From Marinihelvus fidelis (lineage in GTDB: Bacteria; Pseudomonadota; Gammaproteobacteria; Xanthomonadales; SZUA-36): 64,000 nt of DNA. Below, piece by piece: positions 1-64,000 of the stretch. Location: contig NZ_VYXP01000005.1 of NCBI RefSeq assembly GCF_008725655.1, positions 124,001 to 188,000 on the forward strand, given 5' to 3'. The position numbers and the translations under genes are program-made. Positions within the stretch are counted from its first letter, which is position 1; every line of letters starts with the position of its first letter. The notes under the pieces were generated by a model that had not been told where the DNA came from, did not search any database, and was given only the letters and a program-made list of their open reading frames with translations.

Positions 1-40
1 ACTAGGCCAGACCATCCGCCATCAGCCGGCGTGGTTTAAT

Positions 41-85
41 ATGCTATTATGCATCAAATGGAAGACATGATATGTAATAACATAT
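41..85. promoter_or_regulatory. Putative HipB-type operator region
   Basis: An AT-rich patch in GC-rich DNA lies directly before the antitoxin gene. It holds a perfect inverted repeat at 70-85 (ATATGT, 4-base spacer, ACATAT) that runs into the start codon, and a second one at 41-54 (ATGC, 6-base spacer, GCAT). HipB-type antitoxins repress their own operon by binding paired palindromes, so autoregulation is the likely role. Binding itself is inferred. Confidence 0.5.
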
Positions 86-419
86 GCCCAACTACACCAC
101 AGCGTCGATCACAACAGCGCTCAGGAACGCACGCAAAGCCCGGGGCCTGAGCCAGCGCGCCCTGGGCGAACTGACCGGCGTGCCCCAAAGCCACATCTCC
201 CGGATCGAGCAGGGCAACGTCGACCTGCGCGTCTCCAGCCTGGTGGAACTCGCCCGCACACTGGGCCTTGAACTCGCACTGGTGCCACGCGAAGCCTTGC
301 CCGCCATCAGCGCCATGACCCAAAGCACCGCGACGCATGACCCGCGCTATCGGCCCGGGACAATGGAGGCACGCCCCGCTTACAGCCTGGATGACGATGA
401 CACCGGCGATGGCGACTAG
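84..419 (+). CDS. hipB: XRE-family HTH antitoxin, HipB-like
   Basis: A 111-residue DNA-binding protein with a Cro/CI helix-turn-helix at about residues 10-65 (GLSQRALGELTGVPQSHISR is the turn region, followed by an EQGN segment). The tail after residue 80 is acidic and low in structure. The gene overlaps the following HipA-like kinase gene by 11 bases, the usual order of hipBA modules. The start at 84 lies inside a perfect inverted repeat, which suggests autorepression. The family neutralises HipA and represses the operon. It is longer than E. coli HipB (88 residues). The assignment as antitoxin rests on the partner gene. Confidence 0.85.
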   Translation: MPNYTTASITTALRNARKARGLSQRALGELTGVPQSHISRIEQGNVDLRVSSLVELARTLGLELALVPREALPAISAMTQSTATHDPRYRPGTMEARPAYSLDDDDTGDGD

Positions 420-1638
420 CGTCTCCGTCCTCAATGTCCTGCTGCACGGCGAACCCGTCGCCACGCTGACGCGTGTCGATGGCGACCGCACACTGTTCGC
501 GTTCTACGACCACTACATCAACGACCCAAAACGTCCGACACTGAGCCTGGGCTTCAAGGACAGACTCGGCGAGCTGATCACGGCGTTAAGGCCGGTGCAG
601 ACCCGCATCCAGCCCTTTCTGTCCAACCTGCTACCGGAAGGCCCCATGCGCGGCTACCTGGCCGAGCAGTCCGGTGTCAGCCCGGAACGGGAGTTCTTCC
701 TGCTATGGGCCCTTGGCGAGGATCTGCCCGGCGCCGTGACGGTTGAATCCGCCACCGGTGAGGCGTGGCCACCAGCCCGCGACAACGCGTCGGGGCCGCA
801 TACAGGAGATGAACGCCAAACCGCCCTGCGATTCTCACTCGCCGGCGTGCAACTCAAGTTCTCCGCCGTCGAGAACACCGAGAACAAGGGACTGACCATT
901 CCCGCCCGGGGCATCGGCGGCTCGTGGATCGTCAAGTTGCCGTCGCACCAATTTACCGGCGCCCCGGAGAACGAATTTTCGATGCTGACGCTCGCGCGGC
1001 TGATCGGAATGGACGTACCGGCCACCCGGCTGGTTGATGTCGACACCATCACGAACCTGCCCACCGGCGCCGGAACACCCAAAGGCCAGGCCCTGGCCAT
1101 CAAGCGGTTCGACCGCTTGCCCGACGGCAGTAAAGTCCACTTCGAGGATTTCGCCCAGATCTTCGGCGTTTACCCGGCCGACAAATACGCCCGGGCCAGC
1201 GCCATGAACATCGCCACGGTCATCGGCGCAGAAGGCAACCACCAGGACATCGCCGAGTTCGTCCGCCGCCTGACCTTCAACACCCTGATCGGCAACGCCG
1301 ACATGCACCTGAAAAACTGGTCGATGATCTACCACGACACGCGCACCGCTACGCTGGCGCCAGCTTACGATTTCGTCTCGACCATCCCCTACATGGCAGA
1401 CGAATCGGCCGCCCTTCGCGTAAGCCGCACCCGGCGATTCGACGAATTCACGTATGACGAACTCGCTCACATGGCCGCCCGCTCACGCCTGCCCCAGAAA
1501 ATCGTGCTCGACGCCGCCCGCGAGACCACCGCGCTCTTCCACGAAACCTGGAACCAGGAGAAGCACAACCTGCCGTTGTCACGGGAGGTGATCAGCGCCA
1601 TCGAAGCGCACCTGCGCAAAGTGCCGATTGCCGGGTAA
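409..1638 (+). CDS. hipA: HipA-like serine/threonine kinase toxin
   Basis: A 409-residue HipA-family kinase. Visible are the N-terminal couple_hipA region (LPEGPMRGYLAE), the ATP-binding core (SLAGVQLKFSA, then IVKLP), a KRFDR segment and the catalytic-loop motifs NADMHLKNW and LAPAYDF near residues 300-320, so the kinase core looks intact. HipA proteins phosphorylate glutamyl-tRNA synthetase or other targets and induce dormancy; the target here is unknown. I chose the ATG at 409 because translation from it begins with the family-like MATSVSVLNVLLHGEPVATL, and it overlaps the antitoxin stop. An upstream in-frame ATG at 337 would add residues read from within the antitoxin gene. Confidence 0.88.
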   Translation: MATSVSVLNVLLHGEPVATLTRVDGDRTLFAFYDHYINDPKRPTLSLGFKDRLGELITALRPVQTRIQPFLSNLLPEGPMRGYLAEQSGVSPEREFFLLWALGEDLPGAVTVESATGEAWPPARDNASGPHTGDERQTALRFSLAGVQLKFSAVENTENKGLTIPARGIGGSWIVKLPSHQFTGAPENEFSMLTLARLIGMDVPATRLVDVDTITNLPTGAGTPKGQALAIKRFDRLPDGSKVHFEDFAQIFGVYPADKYARASAMNIATVIGAEGNHQDIAEFVRRLTFNTLIGNADMHLKNWSMIYHDTRTATLAPAYDFVSTIPYMADESAALRVSRTRRFDEFTYDELAHMAARSRLPQKIVLDAARETTALFHETWNQEKHNLPLSREVISAIEAHLRKVPIAG

Positions 1639-1704
1639 TCCAGAAGCAACGCCCAACCCCTCCGTAAAACCGCCCCCCCCGCGACACGCCATCCACCACC
1701 AACT

Positions 1705-1752
1705 CGCCACCCCAAAAACTTTCGCGCCCTTCGCGAAATCAGCGTAATTGGC
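1705..1752. repeat. Dispersed intergenic repeat, copy A
   Basis: This 48-base stretch between hipA and amtB closely matches the left arm of the element at 16338-16581 (reverse complement), sharing CGCCACCCCAAAAA followed by CTTTCGCGCCCTT and TTCGCGAAATC. It is a partial copy, with the inner repeat units in a different order. It sits downstream of both convergent genes. Confidence 0.6.
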
Positions 1753-1776
1753 GTCCTGTTTTGACGACCTCCCAAC

Positions 1777-1809
1777 AAAAGAAAAACCCGGGCTGTCACC
1801 GACCCGGGT
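1777..1809 (-). terminator. Rho-independent terminator of glnK-amtB
   Basis: On the minus strand a 7-bp perfect stem (ACCCGGG at 1786-1792 paired with CCCGGGT at 1803-1809, 10-base loop) is followed by TTTTTCTTTTG. It lies 29 bases after the amtB stop codon. Confidence 0.8.
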
Positions 1810-1837
1810 CTTCCACACACACTTACTTTTCTGAAAC

Positions 1838-3097
1838 TTACGCGGACTTGAACTCCGGGTAGGCCTCGATGCCGCACTCGCCGACATCCAGTCCTTCGTA
1901 CTCCTCTTCCTCGGAGACTCGGATGCCCATCACCAGCTTGAGCACGAACCAGACGATGAAGCTGGTCACAAACACCCAGGTGAAGATGGTGAACGCACCC
2001 AGCAGCTGGCCGCCGTAGCTGGCGCCGTCGTTGGTCAGCGGGACCAGCAGCAGGCCCAGCAGGCCGACAGTGCCGTGCACGGAGATCGCGCCCACCGGGT
2101 CGTCGATCTTCAACTTGTCCAGGGCAAGGATGCTGAACACCACCAGTACACCACCGGCGGCGCCGAACAGGGTGGCCTGCAGGGCGGTCGGGGTGGAGGG
2201 CTCGGCGGTGATGGCCACCAGGCCGGCCAGGGCGCCGTTCAGGGCCATGGTCAGGTCAGCGCGGCCCCACAGGATGTGCGAGGTCAGCAGCGCAGCAATC
2301 AGGCCACCGGCGGCAGCGCCGTTGGTGTTCAGGAACACCATGGCCATGGAGTGCGCGCTGGCGGCGTCGCCCAGCTTCAGCACGGAACCGCCGTTGAAGC
2401 CGAACCAGCCCATCCACAGCACGAAGGTGCCCAGGGTAGCCAGCGGCAGGTTGGCGCCAGGGATAGCCTTGGCCTTGCCGTCCTTGCCGTATTTGCCCAG
2501 GCGCGGGCCCAGCAGCAGCACGCCTGACAGCGCCGCGGCCGCACCGGCCATGTGGACAATGCCGGAGCCGGCGAAGTCACTGAAGCCCTTGTCGCCCAGG
2601 TTGAACATGCCGAAGACGTCGTTGCCGCCCCAGGTCCAGCCGCCTTCCATCGGGTAGATGAAGCCGGTCAGCACCACGGCGAAGATCAGGAACGACCACA
2701 GCTTCATGCGCTCGGCGACGGCGCCGGAGACAATCGACATGGCGGTCGCCACGAACACCACCTGGAAGAAGAAGTCGGAGGCGCCGGAGTACACCGAGTC
2801 GCCGTCGAAGCCGTTCTCCGCGGACGCGGCCAGCACTTCTTCAAGGTTGAATGCCTCGATGCCGGACAGGAAAAACCCACCGCCATACATGAAGTAGTAA
2901 CCACAGACCATGTACATGATGCAGGCGATGGAATACAGCGCCACGTTCTTGGTCAGGATCTCAACGGTGTTCTTGGCCCGTACCAGGCCGGATTCCAGCA
3001 GCGTGAAGCCGGCGGCCATCCACATGACCAGGGCGCCGCAAATCAGGAACATGAAGGTGTCGAGGGCGTATTGTAGTTCGAAAATCTGGTTTTCCAT
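1838..3097 (-). CDS. amtB: Ammonium transporter AmtB
   Basis: A 419-residue integral membrane channel of the Amt/MEP/Rh family that takes up ammonium. About eleven hydrophobic segments are seen. Conserved features include the twin pore histidines in GIVHMAGAAAALSG and ISVHGTVGLLG, the GFNGGS segment and the acidic C-terminal tail that contacts PII proteins. It follows glnK by 17 bases in the same transcript, the standard nitrogen-control pair in which GlnK plugs the channel under nitrogen excess. Expression is probably from the sigma54 promoter upstream of glnK, and a terminator follows the stop. Confidence 0.96.
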   Translation of the reverse strand: MENQIFELQYALDTFMFLICGALVMWMAAGFTLLESGLVRAKNTVEILTKNVALYSIACIMYMVCGYYFMYGGGFFLSGIEAFNLEEVLAASAENGFDGDSVYSGASDFFFQVVFVATAMSIVSGAVAERMKLWSFLIFAVVLTGFIYPMEGGWTWGGNDVFGMFNLGDKGFSDFAGSGIVHMAGAAAALSGVLLLGPRLGKYGKDGKAKAIPGANLPLATLGTFVLWMGWFGFNGGSVLKLGDAASAHSMAMVFLNTNGAAAGGLIAALLTSHILWGRADLTMALNGALAGLVAITAEPSTPTALQATLFGAAGGVLVVFSILALDKLKIDDPVGAISVHGTVGLLGLLLVPLTNDGASYGGQLLGAFTIFTWVFVTSFIVWFVLKLVMGIRVSEEEEYEGLDVGECGIEAYPEFKSA

Positions 3098-3114
3098 TGT
3101 CGCTCTCCCTTCGC

Positions 3115-3453
<339 letters not shown>

Positions 3454-3500
3454 TTATCTCTCCTCGTTTGTTTTCAGGCTCGTGGCCCGCTATTCGTTCA

Positions 3501-3516
3501 TGCACGATTCGGGCCA
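3501..3516 (-). promoter_or_regulatory. Sigma54 promoter of glnK-amtB
   Basis: Read on the minus strand the sequence is TGGCCCGAATCGTGCA. The GG and GC dinucleotides are separated by exactly 10 bases, as required for RpoN -24/-12 elements. The predicted start of transcription is about 37 bases before the glnK start codon. Confidence 0.8.
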
Positions 3517-3597
3517 ACTTCAAAAACAAGGAAATCAATGACTTTCAAAGGGGTTTTCGCCCCGGAGCGGGGTTATGGGGACCTGGAGCATTGATCT

Positions 3598-3648
3598 TGG
3601 TGCACGGGCATGCACCAAGATTGTGCGCACACCCGGTTTTGGTGCGCG
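3598..3648. promoter_or_regulatory. NtrC-like enhancer sites upstream of glnK
   Basis: TGCACCAAGATTGTGCG at 3611-3627 matches 15 of 17 positions of the enteric NtrC consensus. Further half-sites GGTGCA (3599-3604) and GGTGCG (3641-3646) flank it, and TTGGTGCA/TGCACCAA at 3598-3619 form a perfect inverted pair. The cluster lies about 85-130 bases upstream of the sigma54 element, a normal distance for an enhancer. Confidence 0.7.
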
Positions 3649-3667
3649 TGTCAGGCAGGGGGTGGGG

Positions 3668-4066
3668 CTAACAGTCGGACTTCTGGTCCGTGAAATTGAC
3701 GGTGCTGGTCACCTGGACAGGTATCCGGCCGGGATTTGACTCCGCAGGCACATAATCCCACTCGGCCAGTTGCGCCAGCGCTGCCTTGTCAAAACCGCCC
3801 GGCGGTTCCGATTCCAGCACCTCGGCATTGTAGACATCGCCCCGGGAATCAATCACGTACCGAAGCACGACCCGACCACAGCCGCTGGGTATCCGCCGAC
3901 CACTGACCTTGACGTACACCCCATCCTGCCGGGTGACCCAGTAGTCCTCACGCTGGGCTTCTTCGATGACCACGATGTCCGAAGTGAGCTCCGGCTCGCG
4001 CGGTGGCGTGGCACAGGACGCGGTGAGCGCGGCGGCCATTGAAATCAGCAGAAATTGGCGAAACAT
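3668..4066 (-). CDS. Lipoprotein with TonB C-terminal domain
   Basis: A 132-residue predicted lipoprotein. The N-terminus is a signal peptide ending in a lipobox (LTASC), and residues 60-130 resemble the TonB C-terminal fold: GCGRVVLRYVIDSRGDV, a PPGGFDKAALAQLAEWDYVP segment and a final beta strand. Proteins of this kind carry the TonB_C fold without the transmembrane/proline-rich arm, so a role in TonB energy transfer is not established. The ATG at 4066 has GGAGG six bases upstream and starts right at the signal peptide; longer in-frame extensions lack this. It is transcribed toward glnK but is separated from it by a long regulatory region. Confidence 0.72.
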   Translation of the reverse strand: MFRQFLLISMAAALTASCATPPREPELTSDIVVIEEAQREDYWVTRQDGVYVKVSGRRIPSGCGRVVLRYVIDSRGDVYNAEVLESEPPGGFDKAALAQLAEWDYVPAESNPGRIPVQVTSTVNFTDQKSDC

Positions 4067-4137
4067 GACGCCTCCGTGAGCAGGTTTTGACAAGAGGTTG
4101 CCACAGACGCGCGCGCAGCGCACTCGCCCCTGCACCT

Positions 4138-5010
4138 TCAGGCCGGCGGTTGCCGGAACCGCTCCCAGACCGGGGACACACGCTCCGGCATTGGCGCGAC
4201 GGCGCCAAGTTCCTTCCAGCCCTGGCCGGGTGCGTGGAAGTCCGAACCGCGCGAGCCCAGCAGGCCCATGTCGCGGCACAACTGGCCCAGGCTTCGGGTT
4301 TGCTGCTCGTTTTGCTGTCCGGAGACCACTTCCATGCCTTCGCCGCCGGCCTCGATGAAGTCGTTCAGCAGGCGCTTCAGCCGCGTGCGGGTCAGCTTGT
4401 AGGCCAGCGGATGTGCCAGCACGGCGATGCCGCCGGCGGCGCGGATCCAGTCCACCACCTGCGACATCGAAGCCCAGGATTCGCGCACGTCGCCGGCCTT
4501 GCCGTCGCCCAGGTATTTCTTGAAGGCCGTTTCCATCGAGTCCGTGATACCGGCATCGACCAGGTGGCGGGCGAAATGCGGGCGGCCGATGTTGCTGCCG
4601 GCGGCGTGGTGTGCGGCGCCTTCCAGGGCACCCTCAACGCCGAGCTTCGCCAGGTTGGCGCCGATCCGTTCGGCGCGCCGCTCGCGGGCAGCGGCCTGGT
4701 GACTGACGCCTTCCAGGATTGCCGGGCTGCCGGGGTCGATATCCAGCCCCAGGACGTGGATGCCGACCGACCCCCACGTGGTGGAGAACTCGATGCCGCG
4801 CACCAGTTGCAGTGAGCCGGGCGCCGCGGGCAGGCCGTCAAACGCATCGACGGTGTCGTGGTCGGTGATGGCCAGCGTGGTCACGCCGTTGTCCACCGCG
4901 CGCGCCATCAGTGCCGCCGGGCTCAGTGCGCCGTCGGAGCAGTGCGTATGGGAATGGAGGTCGATGTTTGAGCTTATCGACAGATCGCTTACAGAATATT
5001 CCGGACACAT
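4138..5010 (-). CDS. PHP-domain phosphoesterase (RNase AM/YciV-like)
   Basis: A 290-residue PHP-family metal-dependent phosphoesterase. Metal ligands are seen in DLHSHTHCSDG, ITDHDTVDAF and GSDFHAPG, and the length fits the RNase AM/YciV group, which trims rRNA 5' ends and degrades oligonucleotides or pAp. The only in-frame ATG/GTG/TTG before the conserved IDLH strand is the ATG at 5010, and that codon lies inside the inverted repeat of the IS481 element. The first residues (MCPEY) are thus encoded by the IS end, and no ribosome site precedes them. The original start and promoter were probably displaced by insertion, so the gene may be poorly expressed or depend on the IS. Confidence 0.8.
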   Translation of the reverse strand: MCPEYSVSDLSISSNIDLHSHTHCSDGALSPAALMARAVDNGVTTLAITDHDTVDAFDGLPAAPGSLQLVRGIEFSTTWGSVGIHVLGLDIDPGSPAILEGVSHQAAARERRAERIGANLAKLGVEGALEGAAHHAAGSNIGRPHFARHLVDAGITDSMETAFKKYLGDGKAGDVRESWASMSQVVDWIRAAGGIAVLAHPLAYKLTRTRLKRLLNDFIEAGGEGMEVVSGQQNEQQTRSLGQLCRDMGLLGSRGSDFHAPGQGWKELGAVAPMPERVSPVWERFRQPPA

Positions 5011-6259
5011 GGTTTACACATTAACGCATTTGGGGAGTACCCAGATGCCCTGGAAAGAGTGTAAGCCAATGGATGAACGACTGAAGTTTATTGCCCGCCT
5101 GCTGGAAGGTGAGAAAATGGCGCCGCTGTGCCGGGAGTTCGGTATCTCACGCGTCACGGGCTACAAGATCTTCAACCGCTACAAGGAAGTCGGGCTAGAC
5201 GCCCTTCAGGACCGTAGCCGGGCACCGTATCGGCAGGCTAACCGATTGCCCTTCCAGGTCGAGCGCACGATTCTCGGCATCAAGAAGGAACACAGCTCAT
5301 GGGGTGCGCCGAAGATCCGCGACAAGCTGGTACGCGAGTACCCGATGATTCAGCCACCGGCGATCAGCACCATTCACGCGGTGCTCGATCGCCACGGCCT
5401 GGTCAAGCGCCGCAAGCGGCGGCGCTACAAGGCCCAGGGAACCGCACTCAAGGGCACGCGCCGGCCCAACGGACTCTGGTGCGCCGACTACAAGGGTGAG
5501 TTCCTGCTCGGCAACAAGAAGTATTGCTACCCGCTGACCATCACGGACTACCGCTCCCGCTACCTGCTGGCCTGCGAGGGGCTGCAGTCCACCCAGGCCG
5601 ACTTCGCCTTCAGCGTCTTCGAGCGTGCGTTTCAGGACTTTGGCCTGCCCGCTGCGATCCGCACAGACAACGGTCTTCCATTCGCGTCGGCCAACGCCCT
5701 GTTCGGCCTGAGCAAGTTATCCGTGTGGTGGCTGCGCCTGGGTATCGACATCCAGCGCATCAAGCCCGGCAACCCCCAACAGAACGGCCGTCACGAGCGC
5801 ATGCACCTGACCCTGAAGACTGAGGCCACCAAGCCGCCATCGTTCAACTTCCTGCAGCAACAAGAGCGCTTCGATACGTTCATAGAGGTTTACAACAATG
5901 AACGCCCGCATCAAGGGCTAAAGGGCGCCTATCCCGGCGACCTGTATACACCTTCAAGCCGCGAATACCACCCTCCACCAGAGCCGGATTACCCATTCCA
6001 CGACCGGGTCATCAGGGTGACGCGCTGTGGGCGCATCTGTATCGGCAAACGAAAGATCAACCTCAGTACCGTGTTTGCCGGCGAACTGGTGGGCATACGC
6101 GAAGTCGCCGACCAGGTCTGGCAGGTCAGCTTCATGGACTACGATCTGGGATACTTCGATAATGAAAGGGGCCGGGTAGAACCCGGCCCCAATCCGTTCG
6201 TGCCGGACAAAGTGTTAACCATGTGTCCGGAATAAGGTGTAAACCATGTGACCGGAATA
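4997..6259 (+). mobile_element. IS481-family insertion sequence, 1,263 bp
   Basis: Ends are 24-bp inverted repeats (left 4997-5020, right 6236-6259) matching at 22 positions and beginning TATTCCGG. A single transposase gene fills the element. The right end is doubled: a further copy of the end sequence (6212-6235) lies just inside and includes the transposase stop. GAATA occurs at 4994-4998 and 6255-6259, but the inner end copy also carries it, so it is probably part of the IS end and no target duplication can be assigned. The element sits between tRNA-Arg and the PHP gene. Confidence 0.85.
5045..6235 (+). CDS. IS481-family transposase (DDE integrase core)
   Basis: A 396-residue transposase. 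The N-terminal half has a helix-turn-helix (LCREFGISRVTGYKIFNRYK, residues about 25-45) followed by a second HTH of the Leu-zipper/HTH_29 type. The rve core carries the DDE triad: Asp in WCADYKGEF, Asp in IRTDNGLPF and Glu in NGRHERMHLTLKTE. A C-terminal beta-rich domain follows. The ATG at 5045 is preferred because it lies just inside the left inverted repeat; upstream in-frame codons belong to the host gene on the other strand. No frameshift is seen, so the enzyme is probably active. Confidence 0.93.
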   Translation: MPWKECKPMDERLKFIARLLEGEKMAPLCREFGISRVTGYKIFNRYKEVGLDALQDRSRAPYRQANRLPFQVERTILGIKKEHSSWGAPKIRDKLVREYPMIQPPAISTIHAVLDRHGLVKRRKRRRYKAQGTALKGTRRPNGLWCADYKGEFLLGNKKYCYPLTITDYRSRYLLACEGLQSTQADFAFSVFERAFQDFGLPAAIRTDNGLPFASANALFGLSKLSVWWLRLGIDIQRIKPGNPQQNGRHERMHLTLKTEATKPPSFNFLQQQERFDTFIEVYNNERPHQGLKGAYPGDLYTPSSREYHPPPEPDYPFHDRVIRVTRCGRICIGKRKINLSTVFAGELVGIREVADQVWQVSFMDYDLGYFDNERGRVEPGPNPFVPDKVLTMCPE

Positions 6260-6272
6260 CACCGAATATTAT

Positions 6273-6349
6273 TGGCGCGCCCGGCAGGATTCGAACCTGC
6301 GACCCCTGCCTTCGGAGGGCAGTACTCTATCCAGCTGAGCTACGGGCGC
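6273..6349 (-). tRNA. tRNA-Arg (anticodon CCG)
   Basis: A 77-base cloverleaf with encoded CCA. Acceptor stem GCGCCCG pairs with CGGGCGC, the D arm holds AGCTCAGCTGGATAGAGT, the anticodon stem CTGCC/GGCAG carries loop CTCCGAA with anticodon CCG (codon CGG), and the T arm contains GGTTCGAATCC. The IS481 element ends only 13 bases downstream of its 3' end. Confidence 0.96.
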
Positions 6350-6367
6350 CGAAAATCGTGGGCGGCT

Positions 6368-6396
6368 AGTTTAATGCCCACACCCCGTGCTGTAAA
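6368..6396 (-). promoter_or_regulatory. Sigma70-type promoter of tRNA-Arg
   Basis: On the minus strand, TTTACA (6396-6391) and TAAACT (6373-6368) are separated by 17 bases, with the -10 about 20 bases before the mature tRNA 5' end. Confidence 0.6.
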
Positions 6397-6495
6397 CGCA
6401 TGCGCCCTACCTGATGGACGCGCGGGAGGCTATACTATGCGCCTTTTCGCGGGCCCGTGACGGTCCGGTACGGCCAGCAGAAATCGGAAATCAAC

Positions 6496-6972
6496 ATGGG
6501 CAACCACGAAGACAAGGTATTCCTGAAGCGGTTCAGCATCATCATCCTCATCCTGGTGGGGATTACGTTCGCGATTATTTTCATGGCCACGCGCCATGGG
6601 CCCGAGGTGGATCCGGCGGACAACCCCAGCCGCATGGCGCTGGCCGTTGAGCGAACCGCGCCCGTCGGTGCCGTGCGCACCGAGCTGCCCGAAGGCAGTG
6701 ACGCCGTGGCCGCGGCGCCCGCGCCGGTTGACCCGGCGTCCATCGACGGCGAAGCCGTTTACGCCCAGGTGTGTGGTGTGTGCCACAACGCCGGCGTGGC
6801 TGGCGCGCCCATCCCGGGCAGCGACGACTGGGCCACCCGCGTTGAGCAGGGCCACGATACGCTGGTCGACCATGCCATCAACGGCCTGAACGCCATGCCG
6901 CCGAAGGGTGGCCGGCCGGACCTTTCCGACGCCGAGGTCATCGCCGCGGTGGAGCACATGCTGGCGCAGTAA
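6496..6972 (+). CDS. Membrane-anchored cytochrome c5-like protein
   Basis: A 158-residue protein with one N-terminal membrane helix (residues about 12-33) followed by a proline/alanine-rich linker and a C-terminal monohaem domain. The haem-binding motif is CGVCH, and NAMPPKGG supplies the distal methionine, the pattern of cytochrome c5 (CycA/CytC5). It probably carries electrons in the periplasm to terminal oxidases. The ATG at 6496 begins at GNHEDK; an in-frame ATG at 6457 has no better support. A TATACT box at 6431-6436 may be its -10 element. Confidence 0.85.
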   Translation: MGNHEDKVFLKRFSIIILILVGITFAIIFMATRHGPEVDPADNPSRMALAVERTAPVGAVRTELPEGSDAVAAAPAPVDPASIDGEAVYAQVCGVCHNAGVAGAPIPGSDDWATRVEQGHDTLVDHAINGLNAMPPKGGRPDLSDAEVIAAVEHMLAQ

Positions 6973-6993
6973 GACTGCACCGGCGCCGACATC

Positions 6994-8718
6994 GTGGGAC
7001 GGACCCCGCGGATACTGACCAGCCTGGCGGTCACGGCGCTCGTGGCCGGCTGCGCCGATCATGCCGGCGACATCCTGCAGGGCGGCCCGCTCTGCGAGGG
7101 CCCGTCCACACCCCTGGGCCAGGTCCAGGGCAGTGATTTCCAGAGCCCCCTCTCGGGCACCCAGGTGACCGTGCAGGGTGTCGTCACGCTGGCCCGGCAC
7201 GACGGTGCCTACATCGAATCCACTTCCCCCGATACTGACCCGCAGACCGCCGAAGGCCTGTTCCTGGCCGCACCGGTGGCCGCACGGCTTGAGCCGGGCA
7301 TGCGGGTTGCCGTCAACGGGACCGTGACCGAACTTGGCGAGCAGAAGGACACGCAGACCGCCCTGGCCGGCTTCGACAGCCTGTCGGTCTGCGCCGAGCA
7401 TGAACCCCTGCCCCTGACACCCATGCGCCTGCCGATGCCCGCCGCCGAGCGCGAGCGGCTGGAGAACATGCGCGTCACTATCGACACCGCGACGGTGGCC
7501 ACCGATGTCTACCGCCTGGACCGCGGCGAGATTCGCGTTGCCGCGGGCGGCATGCTGCCCAGCCCGACGGAAGTCGCCTGGCCCGGCACCGATGCCCGCC
7601 GCCAGCGCGCCCGCAACCGCGACGCCACCCTGTTCGCGCAACTGGCCGAAGGCGACCGGTCGGTTTTCCCCGGCGGCACCGAGGTCGTCTCCGACCTGGG
7701 CGTGCTGGGCCACGACGGCAAGGGGCCGCGGCTGTACCTGGAAGACCGCGCCAACCTGGCGAAGCCGTTGTCACCCACGCTGACACCGCCGGCGAGTGAC
7801 GCCCTGCGCGTGCTGTCACTGAACCTTCAGAACTACTTCAACGGCGACGGCCGGGGCGGCGGCTTCCCCACCCCACGCGGCGCCGAAACGGCCAGGGCTT
7901 TCGAGCATCAGCGCGAGCGCCTGCGCGCCACCGTGAGCGAACTGCAGCCTGACATCATCGCGGTCATGGAGATCGAGAATGACGGTTTCGGCCAGCATTC
8001 CGCGGCCCGGGATTTCATTGCCGACCTGGAGAAGGCGACCGGGGCCGACTGGGATGTCGCCTCGCCGAACGGCGGCCCGGTGGGCACCGACGAGATCACC
8101 GTCGGCCTGTTCCATCGCACGGATCGGGTCACCGCCACGGTGCAGACGCTCGCGCTGAATGCGCCGCCCTTTGACCTGCTCAATCGTCAACCGCTGGCGC
8201 GCGCCTACCGGCCGGCCGGCGGCGGGCCGGCCTTCATCATCGTGGTCAACCACTTCAAATCCAAGGGCAGCTGCCCCGACCAGGGCCGCGACCGCGACCT
8301 GGGTGACGGCCAGGGCTGCTGGAATGCCGCGCGTACCGCGGCGGCCACATCACTGGCAGGCTGGGTCTTGCAACTGGCACAGCAGCAGGCCGATGGCCGC
8401 GCGCTGATCGTCGGCGACCTGAACGCCTATCGCCTTGAAGACCCGGTGCGTGAACTGGTGAAGGCCGGCTTCGAGGACCTGACCGGCGGTGGCGAGCTGG
8501 GACACGAGTACAGCTACGTGTTCTATGGCGAAGCCGGCACCCTGGACTACGCGCTGGCCACGCCGGAACTGCGGCGCTCGGTGATCCAGGCGCGCATCCT
8601 GCACATCAACGCCAGCTGGCCCCCGGGCATGGACCTGCCGCAGCCCTGGCTGCGCTCATCAGATCACGACCCGGTGATCGTCGACTTGCGGTTCCGCCAG
8701 TCGTCGACGGCGTACTGA
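6994..8718 (+). CDS. ExeM/NucH-type extracellular endonuclease, lipoprotein
   Basis: A 574-residue protein beginning with a GTG start and a lipoprotein signal (LAVTALVAGC). Residues about 35-240 form OB-fold-like beta domains of the YhcR/ExeM type, and residues from about 270 onward form an endonuclease/exonuclease/phosphatase domain with MEIEND (metal-binding Glu), VNHFKSKG, GDLNAYRLEDP and SSDHDPV motifs. ExeM/NucH enzymes degrade extracellular DNA for nutrient use or biofilm dispersal. It starts 21 bases after the cytochrome gene and its 3' end overlaps the convergent acpH gene by 55 bases. Confidence 0.85.
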   Translation: MGRTPRILTSLAVTALVAGCADHAGDILQGGPLCEGPSTPLGQVQGSDFQSPLSGTQVTVQGVVTLARHDGAYIESTSPDTDPQTAEGLFLAAPVAARLEPGMRVAVNGTVTELGEQKDTQTALAGFDSLSVCAEHEPLPLTPMRLPMPAAERERLENMRVTIDTATVATDVYRLDRGEIRVAAGGMLPSPTEVAWPGTDARRQRARNRDATLFAQLAEGDRSVFPGGTEVVSDLGVLGHDGKGPRLYLEDRANLAKPLSPTLTPPASDALRVLSLNLQNYFNGDGRGGGFPTPRGAETARAFEHQRERLRATVSELQPDIIAVMEIENDGFGQHSAARDFIADLEKATGADWDVASPNGGPVGTDEITVGLFHRTDRVTATVQTLALNAPPFDLLNRQPLARAYRPAGGGPAFIIVVNHFKSKGSCPDQGRDRDLGDGQGCWNAARTAAATSLAGWVLQLAQQQADGRALIVGDLNAYRLEDPVRELVKAGFEDLTGGGELGHEYSYVFYGEAGTLDYALATPELRRSVIQARILHINASWPPGMDLPQPWLRSSDHDPVIVDLRFRQSSTAY

Positions 8719-9269
8719 ATCCGCGGCATCACCTCGGCAAAGACCTGCTCACAGGCCCCCTTCATGTCCGGCCAGATGGCCCCCACCTGGCCCAGCGGAT
8801 TGGCCCGCTTCAGGCGTCGTCCCACCCCGGTCAGCGTGCGCAGGAACTCCGGCTCATCGGCATAGGCGGCGAACAGGCCGCGCAGGTCGGCATAGCGCAT
8901 GAAGCGCAGGGCCTTTTCCGGTGCAGGGCCGTCATTCGTGGCCAGGATGCGCCGCACGCGGCGGTCGAAATCGTCCAGCGGCTCGTCGCACCAGGCGGGC
9001 CACTGGCGCGCCAGCACGTGATCAAAGGCGATATCGGCAATGATGCCCGCGTAGCGCCGGTACGGCTTTGGAAATGTCTGCACCAGTTGCTTCACGGCCG
9101 GGTCGGCATCCGTCTCGCGGTCGATGAAGCGGTGCAGCCTGATGCCCTCCCGGACCCCGGGCGGGTACGCGCGCAAGGCCCGCAGACCGCGCACGAAATC
9201 GCCGAACAGCCCGCCCAGCATGAGCTGCTCATCGTCGCGAACAAGGTACAGGTGGGCGAGAAAATTCAT
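8664..9269 (-). CDS. acpH: ACP phosphodiesterase (AcpH)
   Basis: A 201-residue member of the AcpH (DUF479) family, HD-like metal phosphodiesterases that remove the phosphopantetheine arm from acyl carrier proteins. Recognisable are MNFLAHLYL, FGDFVRG, RLHRFIDRETD and the IIADIAFDHVLARQW segments holding the metal-ligand His/Asp residues. Length is normal for the family. The gene is convergent with the nuclease gene and overlaps its 3' end. It is relevant that this window also encodes two ACPs and a phosphopantetheinyl transferase, but it is 30 kb away from them. Confidence 0.9.
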   Translation of the reverse strand: MNFLAHLYLVRDDEQLMLGGLFGDFVRGLRALRAYPPGVREGIRLHRFIDRETDADPAVKQLVQTFPKPYRRYAGIIADIAFDHVLARQWPAWCDEPLDDFDRRVRRILATNDGPAPEKALRFMRYADLRGLFAAYADEPEFLRTLTGVGRRLKRANPLGQVGAIWPDMKGACEQVFAEVMPRIQYAVDDWRNRKSTITGS

Positions 9270-9379
9270 CCCGGAACGTTAGCACAACCGCGCAATGCAA
9301 CCATGACAAACCGGGGGCGGATGGTGAGTGTCACGGACGCTGCGCTATCATGCCCGCTGCACCCAAACGGTGACCCAAC

Positions 9380-10063
9380 ATGGCCAATGACAATTCACCC
9401 GACAACCCCGGAGATTTTCCCACCGAGCGCGCCGAACTGACGCTGACGGGGCCGGCGGGTGCCCTGGAATGCATCAGCGACGCGCCGGAGCCCGGTGACG
9501 AGCGCCCCGCGACGGTGGTGATCTGCCACCCGCACCCCCTGCACGGCGGCACGATGCATAACAAGGTGGTGACCATCATCGAGCGCTCGATGCGCGAGCT
9601 CGGGCTGCGCACGGTGCGGTTCAATTTCCGTGGCGTTGGCGAGAGCGAAGGTGAGTACGACGACGGCTATGGCGAAACCGATGACCTGTTCGCGGTCTGC
9701 GAATGGGTGCGCCGCACCCGCCCCGACGATGCCCTGTGGCTGGCCGGTTTCAGCTTCGGCACCTGGGTCTGCCTGCGCGCTGCACAGAACCTGGATATCG
9801 GCCAGCTGGTGTCCATCGCGCCGGCCGTGACCCGTTTTGATTTCACCCAGCTGGCGCGACCGGAATGCCCCTGGCTGGTGGTGCAGGGTGACGAGGACGA
9901 GGTGGTCGATTTCGAGGCCGTCCGCGCCTGGGTGGAGACTGTCGAGCCGCCGCCCGAATTCATCGTCATGGAACATGCCGGTCACTTCTTTCATCGCCGC
10001 CTGATGGACCTGCGCGGCCTGCTCAAGAACGGCGTGACCGTGAACCTGCCCTCGGCCGGATGA
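9380..10063 (+). CDS. Alpha/beta-hydrolase (COG2945-like)
   Basis: A 227-residue cytosolic hydrolase. The fold is shown by the oxyanion segment CHPHPLHGGTMHNKVV, NFRGVGESEG, the nucleophile elbow GFSFGTWV (Ser about residue 130), GDEDEVVD (acid) and EHAGHFFH (catalytic His). This pattern is that of COG2945 proteins, which often lie near zapE or cytochrome genes. The substrate is unknown. Translationally coupled to zapE (ATGA overlap). Confidence 0.85.
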   Translation: MANDNSPDNPGDFPTERAELTLTGPAGALECISDAPEPGDERPATVVICHPHPLHGGTMHNKVVTIIERSMRELGLRTVRFNFRGVGESEGEYDDGYGETDDLFAVCEWVRRTRPDDALWLAGFSFGTWVCLRAAQNLDIGQLVSIAPAVTRFDFTQLARPECPWLVVQGDEDEVVDFEAVRAWVETVEPPPEFIVMEHAGHFFHRRLMDLRGLLKNGVTVNLPSAG

Positions 10064-11148
10064 CCACACCCGCCGAGCGCTACCAGCAGCGCCTGGACAG
10101 CGGCCGGTTCGCTCCCGACCCGGAACAGGCGCGCGTCGTCGATGCGCTGGACGCCCTGCACGCGGCGCTGGTTGCTGCTCCCGCTGGCGGCCTGGGCCAG
10201 CTGGTCAGGCGCCTGGCCGGTAAGCCGGCGCCCGCGCCACGCGGCCTGTACCTGTGGGGCGGCGTCGGTCGCGGGAAAACGTGGCTGATGGACCTGTTCT
10301 TCGAGACCCTGCCATTCGAGGACAAGCAGCGTTTTCACTTTCACCGCTTCATGGCCCGCGTGCACGACGCGCTGCGGGAACGCAGCCATGAAAGCGATCC
10401 GATACCGGGCATCGCCCGCGAGTGGGCGCGCGACTGCCGCGTATTGTGTTTCGACGAGTTTTTCGTGTCCGATATCGCCGACGCGATGTTGCTGGCCGGC
10501 CTGTTGCGCGGCCTGTTCGACGCCGGTGTGACCCTGGTCGCGACCTCCAACGTGGAGCCGGCCAACCTCTACCGCGACGGCCTGCAGCGCGCCCGGTTCC
10601 TGCCGGCCATCGACCTGCTGGAAACACATACGAACGTCATGCACGTGGGTGGCGACACCGATCACCGGCTGCGCCTGCTGGAGCGCTCGGAAACCTGGCA
10701 CACGCCGGCCGGTGAGTACGCCGAGACGGGCCTGGCGAGCAGTTTCAGCGAAATGGCCAGCGACTGTGAACTGCAGCCCACGCTGAACATCAATGGCCGC
10801 GAGTTCCAGGCCCTGCGGCGCGGTGACGGCGTCATCTGGTTTGAGTTCGACGAGCTGTGCGAACAGCCGCGTGGCAGCCGGGACTACATCGAGATCGCCC
10901 GTGCGTTCAACACGGTAATGGTCTCAAACATCCCGGTGCTGGATGACACCAGCAACAACGCGGCGCGGCGCTTCATTCACCTGGTGGACGAATTCTATGA
11001 CCGCAACGTCAAGCTGCTGGCCTCGGCCGCGGCGCCGATTGACGGGCTCTACAATGGCCAGCGGCTGGCCTTCGAGTTCGACCGCACACGCAGCCGCCTG
11101 ACCGAAATGCAGAGCCGGGACTACCTGGCGCGCGCGCACCTGGCATAA
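10060..11148 (+). CDS. zapE: Cell division ATPase ZapE
   Basis: A 362-residue AFG1-like AAA+ ATPase. Walker A is GGVGRGKT (about residue 67), Walker B is VLCFDEFFVSD, and the ATSNVEP sensor and the final DFDRTRSRL-like arginine segment are present. ZapE binds FtsZ at the constricting septum, mainly under stress or low oxygen. The start overlaps the stop of the hydrolase gene. No terminator on the plus strand follows clearly; the hairpin at 11184-11214 has its U-run on the opposite strand. Confidence 0.93.
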   Translation: MTTPAERYQQRLDSGRFAPDPEQARVVDALDALHAALVAAPAGGLGQLVRRLAGKPAPAPRGLYLWGGVGRGKTWLMDLFFETLPFEDKQRFHFHRFMARVHDALRERSHESDPIPGIAREWARDCRVLCFDEFFVSDIADAMLLAGLLRGLFDAGVTLVATSNVEPANLYRDGLQRARFLPAIDLLETHTNVMHVGGDTDHRLRLLERSETWHTPAGEYAETGLASSFSEMASDCELQPTLNINGREFQALRRGDGVIWFEFDELCEQPRGSRDYIEIARAFNTVMVSNIPVLDDTSNNAARRFIHLVDEFYDRNVKLLASAAAPIDGLYNGQRLAFEFDRTRSRLTEMQSRDYLARAHLA

Positions 11149-11176
11149 CGAAGACGTTACGAATCGCGGACGGGAG

Positions 11177-11214
11177 ATAAAAGAAAGGACCGGCAAGGGG
11201 TCAACCGGTCCTTT
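11177..11214 (-). terminator. Terminator hairpin of the 11.2-kb RNA candidate
   Basis: A perfect 10-bp stem (AAAGGACCGG with CCGGTCCTTT) has an 11-base loop containing CCCCTTG on the minus strand, followed there by TTTCTTTTAT. The orientation of the U-rich run marks it as ending minus-strand transcripts. Confidence 0.75.
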
Positions 11215-11347
11215 CGTGAGATCCGGTGCAAGGGGAACACCGGCCTCGAGCCGGATACGACGCAAGGGGGGCGCCGAATCCGAACAAACTGTTCATGGAA
11301 ACACTCGAGCGGTCGCAACCCCGTATTAAGTTCCCGTGGGACGCCGT
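11180..11347 (-). ncRNA. Candidate sRNA with three C-rich hairpin loops
   Basis: Between zapE and bioC the minus strand folds into three strong hairpins in series, each exposing CCCCTT in its loop: 11280-11254 (10-bp stem with one mismatch, loop CCCCCTT), 11243-11223 (CCGGTG/CACCGG, loop TTCCCCTTG), and the terminator 11214-11184 (loop TTGACCCCTTG). A small extra hairpin is at 11294-11282. An AT-rich, promoter-like patch precedes it (TTGACT at 11386-11381, TAAAAT at 11359-11354, spacing 21, so weak). The layout recalls the Xanthomonas sRNA sX13, whose C-rich loops pair with G-rich sites near start codons. The 5' end is uncertain. Confidence 0.6.
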
Positions 11348-11396
11348 TATTTAATTTTACCTCATAACTTTTATTTTTGTAGTCAAATTAACGCAT

Positions 11397-12293
11397 TTAG
11401 GGCTCCCTACCGGACGGTCCATCGCAACCGCGCTTGAGCGCCTCGACCGAAAAGGTCGCGACCTCCATGTCCCCCTGGCGCACCGGCTGCCCTTCCGCCG
11501 GCCCGAACGCGGCGCCGTAGATGACCTCGTAGCTGGCCGGAAAACGCCCATCCCGGCCGAAACGGCGGTAGGCGTCAGTTACACGCCGAAGCTTGCCAGG
11601 AGCCGTCAGGCCGCCGGCCCGGTCGCGGGCGGCGTTGACGGCGCCTGTGCCCTTCAGGTCGCGCATCACGCCAATCGGGTCACCGTACTCCAGCATGAGC
11701 GTCTCGGCATCCATAACCGGATCGCGGAAGCCGGCGGAGACCAGCGCGTCACCCACGTCGTGCATGTCGGCGAATCGATGAACGTGACGGCCTTCATCAA
11801 CCTCGGCCCAGGCCTGCCGAAGCTCCATCAGCGTGTCCGGCCCCAGCGAGCTGAACAGGAACAGGCCGCCCGGGCGCAGCACCCGGCGGACCTCGGCAAA
11901 CAGCCCAACCTCGTGATTGCTCCACTGCACCGCCAGCGACGAGAACACCAGGTCGACACTGCGGCTGGCCACCGGCAGGGCCTGCATGTCGGCACACACG
12001 GGCGCGGGCCGGTTGTTGCCCTGGGGGCGGCGGTGCAGCTGGGCCAGCATGCCCGGGGCCCAGTCCAGCGCCAGGACCATGGCCTGCGGATGGCGTCGCG
12101 CCAGGATGTGGGCGCCAGCACCCGTTCCACAGCCCAGGTCAATGACCCGCTCGGGGGAGACCTGGAAATAGTCCAGCCGCTCGAACAGCCGCGACTCGAC
12201 CTCCTGCTGCAGGGCCGCGTGGGCATCGTAATGTGGCGCCGCCCGGTCAAACGCGCGTCGCGCCGCGGCCTTGTCGATGTCGGTCAGGGTCAT
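11397..12293 (-). CDS. bioC: Malonyl-ACP O-methyltransferase BioC
   Basis: A 298-residue SAM-dependent methyltransferase that caps malonyl-ACP to start pimelate synthesis for biotin. The SAM motif is DLGCGTGAGAH (about residue 47), followed by VLALDWAPGML, FSSLAVQWS and VLRPGGLFLFSSLGPDT, all typical of BioC. The ATG at 12293 begins MTLTDIDKAAARRAF; it lies 8 bases after the bioH stop, with GGAG inside the bioH end as ribosome site. Together with BioH, which removes the methyl cap, it forms the pimeloyl branch; bioF/A/D/B are not in the window. Confidence 0.93.
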   Translation of the reverse strand: MTLTDIDKAAARRAFDRAAPHYDAHAALQQEVESRLFERLDYFQVSPERVIDLGCGTGAGAHILARRHPQAMVLALDWAPGMLAQLHRRPQGNNRPAPVCADMQALPVASRSVDLVFSSLAVQWSNHEVGLFAEVRRVLRPGGLFLFSSLGPDTLMELRQAWAEVDEGRHVHRFADMHDVGDALVSAGFRDPVMDAETLMLEYGDPIGVMRDLKGTGAVNAARDRAGGLTAPGKLRRVTDAYRRFGRDGRFPASYEVIYGAAFGPAEGQPVRQGDMEVATFSVEALKRGCDGPSGREP

Positions 12294-12301
12294 GGGGTCG
12301 T

Positions 12302-13075
12302 TCACTCCAGTTCTTGTGGCCGTCCTTCGGCCAGGAACACATCCAGTAACGCATGAACCGCGGCGGCGTGGCGCACGAAGGGCGCGTGCCCGGCGTCTTC
12401 CACCGGCCGGTAACGGCCGTTGGGCATGAGCGCTGCGGCGGCCTGGCTTGCGGCCGCCGGCGAGACACGATCCGCGGTACCGCCGATCCACAGGGCCGGC
12501 ATCCGCAGCGAGGGTAGTCTATCGCGGAGGTCGGCCGTCTCGAGAATATCGAGCCCGGCAACCAGGGCCGCGTGGCCTGGTTCCGGCGCACCATCCAGCA
12601 TCCGGCGCAGGTCGCGCAGTGTCGCCGCGGGGTCCGCGGCGCCCATGGCCTGCAGGCCGATAAAGCGTTCGAGAATGCGGCCGCCATCATCCACACAGGC
12701 CTGCCGGAACGCGTCGAACGCGCGAGAGGGCATGGCGTGGGGCCAGTCTGGCGCAACCACAAAACGCGGGTTGGTGCCGATCAGCGCCAGCCGTCGGACC
12801 TGCCCAGGCGCCCGCGCGGCCGCGGCCAGCGCGACCTGGCCACCCAGCGACCAGCCCAGCCAGTCCGCCACCGGCGTAGCATTCAACACCTCGTCGGCGA
12901 ACCCCCCCAGCGTCCACGGCGCGTTGCGGCCGTCGGCCCCGTGCCCGGGCAGGTCGACCAGGTGTAGCGTGTGGCGCTCGGACAGTTCATCCGCCAGCGC
13001 CGCCCAGGCGCCCGCGTGCATGCCCCAGCCGTGGATCATCACCAGGTCCGGACCCGTGCCGCGCACCCGGATCAT
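12302..13075 (-). CDS. bioH: Pimeloyl-ACP methyl ester esterase BioH
   Basis: A 257-residue alpha/beta-hydrolase that cleaves pimeloyl-ACP methyl ester. Motifs are HGWGMHAGAW (oxyanion), GWSLGGQVAL (nucleophile Ser near residue 75), DRVSP (acid) and GHAPFV (His). The pair bioH-bioC is common in gammaproteobacteria and fixes the assignment. A possible promoter on the minus strand in the 147-bp space to comF is TTGGCT, 18 bases, TAACCT (about 13125-13096). Confidence 0.9.
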   Translation of the reverse strand: MIRVRGTGPDLVMIHGWGMHAGAWAALADELSERHTLHLVDLPGHGADGRNAPWTLGGFADEVLNATPVADWLGWSLGGQVALAAAARAPGQVRRLALIGTNPRFVVAPDWPHAMPSRAFDAFRQACVDDGGRILERFIGLQAMGAADPAATLRDLRRMLDGAPEPGHAALVAGLDILETADLRDRLPSLRMPALWIGGTADRVSPAAASQAAAALMPNGRYRPVEDAGHAPFVRHAAAVHALLDVFLAEGRPQELE

Positions 13076-13222
13076 GGCCGATTCGCCGTATTCGCACGGA
13101 ACAGCAGGTTATTGAATGACAGCATGAAGAGCCAAAAGATGTCAGCTTTTGTCCAGGTATTGCGATGGTTGACCACGGCAGGTTGCATGAAAATGTTCTT
13201 ACTGGGGAAGGGGGGTATCAGC

Positions 13223-14050
13223 GTGGGCGAGCAGTATCTGGACCCATCACCGGGCTGTCAACCGCGGGCCGCGCGCTGGCGTCGGGCCGGCGCTATCCTG
13301 CTCGATGCCCTGCTGCCGGCCCATTGCGTGCTCTGCGGCGACCGCGCCCACCCGGGGCCCGGTGACCACACCCTGTGCCGGCCATGCCTGCATGGCCTGC
13401 CCGGCAACCCGGGCGCCTGCCTCGGCTGCGGCCTGCCACACGATGGCGACAGCAGGTGCTGCCGCGACTGCCGGCTGCGGCCCCCGCCATGGGACCACGT
13501 GATGGCGCCGCTACGCTACGACTTTCCGGTCGACCGGCTGGTGCGCCAGCTGAAGTTCGCCCGCGACCTGGTGTCGGGCCGGGCGCTGGCGGCGGCGATG
13601 GCGTTCGCCGGCCCGCCGCCGGCCACCGGGCGGCCACTGTTGGTGCCGGTGCCCATGCATGGCTTCCGCCGCTGGCGCCGCGGCTACAACCAGGCCGCGG
13701 AACTGTCACTTCACCTGGCCCGCGCCACCGGCTGGCCGCTACGCACCGGGTCGTTGATCCGCACACGCCACACGCGCGCGCAGTCCGGCCTGGGCAAACG
13801 CGCACGCCGTCACAACCTGGACGGCGCCTTTGACTGGCGCGGCCCAATGCCCACACGGGCCACGGTGGTGCTGGTGGATGACGTCATGACCACGGGCTCG
13901 ACACTGGACGCCTGCGCCCGCACCGCCTACAGGGGCGGGGCACAATCAGTCATGCTCTGGGTAGCCGCCCGGGCACTGGGCAACGCGAGCGCCACGGGGG
14001 CAACGGACAGCGTGGACGTTCAGTCCGCCAGAAGCGCCCAGCGCTCGTGA
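13223..14050 (+). CDS. comF: ComF-family phosphoribosyltransferase-like protein
   Basis: A 275-residue ComF/GntX-type protein. The N-terminus has a double zinc-ribbon (CVLCG, CRPC, CLGCG, CCRDC at about residues 30-80) and the C-terminus a PRTase fold with VPVPMHGFRRWRRGYNQA and the PRPP loop VVLVDDVMTTGST. ComF proteins act in natural transformation in some species and in other roles in non-competent ones. I chose the GTG at 13223 since GGGGGG stands 7 bases upstream; more upstream ATGs would add unrelated residues and run over the bioH start. It is divergent from bioH and overlaps the next gene convergently by 31 bases. Confidence 0.85.
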   Translation: MGEQYLDPSPGCQPRAARWRRAGAILLDALLPAHCVLCGDRAHPGPGDHTLCRPCLHGLPGNPGACLGCGLPHDGDSRCCRDCRLRPPPWDHVMAPLRYDFPVDRLVRQLKFARDLVSGRALAAAMAFAGPPPATGRPLLVPVPMHGFRRWRRGYNQAAELSLHLARATGWPLRTGSLIRTRHTRAQSGLGKRARRHNLDGAFDWRGPMPTRATVVLVDDVMTTGSTLDACARTAYRGGAQSVMLWVAARALGNASATGATDSVDVQSARSAQRS

Positions 14051-14553
14051 TCGCGCCACTTGCCGTTGATATGCAGGAACCGCGGCGAGTAGCCCTCGCA
14101 CTCGAATCCGACGCTCTCGACCAGTCGCACCGAGGCCTCGTTACCGGGCTGGATGTTCGCCTCCAGCCGGTGCAGGCCCAGCTCGCCGAAGGCGCGCTCG
14201 ATCACCAGCCTCAGCCCCTCTTTCATGTAGCCCATGCCCGCGGTGGCCGCGGCCGCGTAGTAGCTGACATAAGCGCTGCACAGGGCTTCATAGGTGATGA
14301 CGTTCAGGTTGATGACCCCGCACAGGGCGCCGTCGGCGCGCCGGCGCACCAGGAAGCCGGCCTCGTTGTCGCGCTTCAGCCGTTCCAGGTAGCGCCGCCA
14401 GGCATCCGGCGTGCGCGGCGCCGTGACCCACGGATGATGCAGGTGCCGGCTGGCATCCATGACCTCGATAAATTCGCGCGCGTCTTCCATTCGCGGCACC
14501 ACCAGGCGCACCCGCAACTGCTGACGCTCCGATCGCGTGATGGCCGCGCTCAT
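14020..14553 (-). CDS. RimJ/RimL-type GNAT N-acetyltransferase
   Basis: A 177-residue acetyltransferase, likely acting on a protein N-terminus. The pattern VRLVVPRMEDAREF at the start, GVINLN, YVSYYAAAATAGMGYMKEGL (acetyl-CoA loop) and GLHRLEANIQPGNEASVRLV followed by GF.CEGY are diagnostic for the RimJ/RimL/YjcK group. It is transcribed with ubiA, whose stop overlaps its start (ATGA at 14550-14553). The substrate is not known. Confidence 0.87.
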   Translation of the reverse strand: MSAAITRSERQQLRVRLVVPRMEDAREFIEVMDASRHLHHPWVTAPRTPDAWRRYLERLKRDNEAGFLVRRRADGALCGVINLNVITYEALCSAYVSYYAAAATAGMGYMKEGLRLVIERAFGELGLHRLEANIQPGNEASVRLVESVGFECEGYSPRFLHINGKWRDHERWALLAD

Positions 14554-15431
14554 GGCAGCGTGTAATGCAGCACCAGGCCGGCATAGATGACCAGCCCGAC
14601 GCGGTTGTTATCGAGGAAGGCGCGGAAGCAGGCCTGCCGTTCACGGTCGCGGATCCACCACAGCTGGCGGGCGAACATGGCCGCCACCACACCGATGCCG
14701 GCGAACCACGGCCAGGACAGCGTGTAGGCCACTCCGAGCACAACCAGCATGGCGATCATCAGCGCCATGAGCACCCCGATCACCAGGCGGTCGGCGCGCC
14801 CGAACAGGATCGCGGTGGATTTCACGCCGATGGCCAGGTCGTCATCGCGATCGACCATCGCGTACTCGGTGTCATAGATGACCGCCCACACGGTATTGAT
14901 GGTCAGCAGCCACCACGCGACGGCCGGCAACGTCTGGGTTTCGGCCGTGAACGCCATCGGGATCCCCCAGCCGAAGGCGACACCCAGCACCACCTGCGGC
15001 AGGTGCGTGAAACGCTTGAACAACGGGTAGGTCAACGCCAGCGCCGCGCCGGCGAAGGCCAGCAGCACGGTCATGCGGTTGGTGAACAGCACCAGCACGA
15101 ATGCCAGCGCCATCAGCACGGCCAGCAGGACCACGGCGTCACGCACCCGCAACTCCCCGGCGGCCAGGGGTCGGTTGCGGGTGCGCTCGACATGCGGGTC
15201 GAAATCACGGTCGGCCAGGTCATTGGCGACACAGCCGGCGGCCCGCATCAGCACCACGCCGGCCGTGAAGATGGCGATGTTGGCCCAAGACGGATCGCCG
15301 GCGCCGGCCAGCCACAGCGCCCACCAGGTGGGCCACAGCAACAGCAGGATGCCGATGGGCCGGTCAAAGCGCATGAGCCGCCAACAGGCGTTCCAGCGCG
15401 ATGCGGCGGCTTGTTCGCGCACGTCACTCAT
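14550..15431 (-). CDS. ubiA: 4-Hydroxybenzoate polyprenyltransferase UbiA
   Basis: A 293-residue membrane prenyltransferase of ubiquinone synthesis with about eight hydrophobic segments. The first Asp-rich motif is NDLADRDFD and the second lies in YDTEYAMVDRDDD, both needed for Mg-diphosphate binding. In enterics ubiA follows ubiC; no ubiC is present here. The chorismatase at 54.2 kb could supply 4-hydroxybenzoate, as XanB2 does in Xanthomonas. Confidence 0.95.
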   Translation of the reverse strand: MSDVREQAAASRWNACWRLMRFDRPIGILLLLWPTWWALWLAGAGDPSWANIAIFTAGVVLMRAAGCVANDLADRDFDPHVERTRNRPLAAGELRVRDAVVLLAVLMALAFVLVLFTNRMTVLLAFAGAALALTYPLFKRFTHLPQVVLGVAFGWGIPMAFTAETQTLPAVAWWLLTINTVWAVIYDTEYAMVDRDDDLAIGVKSTAILFGRADRLVIGVLMALMIAMLVVLGVAYTLSWPWFAGIGVVAAMFARQLWWIRDRERQACFRAFLDNNRVGLVIYAGLVLHYTLP

Positions 15432-15521
15432 GCGCGCATTCTAACGCCGTCGCGTCAAAAACCTTACAATCCGGCGCTTTCAAGCGCCTGACCCAGCGCC
15501 CCGACGCGCCCCGGAAACAAA

Positions 15522-16328
15522 ATGGAACTGATCGACATCGGCTGCAACCTGACCCACGACTCCTTCGACGCCGACCGCAACGCCGTAATCGAGGCCGCGC
15601 GCGACGCCGGCGTGGTGCAAATGGTGCTCACCGGAGCCAGCCTGGACGGCAGCAAAAAGGCCCTGGCGCTTGCCCGTGCGCGACCCGGCGAGCACTTCGC
15701 CACCGCCGGCATGCACCCGCACCACGCCTCGGACTGGACCACTGATGTCGCCACCCGCATGGCCGAACTGGCCACCGCGCCCGAGGTCGTGGCCGTGGGC
15801 GAAGCCGGCCTGGATTACTTCCGCAACTTCTCCCCGCGGGAAGACCAGCTACGCGCCTTCGAGGCCCAGCTGGCCCTGGGCGCCGAGACTGGCAAGCCGC
15901 TGTTCCTGCACCTGCGCGACGCGCACGAGGATTTCCACGCGGTGCTCAGCGAATGGCGCGACCGCCTCTCCGACGTTGTCGTGCACTGCTTCACCGGCTC
16001 GCGCAAGGAACTGCACGCCTACCTCGCACTGGACTGCCACATCGGCATCACCGGCTGGATCTGCGACGAGCGCCGCGGCACGCATATGAAGGCCTATCTT
16101 CACGAGATCCCCGCCGACCGGCTGATGATCGAGACCGACGCGCCCTACCTGAAGCCGCGCAACCTGCGGCCGAAGATCAAGTCGCATCGCAATGAGCCGA
16201 AGGTGCTGCCCTGGATCCTGGGGACGCTGGCGGCCGTTCGTGGGGAGCACCCGGCGGACCTTGCGGCAACAACCACCGCCAATGCTCGGCGATTCTTCCG
16301 CTTGCCGGTGGCTGGGTCGTTTGGTTGA
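15522..16328 (+). CDS. tatD: 3'-5' exonuclease/DNase TatD
   Basis: A 268-residue metal-dependent nuclease of the TatD group, acting in DNA repair and RNA quality control. The start MELIDIGCNLTHDSF, AGMHPHHASDW, GEAGLDYFRN, FLHLRDAHEDF, HCFTGSRKEL, GITGWICDERRG and ETDAPYLKPR match TatD itself rather than YcfH/YjjV. It is divergent from ubiA (90-bp space). A 244-bp repeat element begins 10 bases after the stop. Confidence 0.94.
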   Translation: MELIDIGCNLTHDSFDADRNAVIEAARDAGVVQMVLTGASLDGSKKALALARARPGEHFATAGMHPHHASDWTTDVATRMAELATAPEVVAVGEAGLDYFRNFSPREDQLRAFEAQLALGAETGKPLFLHLRDAHEDFHAVLSEWRDRLSDVVVHCFTGSRKELHAYLALDCHIGITGWICDERRGTHMKAYLHEIPADRLMIETDAPYLKPRNLRPKIKSHRNEPKVLPWILGTLAAVRGEHPADLAATTTANARRFFRLPVAGSFG

Positions 16329-16337
16329 GCGGTTGGG

Positions 16338-16581
16338 TTTACCGCAGATTTCGCGAATTACGCAAAGGGCGCGAAAGTTTTTTGGGGTGGCGGGCTGGGG
16401 CCTCGCCGCGACAAGCCGGCGGGTGTGCGCCGCTGGGACCCTGCCCGCGGATGAGCGCCCCGACGCGGACTGATAACGCGCTGCCGGCGGCGTATCGGGT
16501 GGGGTCGTGCGGGGCATTCGAGCCCGCGGCACACCCACTAAATTTTGCGCCCTTTGCGCAATCCGCGTAATTTGCGGTAAA
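16338..16581. repeat. 244-bp element with 42-46-bp terminal inverted repeats
   Basis: The left arm (16338-16383) and right arm (16540-16581) are inverted copies of each other, about 36 of 42 positions matching, built from the unit ACCGCAGATTTCGCGAATTACGC-type steps and AAAGGGCGCGAAAG. The 156-bp middle is GC-rich and shows no convincing gene. Related single arms lie at 1705-1752 and 20494-20536, and possibly 62721-62755. This has the form of a non-autonomous (MITE/REP-like) element between tatD and the VOC gene. Which enzyme moved it is unknown. Confidence 0.75.
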
Positions 16582-16607
16582 AACCCTACGCGGAACCCCC
16601 TTCCACC

Positions 16608-16970
16608 ATGAAACTAAACCACGTTCAGGTCCTCACCACGGACCTCGAAGCCACCGAACACTTCTGGACAAAGATCATCGGCCTCGACACCGGCTATCGG
16701 CCGCCGTTCGACTTCCCGGGCGCGTGGTACTACGCCGACGGCATGCCAGCGATCCACATCGTGGTTCGAGACGAGGTGGGCCAGGCGGGTGCCTTTGACC
16801 ATGTCGCGCTGGAGTTCAGTGCCGCCGAATTCGACGCCGTCAAGGACAGGCTGGACGATGCCGGCATGACCTATCACAGCACCGTGGTGCCCGACCGTGG
16901 CGACCGGCAGCTTTTCGTGATCGGCCCGGATGGCGTCCGGGTCGAATTGCAGTGCCCCAACCGGGACTGA
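16608..16970 (+). CDS. VOC/glyoxalase-fold protein
   Basis: A 120-residue vicinal-oxygen-chelate protein, one domain of two beta-alpha-beta-beta-beta units. MKLNHVQVLTTDLEATEHFW is the typical first strand and helix, FDHVALE holds a metal-ligand His, and DPDG-like IGPDGVRVELQ carries the terminal Glu. The family includes glyoxalases, dioxygenases and antibiotic-resistance proteins; the reaction here cannot be told. It stands alone, shortly after the inverted-repeat element. Confidence 0.8.
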   Translation: MKLNHVQVLTTDLEATEHFWTKIIGLDTGYRPPFDFPGAWYYADGMPAIHIVVRDEVGQAGAFDHVALEFSAAEFDAVKDRLDDAGMTYHSTVVPDRGDRQLFVIGPDGVRVELQCPNRD

Positions 16971-16979
16971 GCGACCGCC

Positions 16980-17378
16980 CTAGCGAACCTCGATGGTGAT
17001 CACGTCCGAGGCCACCGGCGGGCTGGCCGGAATGTGCGCGTGATCGCCGACGATCAACTGCAGCGTATGCGTGCCCGGTGACAGCTCCAGCACGGTCTCG
17101 GTCTGGCCACCGCCGAAGTGCTTCACCTGGTCCGTGGCCGGCAGCGGCACGCCAGGCGGCGGCAGGTCCGGCCCGTCGATGAGCAGGTGATGGTGGCCGG
17201 TGTTGTCGGCCATGGTGCCAGCCGGCGCCACGCCCATGCCCTTCAGCCCGAACTTCACCGTCACCGGCCCCTCGATGACATCACCGTCGGCAGGGGTGAT
17301 GAAGTAAACCCTGGCCTCGCCGGCCAGTGCGGCAGGCGCGGACAGGACCAGCATCGTCAGAAACAGCAGTGCTCTCAT
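16980..17378 (-). CDS. Secreted DUF4399 protein
   Basis: A 132-residue exported protein: a clear signal peptide (MRALLFLTMLVLSAPAALAG) followed by a DUF4399 beta-sandwich domain with VYFITPADGDVIEGPVTVKF, GHHHLLID and FGGGQTETVLELSPG. The GHHHL segment might bind a metal, but no function is established for the family. The ATG at 17378 has GGAGAG five bases before it and begins exactly at the signal peptide. Confidence 0.8.
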   Translation of the reverse strand: MRALLFLTMLVLSAPAALAGEARVYFITPADGDVIEGPVTVKFGLKGMGVAPAGTMADNTGHHHLLIDGPDLPPPGVPLPATDQVKHFGGGQTETVLELSPGTHTLQLIVGDHAHIPASPPVASDVITIEVR

Positions 17379-17503
17379 GCAACTCTCCAGGACTAGGGGC
17401 GATGCGTCAGAAGGTACAACAACCGCATGCCCAAACCCAAACTTTTGCAACCCTGTAAGGTATTCCAGGTGAGCAACGCGCAAAGAGGGTTTCGGCATCA
17501 TCG

Positions 17504-17761
17504 ATGTTCCTGAATGACGACACCGACACCGCCAAACTGGGCGACCGCCTGATCGCGGCCGTGATCGCCGCGTTCCTGGGCTTCTGGATCGGCGGCTTCT
17601 TCGGCATGCTTTCGATGAAAATCACCGGCTCCAACTACGGCCTGGCCTGGCTCTCGGCCGCCGGTTTCGGGCTATACGGATTCCTCGCGCCCTCCCGCTC
17701 GACCGAACTCTGGTCACGCTTCTGGACCGAAGTCCTGAGCTACTTCAGTCACCGCCGCTAG
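17504..17761 (+). CDS. Small predicted membrane protein
   Basis: An 85-residue protein not recognised as any named family. Two hydrophobic stretches are seen (about residues 15-38 and 45-62) with a glycine-rich GFWIGGFFGM segment, ending in SRSTELWSRFWTEVLSYF and a basic tail. Codon use is like its neighbours, which supports a real gene. It precedes the O-acetylation pair by 97 bases, but no functional link can be shown. Confidence 0.6.
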   Translation: MFLNDDTDTAKLGDRLIAAVIAAFLGFWIGGFFGMLSMKITGSNYGLAWLSAAGFGLYGFLAPSRSTELWSRFWTEVLSYFSHRR

Positions 17762-17858
17762 AAAGAATCCCTGAATCTGTCATCGTGTTCAGCCGGAGTT
17801 CAGGCCCGGCCCCTTAACGTTCCGCCATCACCGGCACAGGGACTGTGGGGCGCAACAC

Positions 17859-19238
17859 ATGGTTTTCTCATCAATCACCTTTCTGTTCGTCTTCCTGCCG
17901 CTGTTCCTGGTCTGCTATGTCATCCTGCCGTGGCGTAACCTTGTCGCGCTGAGCTTCAGCCTGCTGTTCTTCGCCTGGGGCGAGGGTACTTACCTGCTGC
18001 TGTTGCTGGCGACGATCACGCTGAACCACCAGGTCGGCCGTTGGGTGCGCGACCCACGATGGGGCCGCCTGGCGCTGGCGACCGGAGTGGCGGTCAACCT
18101 GGCGATCCTGGCCTGGTACAAGTACCTGGTGTTCATCATGGTGGACGTCCTGCGACTGCCACCGCTGGCAGAGCCGCCGCACCTGCCGATCGGCCTTTCG
18201 TTCTTCATCTTCCAGTCGATCTCCTACCTGGTGGACGTGCGCAGGGGCACGGCGCCCCGGGCGCGATCATGGTTTGACCTGGCGCTGTATATCTCGATGT
18301 TTCCACAGCTCATCGCCGGGCCGATCGTGCGTTACCAGTCGGTGGCCGAAGCGATTCGCCGGCGCGTGGTCAGCGCCGGGGATGTGTACCGCGGCTGCGT
18401 CCTGTTCGCGACCGGGCTGGCCGCCAAGGTGCTGGTGGCCAACAACGTCGCGGTCACGGCAGACGCCGTGTTTGCTCTTGAACCCGAACAGCTGTCCAGC
18501 GCCGCTGCGTGGACCGGCGCACTAGCCTACAGCCTGCAGATCTACTTCGACTTTGCCGGCTACTCGCTGATGGCCATCGGTATCGGCCGCTTCATGGGCT
18601 TCCGGTTTCCGCGCAATTTCAACCACCCCTATGCGGCCCACAGCGTGACCGACTTCTGGCGCCGCTGGCATATCTCGCTATCGACGTGGTTCCGCGACTA
18701 CGTTTACATCCCGCTGGGCGGCAACCGCAAGGGGCCGGCGCGGACCTACGCCAACCTGTTCGTGGTGTTCGTGCTCTGCGGGCTGTGGCATGGCGCGGCC
18801 TGGGTGTTCCTGGCCTGGGGGCTGTATCACGGCGGCTTGCTGGTGGCCGAGCGCGCTGGCCTGGAGCGGCTACTGCTGCGGCTTTGGGCGCCGCTTCGCC
18901 ATGCGTACACACTGCTGGCCGTGCTGGTCGGCTGGGTGCTGTTCAGGGCCGAGGACATCCACCAGGCCGGCCGCTTCCTGGCGACCCTGTTCGTGCCCGC
19001 AAACCCTTCCAGGCCTGAATCTCTGGCCGCGCTGGTCAGCCATGAAAGCGCGTTCTTCATGCTGGTCGGCGTGGCCTGCTCGGTTCCGTTCTGGCGGGTG
19101 TTGCCGTTCTCCGCGGGGGCCGGCAATTCCGCGCTGGCCAGGCCTGCCGCCCTGGCCGCCAGCCTGGCGGCGCTGCTGGTCTGCAGCGTCTATGTCATGT
19201 CCGGCGGCTACAACCCGTTCATCTATTTCAGGTTCTGA
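17859..19238 (+). CDS. MBOAT O-acyltransferase, AlgI-like
   Basis: A 459-residue membrane-bound O-acyltransferase with about ten membrane segments. Typical motifs are MVFSSITFLFVFLPLFL, LPIGLSFFIFQSISYLVDV, PQLIAGPIVRY, DFWRRWHISLSTWFRDYVYI, PLGGNRKG and CGLWHGAAWVF, the last holding the catalytic His. AlgI-type proteins bring acetyl groups across the inner membrane for polysaccharide modification. It is followed 3 bases later by an AlgX/AlgJ-like gene. No polysaccharide synthase or other alginate gene lies in the window, so the acceptor is unknown. Confidence 0.92.
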   Translation: MVFSSITFLFVFLPLFLVCYVILPWRNLVALSFSLLFFAWGEGTYLLLLLATITLNHQVGRWVRDPRWGRLALATGVAVNLAILAWYKYLVFIMVDVLRLPPLAEPPHLPIGLSFFIFQSISYLVDVRRGTAPRARSWFDLALYISMFPQLIAGPIVRYQSVAEAIRRRVVSAGDVYRGCVLFATGLAAKVLVANNVAVTADAVFALEPEQLSSAAAWTGALAYSLQIYFDFAGYSLMAIGIGRFMGFRFPRNFNHPYAAHSVTDFWRRWHISLSTWFRDYVYIPLGGNRKGPARTYANLFVVFVLCGLWHGAAWVFLAWGLYHGGLLVAERAGLERLLLRLWAPLRHAYTLLAVLVGWVLFRAEDIHQAGRFLATLFVPANPSRPESLAALVSHESAFFMLVGVACSVPFWRVLPFSAGAGNSALARPAALAASLAALLVCSVYVMSGGYNPFIYFRF

Positions 19239-19241
19239 GCC

Positions 19242-20453
19242 ATGGCCCTGTTCATGACGAATCCCAGGTGCACGTTCCGCCCGGCGGCCATGGCGGGACT
19301 GCTGGCCCTCGCCGCGATACTGGCCATTCCGCTCGTGGTCAGCGCCTTCACCGACCACGCCGGGCGGTCGCTGGCGGAGCAGCGTACGCTCGCACCCCTG
19401 CCCATGCTGCAGACGGGGCCTGGCCTGGCCGGGTACTTCGATGCCTGGGAGACGTTCATTGACGACCATATCGGCCTGGCCGGCCCGCTCAACGTGCTGT
19501 ATCGGAAGGGCCTGTTCTACGTTTTCAGGGATAGCCCGGTGGCCAACGTGGACCGGGGTGACGACGGGTTCATTTTCCTGAACTCGCATTTTCGTGATCG
19601 GCCCCATGGCCGTTATGACTATGTCTGCCGGCCCAACACGGTCATCGCCCGGAACACTGCCGGGGTGCTCAAGCGGATCGAGCAGGCGTCGCGGCAGGCC
19701 GGCATTGAGCTGACCGTCGCCACCATGCCGTCCAAGGTCCTGCTGTATCCCGACCGGATCCCGGCATCGGTACCGGCGGACATCCGCCAGGCCTGTGCGC
19801 AGCTGGCCGCGGAGGATTCGTTGCCGGAAATGACGATGGCCCAACTGGACACGCCCGGCCTTCGCTATGTCTTCCCGCTGCAGCCGATCATGGAACGCCG
19901 GGATGAACCCGATTTCTACCCGCCCGGCAACTTCCACGCCAACAGCCAGAGCAGCCACGTGTTCGCCCGCGCGGTGCTGGAGGCGATGGATATCCCACCC
20001 GGACAGGCTTTTGACTCGGGCGCGCAGCCAGAGACCATCAGCCACGATATGCATTTCCTGGGATTCGACCGCCAGGTCACGGTCTGGCGTTACCCGTATG
20101 CCGCGTTCGACGTGACAGAACAACTACGGCAACCGGCATGGGTCGGAGAGCTGTTTCCCAACGTTGACCAGTACAGGATGTACGAGACGGCGCGGCCGGC
20201 CAGTGAGCGAGTTGCCCTGGTGCTGAGCAATTCCTTTGGAGACTACATGTCGCGGGACCTGGCGCCCGGCTTCCGGCGCCTCTACCAGGTCAACATGAAC
20301 CACATGCAACCGGACGAGATCACCGCCGGTGTGAAGCAGATGATCGACCGCCTGCAACCCAACGACCTGGTCCTGCTCGCCCACGACGGCGGCCTTCCCG
20401 TCATCAAACTCAATCGCATCGCCCCCGCCCTATCCAACCCACCGCCCCACTAA
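19242..20453 (+). CDS. AlgX/AlgJ-like SGNH-fold O-acetyltransferase partner
   Basis: A 403-residue protein with one N-terminal membrane segment (about residues 14-36) and an SGNH/ALGX domain. Seen are RGDDGFIFLNS (like GKDGWLFL of AlgX), PSKVLLYPDRIP, YPPGNFHANSQS (the D/H region) and LSNSFGDY (the serine motif). Such proteins transfer acetyl groups in the periplasm onto a glycan. The acidic residue of the usual D-x-H pair is not obvious at YPPGNFH. Directly downstream of the MBOAT gene, probably one transcript. An ATG at 19254 is an alternative start. Confidence 0.82.
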   Translation: MALFMTNPRCTFRPAAMAGLLALAAILAIPLVVSAFTDHAGRSLAEQRTLAPLPMLQTGPGLAGYFDAWETFIDDHIGLAGPLNVLYRKGLFYVFRDSPVANVDRGDDGFIFLNSHFRDRPHGRYDYVCRPNTVIARNTAGVLKRIEQASRQAGIELTVATMPSKVLLYPDRIPASVPADIRQACAQLAAEDSLPEMTMAQLDTPGLRYVFPLQPIMERRDEPDFYPPGNFHANSQSSHVFARAVLEAMDIPPGQAFDSGAQPETISHDMHFLGFDRQVTVWRYPYAAFDVTEQLRQPAWVGELFPNVDQYRMYETARPASERVALVLSNSFGDYMSRDLAPGFRRLYQVNMNHMQPDEITAGVKQMIDRLQPNDLVLLAHDGGLPVIKLNRIAPALSNPPPH

Positions 20454-20493
20454 CCAAACCAACATCACAGCCCCTTACAACCCAGCCCCCATA

Positions 20494-20536
20494 CCTTTCG
20501 CGCCTTTTGCGGAATTCGCGAAATCTGCGGTAAAAA
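20494..20536. repeat. Dispersed intergenic repeat, copy C
   Basis: A 43-base single arm of the repeat family, with TTTCGCGCCTTTTGC, GAATTCGCGAAATC and TGCGGTAAAA in the same order as the left arm of the 16.4-kb element (reverse complement). It fills the short space between the convergent AlgX-like and DUF885 genes. Confidence 0.7.
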
Positions 20537-20541
20537 AGCCC

Positions 20542-22341
20542 TCACCCCACGACCTGCTCCCTCACCCAGCGCTCCACCTCCTCCCGCAGCACATCCAGCG
20601 GCACCGACCCCAGCGACAACACGAAATCGTGGAACGCCCGCAGGTCGAAGTCCTCACCCAGCTCGGCCTCGGCGGCGCGGCGCAGTTGCCACAGCGTGTA
20701 TTCACCCAGCTTGTAGCTGAGCGCCTGGGCCGGCCAGGAGATGTAGCGGTCGACCTCGGTGGTGACCTCGTGCAGGGATAACGCCGTGTTGTCGGCCAGG
20801 TAGTCCAGGGCCTGCTGGCGGGTCCAGCCGAAGGCGTGGACGCCGGTGTCGATGACCAGGCGGCAGGCGCGCCACATTTCGTAGGTGAGCCGGCCGAAGT
20901 GCTCGTAGGGGGTCTCGTAGATGTCCATTTCCACGCCCAGCTTCTCGGCGTACAGGGCCCATCCTTCGCCGTAGGCGCTGATGTAGTCGTTGCGGCGGAA
21001 CGGCGGTTGCTCGGCCTGCTCCAACGCCAGCGCGTTCTGCAGGTGGTGGCCGGGCGCGGCCTCGTGCAGGGTCAGCGCCGGCAGGGTGTAGAGCGTGCGG
21101 CTCTCGAGCTTGTGGGTGTTGACCCAGTAGTAGCCGCCGCGACGGGCGTCGGCGGGTGCGCCCACGTAACGACCGGCGGTGAAGAACGGCGCGATGTCGT
21201 CCGGCACGGGCGCCACGCCGTAGGGCTGGCGTGGCAGATGGCTGAACAGCTGTGGCAGTCGGCCGTCGACCTTCTTGGCGATGTAGCTGGCCTCGGCCAG
21301 CAGCTCGCGTGGGGTTTCAGCGTAGAACTGCGGGTCGGTGCGGAGGAAATCCAGGAACTCGGCAAACGTGCCCTGGAACTCGAGTTGGGCGATGATTGCG
21401 TCCATTTCGGCACGGATACGCGCCACTTCTGATAGGCCGATGTCGTGAATCTGCTTCGGCGTCCAGTCCAGGGTGACGTACTGGCGGATCTGCGCCTGGT
21501 AGAACGCATCACCATCGGGCAGTTCCGTGGCGCCCAGGGTGTCGCGCGCGCCGGGGATGTACTCGTCGTTGAAGAAGGCCAGCAGCTTGCGGTAGGCCGG
21601 GATCACGCCGCTGTCGATGGCGGCCTGCGCCTGCGCGCGCAGCCGGGCCTTTTCCTCGTCGTCCATGGTGGCCGGCATGCGCTCGAACGGTGCGTAGAAA
21701 CCGCTGTCCTCGTGGCCGTCGACAATCTGCGCGCGGATCGGCTCGTCGCGGCCGTCGAGCACGGCGCGCGGTTGGGTCATGCCGATGCGCAGTCCTTCGC
21801 GCATCAGCGCAATGTACTGGTCCATGACCGTGGGCAGCTGCTCGAGCCGGGCGATGTAGCCCTGATAGTCATCGGCGTCGGCGAAGTTGGACGGGTCGGC
21901 CATGCGTGACCAGCCCACCCAGAACGCCCAGTCGCTGTTGAACGGCACCAGGTAGGCACGGGTCTCGTAGTCGTCGATAAAGCCGTTCACCTGGCGCTCG
22001 AAGATGCGGTAGTTGATGCACTCCTCGCGCTCCAGCCGCTCGCAGCTGATGCCATCCAGGTCGTTGCGCACGCCTTTCCAGAAATCGTAGCGGCGGCGCT
22101 GGTCGGCCTCGGCGACGCTGACCAGGCGGTCGTTGACGCGATCCGGGTCCTCGTCCATGCCGGGGAACTCGTTGATGCGGAAGGCCCACTCGCGCTCGTA
22201 CAGGGCCTTGAACGCGGCGCTGTCTTCGGCAGCGTTAGCGGCCGGGGCGGCGACCAGGGTGCAGAGGCTGGCGACAAGGGCGGGGGCAATGGCGCGCAGG
22301 TCCAGTGCGCGGCGGATACGTGGAGTGCGTGTTGGTTTCAT
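20542..22341 (-). CDS. DUF885 family putative metallopeptidase
   Basis: A 599-residue exported protein. The first 37 residues form a Tat/Sec-like signal ending ANAAED. The zinc motif is LHEAAPGHHLQ (HExxxGHH), with downstream ISAYGEGWALYAEKL giving the third acidic ligand, as in DUF885 proteins related to M1/M32-like peptidases. It is the last gene of the hydroxyproline operon, 40 bases after the epimerase gene, so it may release amino acids from peptides in the periplasm; that is inference. A paralogue with a lipoprotein signal lies at 36.7-39.1 kb. Confidence 0.85.
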   Translation of the reverse strand: MKPTRTPRIRRALDLRAIAPALVASLCTLVAAPAANAAEDSAAFKALYEREWAFRINEFPGMDEDPDRVNDRLVSVAEADQRRRYDFWKGVRNDLDGISCERLEREECINYRIFERQVNGFIDDYETRAYLVPFNSDWAFWVGWSRMADPSNFADADDYQGYIARLEQLPTVMDQYIALMREGLRIGMTQPRAVLDGRDEPIRAQIVDGHEDSGFYAPFERMPATMDDEEKARLRAQAQAAIDSGVIPAYRKLLAFFNDEYIPGARDTLGATELPDGDAFYQAQIRQYVTLDWTPKQIHDIGLSEVARIRAEMDAIIAQLEFQGTFAEFLDFLRTDPQFYAETPRELLAEASYIAKKVDGRLPQLFSHLPRQPYGVAPVPDDIAPFFTAGRYVGAPADARRGGYYWVNTHKLESRTLYTLPALTLHEAAPGHHLQNALALEQAEQPPFRRNDYISAYGEGWALYAEKLGVEMDIYETPYEHFGRLTYEMWRACRLVIDTGVHAFGWTRQQALDYLADNTALSLHEVTTEVDRYISWPAQALSYKLGEYTLWQLRRAAEAELGEDFDLRAFHDFVLSLGSVPLDVLREEVERWVREQVVG

Positions 22342-22381
22342 GGCGATATTCTCTCAGGAACGCGCGGGTGCTTGCATGGGC

Positions 22382-23410
22382 TCAGGTCACCAGGAAGCCA
22401 CGCCAGTAGGGGTCATCGAAGGGGTCGACGGTGATTCGGTTGCGGCCGAAGACGCGCGCCCAGCCCTCGATGGACGGGACAATGGCCGGGCGGTCACCGA
22501 CGGTCACGGCTGCCTCCACGCGGCCGGTGAACTGGCTGCCGATGCAGCTTTCGTGCACGAACGCGTCGCCCACCGCCAGTTCACCGCGGGCGGCCAGCTG
22601 CGCCATCCGCGCCGAGGTGCCGGTCCCGCACGGTGAGCGATCGATACCCGCGTCACCGTAGAACACGGCATTGCGTGCATGGGCATCCGCCTGGGTGGGC
22701 GCGCCGGTCCAGAGCAGGTGGCTGAGTCCCGTGATTGCGGGGTTAACCGGGTGTTCGAAGGTGTAGCGCTCGTTCAGCCGTCGGCGGAGCCGGGGACTGA
22801 TGGCCAGGATGTCCTGCGCGGTGATGGCGTCCAGGCCGCCGTAATGCGACTGGGGCTCGACGATGGCGTAGAAATTGCCGCCGTAGGCCACGTCGACACG
22901 CAGCTCGCCGCCCAGTTCCGGGCAGTCGACCGCCAGGCCGGCGGCGTACAGAAACGACGGCACATTGGTCAGGCGCACGGACTTCACCTTGCCGTCCTGC
23001 TGCTGATAACGCGCCAGTACACGGCCGGCGGGTGTATCCAGGGCCAGCTCGCCCGGCGTGCGCGGCGTCACCAGGCCATTCTCAATGGCGATGGTGACCG
23101 TGCCGATCGTGCCGTGGCCACACATCGGCAGGCAGCCCGAGGTCTCGATAAACAGCACGCCGATATCGCAGTCGTCCCGGGTAGGCGGGTACAGCAGGCT
23201 GCCGGACATGACCGCGTGACCGCGCGGTTCGAACATCAACGCGGTGCGGATCCAGTCGTATTCATCCAGGAAATGCCGCCGCCGCTCGGCCATGCTGTCG
23301 CCGCGCAGGGGCGGCTTCTCGCCGGTCACCAGCCGCACCGGGTTGCCACAGGTGTGCGCGTCGATGCAGTCGAAGACCCAGGCGCGGTCGGGCTTGGGCG
23401 GCGCGCTCAT
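22382..23410 (-). CDS. 4-Hydroxyproline 2-epimerase
   Basis: A 342-residue member of the proline racemase superfamily. Both catalytic cysteines are present: MCGHGTIG (Cys97) and DRSPCGTGTSA (near residue 260), the pair of true racemases/epimerases rather than the Thr-containing dehydratases. It converts trans-4-hydroxy-L-proline to cis-4-hydroxy-D-proline, the first step of bacterial hydroxyproline use. The start at 23410 overlaps the stop of the D-amino-acid dehydrogenase gene by ATGA. The neighbours carry the next two steps. Confidence 0.9.
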   Translation of the reverse strand: MSAPPKPDRAWVFDCIDAHTCGNPVRLVTGEKPPLRGDSMAERRRHFLDEYDWIRTALMFEPRGHAVMSGSLLYPPTRDDCDIGVLFIETSGCLPMCGHGTIGTVTIAIENGLVTPRTPGELALDTPAGRVLARYQQQDGKVKSVRLTNVPSFLYAAGLAVDCPELGGELRVDVAYGGNFYAIVEPQSHYGGLDAITAQDILAISPRLRRRLNERYTFEHPVNPAITGLSHLLWTGAPTQADAHARNAVFYGDAGIDRSPCGTGTSARMAQLAARGELAVGDAFVHESCIGSQFTGRVEAAVTVGDRPAIVPSIEGWARVFGRNRITVDPFDDPYWRGFLVT

Positions 23411-24657
23411 CGGCGGAAGCGGTCGAAGCGATAGGGCGCAAGGTCCATGCCCGTGTCCCGGCCGGCCACCAGGTCGGCGACGATGCGCGCCGTGGTCGGG
23501 CCCTGGGTCAGGCCGTAGTGGCCGTGGCCAAAGGCGTAGATGACGCCGGGGTGCGCCGGGGACGGAGAAATCACCGGCACCGAATCGGCCATCATCGGCC
23601 GCTGGCCCATCCACTCACTGCTGCGCCCGGTCTGCAGGTCCGGCAGGTAGCGCCGTGCCGACTCCACCAGCACCCGGGCGCGGCGGTAGTCGGGCGCCGC
23701 GTCCAGGCGCGCGAACTCGGCCGTCCCGGCCAGGCGCAGGCCGTCGGCCAGGGGCGTCATGACGAAGGCGCGGTTGCCGGACATGACCGGCCCGACCAGG
23801 TCCAGGCCCGGTTCGCCGATCATCGTGTGGTAGCCGCGCTTGGGGCCCATCGGCACCGGGTAATCCAGTTGTTCCGCCAGCCGGTTTGACCATGGTCCGG
23901 CGGCGATCACCAGCCGGTCAGCATTGAGGGTTTCGCCACTGGCCAGCCGGGCGCTGACCTGGCCTTCGCCGGCGGACACCTGCTCCACGGCATCCTTGAC
24001 CAGGCGTGCGCCAGCCTCGACCGCCGCGCTTGCGAAACCGGCCGTCATCCTTGCCGGGTCCAGCGTGTGCTTCCAGCTGGGCACGAACAGCGCCACGCCG
24101 TCATGGCGGATGGCAGGGCGGCGCTGCTTCAGCCCCGCTACGTCCAGTCGCTCATAACCAAAACCGTAGCGTGCACCCAGTTCATAGCGCCAGCGATCCG
24201 CCTCGAAGCCGGCCTCGGTGTCGTACAGCACCACCAGGCCTTCATCGCGAAGGATGTCCAGCTGGCCGGAACGCCGTAACAGGTGTTCGTAGTCGTCGTG
24301 CACGCGGGTCATCAACGCGGCCTGCGCGGCCGCGCCGCATTCCACCGCCGCGGCGGTGCCCTGGCGCCAGAATGACCACAGCCATTTCGTCGTCCACGGC
24401 AGGTCGCCCCAGCGGATCGTCATCGGGCCTTCGCGCGTCAGCAGCCAGCGCGGGATGTTCTTCCAGACGCCGGGATAGGAATAGGGGCCCACCTGCGACG
24501 GTGAGATACAGGCTGCATTGCCGTAACTCGTCCCCATGCCGGGGTCGAGCCGGTCAACCAGGGTGACGCGATGGCCTTCATCGACGAGTTGCAGGGCACA
24601 GCTGGCGCCCACGGCGCCGGCGCCAATAACGATGCAATGGAGTGGAGAGGCGTCCAT
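23407..24657 (-). CDS. FAD-dependent D-hydroxyproline (D-amino acid) dehydrogenase
   Basis: A 416-residue DadA/DAO-type flavoprotein. The Rossmann motif is VIGAGAVGASCALQL at the N-terminus, and C-terminal YAFGHGHYGLTQGP contacts FAD. In this operon it most likely oxidises cis-4-hydroxy-D-proline to 1-pyrroline-4-hydroxy-2-carboxylate. The ATG at 24657 lies 2 bases past the stop of the regulator gene; a TTG two codons earlier is possible. Confidence 0.88.
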   Translation of the reverse strand: MDASPLHCIVIGAGAVGASCALQLVDEGHRVTLVDRLDPGMGTSYGNAACISPSQVGPYSYPGVWKNIPRWLLTREGPMTIRWGDLPWTTKWLWSFWRQGTAAAVECGAAAQAALMTRVHDDYEHLLRRSGQLDILRDEGLVVLYDTEAGFEADRWRYELGARYGFGYERLDVAGLKQRRPAIRHDGVALFVPSWKHTLDPARMTAGFASAAVEAGARLVKDAVEQVSAGEGQVSARLASGETLNADRLVIAAGPWSNRLAEQLDYPVPMGPKRGYHTMIGEPGLDLVGPVMSGNRAFVMTPLADGLRLAGTAEFARLDAAPDYRRARVLVESARRYLPDLQTGRSSEWMGQRPMMADSVPVISPSPAHPGVIYAFGHGHYGLTQGPTTARIVADLVAGRDTGMDLAPYRFDRFRR

Positions 24658-24659
24658 GT

Positions 24660-25304
24660 TCAATCCGGCAGGGCCAGGTTGCTGACCAGTTGTTCGAGTT
24701 CCGACATGATCCCATTCAGCGCCCGGACCGCGCCAGCCCCGTCGCCATCACCCACGGCGCGGGCCAGCGCCTCGTGCGAGACGGCGGCCGCGCCCAGGTC
24801 CAGGTGGCCGCGATGCAGGTACCACAGCCGCCGGCAATGGGCATGCAGGGGCGAAAGGGACTGGACCAGCCAGGCGTTGCGGCAGGCCCGGGCCAGTACC
24901 TCGTTCAGCCGCCGGTCGAGGCGGAAGAAGGTTTCCAGGTCGCCGGCATTCGCGTCCAGGTGGGAGGCCACCGCGTGCAGTGCCCGGCGCTGGTCGGGGG
25001 TGGCACGCTCGGCGGCCTTCACGACCATCAGCCGTTCCAGCACGCGGCGCACTTCGAGCACGCGCACCAGGTCACCACGGTCTACCGGCGTGACCTCCAG
25101 GCCCTTGCGCGGGATGATGCGCAGCAGGCCTTCACTGGCAAGCTTCTGCACCGCTTCGCGCACCGGCGTGCGGCCCATGCCCAGCCGCTCGGCCAGCACC
25201 TGCTCGCGCAGCGACTCGCCCGGCGGCAGGGCCAGGGTCACCAGCATCTCTTCAAGCCGGTCGTAGGCCTGCTCGGCCAGGCTGGGGTCGCGACGCGCGG
25301 TCAT
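24660..25304 (-). CDS. GntR-family (FCD domain) transcriptional regulator
   Basis: A 214-residue regulator. The winged helix is at residues 8-75 (LPPGESLREQVLAERLGMGR then TPVREAVQKLASEGLL), and the all-helical FCD ligand domain follows. It stands between the deaminase and dehydrogenase genes, so it probably controls hydroxyproline use, binding the TGATATATCA-type palindromes before the operon. The effector is presumed to be hydroxyproline or a product. Confidence 0.9.
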   Translation of the reverse strand: MTARRDPSLAEQAYDRLEEMLVTLALPPGESLREQVLAERLGMGRTPVREAVQKLASEGLLRIIPRKGLEVTPVDRGDLVRVLEVRRVLERLMVVKAAERATPDQRRALHAVASHLDANAGDLETFFRLDRRLNEVLARACRNAWLVQSLSPLHAHCRRLWYLHRGHLDLGAAAVSHEALARAVGDGDGAGAVRALNGIMSELEQLVSNLALPD

Positions 25305-25309
25305 GGCGG

Positions 25310-26209
25310 TTACAGCGCCGGTCGCGTGGCCAGGGCCTGTTCGACGATGGCGTCGATCCCGGCCGCGCTCCCGGCAGGCAGGGCCAGCCTGGGTGCACGA
25401 ACCCGGGCGGAGCCCACGCCAATACATTCTTCCACGTACTTGATCTGCTGCACGAAACGCGCGCCGACATCCAGGTGCAGCAACGGCAGGAACCACTCGT
25501 AGATGGCCCGGGCCTTGCCCCATTCACCGGCCTGGCAGAGTGCCCAGATCGCCACGGTTTCGCGCGGGAAGGCGACCACCAGGCCCGCGACCCAGCCCAC
25601 CGCGCCCATGGCGAAGGATTCGAATGCCAGGTCATCAACGCCGCAAAACAGCGCGTAGCGGTCACCCACCTCGCGACGGATGTCCGCCAGCCGGCGGGTG
25701 TCCGCGGAAGACTCCTTGATGGCCTTGACGTTGTCGAGGTCCGCGAGCGCGGCGAAGTCTTCGGGCAGCAGGTCGATGCCGTAAGCCAGCGGGTTGTTGT
25801 AGAGCATGATGGGCGCGTCGGTGGCCGTGGCCACGGCACGCAGGTAGGCGCGGGTTTCCGCCGGATCGCTGTGATAACGCATCGGCGGCAATAGCATGAA
25901 GCCATCGGCACCGGCCGCCACGCCGTCACGGGCCAGGGCAATGGCCTCGCGCGTGCCGGACTCGGCGATACACGGCACCAGCGGCGCGCGGCCGTCAAGC
26001 CGCTCGGCAAAGAAACGAATCATCTCGCGCTTTTCTTCACCGCAAAGGGTCGAGTTCTCGCCCAGCGAGCCCAGGATGATGATGCCGTGAACGCCGGCAT
26101 CCAGCTGAAACTCCAGGTGACGCGCCATTGCGTCGAAATCGAGTTCGTCGTTATCGGTGAACTTGGTGGTCAGGGCGGGGAATACGCCACGCCATTCGAT
26201 AGGGGCCAT
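25310..26209 (-). CDS. DHDPS-family lyase, likely pyrroline-4-hydroxy-2-carboxylate deaminase
   Basis: A 299-residue TIM-barrel protein of the dihydrodipicolinate synthase/NAL family. Seen are GSLGENSTL (GxxGE region), MLYNNPLAYGIDL (with the Tyr), and VKAIKESSAD with the Schiff-base Lys. Beside a 4-hydroxyproline epimerase and D-amino-acid dehydrogenase, the expected role is deamination of 1-pyrroline-4-hydroxy-2-carboxylate to 2-oxoglutarate semialdehyde. The dehydrogenase for the semialdehyde is not in the window. First gene of the operon. Confidence 0.87.
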   Translation of the reverse strand: MAPIEWRGVFPALTTKFTDNDELDFDAMARHLEFQLDAGVHGIIILGSLGENSTLCGEEKREMIRFFAERLDGRAPLVPCIAESGTREAIALARDGVAAGADGFMLLPPMRYHSDPAETRAYLRAVATATDAPIMLYNNPLAYGIDLLPEDFAALADLDNVKAIKESSADTRRLADIRREVGDRYALFCGVDDLAFESFAMGAVGWVAGLVVAFPRETVAIWALCQAGEWGKARAIYEWFLPLLHLDVGARFVQQIKYVEECIGVGSARVRAPRLALPAGSAAGIDAIVEQALATRPAL

Positions 26210-26226
26210 CCGGGCAGGTCTCCAAT

Positions 26227-26250
26227 GTGATATATCACCAAATATATCAC
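26227..26250. promoter_or_regulatory. GntR-type operator before the hydroxyproline operon
   Basis: GTGATATATCAC (26227-26238) is a perfect 12-base palindrome, followed by a second partial copy AATATATCAC (26241-26250). They begin 17 bases upstream of the deaminase start codon, a fitting place for repression by the operon's FCD-type GntR regulator. Confidence 0.65.
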
Positions 26251-26311
26251 GGAACCCGGCGAACGCAAGACGCCGCCACGGGATCGTGGCGGCGCCGGGT
26301 TAAACCAGTTG

Positions 26312-27076
26312 TCAGTCGCGACGCAGCTTGATGCCGCCATTCACCGTGCTCAGCTTGACGCGCGCGCTGCCATCGCCCACCTCGCCTTCCAGGTCATGGC
26401 CGACGAACCCCTTGTCGGCTTTCAGGCCGTAGTCGTCGGCATCAATACCGCCGTTGACCGTCTCCGCCTTGATGTACGCATCGATCGATTCCGGCAGGTA
26501 CAGCGTGATCTTGCCGTTGACGGACTCGGCGTCGAGGTCCTGGCTCCCGGTCAGCACGGTCAGGCGGGCCTCGATGGAGCCGTTGACGGTTTCCAGGTCG
26601 AGGTCATTGGAGGCGCCCTCCACCTCGATGCCGCCATTGACGGTCTCCGCCTCGATAGGCCCGTCCACACCGGAGATGCGAATGCCACCATTCACCGAAT
26701 CAATCGAATCCAGCTCCGCCCACGACGGCACGGTCACGGTGTAGGTCACCTGGGCGCCATTGCTGCTCTTGCCGAAACCGAAGAAACCCTTCTTCTCCGG
26801 GTGCTTGGTCTCAATGCGCACGGAATCGAACTGCTCATCGACCAGGATCTCGATGCCATCCAGGGTTTCCTGGTCATTGGCCTTCTTGCGCGCGAGCACC
26901 TCGATGGTGTCGCCGGGACCGCCGGTCACGGTGACATCACCGTTGATATTGTCGAGGCCAAAACGCCCGCCCTGCTCCAGGGTAAACGTGAAGCGCTCCT
27001 CGCTGGTGACGTCCGCCACCGCCGACGCGGTCATCATCAGTGCCGCGGTTCCTGCCAGAATCAACCTGTTCATCAT
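26312..27076 (-). CDS. Secreted DUF4097-type beta-repeat protein
   Basis: A 254-residue exported protein: signal peptide to about residue 21, then a right-handed beta-helix-like DUF4097 domain. The motif (E/D/S)xVNGxI recurs at least six times (DNINGDV, DSVNGGI, ETVNGGI, ETVNGSI, ESVNGKI, ETVNGGI, STVNGGI). Such proteins are thought to be adhesin-like or envelope scaffold proteins; no enzyme motif is seen. It is divergent from yerC, 165 bases away. Confidence 0.85.
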   Translation of the reverse strand: MMNRLILAGTAALMMTASAVADVTSEERFTFTLEQGGRFGLDNINGDVTVTGGPGDTIEVLARKKANDQETLDGIEILVDEQFDSVRIETKHPEKKGFFGFGKSSNGAQVTYTVTVPSWAELDSIDSVNGGIRISGVDGPIEAETVNGGIEVEGASNDLDLETVNGSIEARLTVLTGSQDLDAESVNGKITLYLPESIDAYIKAETVNGGIDADDYGLKADKGFVGHDLEGEVGDGSARVKLSTVNGGIKLRRD

Positions 27077-27211
27077 TGTTCTCCCGGGACATTCAACCGG
27101 TCCCTTACGAATGCTTGGATGCTAACAGGTCGCAAGGGGTTTAAAAGTGTGCAGAAAGTCAGGCCCCCGGGTTGTCAGCACCGGTGATGCCACGTTAGAC
27201 TGTCATCATAC

Positions 27212-27231
27212 TGTATTAACACGCTAGTACA
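27212..27231. promoter_or_regulatory. TrpR-like operator before yerC-his
   Basis: TGTATTAACACGCTAGTACA is an imperfect palindrome (14 of 20 positions symmetric) whose right half, CTAGTACA, resembles the CTAGTAC half-site of enteric trp operators. It lies 10 bases before the yerC start. YerC is a TrpR relative, so autoregulation of the his operon is plausible but unproven. Confidence 0.45.
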
Positions 27232-27241
27232 TTGGCTCACC

Positions 27242-27562
27242 ATGAAACATCACAACGAATCGCAGAAGAAGTCGATCGAGGACCAGCAGCTGTCGCTGTA
27301 CAAGGCGTTCCTGACCCTCGAATCCGAAGACGAAGTCCGCCAGTTCCTGCTGGACCTGTGCACGCCGTCTGAACTGGAAGCCATCGTCGACCGCTGGTGG
27401 ACCGCGTCGTTGCTGAACGAGGGCCTGAGCTACCGCGAGATCAGCGAGCGCACCGGTGTCAGCGTCACTACCATCGGCCGCGTTGCGCGCTACCTGAACA
27501 TGGGCGAGGGCGGCTACCGCCTGGCCCTGCGGCGTGACCGCGCCGGGGAGGAACTGTCATGA
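27242..27562 (+). CDS. YerC/YecD-type TrpR-related regulator
   Basis: A 106-residue all-helical protein of the Trp repressor superfamily. The pattern LCTPSELEAIVDRWWTASLL is followed by the helix-turn-helix LSYREISERTGVSVTTIGR and a short tail. Members commonly head his operons in gammaproteobacteria and Firmicutes. It overlaps the hisG start (ATGA), so it is translated with the pathway. Ligand and target are not known for this protein; histidine operon control is inferred. Confidence 0.88.
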   Translation: MKHHNESQKKSIEDQQLSLYKAFLTLESEDEVRQFLLDLCTPSELEAIVDRWWTASLLNEGLSYREISERTGVSVTTIGRVARYLNMGEGGYRLALRRDRAGEELS

Positions 27563-28440
27563 GTCGTATCCGTGTTGCCATCCAGAAGTCCGGCCGCCTG
27601 TCGGAATCATCGCTGGGGCTGTTGCAGAGCTGCGGCCTGCGCTTTGCCAAGAGCAAGGACAAGCTGTTCTGGTATGGCCAGGACTTTCCGGTCGACCTGC
27701 TGCTGGTCCGCGATGATGATATTCCGCGCCTGCTGCTGGACGGCGTGTGCGAGCTGGGCATCGTCGGCCAGAACATCGCCCGTGAAGTGATGCTGGAGCG
27801 CAACGGTGGCAGCGGCCTGGAAGAACTGCGGCCGCTGCAGTTTGGTGGTTGCCGGCTGTCGCTGGCCGTGCCGGAAGCCTCCACGGCCAGCAGCGCGAAG
27901 GACCTGGACGGCGCCCGCATCGCCACCTCCTACCCGGCACTGACCCGCGCGCTGCTCGAGGAACAGGGCGTCAGCGCCCGCATCGTCGAGCTGTCCGGCT
28001 CCGTCGAGATCGCCCCGGGCCTGGGCACCGCGGACGCCATTTCCGACCTGGTGTCGACCGGCACCACGCTGCGCGCCAACCACCTGCGCGAACTGCAGGA
28101 ACTGTTCCGCAGCACCGCGGCGCTGTACCGCTCGGCCGCGCCGATGTCGGAAGAATCCTCGACCCTGCTGGACCGGCTGCTGGCGCGCCTGGACGGCGTG
28201 CTGCAGGCGCAGGAGTGCAAGTACGTGATGCTGCACGCACCGCGCGACCAGGTCGACACCATCACCGCGCTGCTGCCCGGCGCCGAGCACCCCTCGGTGA
28301 TGGAACTCGAGGGCACGCCAGGCCGCGTGGCCCTGCACGCGGTCTGCCGCGAGACCCTGTTCTGGGAGCACCTCGAAGCCCTGAAGGGCGCCGGCGCCAC
28401 GGCCATCCTGGTGTTGCCGGTCGAGAAGATGCTGGCCTGA
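27559..28440 (+). CDS. hisG: ATP phosphoribosyltransferase HisG (long form)
   Basis: A 293-residue enzyme joining ATP and PRPP in the first step of histidine synthesis. The long form is shown by the C-terminal regulatory domain (KYVMLHAP through LEGTPGRVALHAV), which binds histidine for feedback inhibition, so no HisZ is needed. The PRPP site is in SDLVSTGTTLRAN. It overlaps yerC and is followed by hisD after 4 bases. Confidence 0.96.
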   Translation: MSRIRVAIQKSGRLSESSLGLLQSCGLRFAKSKDKLFWYGQDFPVDLLLVRDDDIPRLLLDGVCELGIVGQNIAREVMLERNGGSGLEELRPLQFGGCRLSLAVPEASTASSAKDLDGARIATSYPALTRALLEEQGVSARIVELSGSVEIAPGLGTADAISDLVSTGTTLRANHLRELQELFRSTAALYRSAAPMSEESSTLLDRLLARLDGVLQAQECKYVMLHAPRDQVDTITALLPGAEHPSVMELEGTPGRVALHAVCRETLFWEHLEALKGAGATAILVLPVEKMLA

Positions 28441-28444
28441 ACCC

Positions 28445-29755
28445 ATGACGATGGTGATCCCCGACATCCAGGACTGGGCCGGCCTTGACGCCGACGCCCG
28501 CGCCGACGCGCTGGCGCGTCCGGCGCTGGACCAGTCCGGCCTGGCCGACCAGGTCGCGTCGATCTTGGCCGGCGTCCGCGAAGGCGGCGACCAGGCCCTG
28601 CTGGACTATACCGAACGCTTCGATGGCGTCCGGCCGGCCGCGCTGCGTGTGCCCGCCGAAACGCTGGCGAACGCCGCGGACGCGGTCAGCCCGTCCCTGC
28701 TCGTGGCCATCGACCGGGCCATGGCGCGGATCACGGCATTCCACGATGCCGGCCGGCCGCGCGCGCTGGCCATGGATACTGAGGACGGGCTCCGCTGCGA
28801 GGCGCGCTACGCGCCCATCGAGCCCGTGGGTCTGTATGTCCCCGGCGGCAGCGCGCCGCTGATTTCCACCGTCATGATGCTTGGAATTCCGGCGCGGTTG
28901 GCGGGATGCTCACAGGTGGTGCTGTGCACGCCGCCCGGCCCGGATGGCGAGATTGACGCCGCCATCCTGGCGACGGCGCACCGCTGTGGCATCGATACCG
29001 TCATCCGCGCCGGTGGCTCTCAAGCCATCGCCGCGATGGCCTTCGGCACGGCGTCGGTCCCGGCCTGCGCCAAGCTGTTCGGCCCCGGCAACGCCTGGGT
29101 CACCGAGGCAAAGCGCCAGGCTGCGGCAACCCCCGGCGGCGCGGCACAGGACATGCCGGCCGGGCCATCCGAGGTCCTGGTGATCGCCGACGACGGCGCC
29201 GACCCGGTGGCCGTGGCCTGGGACCTGCTGTCACAGGCCGAGCATGGCCCGGACTCGCAGGCCCTGCTGTTCAGCGACAGCCGCGACCTGCTCGTCGCCG
29301 TGCGCAAGGTGCTGCCCGAACTGGCCAGCCAGCTGCCGCGCGCGGACGTGCTGGCGCGCTCGCTGGCCCACGCGCGCTTCCTGCTCGTGGCCGACCTGGA
29401 CCAGGCCATCACCCTCAGCAACCGCTACGCGCCGGAGCACCTGATCATCAACACCCGTGATGCCAACGAGCGGGTTGACGGCGTGACCGCCGCGGGCTCC
29501 GTGTTCCTGGGCCCATGGACCCCCGAGTCACTGGGCGACTACTGCTCCGGCACCAACCACGTGCTGCCGACCTATGGCCACGCGCGGGCATTCAGTGGCC
29601 TGTCGGTCCGCGATTTCATGCGCCGCATGACCGTACAGCGCGCCACGCCGCAGGGACTGGGCACGGCCGGGCCCGACGCCGTCACGCTGGCCGCCGCCGA
29701 AGGGCTGGACGCGCATCGCATGGCCGTAGCCTACCGCCTGGCGTCGCTGCCATGA
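28445..29755 (+). CDS. hisD: Histidinol dehydrogenase HisD
   Basis: A 436-residue Zn enzyme that oxidises histidinol to histidine in two NAD-dependent steps. Typical segments are LYVPGGSAPLISTVMMLG, GPGNAWVTEAKR, DMPAGPSEVLVIAD, DLLSQAEHGPDSQ (zinc ligands) and APEHLIINT. Length is normal. The stop overlaps the hisC start. Confidence 0.96.
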   Translation: MTMVIPDIQDWAGLDADARADALARPALDQSGLADQVASILAGVREGGDQALLDYTERFDGVRPAALRVPAETLANAADAVSPSLLVAIDRAMARITAFHDAGRPRALAMDTEDGLRCEARYAPIEPVGLYVPGGSAPLISTVMMLGIPARLAGCSQVVLCTPPGPDGEIDAAILATAHRCGIDTVIRAGGSQAIAAMAFGTASVPACAKLFGPGNAWVTEAKRQAAATPGGAAQDMPAGPSEVLVIADDGADPVAVAWDLLSQAEHGPDSQALLFSDSRDLLVAVRKVLPELASQLPRADVLARSLAHARFLLVADLDQAITLSNRYAPEHLIINTRDANERVDGVTAAGSVFLGPWTPESLGDYCSGTNHVLPTYGHARAFSGLSVRDFMRRMTVQRATPQGLGTAGPDAVTLAAAEGLDAHRMAVAYRLASLP

Positions 29756-30873
29756 ATGTTCACGCACTGGCGCGCCCCGAGATCCTGGCGATGCGTCCTT
29801 ACGCCTCCGCGCGCGGCACGGCCGCCGCCGACGGCGTGCTGCTGAACGCCAACGAGGCCCCGGCCGCGCTGTCCGACGACCCGGCCTGGGCGGAAATGGC
29901 GCTGCACCGCTACCCGGCACCGCAGCCCGACGACCTGGTCCGCCGGCTGGCCGCCGTCTACCAGGTCGCGCCGGAGCGCGTGCTGGTCACCCGCGGCAGC
30001 GACGAGGGCATTGACCTGCTCACGCGCGTGTTCTGCCGGCCCGGACAGGACGCCATCGTCGAGTGCCCGCCGTGCTTTGGCATGTACCGCGTGGCGGCCG
30101 CCATCCAGGGCGCGGAGGTGATCGCGGTCCCGCGCGACGACGGCCTGCGCCTGGACGTGGCCCAGCTGGAGCGAACCATTGCCGGCACCGACGGCCCGGA
30201 CATCAAGCTGGTCTTCCTGACCAGCCCCAACAACCCCACCGGCGACCTGCTGCCGCGGCGCGAACTGCTGCGCCTGCTGGCGGCCTGCGGCGACCGCGCC
30301 CTGCTGGTGCTGGACGAGGCCTACATCGAGTTCTGCGATGCCGCTTCGGCCACCGACCTGCTCGACGACTATCCGCAGCTGGTGATCCTGCGTACGCTGT
30401 CGAAAGCCTGGGGCGCGGCGGGACTGCGCTGCGGCGCACTGCTGGCCGACCCGGCCATCATCGAACTGCTGGGGCGCGTGATGGCGCCCTACCCGCTGAC
30501 GGCGCCGGCGATTGCCGCGGCACTGGCGGTCACCGGCCCCGGCGGCCGCGCGCGCCAGTCCCGGATGCTGGCCGCGATCGCCGCGCAGAAAGACCGCCTG
30601 GTCAGCACCCTGGCCGGCCGCGACTGGGTGGAGCGGACCTGGCCGGGCGAGGCAAACTTCGTGCTGGCCCGCGTCGACGATGGCCCCGGGCTCGTGGCCC
30701 ACTGCGCTTCCAGTGGCGTGCGGATCCGAGATTTTTCCACCACACCCGGGCTGGCCAACTGCGTTCGCATCAGCATCGGCACGAGCGAGGACATGCAGGC
30801 CCTGGCCACCGCGCTGGACGGCTGGCCGCAGGCGCGTGACGGTTCAGGCAACGAAACGAGGGCAACATCATGA
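29752..30873 (+). CDS. hisC: Histidinol-phosphate aminotransferase HisC
   Basis: A 373-residue PLP enzyme. Seen are LNANEAP, SPNNPTGDLLPR, VLDEAYIEFC and RTLSKAWGAAGLRCG with the PLP-binding Lys. It transaminates imidazole acetol phosphate. The ATG at 29752 overlaps the hisD stop by ATGA; an open frame runs further upstream only because of high GC content. Confidence 0.96.
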   Translation: MNVHALARPEILAMRPYASARGTAAADGVLLNANEAPAALSDDPAWAEMALHRYPAPQPDDLVRRLAAVYQVAPERVLVTRGSDEGIDLLTRVFCRPGQDAIVECPPCFGMYRVAAAIQGAEVIAVPRDDGLRLDVAQLERTIAGTDGPDIKLVFLTSPNNPTGDLLPRRELLRLLAACGDRALLVLDEAYIEFCDAASATDLLDDYPQLVILRTLSKAWGAAGLRCGALLADPAIIELLGRVMAPYPLTAPAIAAALAVTGPGGRARQSRMLAAIAAQKDRLVSTLAGRDWVERTWPGEANFVLARVDDGPGLVAHCASSGVRIRDFSTTPGLANCVRISIGTSEDMQALATALDGWPQARDGSGNETRATS

Positions 30874-31952
30874 GCGGGGCAAAACGCCGCATCCTGTTTA
30901 TCGACCGCGACGGCACCCTGATCGCCGAGCCGGCCGACGAGCAGGTCGATTCACTGGAAAAACTGGAACTGCTGGACGGCGTCATTCCGGCGCTGCTGCG
31001 CCTGCGCGATGCCGGCTACGCGTTCGTCATGGTCAGCAACCAGGACGGCCGTGGCACCGAGTCCTTCCCGGAAGAAGATTTCATCGTCCCGCATGAAAAA
31101 ATGCTGTCGATGTTCAACAGCCAGGGCATCCACTTCGTCGCCGAGCACATCGACCCGCATTTCGAGCATGAGAACTCGCCGAACCGCAAACCGGGCATCG
31201 GCATGGTGCTCGACTACCTGAAGTCCGGCGAGCTCGACCTGGACGACAGCTGGGTGATCGGCGACCGCGAGACCGACCTGGTGATGGCGCAGAACATGGG
31301 CATCGGCGGCCTGCGCTGCGGCCCGGACGGCGACAGCTGGACGGAGATCGCGCGCTTCCTGTGCAGTCGCCCGCGCACCGCCACGGTCACACGCAAGACC
31401 AACGAGACCGATATAGAGGCGACCGTCGACCTGGATCCGGACCCGGACACGGCCGGTAACGACATCGATTCGGGTATCGGCTTTTTCGACCACATGCTCG
31501 ACCAGGTGGCCAGCCACGGCGGCTTCCGGCTGCGACTGGCCTGCCGCGGTGACCTGCACATCGACGAGCACCACACCGTCGAAGACTGCGCGCTGGCGCT
31601 GGGCTCGGCGCTGGACCAGGCCCTGGGCGACCGCCGCGGCATCGGCCGCTACGGCTTCACGCTGCCGATGGACGAGTCGCTGGCGCAGGTGGCCGTGGAT
31701 CTTTCCGGCCGGCCGGCATTCGTGTTCGAGGCCGACTTTCCGCGTGACGCGGTCGGTCAGATGTCGACGGAAATGGTGCGGCACTTCTTCGCTTCGCTGT
31801 CGCAGTCACTGCGCTGCGCGCTGAACATGCGCGTCGACGGCGAGAACACCCATCACATGGTCGAGGCGCTGTTCAAGGGCGCCGGCCGGGCGCTACGGCC
31901 GGCACTGGCCCGGGGCGCGGGTGGCGTGCCCAGCACCAAGGGCGCGCTGTGA
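30870..31952 (+). CDS. hisB: Bifunctional histidinol-phosphatase/IGP dehydratase HisB
   Basis: A 360-residue fusion. Residues 1-165 are an HAD phosphatase with FIDRDGTLI, VMVSNQDG and IGDRETDL. Residues 170-360 are imidazoleglycerol-phosphate dehydratase with FFDHMLDQ, DEHHTVEDCALALG and NTHHMVEALFKGAGRAL. This fused arrangement is as in enterics and xanthomonads. Overlaps both neighbours by four bases. Confidence 0.97.
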   Translation: MSGAKRRILFIDRDGTLIAEPADEQVDSLEKLELLDGVIPALLRLRDAGYAFVMVSNQDGRGTESFPEEDFIVPHEKMLSMFNSQGIHFVAEHIDPHFEHENSPNRKPGIGMVLDYLKSGELDLDDSWVIGDRETDLVMAQNMGIGGLRCGPDGDSWTEIARFLCSRPRTATVTRKTNETDIEATVDLDPDPDTAGNDIDSGIGFFDHMLDQVASHGGFRLRLACRGDLHIDEHHTVEDCALALGSALDQALGDRRGIGRYGFTLPMDESLAQVAVDLSGRPAFVFEADFPRDAVGQMSTEMVRHFFASLSQSLRCALNMRVDGENTHHMVEALFKGAGRALRPALARGAGGVPSTKGAL

Positions 31953-32542
31953 GCCTGGCGATCATCGACTCCGGCGGCGCGAATATCGCCTCGGTGATGT
32001 TCGCATTGCGGCGCCTGGGCGCCGAGCCGGTGTTCACCGCGGATGCCGAGGTCATCCGTCGCGCCGACCGCGTGATCCTGCCCGGCGTGGGCGCCGCCGG
32101 CGCTGCCATGGCGCGACTGCGTGAGCATGGCCTGGTCGACACCATCCGCGCGCTGACCCAGCCGGTGCTGGGCATCTGCCTGGGCATGCAGCTGCTGTAC
32201 GAATCATCAAGCGAAGGCGACACCGACTGCCTGGGCCTGGTGCCCGGCCGGCTGGAGCGCCTGCCCGCAGCCCCCGACCGGCGCGTGCCGCACATGGGCT
32301 GGAGCCGCACCACGGTGGTCAACAATGACGGGTTGCTCGCCGGCCTGGACTCCGCGCCCTGGTTCTACTTCGTACACAGCTACGCGGCCCCGGTGAACGA
32401 TTGCACGGTGGCCACCGGCCAGCATGGGCCGGCATTTACCGCGATCACGCGCCGTGGCAATTTTCGGGGAGCCCAGTTTCACCCCGAGCGAAGTGCCGCG
32501 GCGGGGTCTAAGCTGTTGAAAAACTTTCTGCAAATGACGTGA
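31949..32542 (+). CDS. hisH: Imidazole glycerol phosphate synthase glutaminase HisH
   Basis: A 197-residue class I glutamine amidotransferase starting with GTG at 31949. The nucleophile Cys is in GICLGMQLLYE, and the His/Glu of the triad lie in AQFHPERS. It supplies ammonia to HisF. The GTG overlaps the hisB stop. Confidence 0.96.
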   Translation: MSLAIIDSGGANIASVMFALRRLGAEPVFTADAEVIRRADRVILPGVGAAGAAMARLREHGLVDTIRALTQPVLGICLGMQLLYESSSEGDTDCLGLVPGRLERLPAAPDRRVPHMGWSRTTVVNNDGLLAGLDSAPWFYFVHSYAAPVNDCTVATGQHGPAFTAITRRGNFRGAQFHPERSAAAGSKLLKNFLQMT

Positions 32543-32558
32543 AAACGCCGAGGCTCAC

Positions 32559-33302
32559 ATGAAACTGATCCCCGCCATTGACCTGCTGGACGGCCAGTGC
32601 GTGCGCCTGTACCAGGGTGATTTCGGCCAGGTACAGGCCTACGAGGCGACACCGGAAGACATTGCCGAAACCTATCGCGAGGCCGGCGCCGAATGGTTGC
32701 ACCTGGTCGATCTCGAGGCATCACGCGACGGCGAAGGTGCCGATACCTCGGCACTTTTCGAACTGCTCGAGCGGATTGAGATCAAGGTGCAGACCGGAGG
32801 CGGTGTGCGCGATGAAGGCGATATCGCCGAGCGCCTGTCGGCCGGCGCGGGCCGCGTGGTCGTGGGCAGCATGGCGGCCAGTGACCCGGATCGGTTTGTC
32901 ACCTGGCTTGAACGATTCGGAGCCGACTACCTGGTCGCTGCACTCGATGTGCGATTGGACAAAAATGGCCTGCCGTGGCCGCGCATTTACGGCTGGACCG
33001 AGGGTGCCGGCGTCGACCTGTGGACGCTGCTGGACCAACTCGTCGCCGGCGGCCTGAAACACGCGCTGGTCACCGATATCGGCCGCGATGGCGCCATGAA
33101 AGGCCCGAACGTCGCGCTGTATAAAGACATTGTGCGACGTTATCCGCAACTCCAATTGCAGGCCTCCGGCGGTGTTTCCACCATCGATGACCTTCGGGCG
33201 CTGGCTGCCACCGGGGCCGCCGGCGCGATTACCGGCAAGGCTTTGCTGGACGGCCGCTTCAGCGTGGCCGAGGCGCTGCACGCGCTGGACGACCGGGCAT
33301 GA
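32559..33302 (+). CDS. hisA: ProFAR isomerase HisA
   Basis: A 247-residue TIM-barrel isomerase of phosphoribosyl-formimino-AICAR-P. The start [32 protein letters not shown] and [14 protein letters not shown] carry the phosphate sites and the catalytic Asp residues. A 16-base space with a ribosome site separates it from hisH, and its stop overlaps hisF. Confidence 0.97.
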
Positions 33303-34078
33303 CCACCGGCCTGGCACGACGCATCATTCCCTGCCTGGACGTCCGTGACGGCCAGGTGGTCAAGGGTGTGCAGTTCCGCGACCACCGGATCATGGGCGAC
33401 ATCGTCCAGCTGGCCACCCGGTACAGCGCCGAGGGCGCCGACGAGCTGGTGTTCTACGACATCACCGCCAGCCCCGAAGGCCGCAGCGTCGACCGCGACT
33501 GGGTGGAGCGTGTGGCCGAGGTCATCGACATCCCGTTCTGCGTCGCCGGCGGCATCCGCAGTGTCGACGAAGCGCGCGCCGTGCTGCGCTGCGGCGCCGA
33601 CAAGATCTCGATCAACACGCCGGCCGTCAACGACCCTGACCTGATCGACCGCCTGGCCGATGCCTTCGGCAGCCAGTGCGTGGTGGTCGGCATCGATTCC
33701 ATCGAGCAGGACGGGCGCTGGACCACGCGGCAGATGACCGGCGACCCGGACCGCATGAGCGCCACCGGGCTGGACACGCTGGAGTGGATCGCCGCCGCCA
33801 CCGCGCGGGGCGCCGGCGAGATCGTGCTCAACTGCATGTCCAGCGACGGCACCCGCGACGGCTACGACATTACGCAACTCGCCGCCGCCCGCTCGGTCTG
33901 CGACGTGCCGCTGATCGCCTCTGGCGGCGCCGGCACCGCGGCGCACTTCACCGACGTCTTCCGTGGCGCCGATGTCGACGGCGCACTGGCGGCGACGGTC
34001 TTCCATTCCGGCGCGCTGCCCATCGCCGGACTCAAGGCAACGCTGGCCGATGCCGGCATCCGCGTCCGGCCCTGCTGA
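33299..34078 (+). CDS. hisF: Imidazole glycerol phosphate synthase cyclase HisF
   Basis: A 259-residue TIM-barrel cyclase. Features are [51 protein letters not shown] and [10 protein letters not shown], including both catalytic Asp residues. It works with HisH to make IGP and AICAR. The start overlaps hisA. Confidence 0.97.
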
Positions 34079-34086
34079 GGTAAACC

Positions 34087-34713
34087 ATGTTTGACGCTAA
34101 CGACATTGACTGGGACAAGGGCGACGGCCTGGTGCCCGCCGTGGTGCAGCACGCCTTCGACGGCCGCGTGCTGATGCTGGGCTACATGAACCGCGAGTCC
34201 CTGGCCGTGACCCTCGACAGCGGCCGGGTCAGCTTCTGGTCGCGGAGCCGGGGCAAGCCGTGGACCAAGGGCGAAACCTCTGGCAACGTCCTCGAACTGG
34301 TTGACATCAGCGTTGATTGTGACGCCGACACGCTGCTGGTGCGGGCGCGCCCGAAGGGCCCGACCTGTCACCTTGGCGACGACAGCTGTTTCGACGGCCG
34401 CGCGCTGGCCGGCGCCGCAACGACTGGGCCCGGACTGGGCTTCCTGGCCGCGCTGGACCGCCTGGTCGAAGCCCGCGAGCGCGAGCGGCCAGAAGGCAGC
34501 TACACCACCCGCCTGTTCGAGGCCGGCACCAAGCGTGTGGCGCAGAAAGTGGGCGAAGAAGGCGTCGAGACGGCGCTGGCCGCCGCCGCGGGTGACCGGG
34601 ATGAACTGCTGGATGAATCCGCCGACCTGCTCTATCACCTGCTGGTGCTGCTGCGCTGCCGCGACGCCAGCCTGCAGGACGTGGTCACCCGGCTTGCCGC
34701 CAGGCACGGCTGA
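34087..34713 (+). CDS. hisI: Bifunctional PR-AMP cyclohydrolase/PR-ATP diphosphatase HisIE
   Basis: A 208-residue fusion. The N-terminal HisI domain has GYMNRESL, FWSRSRGKPWTKGETSGN and DCDADTLL (metal sites); the C-terminal HisE domain has SYTTRLFEAGTKRVAQKVGE and DLLYHLLVLL. It is the last gene of the operon, closed by a hairpin shared with the convergent cytochrome gene. Confidence 0.96.
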   Translation: MFDANDIDWDKGDGLVPAVVQHAFDGRVLMLGYMNRESLAVTLDSGRVSFWSRSRGKPWTKGETSGNVLELVDISVDCDADTLLVRARPKGPTCHLGDDSCFDGRALAGAATTGPGLGFLAALDRLVEARERERPEGSYTTRLFEAGTKRVAQKVGEEGVETALAAAAGDRDELLDESADLLYHLLVLLRCRDASLQDVVTRLAARHG

Positions 34714-34715
34714 GG

Positions 34716-34736
34716 CGCCAGGGTCACTGCCTGGCG
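34716..34736. terminator. Hairpin between convergent hisI and cytochrome genes
   Basis: CGCCAGG (34716-34722) pairs perfectly with CCTGGCG (34730-34736) over a 7-base loop, three bases after the hisI stop. There is no U-run on either strand, so it may act only as a weak or Rho-assisted end. Confidence 0.4.
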
Positions 34737-34737
34737 G

Positions 34738-35628
34738 TCAGTCGGTGATCGACTTGAGGTAGGCCGCGATCGCCTGGCGGTCTTCCTCACTGAGCTTGGC
34801 CATGTTCTCCTGCACCGCGACCATGTCGCCGCCAACGATGTCGTAGTCGGGGTCGACGCCGGTTTCCAGGTAATACGCCAGGTCGCCGGCCGACCAGCCG
34901 CCGATACCGTCAGAAGTGCCGGTGATATCCGGGGCCCGGCCCTCGCCGGCGGGCAACGGCGCGCCCTGCAGCCAGCGGGCCGGATCCATGGCCATGGCGA
35001 CATTGCGCGGCGTGTGACACTCGCCGCAATGACCCAGTCCTTCCACCAGGCTGCGCCCAAGCTCGATCTGGACCTCGTCGGCGGCGACATCGCGCACCGG
35101 CTGGTCATCCAGGAACAGTCGCTTCCAGGCGCCGATGGGTCGCCGCCAGCCGTAAGGGAAATCCAGTTCATGCGCCGGCGCCCGGCCCTCAACCGCGGGC
35201 AGGCTGTCGAGCCAGGCCTTCAGGTCCAGCAGGTCCATGGTGTCTGCGCGTGCGTAGGAGGTGTAGGGAAACGCCGGGTAGTAATGACGGCCGTCCGGTG
35301 ACAGGCCGCGGCGCATGGCGTTGACGAACTCCAGGTCCGTCCACGCGCCGATGCCATCCTCGGGGTGAGACGAGATATTCGGCACATGAAAGGTGCCGGC
35401 CGGGGTAGCCATGACCAGCCCGCCGCCCAGCTCCTGGGCCGCCGGCTTGCCGCCATCACGCACCGTGCCATGGCACGAAGCGCACCCACCGGCATGGAAG
35501 GCGCGCTCGCCATTGGCAAGACTGGCGCGATGCTCAGGCAGGTCGGCGGCCGACAGCGGCAACGGCCGCGTCAGCCACCAGAACGCCAGCGCGGCCAGCG
35601 CCAGCCCCAGGATCAGCCAGCGAAGCAT
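34738..35628 (-). CDS. Membrane-anchored dihaem cytochrome c
   Basis: A 296-residue protein with an N-terminal membrane anchor (residues about 4-22) and two cytochrome c domains, with haem motifs CASCH and CGECH. RRGLSPDGRHYYPAFPYTSY resembles the cytochrome subunits of membrane alcohol/aldehyde/gluconate dehydrogenases. No dehydrogenase subunit is adjacent, so the electron donor is unknown. It is preceded by the cytochrome c' gene (15-base gap), probably co-transcribed. Confidence 0.85.
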   Translation of the reverse strand: MLRWLILGLALAALAFWWLTRPLPLSAADLPEHRASLANGERAFHAGGCASCHGTVRDGGKPAAQELGGGLVMATPAGTFHVPNISSHPEDGIGAWTDLEFVNAMRRGLSPDGRHYYPAFPYTSYARADTMDLLDLKAWLDSLPAVEGRAPAHELDFPYGWRRPIGAWKRLFLDDQPVRDVAADEVQIELGRSLVEGLGHCGECHTPRNVAMAMDPARWLQGAPLPAGEGRAPDITGTSDGIGGWSAGDLAYYLETGVDPDYDIVGGDMVAVQENMAKLSEEDRQAIAAYLKSITD

Positions 35629-35643
35629 GCTCTCAGCCCGCGA

Positions 35644-36090
35644 TCAGTCCTTCTCGACGCGGTAGTCGTCGTGGCAGCCCTTACAGGTTTTCAGAATGTT
35701 GTTCAGCGAAAACTTCAGTCCTTCAACACTGTGTGGGTTCGCCTGGATGGTCGTGGACACCATGTGATTGTACTCACCCAGCGCGTCGCGGAACCCGTCC
35801 GGGTCGCTCCAGATGGTGGACTTGGCCTCGGTGTCGTGGCCGGTCTCGCTGCCCGGCGGGAACAGGTCGCCGAACTGCTTGCCGGTTTCCGCGAAGACCG
35901 CCAGGCTCTTGCGCATGGTCACGACATCGAAATCGATCTCGCCCTTGGTCATGCCCATCAGCGGCTTCAGGGCTTCGCGCGTCTGCTTCATCAGCTCCTG
36001 GCGCTGCTCGATCGGGTCTTCGGTATCGGCAAATGCGGCCGCGGCCAGTAGTGTCGTGGCCGCCAACGTGGCGATCAGGGCGTTCTTCAT
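35644..36090 (-). CDS. Cytochrome c'
   Basis: A 148-residue periplasmic four-helix-bundle cytochrome: signal peptide ending AAAFAD, then helices with RQELMKQTREALKPL and a C-terminal haem motif CKGCHDDYR. Cytochromes c' bind nitric oxide and help NO resistance. The protein heads a two-gene transcript with the dihaem cytochrome. Promoter elements are seen upstream. Confidence 0.9.
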   Translation of the reverse strand: MKNALIATLAATTLLAAAAFADTEDPIEQRQELMKQTREALKPLMGMTKGEIDFDVVTMRKSLAVFAETGKQFGDLFPPGSETGHDTEAKSTIWSDPDGFRDALGEYNHMVSTTIQANPHSVEGLKFSLNNILKTCKGCHDDYRVEKD

Positions 36091-36128
36091 CGGGAAACGT
36101 CTCCGGTCATGGAAAGTGGCAAGCCACC

Positions 36129-36157
36129 ACTGTAGTCAATACGGCAATGGCTTGAAA
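36129..36157 (-). promoter_or_regulatory. Sigma70-like promoter of the cytochrome c' gene
   Basis: On the minus strand TTTCAA (36157-36152) and TACAGT (36134-36129) are spaced by 17 bases, about 40 bases before the start codon. Confidence 0.45.
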
Positions 36158-36197
36158 GACTGTTGTCGAAATTCGGTGTCGGCGGCATCATGACCCC

Positions 36198-36716
36198 ATG
36201 AACACCGCGACCGCCTCCGCGCCCCAGGGCACGGCCTTTCACATCCGACCCATGACCCCGGGCGACAGTTCCGCCGTCGCCGCGATTATTCGTTCGGTTA
36301 TGACCGAATTCGGCGCCGTCGGCACCGGGTTTTCGATCGAGGACCCGGAAGTCGATGACATGTACTCGGCCTATCCCGCCCCCGCGGCCGGATTCTGGGT
36401 GGTCGAGCGCGATGGCAGGGTCGCCGGTTGCGGTGGGTTCGCCGCGCTGGTGGGCGGCGATGCCGACACCTGCGAGCTGCGGAAGATGTACTTCATGCCG
36501 GAACTGCGCGGCCTGGGTGCCGGGCACGCGCTGATGGAAATAGTCCTGGATGCGGCCGCGTCGGCCGGCTACCGGCGCATCTACCTGGAAACGCTGGCGT
36601 CGATGGAGGCCGCCCGGGCCCTGTACACCCGCCACGGTTTCGAGCCGCTGGACGGACCGCTGGGCTGCACCGGCCACGGCGCCTGCAACGCTTTCATGGC
36701 GCGTCCGCTGGGCTGA
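36198..36716 (+). CDS. GNAT-family N-acetyltransferase
   Basis: A 172-residue acetyltransferase. The acetyl-CoA-binding motif is ELRGLGAGHALMEIVLDAA, preceded by ELRKMYFMPE, with a C-terminal LYTRHGFEPLDGP strand typical of small-molecule GNATs. The substrate cannot be told. It is divergent from the cytochrome c' gene and convergent with the DUF885 lipoprotein gene, one base apart. Confidence 0.87.
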   Translation: MNTATASAPQGTAFHIRPMTPGDSSAVAAIIRSVMTEFGAVGTGFSIEDPEVDDMYSAYPAPAAGFWVVERDGRVAGCGGFAALVGGDADTCELRKMYFMPELRGLGAGHALMEIVLDAAASAGYRRIYLETLASMEAARALYTRHGFEPLDGPLGCTGHGACNAFMARPLG

Positions 36717-36717
36717 G

Positions 36718-39105
36718 TTACCAGAGCGAGTTGCCGCAGCCCTTCAGCAGCGCGTTGCCCAGCTCGACCTCGACCCGCAGTTGGTACTCGATATCCGCCA
36801 TGGTGTCCGCGCACGGGCCATCACCGACGCGCACCTCGACCGGCTGGCCATCGACTTCACCCCGGTAGCGCTCGAAACCGCCAACATCTTCCGGCGAACT
36901 GGCATTGAAACGATGCTCGGTGGACTCGTAGCCCGTGGTCAGCACGGCAGGACGATCCTCGAACAGCTCCAGCGTCCACGGCGGCTCGTTGCCCTGGGCG
37001 CGCATCGTGACCCCACGCAGGCGCGCGTCTTCCCAAAGCGTGGCCTGCGGATCGACAACGCACCGGGTGCTTACGCCGCGCATCGTCAGCGTGGCCTCGC
37101 GGCCCTTGTTCCAGAATTCCACGCCTTCGGCTTCGTAGCGTGCGCCCGAGGCGGAACGCGCTCGCTCCAGTTCGTAGGACGCCGCCGGCAGGATCAGCCA
37201 CAGGCCGGGGTCCTGCTCGCTGGTCACCACGTGGCGGCCGTCTTCGCACAGCCAGGCCCAGTTGTGGCGGTCACCCTCGATGTCGACCGGCGGCAACAGC
37301 GCCGCGGACAGGTCGGGGAACAGCGCCCGCGGCGACGACTCGCCCATCATCTGCTGGCGCACCAACGGGATGGGCGGGCCACCATACGACAGGAAGGTAT
37401 CGTGGAACTCGCGCCAGGCCTGGCGACCGCCGCGCTCCGCGGTCCAGTCGTCACGCAGTCGCTTGATCAGCAACTTGCCCATCGTGTAGTTCAGGTAGGC
37501 CGGGTCATAGGTGCCGCGCGCCGCCTGCTGGATGGCCGTGCCCTCGGACTGGTAGGCCTCGTCCATGAAGAAGCGCTGCGCCTCGGCCACCGACCAGCCC
37601 TTCGTGTGCAGGCCGATGGACGCCAGGAATCGGGCGTCACGCAACAGCGCGTTGCTGAGCTGGCCGATGCGGGTTTCGGCGTCGGCGCCGCGCAGGCCGG
37701 CTTCCAGCATCATCTCCTCGGTGTAGTGGGCCCAGCCCTCGCCGAAGGCGTAGCTGACGAAGGCACGGCCAAAAATCCATTCCGCGCGGTTGGCGTGCAT
37801 GAAGTTCAGGAAATGCCCCGGCCAGACCTCGTGCACCGAGGTGAACAGCAGGTCGGACTCGCCCGGCAGGTAGTCATGCTGCACCTGCTGTGACCACGCC
37901 GGGTTGGGCGGAGAGATGTAGTAGACCGAGGGCTGGTTCTCCTCCCAGGGCCCGGGAATATTGATGTAGGCCGAGTTCGAGCGCGCGTACGGCGGCGCCT
38001 CGGCCACCAGCGCTTCTTCCTCGCCGGGGATGGTCACCAGGTCCTGCTCCACCAGGAAGGCGCGGGTTTCGACCAGTTGCTCGCGGGCGGCCACCACGGG
38101 GCCGGCTTCGGGCTTGCGGTCGGACATACGCGCCATGCAGTCGGCAATACCCTCGCCAGGCGCGAACTCGGCACAGGCCTGTTCCAGCGCACGCAGGTTG
38201 CGGGCCATGTCGGCGCGGCCGATGGCCTCCAGCTCGTCCAGCGGGATGTCGACGCGCTCGGTGTCCCACAGCATCTGGCGGTACAGGTCAGGGCCCAGCG
38301 CATAGCGGTCATCGGCGATGTTGCGGCCGTATTCGAGCCAGTCCACGACGCCGCGCATGGCCTCGATCGCCTCGGCGTTGGCCGCCTTGAAGCGGGCCCG
38401 CAGCGCGTCGTCGCCCACACCAATCCAGATGTCGGGCACATCGTTCTCGAAATAGTCCGCGTAGCCGCCAAAGGCGTCGATGCCCAACTGCAGCCACGGC
38501 GCCGGCATCGGCAGGCGCAGGTTCATGCGGATGTAGCGCACCGCATCGGGCAGGTTTTCCAGGTAGGTGGTGAAGGCCGCCATGCGCTCTTCCGCCGGGG
38601 CGTAATCCAGCGTGATGTACGGACTGGGGTCCAGCGAATCGTTCATCCAGCCGATGTAGAACTGCGGGTTGCGGTACGGCCAGCGCGCCTTTTCCAGCCA
38701 GAACAGGTCGTGATCGATGCGCGACACGAAATACTCGCGCTGGTACTGCTGGCGATCACTGAGGCTGTTGTCGGCGAAGGCCAGGGCGTCGGCGCGCGCG
38801 GTCTTCAGCCGCGCCGCTTCGGCCTGCAGGCCTTCCGGACTCCAGTCCGGCAGCTGGCCGTCAAATTCATGCCGGCCCTGCAGCACCGCCCACGCGGGAT
38901 GCGCGACCATGTGGGCCTCGATCTGTTGCTCCACGAACGTATCCCACTTGGGGTTGGCCCTGTCAGCCGCTGGAGGCTGGGTCGCCGGTGCCGGTTTCGC
39001 CGCCGGGGTGGCAGCGGACGGGTTATTCGTGGTCTCGGGTTCACCGCCACAGGCGGCAAGGGCGATGGCGGCCAGCAGGCCGACCAGGCGTGATCGATGT
39101 GTCAT
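36718..39105 (-). CDS. DUF885 family lipoprotein, putative metallopeptidase
   Basis: A 795-residue protein with a lipoprotein signal (LAAIALAACGG), a Pro/Ala-rich linker and a DUF885 catalytic domain. The zinc motif is SVHEVWPGHFLNF (HExxxGH) and the second region is SYAFGEGWAHYTEEMM. It is about 200 residues longer than the paralogue at 20.5 kb, with an extra C-terminal beta-rich region of unknown role. It probably acts as an envelope peptidase. Confidence 0.83.
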   Translation of the reverse strand: MTHRSRLVGLLAAIALAACGGEPETTNNPSAATPAAKPAPATQPPAADRANPKWDTFVEQQIEAHMVAHPAWAVLQGRHEFDGQLPDWSPEGLQAEAARLKTARADALAFADNSLSDRQQYQREYFVSRIDHDLFWLEKARWPYRNPQFYIGWMNDSLDPSPYITLDYAPAEERMAAFTTYLENLPDAVRYIRMNLRLPMPAPWLQLGIDAFGGYADYFENDVPDIWIGVGDDALRARFKAANAEAIEAMRGVVDWLEYGRNIADDRYALGPDLYRQMLWDTERVDIPLDELEAIGRADMARNLRALEQACAEFAPGEGIADCMARMSDRKPEAGPVVAAREQLVETRAFLVEQDLVTIPGEEEALVAEAPPYARSNSAYINIPGPWEENQPSVYYISPPNPAWSQQVQHDYLPGESDLLFTSVHEVWPGHFLNFMHANRAEWIFGRAFVSYAFGEGWAHYTEEMMLEAGLRGADAETRIGQLSNALLRDARFLASIGLHTKGWSVAEAQRFFMDEAYQSEGTAIQQAARGTYDPAYLNYTMGKLLIKRLRDDWTAERGGRQAWREFHDTFLSYGGPPIPLVRQQMMGESSPRALFPDLSAALLPPVDIEGDRHNWAWLCEDGRHVVTSEQDPGLWLILPAASYELERARSASGARYEAEGVEFWNKGREATLTMRGVSTRCVVDPQATLWEDARLRGVTMRAQGNEPPWTLELFEDRPAVLTTGYESTEHRFNASSPEDVGGFERYRGEVDGQPVEVRVGDGPCADTMADIEYQLRVEVELGNALLKGCGNSLW

Positions 39106-39164
39106 TCAGGATGCCAGTCGTTGAACGAGGCCAACGATTCTAACAGGCTGTTCGCTGTGCGACG

Positions 39165-39845
39165 ATGGCGATCATGAACCCGGTTGCCGCCACCCTTCGC
39201 GTCGAACCCATGCCAGCCGAAAACCTGTTGCCCGGCGCACCTGGCGGCACGTTCGGATGGCGGCTTTACGCCGGCAACCTGCCGCTCGCGCTGGTACTGC
39301 TCTCGCTGCGCCAGGGCTGGCCGCTGCGACAGGCCCTGGCCGGGCTGGATGACGAACAGCAGGCCCGTGCCGCCAGCCTGGGCGCGCCCGGGCGGCGCCA
39401 GGAATACATCATCAGCCGCCGCATGGCGCAGTCGCTACGCGCAATGGCCGGCTCACTGCCTCCGCGCACTGGCACCTGGCGCCGCGGAATCAGCCATTGC
39501 CGCCAATGGGTGGGCGTGGCGCTCAGTGCCGGTGACGCGCTGGGGTTCGATATCGAGTGCCGCGCGCCTCGGGCCGTGGCGCCGGTGGCCGAGCGGCTGG
39601 GCTGGCCGGGGGAATGGGCGGCGACACGAAGCGGCTGCCTGCATGGCTGGACGGCCTGGGAGGCGTGGTGCAAGCTGCGCGGCGGCTCGGTGCTCGACCC
39701 ACCCGGCGCCGGCTACGCGCGGGTCATCGACCAGCTGGGTTCGCCGTCGCGGATGACGGCGCGTTGGATCGACGCGAACGCCTGGGTTGCCGGCGAAATG
39801 GAAGGCGCGCGCTTTTGCCTGGCCGTCCGGCCAACCACGCGGTGA
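39165..39845 (+). CDS. 4'-Phosphopantetheinyl transferase superfamily protein
   Basis: A 226-residue protein with the Sfp/AcpT signatures: SHCRQWVGVALS, GFDIECRAPRA (metal Asp/Glu) and the WTAWEAWCKLRGG helix (W-x-x-EA-x-x-K). It would load the pantetheine arm onto the two ACPs of the pigment locus. The rest is divergent from known members. It stands at the edge of the cluster, convergent with the ketosynthase gene. Start may be the ATG at 39165 or 39174. Confidence 0.82.
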   Translation: MAIMNPVAATLRVEPMPAENLLPGAPGGTFGWRLYAGNLPLALVLLSLRQGWPLRQALAGLDDEQQARAASLGAPGRRQEYIISRRMAQSLRAMAGSLPPRTGTWRRGISHCRQWVGVALSAGDALGFDIECRAPRAVAPVAERLGWPGEWAATRSGCLHGWTAWEAWCKLRGGSVLDPPGAGYARVIDQLGSPSRMTARWIDANAWVAGEMEGARFCLAVRPTTR

Positions 39846-39851
39846 CCGCGG

Positions 39852-41075
39852 TCAGACCTGACCCAGCACCAGGGAAGTATTGATCCCACCGAAGGCGAAG
39901 TTGTTGCTGACGATGACATCAGTTCGCAGCTCGCGCGGCTCGCCACGAATGTAATCAAGCCGGCCGCAGTCGGTGTCGACGTCTTCAAGGTTCAGGTTGG
40001 GGGCAAACCAGCCGTCATTCATCATCATGATCGACCACCAGGCCTCCATGGCCCCGCAGGCCCCCAGCGTGTGGCCCACGTAGCCCTTCAGCGACGACAC
40101 CGGGACCTGGCTGCCGAACACCCGCTCCGTGGCCTGGCTCTCGGCGATATCACCCTGGCGGGTGGCCGTGCCGTGGGCGCAGACATAGCCGACCCTTCCC
40201 GCTTCGATGCCGGCATCCGCGAGCGCCATTTCCATGACATCACCCATGGTCTCGCTGGTCGGGCGGGTGACGTGGTTGCCATCGGAATTGGTCGCAAAGC
40301 CCTTGATCTCGGCCAGGATGTGGGCGCCGCGCGCCTGGGCATGCTCCAGCGATTCCAGCACCAGCGTCGTGGCGCCCTCGCCGATGACCAGGCCATCGCG
40401 GTCGCGGTCGAACGGCCGCGGCGTGCGCTCCGGCTCGTCGTTGCGCGTGCTGGTGGCGTAGAGAATGTCGAACACGCCGGCCTGCGACGCACAGATCTCC
40501 TCGCTGCCGCCGGCAATCATCAGGTCCTGCAGGCCGTACTTGATGGCTTCATAGGCGTAGCCGATGCCCTGGCTGCCGGCCGTGCAGGCGCTGGTGGTGG
40601 GGATAACACGGCCGCGGGTGCCGAAGAAAATGCCGATATTCGCCGCCGCCGTGTGGCTCATCAGCCGCACGTAGGTCGTGGCGTTGACGCCGCGGGCGCT
40701 CTTGCCGTGTACCAGCGGCACCATCTCCGCCGCCGCGTCCGGGCTGCCGGCCGACGAGCCATAGGCCACGCCCATGCGCCCTGAACGAACCACCGGGTCA
40801 TCGAGCAGGCCGGCGCTGTCCAGCGCCATCTCAGTGGCCCGCACCGCCAGCTTGGCGTTGCGACCCATGGTGCGGGTCCGCACGCGGGTGTAATGATCGG
40901 GCAGCTCGAAACCTTCGATGGGTGCACCCAACCGGGTGTTCAGGCTCTCGATATCGCGCCAGGCTTCCATGTAGCGCACGGCGTTCCGGCACTCGGCCAG
41001 GCGCTCGCGAATCGATGGCCAGTTGTCACCCAGCGCGGTGATGCCGCCGGCGCCGGTCACTACCACCCGGCGCAT
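39852..41075 (-). CDS. FabF-type beta-ketoacyl-ACP synthase (aryl polyene)
   Basis: A 407-residue ketosynthase with the full Cys-His-His triad: TTSACTAGSQG, CAHGTATRQGD and VGHTLGACGA. This elongating type corresponds to ApeO of aryl-polyene loci. It is the last gene of an eight-gene minus-strand transcript. The ATG at 41075 overlaps the ketoreductase stop (TGATG); a GTG two codons upstream is the alternative. Confidence 0.9.
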   Translation of the reverse strand: MRRVVVTGAGGITALGDNWPSIRERLAECRNAVRYMEAWRDIESLNTRLGAPIEGFELPDHYTRVRTRTMGRNAKLAVRATEMALDSAGLLDDPVVRSGRMGVAYGSSAGSPDAAAEMVPLVHGKSARGVNATTYVRLMSHTAAANIGIFFGTRGRVIPTTSACTAGSQGIGYAYEAIKYGLQDLMIAGGSEEICASQAGVFDILYATSTRNDEPERTPRPFDRDRDGLVIGEGATTLVLESLEHAQARGAHILAEIKGFATNSDGNHVTRPTSETMGDVMEMALADAGIEAGRVGYVCAHGTATRQGDIAESQATERVFGSQVPVSSLKGYVGHTLGACGAMEAWWSIMMMNDGWFAPNLNLEDVDTDCGRLDYIRGEPRELRTDVIVSNNFAFGGINTSLVLGQV

Positions 41076-41812
41076 CAGCACAGCCCCCCGTTCACGCCAA
41101 TCACCTGGCGGGTGATGTAAGCGGCGCCGGGGCTGAGCAGGAAGCGCACCAGTTCGGCGACTTCTTCGGGCGCACCCGCGCGGCCCGCGGGGCAGGCCTT
41201 GAGGATTTCGTCCATCGGCGCGTCCCGGGTCATATCGGTTTCAATCACGCCGGGCGCGACGCAGTTGACGGTGATGCGGCGGCTGGCCAGTTCCACGGCC
41301 AGCGCCTTGGTAGCGCCGATGATGCCGGCCTTCGAGGCGCTGTAGTTCACCTGGCCGCGGTTGCCGATCAGCCCGGAAACCGACGACAGCGTGATGATAC
41401 GGCCCGGCTTGCGCGTCCGCACGAAGGGCATGATCAATGGATGCAGCACGTTGTAGAACCCACCCAGGTTGGTATCGACCACGGCGTCCCAGTCCTCGCC
41501 GCTGAGCATGGGGAAGGCGCCGTCGCGGGCGATGCCGGAATTCAGCACCACGCCGTAGTACATGCCGTGGGCCTCGATGTCGGCTTCCAGCACCTGGCGC
41601 GCGGCATCACGGTCACCCACGTCAAACTGCAGCACCCGCGCGGAGGCACCCAGTGCGGCGCAGTCGGCGGCCACGGCATCGGCGGCGTCGCGGTTGCCCA
41701 GGCAGTGCACCACCGGGTCATAGCCATGGCCGGCCAGGTCCAGCGCGATGGCGCGGCCAATGCCCCGGCTGGAGCCGGTCACCAGAACGGCTTGGCGGTT
41801 GTCTTCGGTCAT
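41075..41812 (-). CDS. 3-Ketoacyl-ACP reductase (FabG-like)
   Basis: A 245-residue short-chain dehydrogenase. The cofactor motif is VTGSSRGIGRAIAL, the catalytic set is in LSSVSGLIGNRGQVNYSASK (Ser, Tyr, Lys), and PGVIETDM follows. It would be the ApeQ-type ketoreductase of polyene extension. The start overlaps the dehydratase stop by ATGA. Confidence 0.92.
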   Translation of the reverse strand: MTEDNRQAVLVTGSSRGIGRAIALDLAGHGYDPVVHCLGNRDAADAVAADCAALGASARVLQFDVGDRDAARQVLEADIEAHGMYYGVVLNSGIARDGAFPMLSGEDWDAVVDTNLGGFYNVLHPLIMPFVRTRKPGRIITLSSVSGLIGNRGQVNYSASKAGIIGATKALAVELASRRITVNCVAPGVIETDMTRDAPMDEILKACPAGRAGAPEEVAELVRFLLSPGAAYITRQVIGVNGGLC

Positions 41813-42231
41813 GCGGTCTCCGGGGGCTGCCGGTACAGGGTGACGCGGCAGCCGGCCTCGATATCGTGGTTGAGCAGGCGGCCATCGTACGCCGCCATGC
41901 CACCGGGGTCCATGAAGGCTTCCTCGACCTCGATCTCCAGCACCGTGCCGGCTTCGATCCATGACCGGCTGGCCTCGAAGCGACGCGTGCCCAGCAGCAG
42001 CCCGCGCGGCTCCGGATCACCATCCACCCGGGCGTCATGGCCGGCAACGATACCCACGCTCTGCGCGAACAGCTCGATGAGCACCCAGGCCGGCCAACCC
42101 CGGTCGGGGTCATAGAACGGCCTGTCGCCGTCGGCCGTTACCCGCGTTCGGGCATAGCCCCGGCGCACGTCGAGGATCTCGTCGATCATCAGGATGCGAC
42201 CGCGCAGCGGCAGGAAATCGCGTGGCTTCAC
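41809..42231 (-). CDS. ApeP-type hotdog dehydratase
   Basis: A 140-residue hotdog-fold protein. FLPLRGRILMIDEIL, then WVLIELFAQSVGIVAGHDAR and LLLGTRRF, match the ApeP/FabA-like 3-hydroxyacyl-ACP dehydratases of aryl-polyene clusters; the usual active-site His of FabZ is not in the same place. It would act with the second hotdog protein (42968-43360). Overlaps both neighbours by four bases. Confidence 0.85.
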   Translation of the reverse strand: MKPRDFLPLRGRILMIDEILDVRRGYARTRVTADGDRPFYDPDRGWPAWVLIELFAQSVGIVAGHDARVDGDPEPRGLLLGTRRFEASRSWIEAGTVLEIEVEEAFMDPGGMAAYDGRLLNHDIEAGCRVTLYRQPPETA

Positions 42232-42971
42232 GGCTGTCCCCGCAGCCGCCGCCAGGCCAGCATCGGCGATCGCAGCAGCATGCCGATCACCAGCCGGGTG
42301 TGGGCCAGCGTCATGACCACGTTGTCACGCAGGTAATGGAAGTGGGAGACGCCGTCTTCCGGATAGACCACGCGGGTGGGCACAAAGCGCATTGGCAGCC
42401 CCGCCCAGCTGGCCAGCACCAGTACCTCGACGTCGAAGTCCATGCGCCGGCCGGGCCGGTGGCGGTCCAGCAGCGGCACCACCCGGGCCAGCGGATACAC
42501 GCGAAAGCCGCACATGGCGTCGGGCACCTGGCGCGACCAGGTTTCCAGCACCACCAGGCCGTTGGTCAGCTTGCGGCCCCAGCGCCGGGACGCCGGGATA
42601 TCGTCACCAAACACCGGCCGGCCGCAGATCATCGCCTCCGGCGCCTCCGCGCTGGTGGCCAGCAGCGTGCCGATATCGCCCAGGTCATGCTGGCCGTCGG
42701 CATCGACCTGCAGTGCATGGCTGTAGCCCCGGTCCAGCGCGACCCGCAGACCGGTCATCACGGCCCCGCCCTTGCCCTGGTTCTCTTCGTGCAGCGCCAC
42801 GTGAAAACCCAGGTTTTTGCCCAGGGCGACAATCGCCTGGCGCTGTTCAGCGTCACTACCGTCATCGACAACGATCAATGGCAGGCCAGTGTCCAGCAGG
42901 CGCGGCGCCAGCTTTTCAAACAGCGCCGCGTGGTTGTAGTGCGGCACGACGATGGCGTAGCGGTAGGTCAT
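42228..42971 (-). CDS. Family 2 glycosyltransferase
   Basis: A 247-residue cytosolic glycosyltransferase of the GT2 dolichyl-phosphate-mannose-synthase-like group: IVVPHYNH, IVVDDGSDAEQ, KGGAVMTGLRVAL and the metal motif DADGQHD. In aryl-polyene loci such enzymes are thought to add a sugar between lipid and polyene. The ATG at 42971 overlaps the preceding stop. Confidence 0.9.
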   Translation of the reverse strand: MTYRYAIVVPHYNHAALFEKLAPRLLDTGLPLIVVDDGSDAEQRQAIVALGKNLGFHVALHEENQGKGGAVMTGLRVALDRGYSHALQVDADGQHDLGDIGTLLATSAEAPEAMICGRPVFGDDIPASRRWGRKLTNGLVVLETWSRQVPDAMCGFRVYPLARVVPLLDRHRPGRRMDFDVEVLVLASWAGLPMRFVPTRVVYPEDGVSHFHYLRDNVVMTLAHTRLVIGMLLRSPMLAWRRLRGQP

Positions 42972-43360
42972 GAAAAACCCACCTTGCCACTGGAACACGG
43001 GCCGTCGGGGCCGTCGAAACCGAACCGCACGGCCACCGCGCCGGCCCCACCGACACGCTGCAGGCGCAGGGTGAGCTCGCTGCCGGGCAGCACGGGCTGG
43101 CGAAACTTGAGGTTATCCACCCGCGGCGCGCCGCCCAGCACGGGCCAGGCCGCGCGTGCGAACGCCACCGCCCAGTGCAGCTGGACCACGCCGGGCAGCA
43201 CCGGGTTACCCGGGAAATGGCCCTCGAACCACGTGTTTCCGGGGTCGACCCGCAGTGCCAGCACCACATCATCCGCGCCACCCGGTTCGGCGCCGCAAAC
43301 AATGGGCCAGCCATCGCCGAGCGGCCACAGCGGGTTCACCGTTCGGGTCGAATCAGTCAT
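42968..43360 (-). CDS. ApeI-type hotdog dehydratase
   Basis: A 130-residue FabZ-like protein, shown by HFPGNPVLPGVVQLHWA, including the catalytic His, and KFRQPVLPGSELTL. In aryl-polyene synthesis ApeI and ApeP form the dehydratase pair. The start at 43360 overlaps the membrane protein gene by eight bases. Confidence 0.88.
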   Translation of the reverse strand: MTDSTRTVNPLWPLGDGWPIVCGAEPGGADDVVLALRVDPGNTWFEGHFPGNPVLPGVVQLHWAVAFARAAWPVLGGAPRVDNLKFRQPVLPGSELTLRLQRVGGAGAVAVRFGFDGPDGPCSSGKVGFS

Positions 43361-43925
43361 TACGCCCCCGCGCGACCCGCCGCCGGTAGACAGGCCGGAC
43401 CAGGCACTCGATGCCAATCATGGCGCCAATCAGCACATAGGCCAGGAAACCGTTATAGAAGGCCCAGGTATCCAGCGAGGCGGCCAGCGCGGTCCACGCC
43501 GCGACGGCGCCATTGGCGGCGAAGAAGACCGCCCAGCACGCGGTGACGACGCGCAGGTACGGCGTCGCCTCATCCGGCAGTTCGCGCCCGGCCAGCCGCA
43601 GGCCACGCTCCAGCAGCGATGGCGGCCGCATCAGGCTCCAGGCGCAGGCTCCGCAGAGGGCCGCGTTAACCAGCACGGGGTACAGCAGCAACCCGCGTGA
43701 ATCACCGCTGAGGACCACGGCAACAACGAACAGGACGATGGCGACCATGGCCAGCGGCAGCAGGCGGCCGAGTCGCTCCCCCAGCATCAGTGATCGCGCA
43801 ATGAGCAGCCCACCAAGAACCACCACCATGGGCGCTACGCCCAGGCGGTCGAGCCCTTGCCAGACCAACAACGGGTAGATGACCAGCAGGAGCGCCACCA
43901 GCAAACGCGGGATGCCCGGGGTCAC
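43353..43925 (-). CDS. COG4648-like membrane protein of the aryl-polyene locus
   Basis: A 190-residue integral membrane protein with five or six hydrophobic segments, LLVALLLVIYPLLVW being the first. Proteins of this shape lie between ACP and dehydratase genes in many aryl-polyene clusters, and their role is not known. I chose the GTG at 43925, 16 bases after the ACP stop, because the residues before it are read from the ACP gene in another frame. Confidence 0.72.
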   Translation of the reverse strand: MTPGIPRLLVALLLVIYPLLVWQGLDRLGVAPMVVVLGGLLIARSLMLGERLGRLLPLAMVAIVLFVVAVVLSGDSRGLLLYPVLVNAALCGACAWSLMRPPSLLERGLRLAGRELPDEATPYLRVVTACWAVFFAANGAVAAWTALAASLDTWAFYNGFLAYVLIGAMIGIECLVRPVYRRRVARGRND

Positions 43926-43941
43926 GCCTGGCCTGGCGGCG

Positions 43942-44196
43942 TCAGGCCGCCAGCGCGTGGACCGTGTCGACCACGTCCTGGACGGTGCGCACGGAACGGA
44001 ACCGCTCGGGGGGAATGCGCTCACCGGTGATGTTCTGCAGCTGCACGATCATGTCGACGGCATCAATGCTGTCGATGCCCAGATCCTCGTACAGCAAGGC
44101 CTCGGGCGAAATGGCCGAAGCGTCGATCTCGAATTCTTCCACCAGCATGCGTTGGAGGTGCTGGTAGATGTCTTCCCTGCTGCTTGGCGAGCCCAT
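43942..44196 (-). CDS. Acyl carrier protein (cluster ACP 1)
   Basis: An 84-residue acyl carrier protein. The phosphopantetheine serine lies in LGIDSIDAVDMIV. It follows the acyltransferase gene by 26 bases and leads the polyketide enzymes of this transcript. With the ACP at 53.8 kb it matches the two-ACP (ApeE/ApeF) plan of aryl-polyene systems; which one carries the growing chain cannot be told. Confidence 0.93.
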   Translation of the reverse strand: MGSPSSREDIYQHLQRMLVEEFEIDASAISPEALLYEDLGIDSIDAVDMIVQLQNITGERIPPERFRSVRTVQDVVDTVHALAA

Positions 44197-44222
44197 GCAG
44201 TGATTCTCCGTTTAGAAGGCTG

Positions 44223-45077
44223 TTATTTTACACCGCCGGTGAGGCGGGATTGAAGTTCAGCGGTCAATGCCTGGCTGCGAGAGCGCTCACTGTCACCCAT
44301 CGCCTGGAATTCGTCCGCGGGTAGCCGGTCCAGCACCTCGAAAGTCCATCGCGGCCGCGTCACAGGCACGTGGTACCAGGGCGAATGCTTGTGCAGCAAC
44401 AAGGGCTCACAGGTGATCCGGATGGGCAGGATATCCGCGCCGGCGCGCAGGGCCGCGAGCGCGGCGCCGCGCCGAAACCGCACCGGCTGGCCCGGTACTG
44501 TCCGCGTACCTTCCGGAAACAGGATCAGGCACTCGCCCTGGCGCAGGCGCTGCTCGGCCGAGTCCAGCAGCTGCGTGGTGTCGTGGTTGGGGATATACCG
44601 GGCCATGCGCACCGTGGCCATCATGAAGGGGTTGAACCAGTGCGCGCGCTTGACCACGCTGACCGCGCCCGGAAACAGGGCCAGCAGGAAGACCACGTCG
44701 ATCAGTGTCGGGTGATTGGCCACGACCAGCGTGCCAACCCCGCTGGCATTGGGCGCATTGACCGGCGCGCCATCGTCACCCGGCTCGGCGCCACGCACCC
44801 GGTAAGTGAGCCCGACCTGCGCCATGATGGCGATGAAGGCGCGGAACAGCTGTGACACAATGCCACGCGTCATGCGCTCACGCCGATCCTTGTCCCGAAC
44901 CACCAGCGCCAGCAGGGGAAACACCACGATGCCGACCGCCAGGCCACCCAGGCCGAACAGCGTGAAACTCATCGCCGTCCACGCGAAACGCACCGCGCGA
45001 TCCAGCCACTCGGGGCCGAATGAAGGCTTGGCTGCGGCGTCGTCGCGCGCGGGTTCAGGAGCAGGCATGGCGCCCAT
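44223..45077 (-). CDS. Lysophospholipid acyltransferase (PlsC-like)
   Basis: A 284-residue membrane-bound acyltransferase with an N-terminal hydrophobic region (about residues 35-65), the catalytic ANHPTLIDVVF (HX4D) and FPEGTRTVPGQPV motifs. It probably joins the polyene or a fatty acid to a glycerolipid. The start lies only 17 bases from the divergent ketosynthase start, so its promoter must lie inside that gene or the true start is further in (ATG at 45068). Confidence 0.9.
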   Translation of the reverse strand: MGAMPAPEPARDDAAAKPSFGPEWLDRAVRFAWTAMSFTLFGLGGLAVGIVVFPLLALVVRDKDRRERMTRGIVSQLFRAFIAIMAQVGLTYRVRGAEPGDDGAPVNAPNASGVGTLVVANHPTLIDVVFLLALFPGAVSVVKRAHWFNPFMMATVRMARYIPNHDTTQLLDSAEQRLRQGECLILFPEGTRTVPGQPVRFRRGAALAALRAGADILPIRITCEPLLLHKHSPWYHVPVTRPRWTFEVLDRLPADEFQAMGDSERSRSQALTAELQSRLTGGVK

Positions 45078-45094
45078 CTTAGGCGCGTGTTGAC

Positions 45095-46291
45095 ATGATG
45101 CAAACCTGCGCGATCAACGGCTGGACCCTGACATCGGCACTGGGCGCCGGGCTGGCGACCCTGGGGCCCGCACTGGCAGCGCGTGAGTCCGGCCTCAGGC
45201 GCAATGATTTTCCCGGCTCGGGCATCGATACCTGGATCGGCCGGGTCGATGGCCTTGACGATGGCGAGGCGCTGCCGGAGCGCTGGCGCAGCCGCAACAA
45301 CGCGCTGGCCGAGCTGGGGCTGGCCCAGGACGACTTTATCGGCCGGGTGCGGGATACCCGCGACCGACTGGGCGCCGACCGGCTGGGCGTGATCATCGGC
45401 ACCAGCACCTCCAGCATCGGCCGCACCGAGGCCGCCTACCGCGCCATGGATAACGATCGCTGGCCCGCCGAGTACCTGCAGCCGGACGTGCACCAGCCGC
45501 ACTCGCCCGGCCTGTATGTCGCGCACCGGCTGGGCATCACCGGCCCGGCTCTGACCATCAGCACCGCCTGCGCGTCCAGCGCCAAGGTGTTTGCCAGCGG
45601 CTGGCGCTGGCTGCAATCGGGTGTCGTCGATGCCGTGGTGGTGGGCGGCGTGGACTCGCTGTGCCACAGCGTGCTGGGTGGCTTCAGCTCGCTGGAGCTG
45701 ACGTCCACCCAGCCCTGTCGACCGTTCGATACGCGCCGCGACGGTATCAGCCTGGGCGAGGCCGCCGGCTTCGCCCTGCTGACCCGGCCGCAGGACGCCC
45801 CGGCCAGCGCGCCGTGGCTGGCCGGCTACGGCGAGACTTCCGACGCTTTCCACATGTCGCAGCCGCCTGAAAACGGCGCCGGCGCTGAAGCTGCCATGCG
45901 CGCGGCGATCGGCCGCGCCGGGCTTGATGCCGCCGAGATCGGCTACGCGAACCTGCATGGCACCGCCAGCCAGGCCAATGACATCGCGGAGTCCCGCGCG
46001 TTGTCCCGCGTATTCGGCGAGCCGGTGCCAGTGTCGTCGACCAAGGGGTGGACCGGGCATACCCTGGGCGCGGCCGGCATTGTAGAGGCCGTGATCGCCC
46101 TTCAGGCCCTGGTCACCGGGCTGCTTCCGGGCACCCTGAACCTGTCGGAACCCGACCCGGGCCTGGCGTTCCCGATCCTGCAGGACAACCTGGAGGCATC
46201 GATCGGGGCCGCGCTCAGCAACTCCTTTGGTTTCGGCGGTAACAACTGCAGCCTGGTGTTCCGGCGCCGCCTCAGCGGGGCCGAAGCATGA
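45095..46291 (+). CDS. Beta-ketoacyl-ACP synthase (ApeR-like)
   Basis: A 398-residue ketosynthase with an intact triad: STACASSAKVFA, NLHGTASQAND and GWTGHTLGAAGI. It differs clearly from the FabF-type gene at 39.9 kb. Its place next to the ketosynthase-like partner suggests the ApeR/ApeC set. It heads a plus-strand run of three genes joined by ATGA overlaps. Confidence 0.9.
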   Translation: MMQTCAINGWTLTSALGAGLATLGPALAARESGLRRNDFPGSGIDTWIGRVDGLDDGEALPERWRSRNNALAELGLAQDDFIGRVRDTRDRLGADRLGVIIGTSTSSIGRTEAAYRAMDNDRWPAEYLQPDVHQPHSPGLYVAHRLGITGPALTISTACASSAKVFASGWRWLQSGVVDAVVVGGVDSLCHSVLGGFSSLELTSTQPCRPFDTRRDGISLGEAAGFALLTRPQDAPASAPWLAGYGETSDAFHMSQPPENGAGAEAAMRAAIGRAGLDAAEIGYANLHGTASQANDIAESRALSRVFGEPVPVSSTKGWTGHTLGAAGIVEAVIALQALVTGLLPGTLNLSEPDPGLAFPILQDNLEASIGAALSNSFGFGGNNCSLVFRRRLSGAEA

Positions 46292-47073
46292 AGGCGCGCA
46301 TCGCCGGCATCGGCGCCTGGGGGCCGGGCTTCAACAGCGCCGACACGCTGATGGCGATCATCGACAGCGGCGAGCCCGCCGTGGGGAGCGATGAAGCCGC
46401 GGCGACACGGCCCGCTGCGACGGTGATCCCGCCGCGTGAGCGCAGACGCGCGCCGCTGTCGGTCAAGCTGGCCGTGGAGGCCGCCGGCCAGGCCTGCACC
46501 GCCGCCGAAGTGGAGCCTGCGGAAGCCGCCTGCGTGTTCGTCTCGGCCCTGGGCGACCTCGACATCACCGATTACATGTGCCGGACCCTGGCCAGCGACA
46601 CGCCACAGCTCTCGCCAACGAAATTCCACAACTCGGTACACAATGCCCCGGTGGGCTACTGGTCCATCAGCACCGGCAACCACCACGCCGGCAACGCCGT
46701 GGCGGCCGGGCCGGATTACAGCCTGGCGGCATCGTTGATGGAGGCCTTTATCCAGTGCGAGGTCGAGCAGCGCCCGGTGCTGTGGGTCACCCAGGATATC
46801 GCCGCGCCCGCGGCCTACCAGCCGCTGTGGCCGGTCGACCACGCCTGCGCCTTCGCGCTGCTGCTGTTGCCGTGCGCGGACGAAGCGGCGACCCGCCTTG
46901 AACGCACCGGTCAACCGGCGGAATGGCCGCCGCTGGAACACCCGACACTCACAGGGTTGTACAACGACAACCCGTCGGCCCGGGTCCTGGCCCTGCTCCA
47001 GGCGCACCAGTTTGGCGAGCCCGTCGACCTTCCGCTGGCTCCCGGACAGGGCCTGAGGATATCGCTGCCATGA
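46288..47073 (+). CDS. Ketosynthase-like chain-length-factor protein (ApeC-like)
   Basis: A 261-residue protein matching only the N-terminal half of ketosynthases (PTKFHNSVHNAPVGYWSIST). The catalytic Cys position reads STGNHHAG, so no nucleophile is present, and the C-terminal His motifs are missing. In aryl-polyene systems ApeC is a shortened partner that pairs with a ketosynthase and sets chain length. Overlaps the genes on both sides. Confidence 0.8.
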   Translation: MKARIAGIGAWGPGFNSADTLMAIIDSGEPAVGSDEAAATRPAATVIPPRERRRAPLSVKLAVEAAGQACTAAEVEPAEAACVFVSALGDLDITDYMCRTLASDTPQLSPTKFHNSVHNAPVGYWSISTGNHHAGNAVAAGPDYSLAASLMEAFIQCEVEQRPVLWVTQDIAAPAAYQPLWPVDHACAFALLLLPCADEAATRLERTGQPAEWPPLEHPTLTGLYNDNPSARVLALLQAHQFGEPVDLPLAPGQGLRISLP

Positions 47074-48632
47074 ACACCCAACCCGATGTCGCCATCATCG
47101 GTGGTGGCCTGGCTGGCCTGACGCTGGCGCTGCAGTTGCGCGAGCGCATGGATGACCTGGACGTGGTCGTGGTCGAGCGCAACCACCACCCGGTGCCGAC
47201 CGCGGCGCACAAGGTCGGCGAATCGATGGTGGAAATCGGCGCGCACTACCTTTCCCACACCGTCGGCCTGCAGGATCACCTGGACAAGGCACATGTGCGC
47301 AAGAACGGCCTGCGATTCCATTTCGGCGCGCAGGGCCGCGAGTTGCACCATGCCGACGAACTGGGCGTCAGCCACCTGCTCGCCGTGCCCAGCTACCAGG
47401 TCGATCGCGGCGTGCTCGAGAATGAGCTCGGCCAGCGCGTGCGCGCCGCCGGCGGCCGCTTCGTCGATGGCACGCGGGTGGTGAAGGCGACCACCGATTC
47501 CGGTGCGCACCGCCTGCAGTGCCGCGGCGATGACGGCGAGTTCGAGCTGCGTCCACGCTGGCTGGTCGACGCCGGCAGTCGCGCGGGTCCGCTGCGACGC
47601 TCGCTGGCGCTGGCGCGGCCGGTAGAGCACGACGTCAATGCCGCCTGGTTCCGCGTCGACGCCGACATCGACGTGGGCGACTGGTCCGGTGACGCCACCT
47701 GGCAGGCGCGCCCGCGTGACCTGCCACGGCGCCAGAGCACCAACCACCTGATGGGCCCCGGCTACTGGTGCTGGCTGATCCCGCTGGCCTGCGGCGCCAC
47801 CAGCATCGGCATCGTCGCCGACGGCGGCATGCACCCGCTCGAGGACTACAATTCGTTCGACCGGGCGCTGGCCTGGCTGGGCCGCTACGAACCCGTGCTG
47901 GCCGATGCCGTGGCTGACAAGCCGGTCATGGACTTCGGTTTCCTGCGGCACTTCAGTCACGATGCGCAGACGCTGTACTCGCCCGAGCGATGGGCCCTGG
48001 CCGGCGAGTCGGGCGTCTTCCTGGACCCGTTCTACTCGCCCGGCACCGACTTCATTGCCATCGCCAACACGATGGTCACCACGCTGGTCGAAAACGACCG
48101 CCGCAGCGGCGACGCGCGCCGGGACTGCCTGCTGTTCGAGCAGCTCTACCGTTCGTATTTCAACAGTTCACTGTCGCTCTACCAGGGTCAGTACCCCGGC
48201 TTCGGCGACCGTCACCTGATGGCGCTGAAGTCCACCTGGGACTACTGCTACTACTGGGGCGTGCTGGCCTTCCTATACGTGAATGACGCCATCACCCGGG
48301 CCGGTCTGACCGCCGATGAACGCGCTCGACTGGCCGCGGTAGTCGGGGTTCACCAGGGCCTACAGGCGCGGTTTCGCGCGCGCGCCTCTGAAGCGCGCCA
48401 GGAGCCCGGCCGCGGCGTGTTCATCGACCAGTACCGGATTCCCATCCTGAAGCGGCTGAACGCCAGCCTGGCCCGCGGTGCCAAGAACGTGGAACGCGAG
48501 CTGCAGGACAATATCGCCGAACTGGAACGGCTCGCGCCGCTGATCGCCCGCCGGCTGGATGACGCCAGCGCGCCGGCCGGGGACTGGGAACGTGAGCAGC
48601 TGGGCGAGTTGCCGCGCTGGCTTCAGGCCTGA
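47070..48632 (+). CDS. Halogenase-like FAD-dependent oxidoreductase
   Basis: A 520-residue flavoprotein. The FAD motif is IIGGGLAGLTLAL; HKVGES carries the conserved Lys found in flavin halogenases, and GYWCWLIPL fits the W-x-W-x-I-P halogenase signature that suppresses mono-oxygenation. DPFYSPGTDF is also halogenase-like. A related gene occurs in xanthomonadin loci, whose pigments are brominated aryl polyenes. The alternatives are hydroxylation or desaturation of the aryl group. Its C-terminal 150 residues are helical and less conserved. Confidence 0.78.
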   Translation: MNTQPDVAIIGGGLAGLTLALQLRERMDDLDVVVVERNHHPVPTAAHKVGESMVEIGAHYLSHTVGLQDHLDKAHVRKNGLRFHFGAQGRELHHADELGVSHLLAVPSYQVDRGVLENELGQRVRAAGGRFVDGTRVVKATTDSGAHRLQCRGDDGEFELRPRWLVDAGSRAGPLRRSLALARPVEHDVNAAWFRVDADIDVGDWSGDATWQARPRDLPRRQSTNHLMGPGYWCWLIPLACGATSIGIVADGGMHPLEDYNSFDRALAWLGRYEPVLADAVADKPVMDFGFLRHFSHDAQTLYSPERWALAGESGVFLDPFYSPGTDFIAIANTMVTTLVENDRRSGDARRDCLLFEQLYRSYFNSSLSLYQGQYPGFGDRHLMALKSTWDYCYYWGVLAFLYVNDAITRAGLTADERARLAAVVGVHQGLQARFRARASEARQEPGRGVFIDQYRIPILKRLNASLARGAKNVERELQDNIAELERLAPLIARRLDDASAPAGDWEREQLGELPRWLQA

Positions 48633-50899
48633 GTGCGGCGCGACCCCAGCCTGGCCACCAGGTAGCTGAGTAACGCACCCAGGGCCACCGCCGTGCCCAG
48701 CGAGCGCAGTGCCGGGATTCCGGAGGCGGCGAGCACGGCGAAGGCAACCACCGTCGACGCCGCGCAGGTGGCCACCGCATGCCGGGTGTCCGCCCAGTCC
48801 CGGCCGCCGCGGCCCAGGAACAGCGCGTAATCCAGGCCCAGGCCGCCCACCAGCAGCAGGCCGACCATGTGGTAAAGGTCCAGCGGACCGGTCAGGAGGC
48901 GCAACAACAGCGCCGACGACACCAGCGCCGCGGCGACACAGGCCAGCGACCAGGCCGCGCGCGCCGGGCGCACCCGCCAGCACAGCAGCGCCGCGATCAA
49001 CACCAGCACCATGCCCAGCACCCGCCAGGTGCGTTGCTGGTAGCCAGCCACCAGCGATTCGGACGCTTGGCGGTAGTCGACCACGAAGACCTCACCGTCA
49101 AACCGTTCCGCGATACCGTCGACCACGTCGCGGCTGACCGTGCCGGGCAGGTCGACAAGGCTGACCCACTGCACCTCGCCAGCTGGCCCGGCCAGGCGCA
49201 ACAGTGACGCGTCCACCAGGGGCGCCAGCGGGCTGCCGGCGTAGTCTGCGGCGGATACCGGCGCCAGATCCTTTGCTGCCATGGCGTCGTCAATAAACGG
49301 CTCGAAGGCCGATTCGCCGAACGGCAATTCGGCCGTAGCGGCCCGCAGGCGCTCGCGCAGGACGGCCTCGGACGGAATCCGGTTCTGCCTTTCGCGCTGC
49401 AACGAAACCGGCGGCAGCAATGGCGCCAGGTCGCGAAAGCCCTCCAGCTGCTCCGCCCGCACAGCCGCGACCAGGGCCTCGTGCAAGGCCTGGCGCCGCC
49501 GGGCCAGCTGATCCGGGTCGCTGTCAGCCAACGCCAACTGGTAGCGCATGCTGGGCGCGCCCACGGCCTGGCGCAGGGCCGCGTCGCGCCGCAGCTGGGC
49601 TTCGGGCACCGGGCTCAGGGCGGACAGGTCACGGTTCCAGAACGGCACCGACCCCGCCAGGCCAAACGGCATCGCCGCAAGCGCGATCAATGCGGCGACC
49701 AGCACGACCAGCGGCAACACCAGTCCGGGCGAGCCGGCGTTGCCGGATTCCACCACGTCCAGCGGCTCCCCAGCGGCATCACCCGCCAGCACCGGTAGCA
49801 CCCAGCGCGTGGTCGCGGCCGCGGCGATCACGCCGACGGCGGAAAACAGGCCCAGCTGCGCCATTCCCTCGGCGCCACCCAGCAACAGTGCGCCATAGGC
49901 CAGCGCCGTGCTCACGGCGCCCAGGCGCAGCGTCGGCCAGACGCGCCGCATGGCGTCGCCGCCCGGTGAATGTCGACGATGACTGAAGTAGTGCAGCGGA
50001 AAGTCGATCGCGATACCCAGCAGGGTAAAGCCGAAGGCCAGCGTGATGCCGTGCACCTGCTCAAAGGCCAGCGTCAATGCCGCCAGCCCCGCCACCATGC
50101 CAGTCGCCAGCGGTACCGCCGCCAGCCAGAGCACCGAGAACCGCCGGTAAGCCAGGCCGATGACCAGCACCAGCGCGATACTCGCGGCCAGGGAGCGCCA
50201 GGTCGCCTCGGCCCGGATCGTGTCCCGCAATTCAACGCCGAAGACGCCTGCGCCACTGATCTCGGCAGCCCCGGGGTCCAGCCCTTCCGCAGCCAGCGCG
50301 TCGCGCACCGCGGCGATGGCCCCGGCCTGCCCGTCCAGGTCAAAGGGCGCGGCGACCGTTTCAATCACCAGGACCTGGCGGCCGGTCAACCCTGCTGCCG
50401 CGCCCGACACCGTCACATCCAGCCCGGACAGGGCATCGAAGGACGCCAGCGTCGGATCGTGACGGAGCAGCGCCTCGTACGTTGGGTCGGGGGCCAGTCC
50501 CAGCTCGGCCAGCCGGTCGCGCAGCGTCGCGGCCAGGCCTTCGGTGCTCCAGTCGGTATCGGTCAGCAGGTAACGATAGCGCCAGGCCGGCTCCGGGGGG
50601 CGCGAATCGGTGTTGCCCTGGCCGGGTAGTCGCGCGATGTCGGAATGAGCAGACAGCCGCGCCACCACCCCCGCCGGCACATCCACCCCCGGCGGCAGCG
50701 CCAGCAGCAGGAACCGCGCGCCGGGCGTGTCACCGGCCCGGGCCACCAGCACGCGCTGGTCCAGCCCCTCGGCGCGTGGCAGGAACAGCCCCAGGTCGTA
50801 ACTGAAACCCAGCCGCGTGGCGATGATGACCAGTCCGGCCAGCAGGGCCAGCAACCACGCGGCCACGACGCGCCGGCGATGCTGGCTGGCCGCGTTCAC
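48623..50899 (-). CDS. MMPL-family lipid/pigment exporter
   Basis: A 758-residue RND/MMPL transporter with two repeats of one helix, a periplasmic loop and five helices (helix groups near residues 10-30, 240-390, 400-420 and 620-750). Typical are [10 protein letters not shown] at the start, [15 protein letters not shown] and [12 protein letters not shown]. It would carry the lipid-linked polyene to the outer leaflet or periplasm. The GTG start overlaps the LolA-like stop, and its end overlaps the flavoprotein gene by ten bases. Confidence 0.9.
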
Positions 50900-51552
50900 G
50901 GCGACGCCGGCCCGTCGGTGATTATCATGGCCTGCCGGGTGCCCCTGGCGTCGACGCGGTCGATGGCGACCAGCTGGTTGTCCTGCCCACGAACCTCCAG
51001 CAGCGCCAGGTGCTCGCGCAGCGCCTCGTCACGCGGCTTCAGGTGCAGGGTCCACTGGCCATCTCCAGCCTCCAGGTAGTCGGCCAGGAACACCGCGCCC
51101 AGGGCGTCGACATCGCCGGACAGCAGTGCCTTCAGGCCCGCCATCATCGCGCCCAGACCAGGCCGGCCCGACAGCGGCAATGACCGCGCCCGTCCGTTCT
51201 CGCCCTGGATTTCCACGCGATCACCCAGCACTGAAAGCCGTGCCCTGGACGGGCTGTCGACCCATTGCACCAGCTCGCCGATGTCCGGGAGCCATTGCAG
51301 GCGGCCGGTGTAGGTGACCGGCCCGGAGAACAACCCGCCCTCGCGGGTTTCGCGATAGTGCAGCACGTCGCTTGAGTCGGCGGCCAGGCCGGACAGGCGC
51401 GCCACCATCGCGGGATCCGGGGGCAGTACATCGCCGTCCGCGCCGGCCGCTACCGCGCCGGCGTTGGGCGCCAGGGCCAGCACCACGCACAGCAAAAGTC
51501 GTTTCGCCCTTTCCGGAATCGTTGGTCTACGCCCGCCTGCCCGGTGGCTCAT
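50896..51552 (-). CDS. LolA-like outer-membrane lipoprotein carrier
   Basis: A 218-residue periplasmic protein: signal peptide to about residue 45, then a LolA/VioE-like beta-sheet with LHYRETREGGLFSGPVTYTG and LEVRGQDNQLVAIDRVDARG. Such proteins in aryl-polyene loci are thought to carry the lipidated pigment across the periplasm. The ATG at 51552 overlaps the acyltransferase stop; longer reading further upstream has no similarity. Confidence 0.83.
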   Translation of the reverse strand: MSHRAGGRRPTIPERAKRLLLCVVLALAPNAGAVAAGADGDVLPPDPAMVARLSGLAADSSDVLHYRETREGGLFSGPVTYTGRLQWLPDIGELVQWVDSPSRARLSVLGDRVEIQGENGRARSLPLSGRPGLGAMMAGLKALLSGDVDALGAVFLADYLEAGDGQWTLHLKPRDEALREHLALLEVRGQDNQLVAIDRVDARGTRQAMIITDGPASP

Positions 51553-52445
51553 CGTTCGGCCCAGTAGTCGAAGAAGTTGAACCAATTGTACGGGGCCTCC
51601 GTTGCCCGGGCGGCGAGCCGGTCGGCATAGCGCTGGGCGCATTCCGCCAAGGCCGCGGCTCGCTCGGCACGGGCGACGCCGGAAGGGACTTCGAAACGCT
51701 CGAAGACGACCCGGTACTGGCCGGCGCCCACACGCAGGCCGAAGAACAGCACGACCGGCACGCCCAGCACCATCGCCAGCTGCCACGGCGCGGTCGGCAG
51801 GTGGGCCGTGCCGCCCAGGAACTGCACCGGCACCGAGGCTTCGCGGCCACGCACGCGGTCGCCCAGCAACGCCACCAGGGCGCCATCGCGCAGGGTTTCC
51901 GACAGCTTCAGGCCCACGTTGGGCGAGCCGCCAAGGTCCAGCACCTCGCCCGCGAGCGACGGGTTCAGCGATTCGAACAGGGCCGTGATCGCGGGGTTCT
52001 GCCGGCGGTCCTGCACGTACCGCAGCGGCAGCTGCGGCCGCCGGTGACGAGCGACCCGCGAGGCCTCGAAACTGCCCAGGTGGGAGCCCAGCAGGAAGCA
52101 GCCCTGGCCAGCGTCGAGCGGCTCGTCCAGGGCCGCGGTGCCGGACAGCTCGACATCGATCCCTCGGCCATCGGCGCCCAGGATGAACAGGCGGTCGAGG
52201 GTCACGCTGGAGAAGTTCCAGAAATGCCGCCAGGTGTCGCGCCAACGCGGTTCGCGCCCCAGGACCCGCCGCAGGTAGTCACGCGACAGCGCGCGCTCTT
52301 CCCCGCGGGCCAGCCAGAACCACGCGCAGACGGGGCCCAGCATCAGGCGCGCCAGGCGCGGCCCACAGAACAGGCAAACGCGGGCAAACGCGGTGACCAG
52401 GCCAGCAGAGGCCACTTCCGGGCGCGACTGCCATTCCGTGGTCAT
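51549..52445 (-). CDS. LpxL/HtrB-like acyltransferase
   Basis: A 298-residue protein of the lipid A lauroyl/myristoyl acyltransferase family. Motifs are GCFLLGSHLGSFEA with the catalytic His, then LGDRVRGRE and APYNWFNFFDYW. Like ApeD/ApeJ it probably acylates the polyene carrier lipid. Overlaps both neighbours, with ligase upstream. Confidence 0.88.
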   Translation of the reverse strand: MTTEWQSRPEVASAGLVTAFARVCLFCGPRLARLMLGPVCAWFWLARGEERALSRDYLRRVLGREPRWRDTWRHFWNFSSVTLDRLFILGADGRGIDVELSGTAALDEPLDAGQGCFLLGSHLGSFEASRVARHRRPQLPLRYVQDRRQNPAITALFESLNPSLAGEVLDLGGSPNVGLKLSETLRDGALVALLGDRVRGREASVPVQFLGGTAHLPTAPWQLAMVLGVPVVLFFGLRVGAGQYRVVFERFEVPSGVARAERAAALAECAQRYADRLAARATEAPYNWFNFFDYWAER

Positions 52446-53764
52446 GTTTCGCGGCGCTCCAGCAGTTGTTCCAGGGCACCCAGGGGCAGCTTGCCGGTGT
52501 CGTTGTACGGCAGCGCGCCAACCCGGAGCAGGGGCCGTGGCAGCAGGGCGGCATCGACATGGCCGGCCAGGTACGCGTGCACGGTCGCTGGCGCCGCTTC
52601 GCCACTGTAGGCGCCGGCCAGGCGCCCGCCGGCCCGGGTGCGCGGCAAAAAGATCACGCCGTCCTCCACGCCCGGTGCCTGCTTCAGCAACGCCGTCAAT
52701 GCCGCCAGTGAGCCGCGCTTGCCGGCCACGTTGACCAGGTCGGCGCTGCGGCCTTCGAAATGCAGGTGACCGTCGTCATCCATGCGCAGCTGGTCCTGGA
52801 CGATGACGGGGCCGGGCAGGTGGTCGGCGCTGACCCGCGTCTCGCCGTTACGGGTGTGGAAGCGGAACCCGGGAATGGCGCGCCAGCGTGGCTCAACGGC
52901 CACCCGGCGTGTCGCCAGGCAGCCGGTTTCGCTGCAGCCGTAGACATCGATGAGCTGGGCCCCGAATCGCTCTTCCAATTGTGAAGCCAGCGCCGCATCC
53001 AGCGGCGCCGTGGCGGAAATGACGCGTTGGATGGCCGGGAAGCGCGCCTGGCTGCCCAGCATCGCCTTCAGGTGCAGCGGTGTGCTGACCATCACGCGGG
53101 GCGTGGGCACCTGTGCCAGCGCGGTGGCCACGTCGGCGGGGTACAGCGGGCGGGACGAGGCGATGACGACCGGCAGCCGCAACGGCGCCATGACCGTGAC
53201 CTCCATGCCATACATGTGCTGTGCCGGCACCGTGGCGACCATGCCACTGGTCTCGGCCAGCCCCGCCAGGTAGGTCGTGGCGTTCAGTTCCACGCCATGA
53301 AAATGAGTCCGCCACCGGCGCACGACCTCGCTGCCGGCACCGGTGCTGCCGGACGTAAAGGACCGGCTGACAACCGTATCGGCTTCGATCTGCGGCACCT
53401 TCGTGGACACCTTCGTGCCCAGGTCCTGGCGCAGGTCGTACGCGGGCATCCCGGCGGCGAGTTCGGCGCCATCGTGCAGCAGCGTGGGCGAGTCGTGCCC
53501 TTCGGAAACGCTTAGCTGCGCACCGACGGTGTCGTTTGGTGGCAGCAGCGTACACAGGCCACGGCAGAGCGCCGCCGCGAAGGCCACCTGGAACCGGTAG
53601 CGGTCCCGGGCCAGGTTGATGACGGCGCCGCGCTGCGGTATGCGCTCCGCCAGCGCGTGAACATCGCCCAGGAACCGGGCAACCGTCACCGGCTCGCCAT
53701 CGCGAACCGCGAAAACCCCGTCCAGCGGACGGTCGAGCAAGGGTAAGGTGGAACGTTCGGCCAT
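52442..53764 (-). CDS. AMP-dependent acyl/aryl-ACP ligase (ApeH/XanA2-like)
   Basis: A 440-residue adenylating enzyme, shorter than usual acyl-CoA synthetases. The P-loop is SFTSGSTGAGSEVVRRW, followed by QHMYGMEVTV, VYGCSETGCLA, GRSADLVNVAGKR and the C-terminal NDTGKLP with the catalytic Lys. It should load the starter aryl acid (3- or 4-hydroxybenzoate) on an ACP, as XanA2 and ApeH do. The ACP lies 14 bases upstream in the same transcript. Confidence 0.88.
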   Translation of the reverse strand: MAERSTLPLLDRPLDGVFAVRDGEPVTVARFLGDVHALAERIPQRGAVINLARDRYRFQVAFAAALCRGLCTLLPPNDTVGAQLSVSEGHDSPTLLHDGAELAAGMPAYDLRQDLGTKVSTKVPQIEADTVVSRSFTSGSTGAGSEVVRRWRTHFHGVELNATTYLAGLAETSGMVATVPAQHMYGMEVTVMAPLRLPVVIASSRPLYPADVATALAQVPTPRVMVSTPLHLKAMLGSQARFPAIQRVISATAPLDAALASQLEERFGAQLIDVYGCSETGCLATRRVAVEPRWRAIPGFRFHTRNGETRVSADHLPGPVIVQDQLRMDDDGHLHFEGRSADLVNVAGKRGSLAALTALLKQAPGVEDGVIFLPRTRAGGRLAGAYSGEAAPATVHAYLAGHVDAALLPRPLLRVGALPYNDTGKLPLGALEQLLERRET

Positions 53765-53778
53765 CTCGCCGCCGGCGC

Positions 53779-54051
53779 TCAGCCGGAAGTGCGTTCCTCT
53801 TCGACGAAGCGAGCCAGGCTGCGCAGGTCACGGAAGACTTCGCGCGTGGCCTCGTCCTCGGCCTTTACCTCGACGCCATAGGTCTTCGACAGCGCGAGCG
53901 CGAGCTCCAGCGCGTCAATGGAGTCCAGGCCCAGCCCTTCGCCGAAAAGGGGTTCTTCCGGTTCGATTTCCGACGCCTCGACATCCTCGAGATTCAGCAC
54001 CTCGACGATCAGCGTGGCGAGTTCCTTTTCCATCAGTGAGGTTTCAGTCAT
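53779..54051 (-). CDS. Acyl carrier protein (cluster ACP 2)
   Basis: A 90-residue acyl carrier protein with the attachment serine in GLGLDSIDALELALAL. It precedes the ligase gene, so it probably takes the aryl starter, as XanC does in Xanthomonas. The start at 54051 begins MTETSLMEKELA; upstream sequence is AT-rich intergenic. Confidence 0.92.
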   Translation of the reverse strand: MTETSLMEKELATLIVEVLNLEDVEASEIEPEEPLFGEGLGLDSIDALELALALSKTYGVEVKAEDEATREVFRDLRSLARFVEEERTSG

Positions 54052-54079
54052 GACAATCTGCTTCGGGCGCCCATGGCGG

Positions 54080-54120
54080 GTGCCATTTCGGTGTGTATCA
54101 GCCGCGCAGTTTATATTATT
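54080..54120. promoter_or_regulatory. AT-rich divergent promoter region, ACP 2/chorismatase
   Basis: The 128 bases between the ACP start and the chosen chorismatase start hold an AT-rich island, TTTATATTATT near 54110-54120, in otherwise GC-rich DNA. TATATT may be a -10 box on the plus strand. No fully consensus -35 is seen. Confidence 0.35.
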
Positions 54121-54179
54121 CTGCCCCCGCTCCACGATACCGGATAGAGAAATGCCCCTGGCCCGAACCGACAGCGCCC

Positions 54180-55109
54180 ATGGTCTCGCCTGAACCCTTC
54201 CCGCAGCACGCGGGCGCGGCGATGTCGTTTGCGCTCGATGACGCCAGCCCCGGCACCGAGTTTGCGCGGTTCGATTTTCGCCCCGGCGCGCGGCCTGGCG
54301 ATGGCGTCTTTACCGTCGACATGGCGCACCTGGCCGGGCCCCGCATCGAATCGTGGACCAGCGCTGATGCCGGCAACCTGCTGTTCGTCGAACTGCGCGC
54401 GGCACCCGGGGAAGACATCATGGCCGCCGCCGAGCGCCTCTACCGGGAGCTGTTCCGGCACCTTGACGAACGCGGCTTCCGCCACATCATCAAGGCCTGG
54501 AATCACGTCCCCGATATCAACCACGGCGAGGGTGACGACGAGATTTACAAGCGCTTTTGCCTGGGCCGTGCCCGCGCCATCGACGCCGCCTACGCCGACC
54601 GGCCAATGCCCGCCGGCACCGGGGTGGGGTTCAGCGCCGACGCCGGCCTGCAGGTACAGGCGCTGGCCAGCCGCGAGGCGCCGCTGTACATCGAGAACCC
54701 GCGCCAGGTGAGCGCCTTCGAATACCCGCGCCAGTATGGCCCGCGCAGCCCGTCCTTCAGCCGCGCCGTGGTGGCCGGACCGGGCCGGGACCGGCTGTTC
54801 GTATCCGGTACCGCCGCGATTGTCGGGCACCAGTCGAAGCACGCCGACTGCCTGGTTTCACAGGTGGAGGAAACCCTGCGCAACTGGCAGAGCCTGTTCG
54901 CGGCCTGCACGACGGCCACGGGACTGAAAGCGGGCTTCGACCAAGGCGGCGCCTACCGCGTCTACCTGCGCCATGCCGATGACCTGGACGATTGCCTGGC
55001 CGCGCTGGCGCGCGGCGGCGTTCCACTGGAAAAGACAACCGTGCTCCGGGCCGACATCTGCCGGCCGGAGCTGTTGTTTGAACTCGACGGGGTGGTCGCG
55101 CTTACTTGA
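54180..55109 (+). CDS. xanB2: XanB2-like chorismatase
   Basis: A 309-residue chorismatase of the XanB2/Hyg5/FkbO family: a RidA-like C-terminal half with IENPRQVSAFEYPRQYGP, FVSGTAAIVGHQSKH and the final CRPELLFELDG carrying the catalytic Glu. Xanthomonas XanB2 turns chorismate into 3- and 4-hydroxybenzoate for pigment and ubiquinone. I chose the ATG at 54180, as codons between 54093 and 54180 include many rare ones (TTA, TAT, TCT, ATA) and overlap a promoter-like island; the start is not certain. Confidence 0.82.
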   Translation: MVSPEPFPQHAGAAMSFALDDASPGTEFARFDFRPGARPGDGVFTVDMAHLAGPRIESWTSADAGNLLFVELRAAPGEDIMAAAERLYRELFRHLDERGFRHIIKAWNHVPDINHGEGDDEIYKRFCLGRARAIDAAYADRPMPAGTGVGFSADAGLQVQALASREAPLYIENPRQVSAFEYPRQYGPRSPSFSRAVVAGPGRDRLFVSGTAAIVGHQSKHADCLVSQVEETLRNWQSLFAACTTATGLKAGFDQGGAYRVYLRHADDLDDCLAALARGGVPLEKTTVLRADICRPELLFELDGVVALT

Positions 55110-56616
55110 CCCCGTGCATCAGCTTGTTGATGAGCGGTGCGGCGACCAGGTAGACGATACCGAACACCAGGCCCAGCCAGAACAGCTGCATGTAGGTGTC
55201 GGAATACTGCGCGATGGCCGCGCCCTCGGCCGGGCCATGCCCGCCACCGGACGCGATGGCGGCGATGATGCCGGCCACGTACTGCGCCATGGCGATCGAC
55301 AGGAACCAGCCGCCCATGGCCAGCCCCACGTCCTTGTCGTCGGCCAGCTTGGTCACCATCGACAGGCCAATCGGCGAAATGCACAGCTCACCGGTGGTGT
55401 GCAGCAGGTAACAGATCGCCAGGAAAATCCACGGCACCAGGCCGGCCGGGTTCTGCATGTTGTTGATGGCCCAGACCAGCACGAAGAAGCCCAACGCGAC
55501 CTGGATCAGGCCGAGCGCGAACTTGCGCGGGATCGACGGGTTCATGCCCAGTTTCTCCAGCCGCGGCCAGATCGCTGCGAACACCGGCGCGAACAGCAGG
55601 ATATACAGCGGGTTGGCGGACTGGAATACGCCGAAACCGCCGGCCTGCCAGGACGCGCTGTCCCCGTACATGGGCGTGGAGAATTCGCGCGCGAAGAAGT
55701 TCAGCGAGCTGCCGGCCTGCTCAAACAGCGCCCAGAAACAGGCGTTGGCCAGGAACAGCAGCAGCATGGCGATGTAGCGCTGCAGCTGCACCTTGCCCAG
55801 GCGAACGCCGGAAACGACGAAGTACACGCACAGCCCGGCCATGATGCCGACCAGGATGAAGCCCAGCACGGTGCTGGCTGACAGCAGGAAGTAGCACACC
55901 GCCGCCAGGCCCAGGGCCGCCAGGCCGACCACGAAAAACCGTGTCCAGCTGTCCTTGCCCGGCTCCGGCCGCCCGACCGAACCCAGCGAACCCTTGGCCC
56001 ATTCCAGCCACAGCGTCGACAGGATCATGCCGATGCCGGCGGCGAAGAAGCCCCACTTCAGGCCGTACTGGGTGCCGATCCACGCCGAGGTGATGAACGG
56101 CGCGATGAAGGCGCCCAGGTTGATGCCCATGTAGAAGATCGTGAAACCGGAATCACGGCGCACATCGCCCGGTGCATACAACTTGCCGATCATGGCCGAG
56201 ATATTCGGCTTGAACAGGCCATTGCCGGCCACCACCAGCGCCAGGCCGATCAGGAACCAGTTCAGGTCCTCGATGGTCAGCACGAACAGGCCGGCGGCCA
56301 TGATGATGGCACCCAACAAAATCGAACGCTGGTAACCCAGCACGCGGTCGGCGACGTAGCCGCCGGCGATACCGGTAGCGTAGACCAGCGCGGTGTAGCC
56401 GCCGTAGACCAGGCTGGCCTCGGCGTTGGCCTGGTCGCCCAGGTGGCCGAAGAACGTGGTGGCCACGTAAACGGCCAGGATGGCGCGCATGCCGTAAAAG
56501 GCGAAGCGCTCCCACATCTCGATGGTAAACAGTTGCCACAGGGCCTTCGGGTGCCCCAGGAATTCGCCGGCGGGCAGGCCGGGCTGGTGCGGTGTCGTGG
56601 ATTCGGGTTGGCTCAC
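55102..56616 (-). CDS. POT-family proton-coupled di/tripeptide transporter
   Basis: A 504-residue MFS transporter of the PTR2/POT group, with about 14 hydrophobic segments. Diagnostic motifs are EMWERFAFYGMRAIL (E-x-x-E-R-F-x-Y-Y), GGYVADRVLGYQRS and TFIxxxGxN-like FYMGINLGAFIAPF. It takes up small peptides. The gene is convergent with the chorismatase gene (8-base overlap). The divergent M20 dipeptidase suggests a peptide use pair. Confidence 0.93.
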   Translation of the reverse strand: MSQPESTTPHQPGLPAGEFLGHPKALWQLFTIEMWERFAFYGMRAILAVYVATTFFGHLGDQANAEASLVYGGYTALVYATGIAGGYVADRVLGYQRSILLGAIIMAAGLFVLTIEDLNWFLIGLALVVAGNGLFKPNISAMIGKLYAPGDVRRDSGFTIFYMGINLGAFIAPFITSAWIGTQYGLKWGFFAAGIGMILSTLWLEWAKGSLGSVGRPEPGKDSWTRFFVVGLAALGLAAVCYFLLSASTVLGFILVGIMAGLCVYFVVSGVRLGKVQLQRYIAMLLLFLANACFWALFEQAGSSLNFFAREFSTPMYGDSASWQAGGFGVFQSANPLYILLFAPVFAAIWPRLEKLGMNPSIPRKFALGLIQVALGFFVLVWAINNMQNPAGLVPWIFLAICYLLHTTGELCISPIGLSMVTKLADDKDVGLAMGGWFLSIAMAQYVAGIIAAIASGGGHGPAEGAAIAQYSDTYMQLFWLGLVFGIVYLVAAPLINKLMHGVK

Positions 56617-56775
56617 GAATGCTCTCCCTGGAAAGTCTTTTGGAATCGTTATCAGTGTTGGCTATGGAGTTATCCACAGCGAAATCGCGGCAAGCATAAC
56701 AGAAAGGCATATGCCGACGGCGCCACGGCCGGCATGCGATAATGGCGCATCCCATCCAATCGAAGCGGTACGCCC

Positions 56776-58200
56776 ATGGACCAGCAAGTCGCCCAGCAGT
56801 TTATCGACGAAAAATGGAACGACGAGATCACCCCCGAGCTGATCGAGTACATCCGTATTCCCAACAAGTCGCCCCATTTTGACCCCGACTGGGCCGAGCA
56901 CGGCTACATGGAGCAGGCTGTGCAGCAGATCCATGACTGGTGCGCGAAGCAGGACCTGCCCGGCATGCACATCGAGATCGTCCGCCTGGAGGGCCGCACA
57001 CCGCTGATCTTCATGGATATCCCGGCAACCGGCGGCGGCAGCAACGACGACACGGTGCTGCTCTACGGCCACCTGGACAAGCAGCCGGAAATGACCGGCT
57101 GGGCCGATGACCTGGGCCCATGGAAGCCGGTCATCAAGGACGACAAGCTCTACGGCCGCGGCGGCGCCGATGACGGTTACTCCGCCTATGCCTCGCTGAC
57201 CGCGATCCTGGCGGTGCAGCGCCAGCAGCTGCCGCATACGCGCTGCGTGGTCATCATCGAGGCCTGCGAGGAGTCGGGCAGCTACGACCTGCCGCACTAC
57301 ATCGAGCACCTGGAAGACCGCATCGGCCAGCCGTCGCTGGTGGTCTGCCTGGATTCCGGCGCCGGCAACTACGAGCAACTCTGGCTGACCGTGTCGCTGC
57401 GCGGCATGGCCGCAGGCACCCTGCGCGCCGACGTGCTGGAAGAAGGCGTGCACTCCGGCTATGCCTCGGGCGTGGTGCCGTCCAGCTTCCGTGTGCTGCG
57501 CCAGCTGGTCGCCCGCCTGGAAGACGAGGACACCGGCCAGGTGTTGCCGGACTACCTGCACACCGAGATCCCCGCCGAGCGCCTTCAGCAGACGGAGAAA
57601 ATGGCCGAGGCCCTGGGCGATGCGGTCTGGGAAGCCTACCCCTTTGTCAAGGGCGTCGAGCCGCAGGCCGACAACAACGTTGACCGGATTCTGAATCGCA
57701 CCTGGCGCCCGGCGCTGTCCTACACGGGTGTCGACGGCATGCCGTCGCTGGCCAATGCCGGCAACGTGCTGCGCCCGCACACCAGCCTGAAACTGTCGAT
57801 GCGCCTGCCGCCCACCGTGGACGGCGAAGAGGCCACGCGGCAGATGAAGACGACGCTGGAGGCAAACCCGCCCCACAACGCGAAGGTTGAGTTCGAAGCC
57901 GACCAGGCCGCCACCGGCTGGACCGCGCCGGACGTTGCCCCGTGGCTGCACGAGTCGCTGGAACGCGCCTCGCAGGCCGCTTACGGCAAGGGCGTGATGT
58001 ACATGGGCGAGGGTGGCACGATTCCGTTCATGGCTATGCTCGGCGATGCCTACCCGGAGGCGCAGTTCATGATCACCGGCGTGCTGGGGCCCAAGTCCAA
58101 CGCCCACGGCCCGAACGAGTTCCTGCACCTGCCGTTCGTCAAGAAGCTGACCACCTGCGTGGCGCGGGTCCTGGTGGACCACGCCAACCGCGGCCAATGA
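56776..58200 (+). CDS. M20-family dipeptidase
   Basis: A 474-residue zinc peptidase of the carnosinase-like M20 group. Metal and catalytic residues are in LLYGHLDKQPE (His, Asp), GRGGADDGYSAY (Asp), IEACEESGS (Glu pair) and LDSGAGNY; MYMGEGGTIPF and HGPNEFLHLP give the last ligand region. It hydrolyses dipeptides in the cytosol, fitting the divergent POT peptide transporter. Its stop overlaps the next gene. Confidence 0.92.
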   Translation: MDQQVAQQFIDEKWNDEITPELIEYIRIPNKSPHFDPDWAEHGYMEQAVQQIHDWCAKQDLPGMHIEIVRLEGRTPLIFMDIPATGGGSNDDTVLLYGHLDKQPEMTGWADDLGPWKPVIKDDKLYGRGGADDGYSAYASLTAILAVQRQQLPHTRCVVIIEACEESGSYDLPHYIEHLEDRIGQPSLVVCLDSGAGNYEQLWLTVSLRGMAAGTLRADVLEEGVHSGYASGVVPSSFRVLRQLVARLEDEDTGQVLPDYLHTEIPAERLQQTEKMAEALGDAVWEAYPFVKGVEPQADNNVDRILNRTWRPALSYTGVDGMPSLANAGNVLRPHTSLKLSMRLPPTVDGEEATRQMKTTLEANPPHNAKVEFEADQAATGWTAPDVAPWLHESLERASQAAYGKGVMYMGEGGTIPFMAMLGDAYPEAQFMITGVLGPKSNAHGPNEFLHLPFVKKLTTCVARVLVDHANRGQ

Positions 58201-58787
58201 TGGCCAGCCGTCGCAAAACGATCCGACCGCATCTTGGCCCGGCACGGCTGGCCGGCCTGCTCGCCGCCATGCTGCTGGCCCCGGCCATGGCCGCCGCCGA
58301 GGTCACGTCAACGGATGCCAACGGCTTTGGCATCGTGCAGCAACGCAACCTGCCCGGTGTGACGCCGCAGCAGGCCTGGGCCGCGATGACCCGGCGCGTG
58401 GGCAGCTGGTGGGATCCATCCCACACCTGGAGCGGTGACGCGTCGAAGCTGAACCTCGAGGCCAAGCCCGACGGCTGCTTCTGCGAGTGGCTGCCCAACG
58501 GTGGCTGGGCCGAGCACATGCGGGTCGTTTATCTGGTACCCGGCCAGAGCCTGCGCCTGCGCGGTGGCCTTGGGCCGCTGATGGAGCTGGGGTTGAGCGG
58601 CACCATGACCTGGCGCGTCAGCGCCAGGGAAACCTCGGGTGACACCGCGGCCGGCACCCTGGTCGAATGGCGCTACATCGTCAGCGGCCACCGGCCGGAA
58701 GGCTTTGCCGACCTGGCGCCCGCAGTCGACGGCGTGCTGGGCCAGCAACTGGACCGCCTGGCGGACTCGCTGGCCAGCCAGCCCTAG
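58197..58787 (+). CDS. Secreted SRPBCC-fold protein
   Basis: A 196-residue protein with a basic N-terminus and signal peptide (LAGLLAAMLLAPAMAAAE), followed by an SRPBCC/polyketide-cyclase-like fold: VTPQQAWAAMTRRVGSWW, ADHMRVVY-like AEHMRVVYLVPGQSLRLRGG and a C-terminal helix. The ligand is unknown. The start overlaps the dipeptidase stop, so the two are translated together. Confidence 0.75.
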   Translation: MMASRRKTIRPHLGPARLAGLLAAMLLAPAMAAAEVTSTDANGFGIVQQRNLPGVTPQQAWAAMTRRVGSWWDPSHTWSGDASKLNLEAKPDGCFCEWLPNGGWAEHMRVVYLVPGQSLRLRGGLGPLMELGLSGTMTWRVSARETSGDTAAGTLVEWRYIVSGHRPEGFADLAPAVDGVLGQQLDRLADSLASQP

Positions 58788-58800
58788 GCGCAGCCACGGT

Positions 58801-59832
58801 TTAGCCTGCCGGCGGCCCGTTCTTCAATGTCGACCCCCGGTCACCGGTCAAGGGCACCCAGAGCTGGTCGGTGAACCAGCCGCGGCGGTCGCGGAAATCC
58901 GCAGCCACGCGAAAACCGGACCGCGTTGACAGGTCGGCGATCATCGCGTCGTCATACTTCTGGGAAATCTCCATGAACACGCGTTCACCCTGGGCGAATG
59001 TGAAGTCGCGTTCCAATGCCGCGATCGGGACGCGCTGGTCACGCAGGCTGCGCAGCCAGCTGCGCGCCGCCCCGGTCGCCGGGTCATATTCCGGCGCGTG
59101 CTCAAAACCCGCCGGGTCAAACTCGCCGCCAAGCTCGTGGTTGATGCGCGCAAGCAGGTTCAGGTTGAACGCCGCCGTCACGCCGGCCGCGTCATTGTAG
59201 GCCGCGCGGATAATCGCCGGGTCCTTCTTCAGGTCCAGCCCGATCAACAGGGCGTCCCGCGGCCCCATGGCGCGGCGGAGAAGCGACAGGAAGCCGACCG
59301 CGCCCTCGTCACCAAAATTGCCCAGGTTTGAGCCCATGAACGCGAACACCCGTCGTTGCTCACCCGGCACCAGGTCTTCAAGCCAGGCCATGTAATTAAC
59401 CGCCATTGGGCGCAGTTCCAGCCACGGCCGGCCCGGCCGCAGGCGCCCGGCCAGCTGGTCCAGCACCGCCGCGGAAATATCGACCGGGCGATAGGAAAAA
59501 TCCGCGCCGTTGGCCTGCAGGGCGTCCAGCAAGTAGCGGATCTTGCTGCCATCGCCGGAACCCAACTCAACCAGCTCAAACGGCTCATCGGTCGCCATCG
59601 CGGTGGCCATGGGCTCGCCCTGCTCGCGCAGGATCTCAAGCTCGCAGTCGGTCAGGTAATACTCCGGCGACGCCATGATGGCCTGGAACAGTTCGTCCCC
59701 ACGTTCATCATAGAAATAGCGCGACATCAGGCGTTTTGGCGTGGCCGAGAGCCCGGCCAGCACGTCACGCGCGAATGCGCTGTCATTCAATACGTCCGAA
59801 TCGTTCAAGAGGCCCCCCCGAACCCGGTTCAT
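58801..59832 (-). CDS. egtD: L-histidine N-alpha-methyltransferase EgtD
   Basis: A 343-residue SAM-dependent enzyme of the EgtD (DUF2260) family, making hercynine for ergothioneine. Motifs are SRYFYDERGDELFQAI, VELGSGDGSKIRYLL and FAFMGSNLGNF, plus AAYNDAAGVTAAFN and FMEISQKYD at the C-terminus. The ATG at 59832 overlaps the CDF gene stop. The sulfur-adding EgtB, normally next to it, is not in the window. Confidence 0.9.
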   Translation of the reverse strand: MNRVRGGLLNDSDVLNDSAFARDVLAGLSATPKRLMSRYFYDERGDELFQAIMASPEYYLTDCELEILREQGEPMATAMATDEPFELVELGSGDGSKIRYLLDALQANGADFSYRPVDISAAVLDQLAGRLRPGRPWLELRPMAVNYMAWLEDLVPGEQRRVFAFMGSNLGNFGDEGAVGFLSLLRRAMGPRDALLIGLDLKKDPAIIRAAYNDAAGVTAAFNLNLLARINHELGGEFDPAGFEHAPEYDPATGAARSWLRSLRDQRVPIAALERDFTFAQGERVFMEISQKYDDAMIADLSTRSGFRVAADFRDRRGWFTDQLWVPLTGDRGSTLKNGPPAG

Positions 59833-60743
59833 TCCGCGCAGTGTGTCGCCTGGTGACAATCGTCAACCCGCGCGACGTGCTCCACCTGCAGCGTGGCGTG
59901 ATGAATTCCGAAGCGCTCGGCCAGGCCCGAGGTCACTTCGTGGATAAAGCCGTCATCCCGCGGCACCGGGTCCATGACCAGGTGCGCGGTCAGGGCCGTA
60001 TCGGTCGTGCTCATGCCCCAGATATGCAGGTCGTGCAGGTCGACCACGCCCGGCCGGTCGCGCAACCAGTCACGCACGGCGCCGGGGTCGATATCCCGTG
60101 GCACGCCGTCCACGGCCAGGTTCAGCGAGTCGCGCAGCAGGCCCCAGGTCGACAGGAAGATCACCACGGCGATGGCCAGGCTGATGACCGGATCCACCCA
60201 GTGCCAGCTGAAGGCCAGGATCAGGCCACCCGAAATCACCACGCCCACCGACACCACGGCGTCCGCGGCCATGTGCAGGAACGCGCCCCGGATGTTCAGG
60301 TCGTGATCATTGCCGGAAATGAACATCAGCGCCGTCAGCGTGTTGATGATGACGCCAATTGCAGCCACGACCACGATGGTCAGGCCCGCGGGGGCCGCCG
60401 GGGCCATTATCCGCTGCACCGCCTCCCAGGCGATCGCGCCCACCGCGCCCAGCAGCAGCATGGCGCTGCCCAGGCTGGCCAGGATGGTCGCGCGGGAGTA
60501 CCCATAAGTGCGCCGCAGTGAGGGCGTCCGCTCTGCCAGCGCATTCGCGCCCCAGGCCAGCAGCAGGCCGAGCACGTCACCCAGGTTGTGCCCAGCGTCG
60601 GTGAGCAGCGCCAGCGAATCGGCCTTCCAGCCGAACCAGGCCTCGACGGCGACAAATACCAGGTTCAGCGATACGCCGATGGCAAACGCCCGGTTGTAGT
60701 CGGGCGCGTGATGATGGTGATGATGCGCGGTGGCGCGATTCAT
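59829..60743 (-). CDS. CDF-family cation efflux protein
   Basis: A 304-residue cation diffusion facilitator (CzcD/ZitB-like), with an N-terminal run of six histidines, six membrane helices and a cytosolic C-terminal domain. The zinc site is seen as LLTDAGHNLGDV (HxxxD) and FLHMAADAVVSVGV. It exports Zn2+ or a similar ion. Upstream stands the GDT1 gene, downstream the overlapping egtD. Confidence 0.92.
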   Translation of the reverse strand: MNRATAHHHHHHAPDYNRAFAIGVSLNLVFVAVEAWFGWKADSLALLTDAGHNLGDVLGLLLAWGANALAERTPSLRRTYGYSRATILASLGSAMLLLGAVGAIAWEAVQRIMAPAAPAGLTIVVVAAIGVIINTLTALMFISGNDHDLNIRGAFLHMAADAVVSVGVVISGGLILAFSWHWVDPVISLAIAVVIFLSTWGLLRDSLNLAVDGVPRDIDPGAVRDWLRDRPGVVDLHDLHIWGMSTTDTALTAHLVMDPVPRDDGFIHEVTSGLAERFGIHHATLQVEHVARVDDCHQATHCAE

Positions 60744-60755
60744 GCCGGACGTGGC

Positions 60756-61043
60756 TCAGGCGCCGCCGTGGATGGCCTGCCACAGCACCCAGGCGCCGAT
60801 GACGATAAATCCGGAGCCGGCCAGCAGGGACATGATCCGCGGATTAATCACCTCGGACAGCACCGCGCCCGCCGCCACGCCGATCGCCGAGGTCAGCACC
60901 AGTGCCGCCGCAGCGCCAAGGAAAACCGTCCAGCGGCTGACATCACGGTCGGCCGCGAACAGCATGGTCACCAGCTGTGTCTTGTCCGCCATTTCGGCGA
61001 TAAAGACACTGGCGAAAACAGTGGCGAGCAGTTTCCATTCCAT
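60756..61043 (-). CDS. Short GDT1/TMEM165 (UPF0016) cation transporter
   Basis: A 95-residue membrane protein with three hydrophobic helices and a single FIAEMADKTQL motif (E-x-G/A-D-K-T). Most bacterial members, such as MneA/MntX, have two repeats; this one has a single unit and so probably works as a dimer. The family exports Mn2+ or Ca2+/H+. The ATG at 61043 begins MEWKLLATVF; more upstream in-frame codons do not look coding. Next to a CDF exporter. Confidence 0.8.
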   Translation of the reverse strand: MEWKLLATVFASVFIAEMADKTQLVTMLFAADRDVSRWTVFLGAAAALVLTSAIGVAAGAVLSEVINPRIMSLLAGSGFIVIGAWVLWQAIHGGA

Positions 61044-61159
61044 CTCGTTGCAGCTCCCTCGATTGATGCCGTCATTGTACGCAATCGTGCCCCGCGCCGA
61101 TTGATTCGTCCGCCATGCGCGCCGATACTTCACCTTTCTTCCCCGCTGCGGAATGTTCC

Positions 61160-62092
61160 ATGAGCGATACGCTGAAAGTCTGGTTTAACGGCGCCCTGCG
61201 CGACCTCGAAGAATGCAATGTCAGCATTCGATCCCACGCCCTGCATTACGGCTCCTCCGTGTTCGAGGGCGTCCGCGTGTATCGCACCCATCGCGGCCCC
61301 TGCGCATTCCGCCTGAACGACCACCTGAAACGCTTCTTCTGGTCGGCCAGCATCTATCGCATCCCCATGAAGTATTCGTTCGAGGCGATTCACGAAGCCT
61401 GCATGGCCACTGTACGCGCCAATGGTTACGAGTCCGCATACCTGCGGCCGGTCGCGTTTCGCGGCGACTGCGGCCTGGGCGTGATGCCGGGTGACATGAA
61501 CGTGGTCGAGACCGCCATCATTCCCGCCGAATGGGGCACATACCTGGGTGAAGGTGTGCTCGAGCGCGGCGTCGAGGTCTGCGTCAGCTCGTGGCAACGC
61601 GTGGCGCCCAACACCATCCCTGCCGGCGCCAAGGCGGGCGGCAACTACCTGTCCAGCTTCCTGATCGTCACCGAGGCGAAGGACCGCGGGTTCACCGAGG
61701 GCATCGCCCTGGGCGCCGACGGCCTGGTCAGTGAGGGTTCCGGCGAGAACGTGTTTGTCATCAACGACGGCCGAATCCTGACGCCGCCGGTATCCGCCTC
61801 GATCCTGGGCGGCATCACCCGCGACACGGCCATCAAGCTGGCGCGCAAGCTGGGCTATGAGCTGGTCGAGCAGTCCATCTCCCGCGAGCAGCTGTACGCC
61901 GCCGACGAGATTTTCTTTACCGGCACCGCCGTGGAGATCACCCCCGTACGCAAGGTCGACCACCTGCTGATCGGTGACGGCACCCGCGGCCCGGTCACGA
62001 CCGCGGTACAGGACGCCTTCTTCGGCCTGTTCGACGGCCGTACCGAGGATGAGTGGGGCTGGCTGGAGCCGGTCGGCAGCAACGCCGACTGA
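61160..62092 (+). CDS. ilvE: Branched-chain amino acid aminotransferase IlvE
   Basis: A 310-residue class IV PLP aminotransferase. KVWFNGALRDLEECNVSIRS, HYGSSVFEGVR, NTIPAGAKAGGNYLSS with the PLP Lys, SEGSGENVFVI and EIFFTGTAVEITPV are all typical of IlvE. It carries out the last step of Val, Leu and Ile synthesis. The ATG at 61160 fits the family start. Confidence 0.95.
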   Translation: MSDTLKVWFNGALRDLEECNVSIRSHALHYGSSVFEGVRVYRTHRGPCAFRLNDHLKRFFWSASIYRIPMKYSFEAIHEACMATVRANGYESAYLRPVAFRGDCGLGVMPGDMNVVETAIIPAEWGTYLGEGVLERGVEVCVSSWQRVAPNTIPAGAKAGGNYLSSFLIVTEAKDRGFTEGIALGADGLVSEGSGENVFVINDGRILTPPVSASILGGITRDTAIKLARKLGYELVEQSISREQLYAADEIFFTGTAVEITPVRKVDHLLIGDGTRGPVTTAVQDAFFGLFDGRTEDEWGWLEPVGSNAD

Positions 62093-62110
62093 ATTCGGCG
62101 ACAATTCCCG

Positions 62111-62138
62111 CCCCGGCTGACAATTTTTGTCACCGGGG
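62111..62138. promoter_or_regulatory. Long inverted repeat upstream of the sigma54 promoter
   Basis: CCCCGG and TGACA pair with TGTCA and CCGGGG around ATTTT-type centre (62111-62138). It may be a weak end of ilvE (no U-run) or an enhancer site; it stands about 105 bases before the -24 element. TGTC (62128-62131), 10 bases, CACA is one mismatch from the TGTC-N10-GACA pattern of GlrR/QseF sites. Confidence 0.4.
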
Positions 62139-62242
62139 CAACACAAAACGGCAACTTTCCGGTTTTCCGCGCACCAACCGCCCCTGCCCCAAAATGGCGC
62201 ATCGCCCTGTTTTAGCACGTTTTTAGCCCTAACCACGCATTG

Positions 62243-62258
62243 TGGCACACTTATTGCT
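62243..62258 (+). promoter_or_regulatory. Near-consensus sigma54 promoter of an RNA candidate
   Basis: TGGCACACTTATTGCT agrees with the RpoN consensus TGGCAC-N5-TTGC, with GG and GC exactly 10 bases apart. No protein-coding gene on the plus strand follows it; a structured stretch and a terminator do. The predicted start of transcription is about 62269. Confidence 0.8.
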
Positions 62259-62268
62259 TTAAACCTAT

Positions 62269-62639
62269 CCGCTAGGCACCGAAGCCTGACCAACGACAGG
62301 CAACGGTACTTAAAAGCTGAAGGGAAGAGGCTGTTTCCCGTAAACACGGCTCCTTGGTTGCTGAGCCCGCCACGCAGGCTATCCGCTGGTCTGCAGGCAC
62401 ACGGGATAAAACAAACATCTTGTCTGTGGAAAGGAATCCGCAAGTCAGTAACGCGGAAGCAGAGAAGGGGTAGCCACCCGACAGTCGCCCCGAATTTTGG
62501 TTTTAGCTTGGGGGAAGTCGAGGTCGGACGGTAAGGGGATCGTCTGTAGATCACGGCCTAGGGGAAACGTGGAGTGAGATGCCAGTCGTAACTCCACGAT
62601 TTGGAAAAGACCCGCGGATGCCGGGTCTTTTCTTTTTTT
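62269..62639 (+). ncRNA. Candidate sigma54-dependent structured RNA, ~370 nt
   Basis: A gene-free stretch bounded by a sigma54 promoter and a strong terminator. Stable local hairpins are 62284-62301 (GCCTG/CAGGC), 62322-62339 (GGGAA/TTCCC), 62348-62367 (GGCTC/GAGCC), 62425-62442 (TGTGGA/TCCGCA, loop AAGGAA), 62521-62559 (AGGTCG/CGGCCT closing GACGGT/ATCGTC, loop AAGGGG) and 62568-62598 (CGTGGAGT/ACTCCACG). GGA occurs twelve times, some in loops, as in CsrA/RsmA-sequestering RNAs, but less densely than in CsrB. It is not RNase P, tmRNA, 6S or SRP RNA as far as I can recognise. Confidence 0.65.
62605..62639 (+). terminator. Strong Rho-independent terminator
   Basis: A perfect 10-bp stem, AAAAGACCCG (62605-62614) with CGGGTCTTTT (62622-62631), seven-base loop, followed by CTTTTTTT. 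It ends the RNA candidate. Confidence 0.9.
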
Positions 62640-62720
62640 GGGGGCAGGAAAGGCTTCAGTGCGGGTTCAGGGGCGTTCTTTGGCTGGGAGCGTGCCGCTC
62701 TTATCTGGTGTGGTCGATCA

Positions 62721-62755
62721 ATTGCGCGAACTTCGCGAAATTTTCTTGGCTGCGG
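62721..62755. repeat. Possible degenerate copy D of the intergenic repeat
   Basis: TTGCGCGAACTTCGCGAAATTTTC resembles the GCGCAATCCGCGTAATTTGC arm at 16.55 kb, but less closely than copies A and C. It lies in the 127 bases between the terminator and the next gene's stop codon, where nothing else is seen. Confidence 0.35.
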
Positions 62756-62766
62756 AGCCCTGGGGG

Positions 62767-63336
62767 TCAGGAGATCGGGCGGCCGATGAAGGTCAGGCCG
62801 CAGATGAGGATGCCAAGCGCGATGACCGTGATGGTGACGTGCACGGCGGGGCGGCGGCTGACCAGGCCGGCCACCAGCAGCACCAGGCCCAGGCCGCGCA
62901 GCAGGTTCAGCCAGGAGTAGCGCGCGTGTTCCAGCAGCAGGTACTCACTGACCAGGGACAGTGTCGTCGACAACGCCAGGAGCCCGAACAGGATGCTGTG
63001 GCGTCGGTAATAGTAGAAACGCATATCGAATCGCTCGTCCGAGCGCTCGGGGATCTCCGGCACGCTGACGTGGCTGGCCAGGTACAGCAGGATCGGCACC
63101 GACAACAACAGCAGCAACTGCGCCACGCTCCAGCTGGGCTGGTCGCGGTAGGCCCAGAGCATGAACCAGCTGTTGACGTGCATGACGAAAATGAACGCCA
63201 GCCAGCATGAATGGATCCAGTACGGCTTGATGTGGTCACGTGACTCGATCATCTGGCCCACGCTGCGCACCAGCAGGGTCACGCCCAGGCCGGCGATGAC
63301 CACGTAGAACCCGACGATGAACTCGAACAGGCTCAT
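62767..63336 (-). CDS. Predicted six-helix membrane protein
   Basis: A 189-residue integral membrane protein with about six hydrophobic segments and a charged central stretch (EIPERSDERFDMRFYYYRRH). It starts MSLFEFIVGFYVVIAGLGVT and shows no motif I recognise. It follows the NYN-domain gene by nine bases and may share its transcript, but no function can be given. Confidence 0.75.
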   Translation of the reverse strand: MSLFEFIVGFYVVIAGLGVTLLVRSVGQMIESRDHIKPYWIHSCWLAFIFVMHVNSWFMLWAYRDQPSWSVAQLLLLLSVPILLYLASHVSVPEIPERSDERFDMRFYYYRRHSILFGLLALSTTLSLVSEYLLLEHARYSWLNLLRGLGLVLLVAGLVSRRPAVHVTITVIALGILICGLTFIGRPIS

Positions 63337-63345
63337 TACCCGTCC

Positions 63346-64000
63346 TCAGTCACCCTGGTAGTCGGTGATGATGTAACCGCCGGATTTGGGGTCGTGCTCC
63401 ATCTTCAGCAGCTTGCGCTTCTCCATTTCCTGCAGCAGGTCGCTGAATGAACGAAAGCCGTGGTAGCTCTCGCTGAACGAAGGCTTACGGCGTTTCAGCG
63501 CCTGCTTGACCATCGAGCCCCAGACATTGGACTCCTCGCCACGCTCGCTGACCAGGTCATCGATGGTCTCCAGCACCTGGTCGAAGGCTTCCTGTGCGCG
63601 CTCCTCCGCGGGCTTGCCGCCACCGGACTTGCCGCCACCGTTGCCCGCGGCCCTGGCCTCGCCGGCGTCCTTCTTCGATGCCGATTTCTTCTTCGGCTTG
63701 CGGCGCTCGGCCTTGCGGACGATGTCCTCGTAGAAAATGAACTCGTCGCAATTGGAAATCAGCAGGTCAGACGTCGAACCCTTCACGCCAATGCCGATGA
63801 CCAGCTTGTTGTTCTCGCGCAGCTTGGAGACCAGCGGCGAGAAATCCGAGTCGCCGGAAATGATCACGAAGGTATCGACGTGCTCCTTTGTGTAACACAG
63901 GTCCAGCGCGTCGACGACCATGCGGATATCGGCCGAATTCTTGCCCGACATGCGCCGGTGCGGGATGTCGATCAACTCGAACGACGCCTCGTGCATGTCG
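63346..64000 (-). CDS. NYN-domain (LabA-like) protein with C-terminal OST-HTH, truncated by window edge
   Basis: The visible 218 codons are the C-terminal part of a NYN/PIN-like RNase-fold protein. Conserved acidic residues are in SADIRMVVDALDL and IISGDSDFSPLV. A Lys/Gly-rich linker (about 50 residues) leads to a winged-helix OST-HTH/LOTUS-type end (FSESYHGFRSFSDLL, then LKME). The family usually has some 60 more residues with the first Asp before this point, and the frame is open to the window end, so the start lies outside. RNA cleavage or binding is inferred from the fold. Confidence 0.82.
   Translation of the reverse strand, partial: DMHEASFELIDIPHRRMSGKNSADIRMVVDALDLCYTKEHVDTFVIISGDSDFSPLVSKLRENNKLVIGIGVKGSTSDLLISNCDEFIFYEDIVRKAERRKPKKKSASKKDAGEARAAGNGGGKSGGGKPAEERAQEAFDQVLETIDDLVSERGEESNVWGSMVKQALKRRKPSFSESYHGFRSFSDLLQEMEKRKLLKMEHDPKSGGYIITDYQGD

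Follow-up and report, generated by a model that had tools for sequence, protein, structure and literature searches.

A sigma54-promoted structured RNA family downstream of ilvE in Lysobacterales: a candidate CsrA sponge sharing its enhancer with pilA

The known Csr/Rsm sponges (CsrB, CsrC, RsmX, RsmY, and RsmZ) are stand-alone structured RNAs that have a terminator and carry GGA motifs in hairpin loops. They occur in multiple copies in some genomes, drift fast in sequence, accompany CsrA in their hosts, and are under GacA/UvrY control. RNAs of this kind are usually found through homology or through GGA density. RsmU of Xanthomonas, from the same order as the organism studied here, binds RsmA with 3–4 GGA motifs and has no Rfam family; it is processed from the 3' untranslated region of the comEA mRNA, occurs in Xanthomonas only, and is described without mention of a sigma54 promoter (PMC7694677). 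The newly described Csr RNAs Pf1, Pf2, and Pf3 of Pseudoalteromonas were recognized via GGA motifs, promoter, and terminator, and contain 9–25 GGA each, sigma54 being mentioned for flagellar genes only (PMC11882849). CrcZ and CrcY of Pseudomonas are sigma54-dependent decoy RNAs with a two-component activator, CbrB, and with Hfq-Crc rather than CsrA as their target (PMC8657755). GlmY and GlmZ of Enterobacteria are sigma54 RNAs with an enhancer for the response regulator QseF/GlrR (PMC6075780) that form a pair of base-pairing RNA and RapZ decoy (PMC7073468). In searches of the open literature, we found no sigma54- or PilR-driven CsrA sponge.

The RNA described here resembles the Csr/Rsm sponges in all of the traits named above except their control and their motif density. 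It has a sigma54 promoter with a putative PilR-type enhancer, a GGA density at the level of chance, few canonical sites per RNA, and a core of GGGG loops. It is like RsmU in its order, its few GGA motifs, and its lack of an Rfam family, and like CrcZ/CrcY and GlmY/GlmZ in its sigma factor and its probable response-regulator type of control, whereas its activator and motifs differ from those of CrcZ/CrcY and it has no Rfam match that would join it to GlmY/GlmZ. By motif placement it would be classed as a Csr/Rsm-type sponge, and by homology it lies outside every known Csr/Rsm family.

The window, a 64,000-nucleotide stretch of the Marinihelvus fidelis genome, carries towards its 3' end ilvE (61160–62092, plus strand; branched-chain amino acid aminotransferase; NCBIfam TIGR01122 and NF005146, both above cut-off), then an intergenic stretch, and then an opposite-strand ORF without a family match and an NYN-domain gene truncated at the window end (63346–63999, minus strand; Pfam PF01936, E = 6e-25). 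An ilvE orthologue is the upstream neighbor of the RNA in most of its family, and NYN-like sequence also lies downstream of four homologous loci (L003, L005, L008, and L034). The intergenic stretch contains a sigma54 −24/−12 promoter, TGGCACACTTATTGCT (62243–62258, plus strand), which matches the consensus exactly, with 10 bases separating GG and GC as the original prediction had it. The match by itself we rejected as evidence, since 2.7 sites with at most one mismatch are expected in 64 kb; the promoter is convincing because 31 homologous loci retain it. With its start inferred from the −12 box and its end from the terminator, the RNA is about 370 nt in length (62269–62639, plus strand). The rho-independent terminator (62603–62639, plus strand), with loop CGGATGC and a T-run tail, is near-identical in four genera, and a scan gives it 12 pairs where 10 bp had been noted before. 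It is extremely unlikely that the RNA is simply the 3' untranslated region or the terminator of ilvE, its promoter having arisen by chance: ilvE is indeed on the same strand, 150 nt upstream, but promoter and enhancer stand at fixed spacing in 29–31 loci, and the dispersed copies L178, L183, L184, and L185 also retain the sigma54 promoter.

The RNA is strongly structured, as had been proposed, with a fold of −144 kcal/mol compared with −125 kcal/mol in shuffles (z = −3.3; 0 of 100 shuffles as stable). The antisense strand folds nearly equally well (z = −2.95), so the strand is not set by folding energy, and hairpin energy was discarded as proof of it; the strand is fixed by the promoter, the terminator, and covariation. 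On the plus strand, the window copy has a 5' hairpin in its minimum free energy fold (GCCTG/CAGGC, 62284–62301); a hairpin GGCTC/GAGCC with loop CTTGGTTGCT (62348–62367), seen in the genus alignment and strongly conserved within the genus; a CsrA/RsmE-type hairpin (62425–62442); the conserved core (62505–62563); and a penultimate hairpin, CGTGGAGT/ACTCCACG (62568–62598). The stem of this last hairpin is replaced through compensatory changes in relatives from the window's genus, being GTGCGATG/CATCGCAC in G002 and GTGTGGTGT/ACGCCGCAC in G005.

The RNA is single-copy in its own genome, and the description of it as an orphan did not hold up. It has 31 relatives, which with few exceptions follow ilvE, along with paralogs, across one apparently uncultivated family of metagenome genomes whose assignment to the order Lysobacterales comes from some record titles and from genome kinship. 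The 31 RNAs were extracted, complete copies being 157–432 nt in length. The congener G001 has a full-length homologue (81% identical), and several other relatives share little beyond the terminator by plain similarity. Such a search fails because only the promoter, the terminator, and the motif set are retained downstream of ilvE in the family while the remainder turns over. The 23-base heart of the terminator is shared without change by several genera of the family and occurs in only six records among 84,980 species genomes; all six are assemblies from metagenomes, with titles naming Lysobacterales, Chromatiales, Oceanospirillales, or no more than Gammaproteobacteria, and the family search had already covered these genomes. 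A search of Rfam gave no match, in agreement with the expectation that the RNA lies outside known families; rsmX came up only at 14.3 bits (E 3.5), far under its gathering score of 56, and membership of a known Rfam family, known Csr/Rsm families included, was rejected on this basis. An origin from phages or plasmids was likewise rejected, as collections of both contained no match for the RNA.

Three genomes of genus g9 (G028, G034, and G061) have a tandem second copy directly behind the first, and in G034 the minimal duplicated version, at 155 nt, is barely more than the core. Two paralogs, L224 (G034) and L226 (G035), have the CsrA-type hairpin, the core, and the terminator, and no recognizable sigma54 promoter or enhancer. 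In G031, copies of the RNA core occur at four contig ends (C16, C25, C50, and C70), which suggests repeated copies that broke the assembly.

The core of the window copy consists of a GCTTGGGGG motif (hairpin 1), hairpin 2 (stem GGTC/GATC, with AAGGGGA in the loop), and a CTAGGGGA linker; it includes the nested domain first noted at 62521–62559, which is real and forms part of the best conserved region. In its recurring form, hairpin 1 is GCTTG-GGGGA-CAAGC, and hairpin 2 has a GATC/GATC-type stem with AGGGG in the loop and often a further AGGGG directly after the hairpin. Orthologues have compensatory changes in the core. In alignments that were hand-trimmed to the core and from which the structure itself was read, and which are therefore biased toward structure, 96.6% of cells pair in genus g9, with five pairs changed on both sides (0 of 500 shuffles match); g4–g7, g12, and g13 together have four such pairs (5 of 500 shuffles get there); and hairpin 2 has, over all clades, three double-change pairs, amounting to seven cells (0 of 500 shuffles for the cell count).

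A covariance model of the core, R1, was built from 22 sequences including the window copy, which scores 31.5 bits (62505–62563; G000:C5:186505-186563). The model recovered one member outside its training set, in G007, which on inspection has the enhancer, promoter, 5' domain, core, and terminator. Searched with stricter filters, 300 genomes from the order and 369 from the class gave marginal matches only (E above 1e-4) outside the family. R1 overlooks several true members (those of G002, G005, G006, G008, and G014), and therefore the lack of matches elsewhere is no proof of absence.

The most constant and best conserved motif, GGGG in loops, is left unexplained by the CsrA model. Over the 31 RNAs, AGGGG occurs 56 times (29 expected) and RGGGGA 52 times (17 expected). 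The GGGG-loop core might accordingly be the main working part of a PilR/sigma54-driven RNA, binding some protein or a C-rich RNA, with the CsrA sites accessory and lineage-specific. We consider this rather unlikely. It would agree with these counts, with the conservation of the core structure in every clade that R1 reached, with the small margin by which the minimal G034 version exceeds the core, and with the g14 copy in G024, which has GGGG loops and almost no ANGGA. It would also agree with a 5' loop, CCCCUCUUUGCCCAAUC, in g4–g7 and g12, whose CCCCU and CCCAA are complementary to AGGGG and UUGGG and may pair with them internally. The GGGG, however, often extends to GGGGA, which is compatible with weak CsrA sites, and the paralogs L183 and L184 keep an ANGGAN hairpin and lack the core.

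Evidence for a CsrA sponge comes from the placement of GGA motifs rather than from their number. The window RNA has the twelve GGA motifs counted in the original prediction, but just one (62433–62435) is fully exposed in the predicted ensemble, with a second mostly exposed in the terminator loop (62616–62618) and a third partly so in the loop of hairpin 2 (62537–62539); most of the twelve are predicted to be paired. The 31 RNAs together contain 256 GGA against 257 expected, a density at chance that falls short of the Csr/Rsm mark, and GGA density was dropped as an argument for a sponge. NMR work has defined the high-affinity CsrA/RsmE site as an ANGGAX hexaloop that sits immediately on a stem (PMC4005645). 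The exposed GGA of the window copy, with an unpaired probability of 0.99, sits in such a hairpin, TGTGGA[AAGGAA]TCCGCA (62425–62442), which is present in all four genus members that have the RNA, with loops AAGGAA, AAGGAC, or AAGGAT. When ANGGAN loops on at least three Watson-Crick pairs were counted, 18 of the 31 RNAs were found to have 23 such hairpins in all, compared with 1.5 expected and a maximum of 5 in 300 shuffles; loops with permuted letters had no comparable enrichment. Eight loci beyond this set have 7 ANGGAN hairpins (0.29 expected), and CANGGANG occurs 29 times (4.8 expected). The stems vary under a constant loop, being TGTGGA/TCCGCA in the window and TTAGAAC/GTTCTAA, TTTTGTC/GACAAAA, or GGAAGC/GCTTCC elsewhere. 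Many of the hairpins are homologous by descent, which reduces the independent cases to about eight kinds.

An ANGGAN hexaloop hairpin is lacking in the remaining 13 of the 31, among them the g14 and g10 copies, and the window copy has one canonical CsrA-type site and one or two weaker ones (terminator loop and hairpin 2 loop). A sponge with so few sites would be weaker than CsrB, but three or four GGA motifs are enough for RsmU to bind RsmA. The tandem duplications fit a sponge that acts by dosage. CsrA is encoded in 31 of 39 genomes of the family (21 of 22 when good genomes alone are counted), and the csrA copy of the window's own genome is canonical. The paralog L178 (G061:C53:18100-18960, minus strand), which is on a different contig from the ilvE copy of G061, has the same enhancer and promoter, 21 GGA in 550 nt, and three ANGGAN hairpins.

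Nucleotide similarity aside, none of the ORFs in the RNA is conserved in the genus of the window, in keeping with the original view that the promoter does not lead to a protein gene. A frame of 65–67 codons that runs through the core and ends in ...ARPHISLKARMLGGQAKTIMRLGGSMR is shared by g5, g6, g7, and g12 (loci L048, L036, L046, L052, L049, L068, and L070). The transcript could thus be, or derive from, a small-protein mRNA on which CsrA represses translation at the start codon, and several traits of the frame are of the kind expected for this: a GGAG ribosome site, length differences that are divisible by three, an excess of third-position changes (581 versus 454 and 376), and an ATG that, where retained, is inside the CsrA-type hexaloop. 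The ATG, though, is absent in g5 and g12, the frame is broken in two g6 genomes, and no such frame occurs in g1 (the window's genus), g9, g14, or g2; between codon pairs, non-synonymous differences outnumber synonymous ones (689 versus 183), and a Pfam search of the frame gave no match. As an account of the family this is very unlikely. Three or four genera have the CsrA-type hairpin positioned on an apparent ORF start as in a CsrA-repressed mRNA, and the g5/g6/g7/g12 clade may additionally make a CsrA-controlled small protein.

Upstream of the promoter is an inverted repeat, TGACAATTTTTGTCA (62118–62132), that we propose as a PilR site; weaker half-sites (GCAAC and CGGCAAC) follow downstream as far as about 62155. 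Its palindrome, TGACAANNNTTGTCA, has one exact copy in the 3.43 Mb of the genome, at the RNA locus. The pattern TGAC-N7-GTCA occurs 121–125 nt upstream of the −24 box in 29 of the 31 homologues (0.007 expected in shuffles, with spacings of 118–128 nt counted). The same pattern is 97–109 nt upstream of the −24 box at 15 pilin genes of the family, and the arrangement recurs at a pilin gene, L193, from a different family within the order. Three further sites with one mismatch exist in the window's own genome, one of which has a sigma54 promoter 100 nt below it, that of the type IV pilin gene pilA. The pilA cluster also contains pilB, pilC, pilD, and, with other ORFs in between, genes for a sensor kinase and for a sigma54-type response regulator, which position and domains, rather than a subfamily-specific model, identify as putative PilS and PilR. 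Xylella fastidiosa belongs to the same order; its pilA1 is the chief sigma54-dependent gene, with activation attributed to PilR (PMC3224663). From the gene neighborhood and the shared site, PilR is very probably the activator of the RNA.

TGTC-type half-sites are known for several sigma54 activators, GlrR among them. Another activator of this kind (NtrC, GlrR, or similar) could drive the RNA, with the link to pili incidental, and the recurrence of these half-sites among activators leaves room for this, as does a difference in Pseudomonas aeruginosa, whose PilR sites are described as NifA-like TGT-N11-AGA and GTCT elements that are not identical to the TGAC-N7-GTCA palindrome (PMC6058289). The palindrome is, however, common to the pilin promoters of the family and to the pilin gene of another family, and an activator other than PilR is distinctly unlikely. 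GlrR in particular was dropped once the enhancer was found at pilA. Between enhancer and promoter, a perfect IHF site is present in 5 of the 31 loci (1.7% expected). When 300 genomes of the order were searched with a composite pattern of enhancer and promoter, 97 had matches, whereas a reversed control gave about a dozen; many of the matches outside the family look like chance.

In the window, the enhancer palindrome is nested inside a longer inverted repeat, GCCCCGG...CCGGGGC (62111–62140), the outer part of which is not conserved in the homologues read. In genus g8, L188 (G012) and L189 (G022) have a pilus-type enhancer and a sigma54 promoter ahead of a small protein gene whose products, MNSEMNLLSSEITHLRDALRN... 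and MNTELSLMAAEVTFLRDTLRQ..., are conserved between both genomes. Enhancer and sigma54 promoter also precede genes for apparently secreted proteins at L180 and L181 (G023), possible further PilR targets.

A separate conserved structured intergenic element, GTTCGCACCGG...GTAC...GCTTGGGGGACAAGCAAGGTAC...CCGGTGCGAG, was encountered at L233, L236, and L237 (G013, G034, and G035), where an Rfam search gave no match. It lies next to a threonine-synthase-like gene, with an mtnA-like gene also adjacent in G034 and G035 (both named by eye), and is probably the leader of the threonine-synthase-like gene, read from the other strand.

The sigma54 promoter retained in 31 loci, the fold, the terminator, and the covariation of the core bear out the original proposal of a sigma54-driven, stand-alone, structured RNA. 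Of the outcomes that it had listed as contrary to it, neither a lack of covariation nor an Rfam match was observed. The link to PilR and pilA goes beyond that proposal. Its hint at a CsrA/RsmA sponge is also favored, through the placement of ANGGAN loops (23 versus 1.5) and not through the GGA count, which is that of chance. We lean towards a PilR/sigma54-driven Csr-type sponge as the identity of the RNA, a reading we hold to be somewhat probable on the sequence evidence. The csrA, pilS, and pilR genes and the enhancer shared with pilA are observed in the sequence; the production of the RNA, its activation by PilR, its contact with CsrA, and its physiological output are inferred. The type IV pilus response regulator, PilR, would bind at 62118–62132 and have sigma54 RNA polymerase transcribe the RNA. 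The transcript would fold as a row of hairpins, and at least one of them (62425–62442) would display the ANGGAN hexaloop, the form best bound by CsrA/RsmA, and the RNA would titrate CsrA off mRNAs. PilS/PilR would in this way switch on pilA and lift CsrA control together.

More tentatively, and somewhat short of probable, the family as a whole may be a class of CsrA-titrating RNAs whose synthesis PilS/PilR directs through sigma54, replacing the usual GacS/GacA-type control and coupling the state of the pilus to global translation control, with the GGGG-loop core as an additional conserved part. Homology and GGA density, the usual routes to Csr sponges, both fail for this RNA, which was found through its shared enhancer and the placement of its hexaloops. 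If the proposed reading is true, a direct transcriptional wire would run from type IV pilus sensing by PilS/PilR to the Csr system, a link for which the papers searched gave no example, tying pilus sensing to a cell-wide switch in lifestyle through CsrA, a global regulator of translation. The RNA would then offer a ready candidate for the control of CsrA in a part of the Lysobacterales that has no catalogued RNA of this kind.
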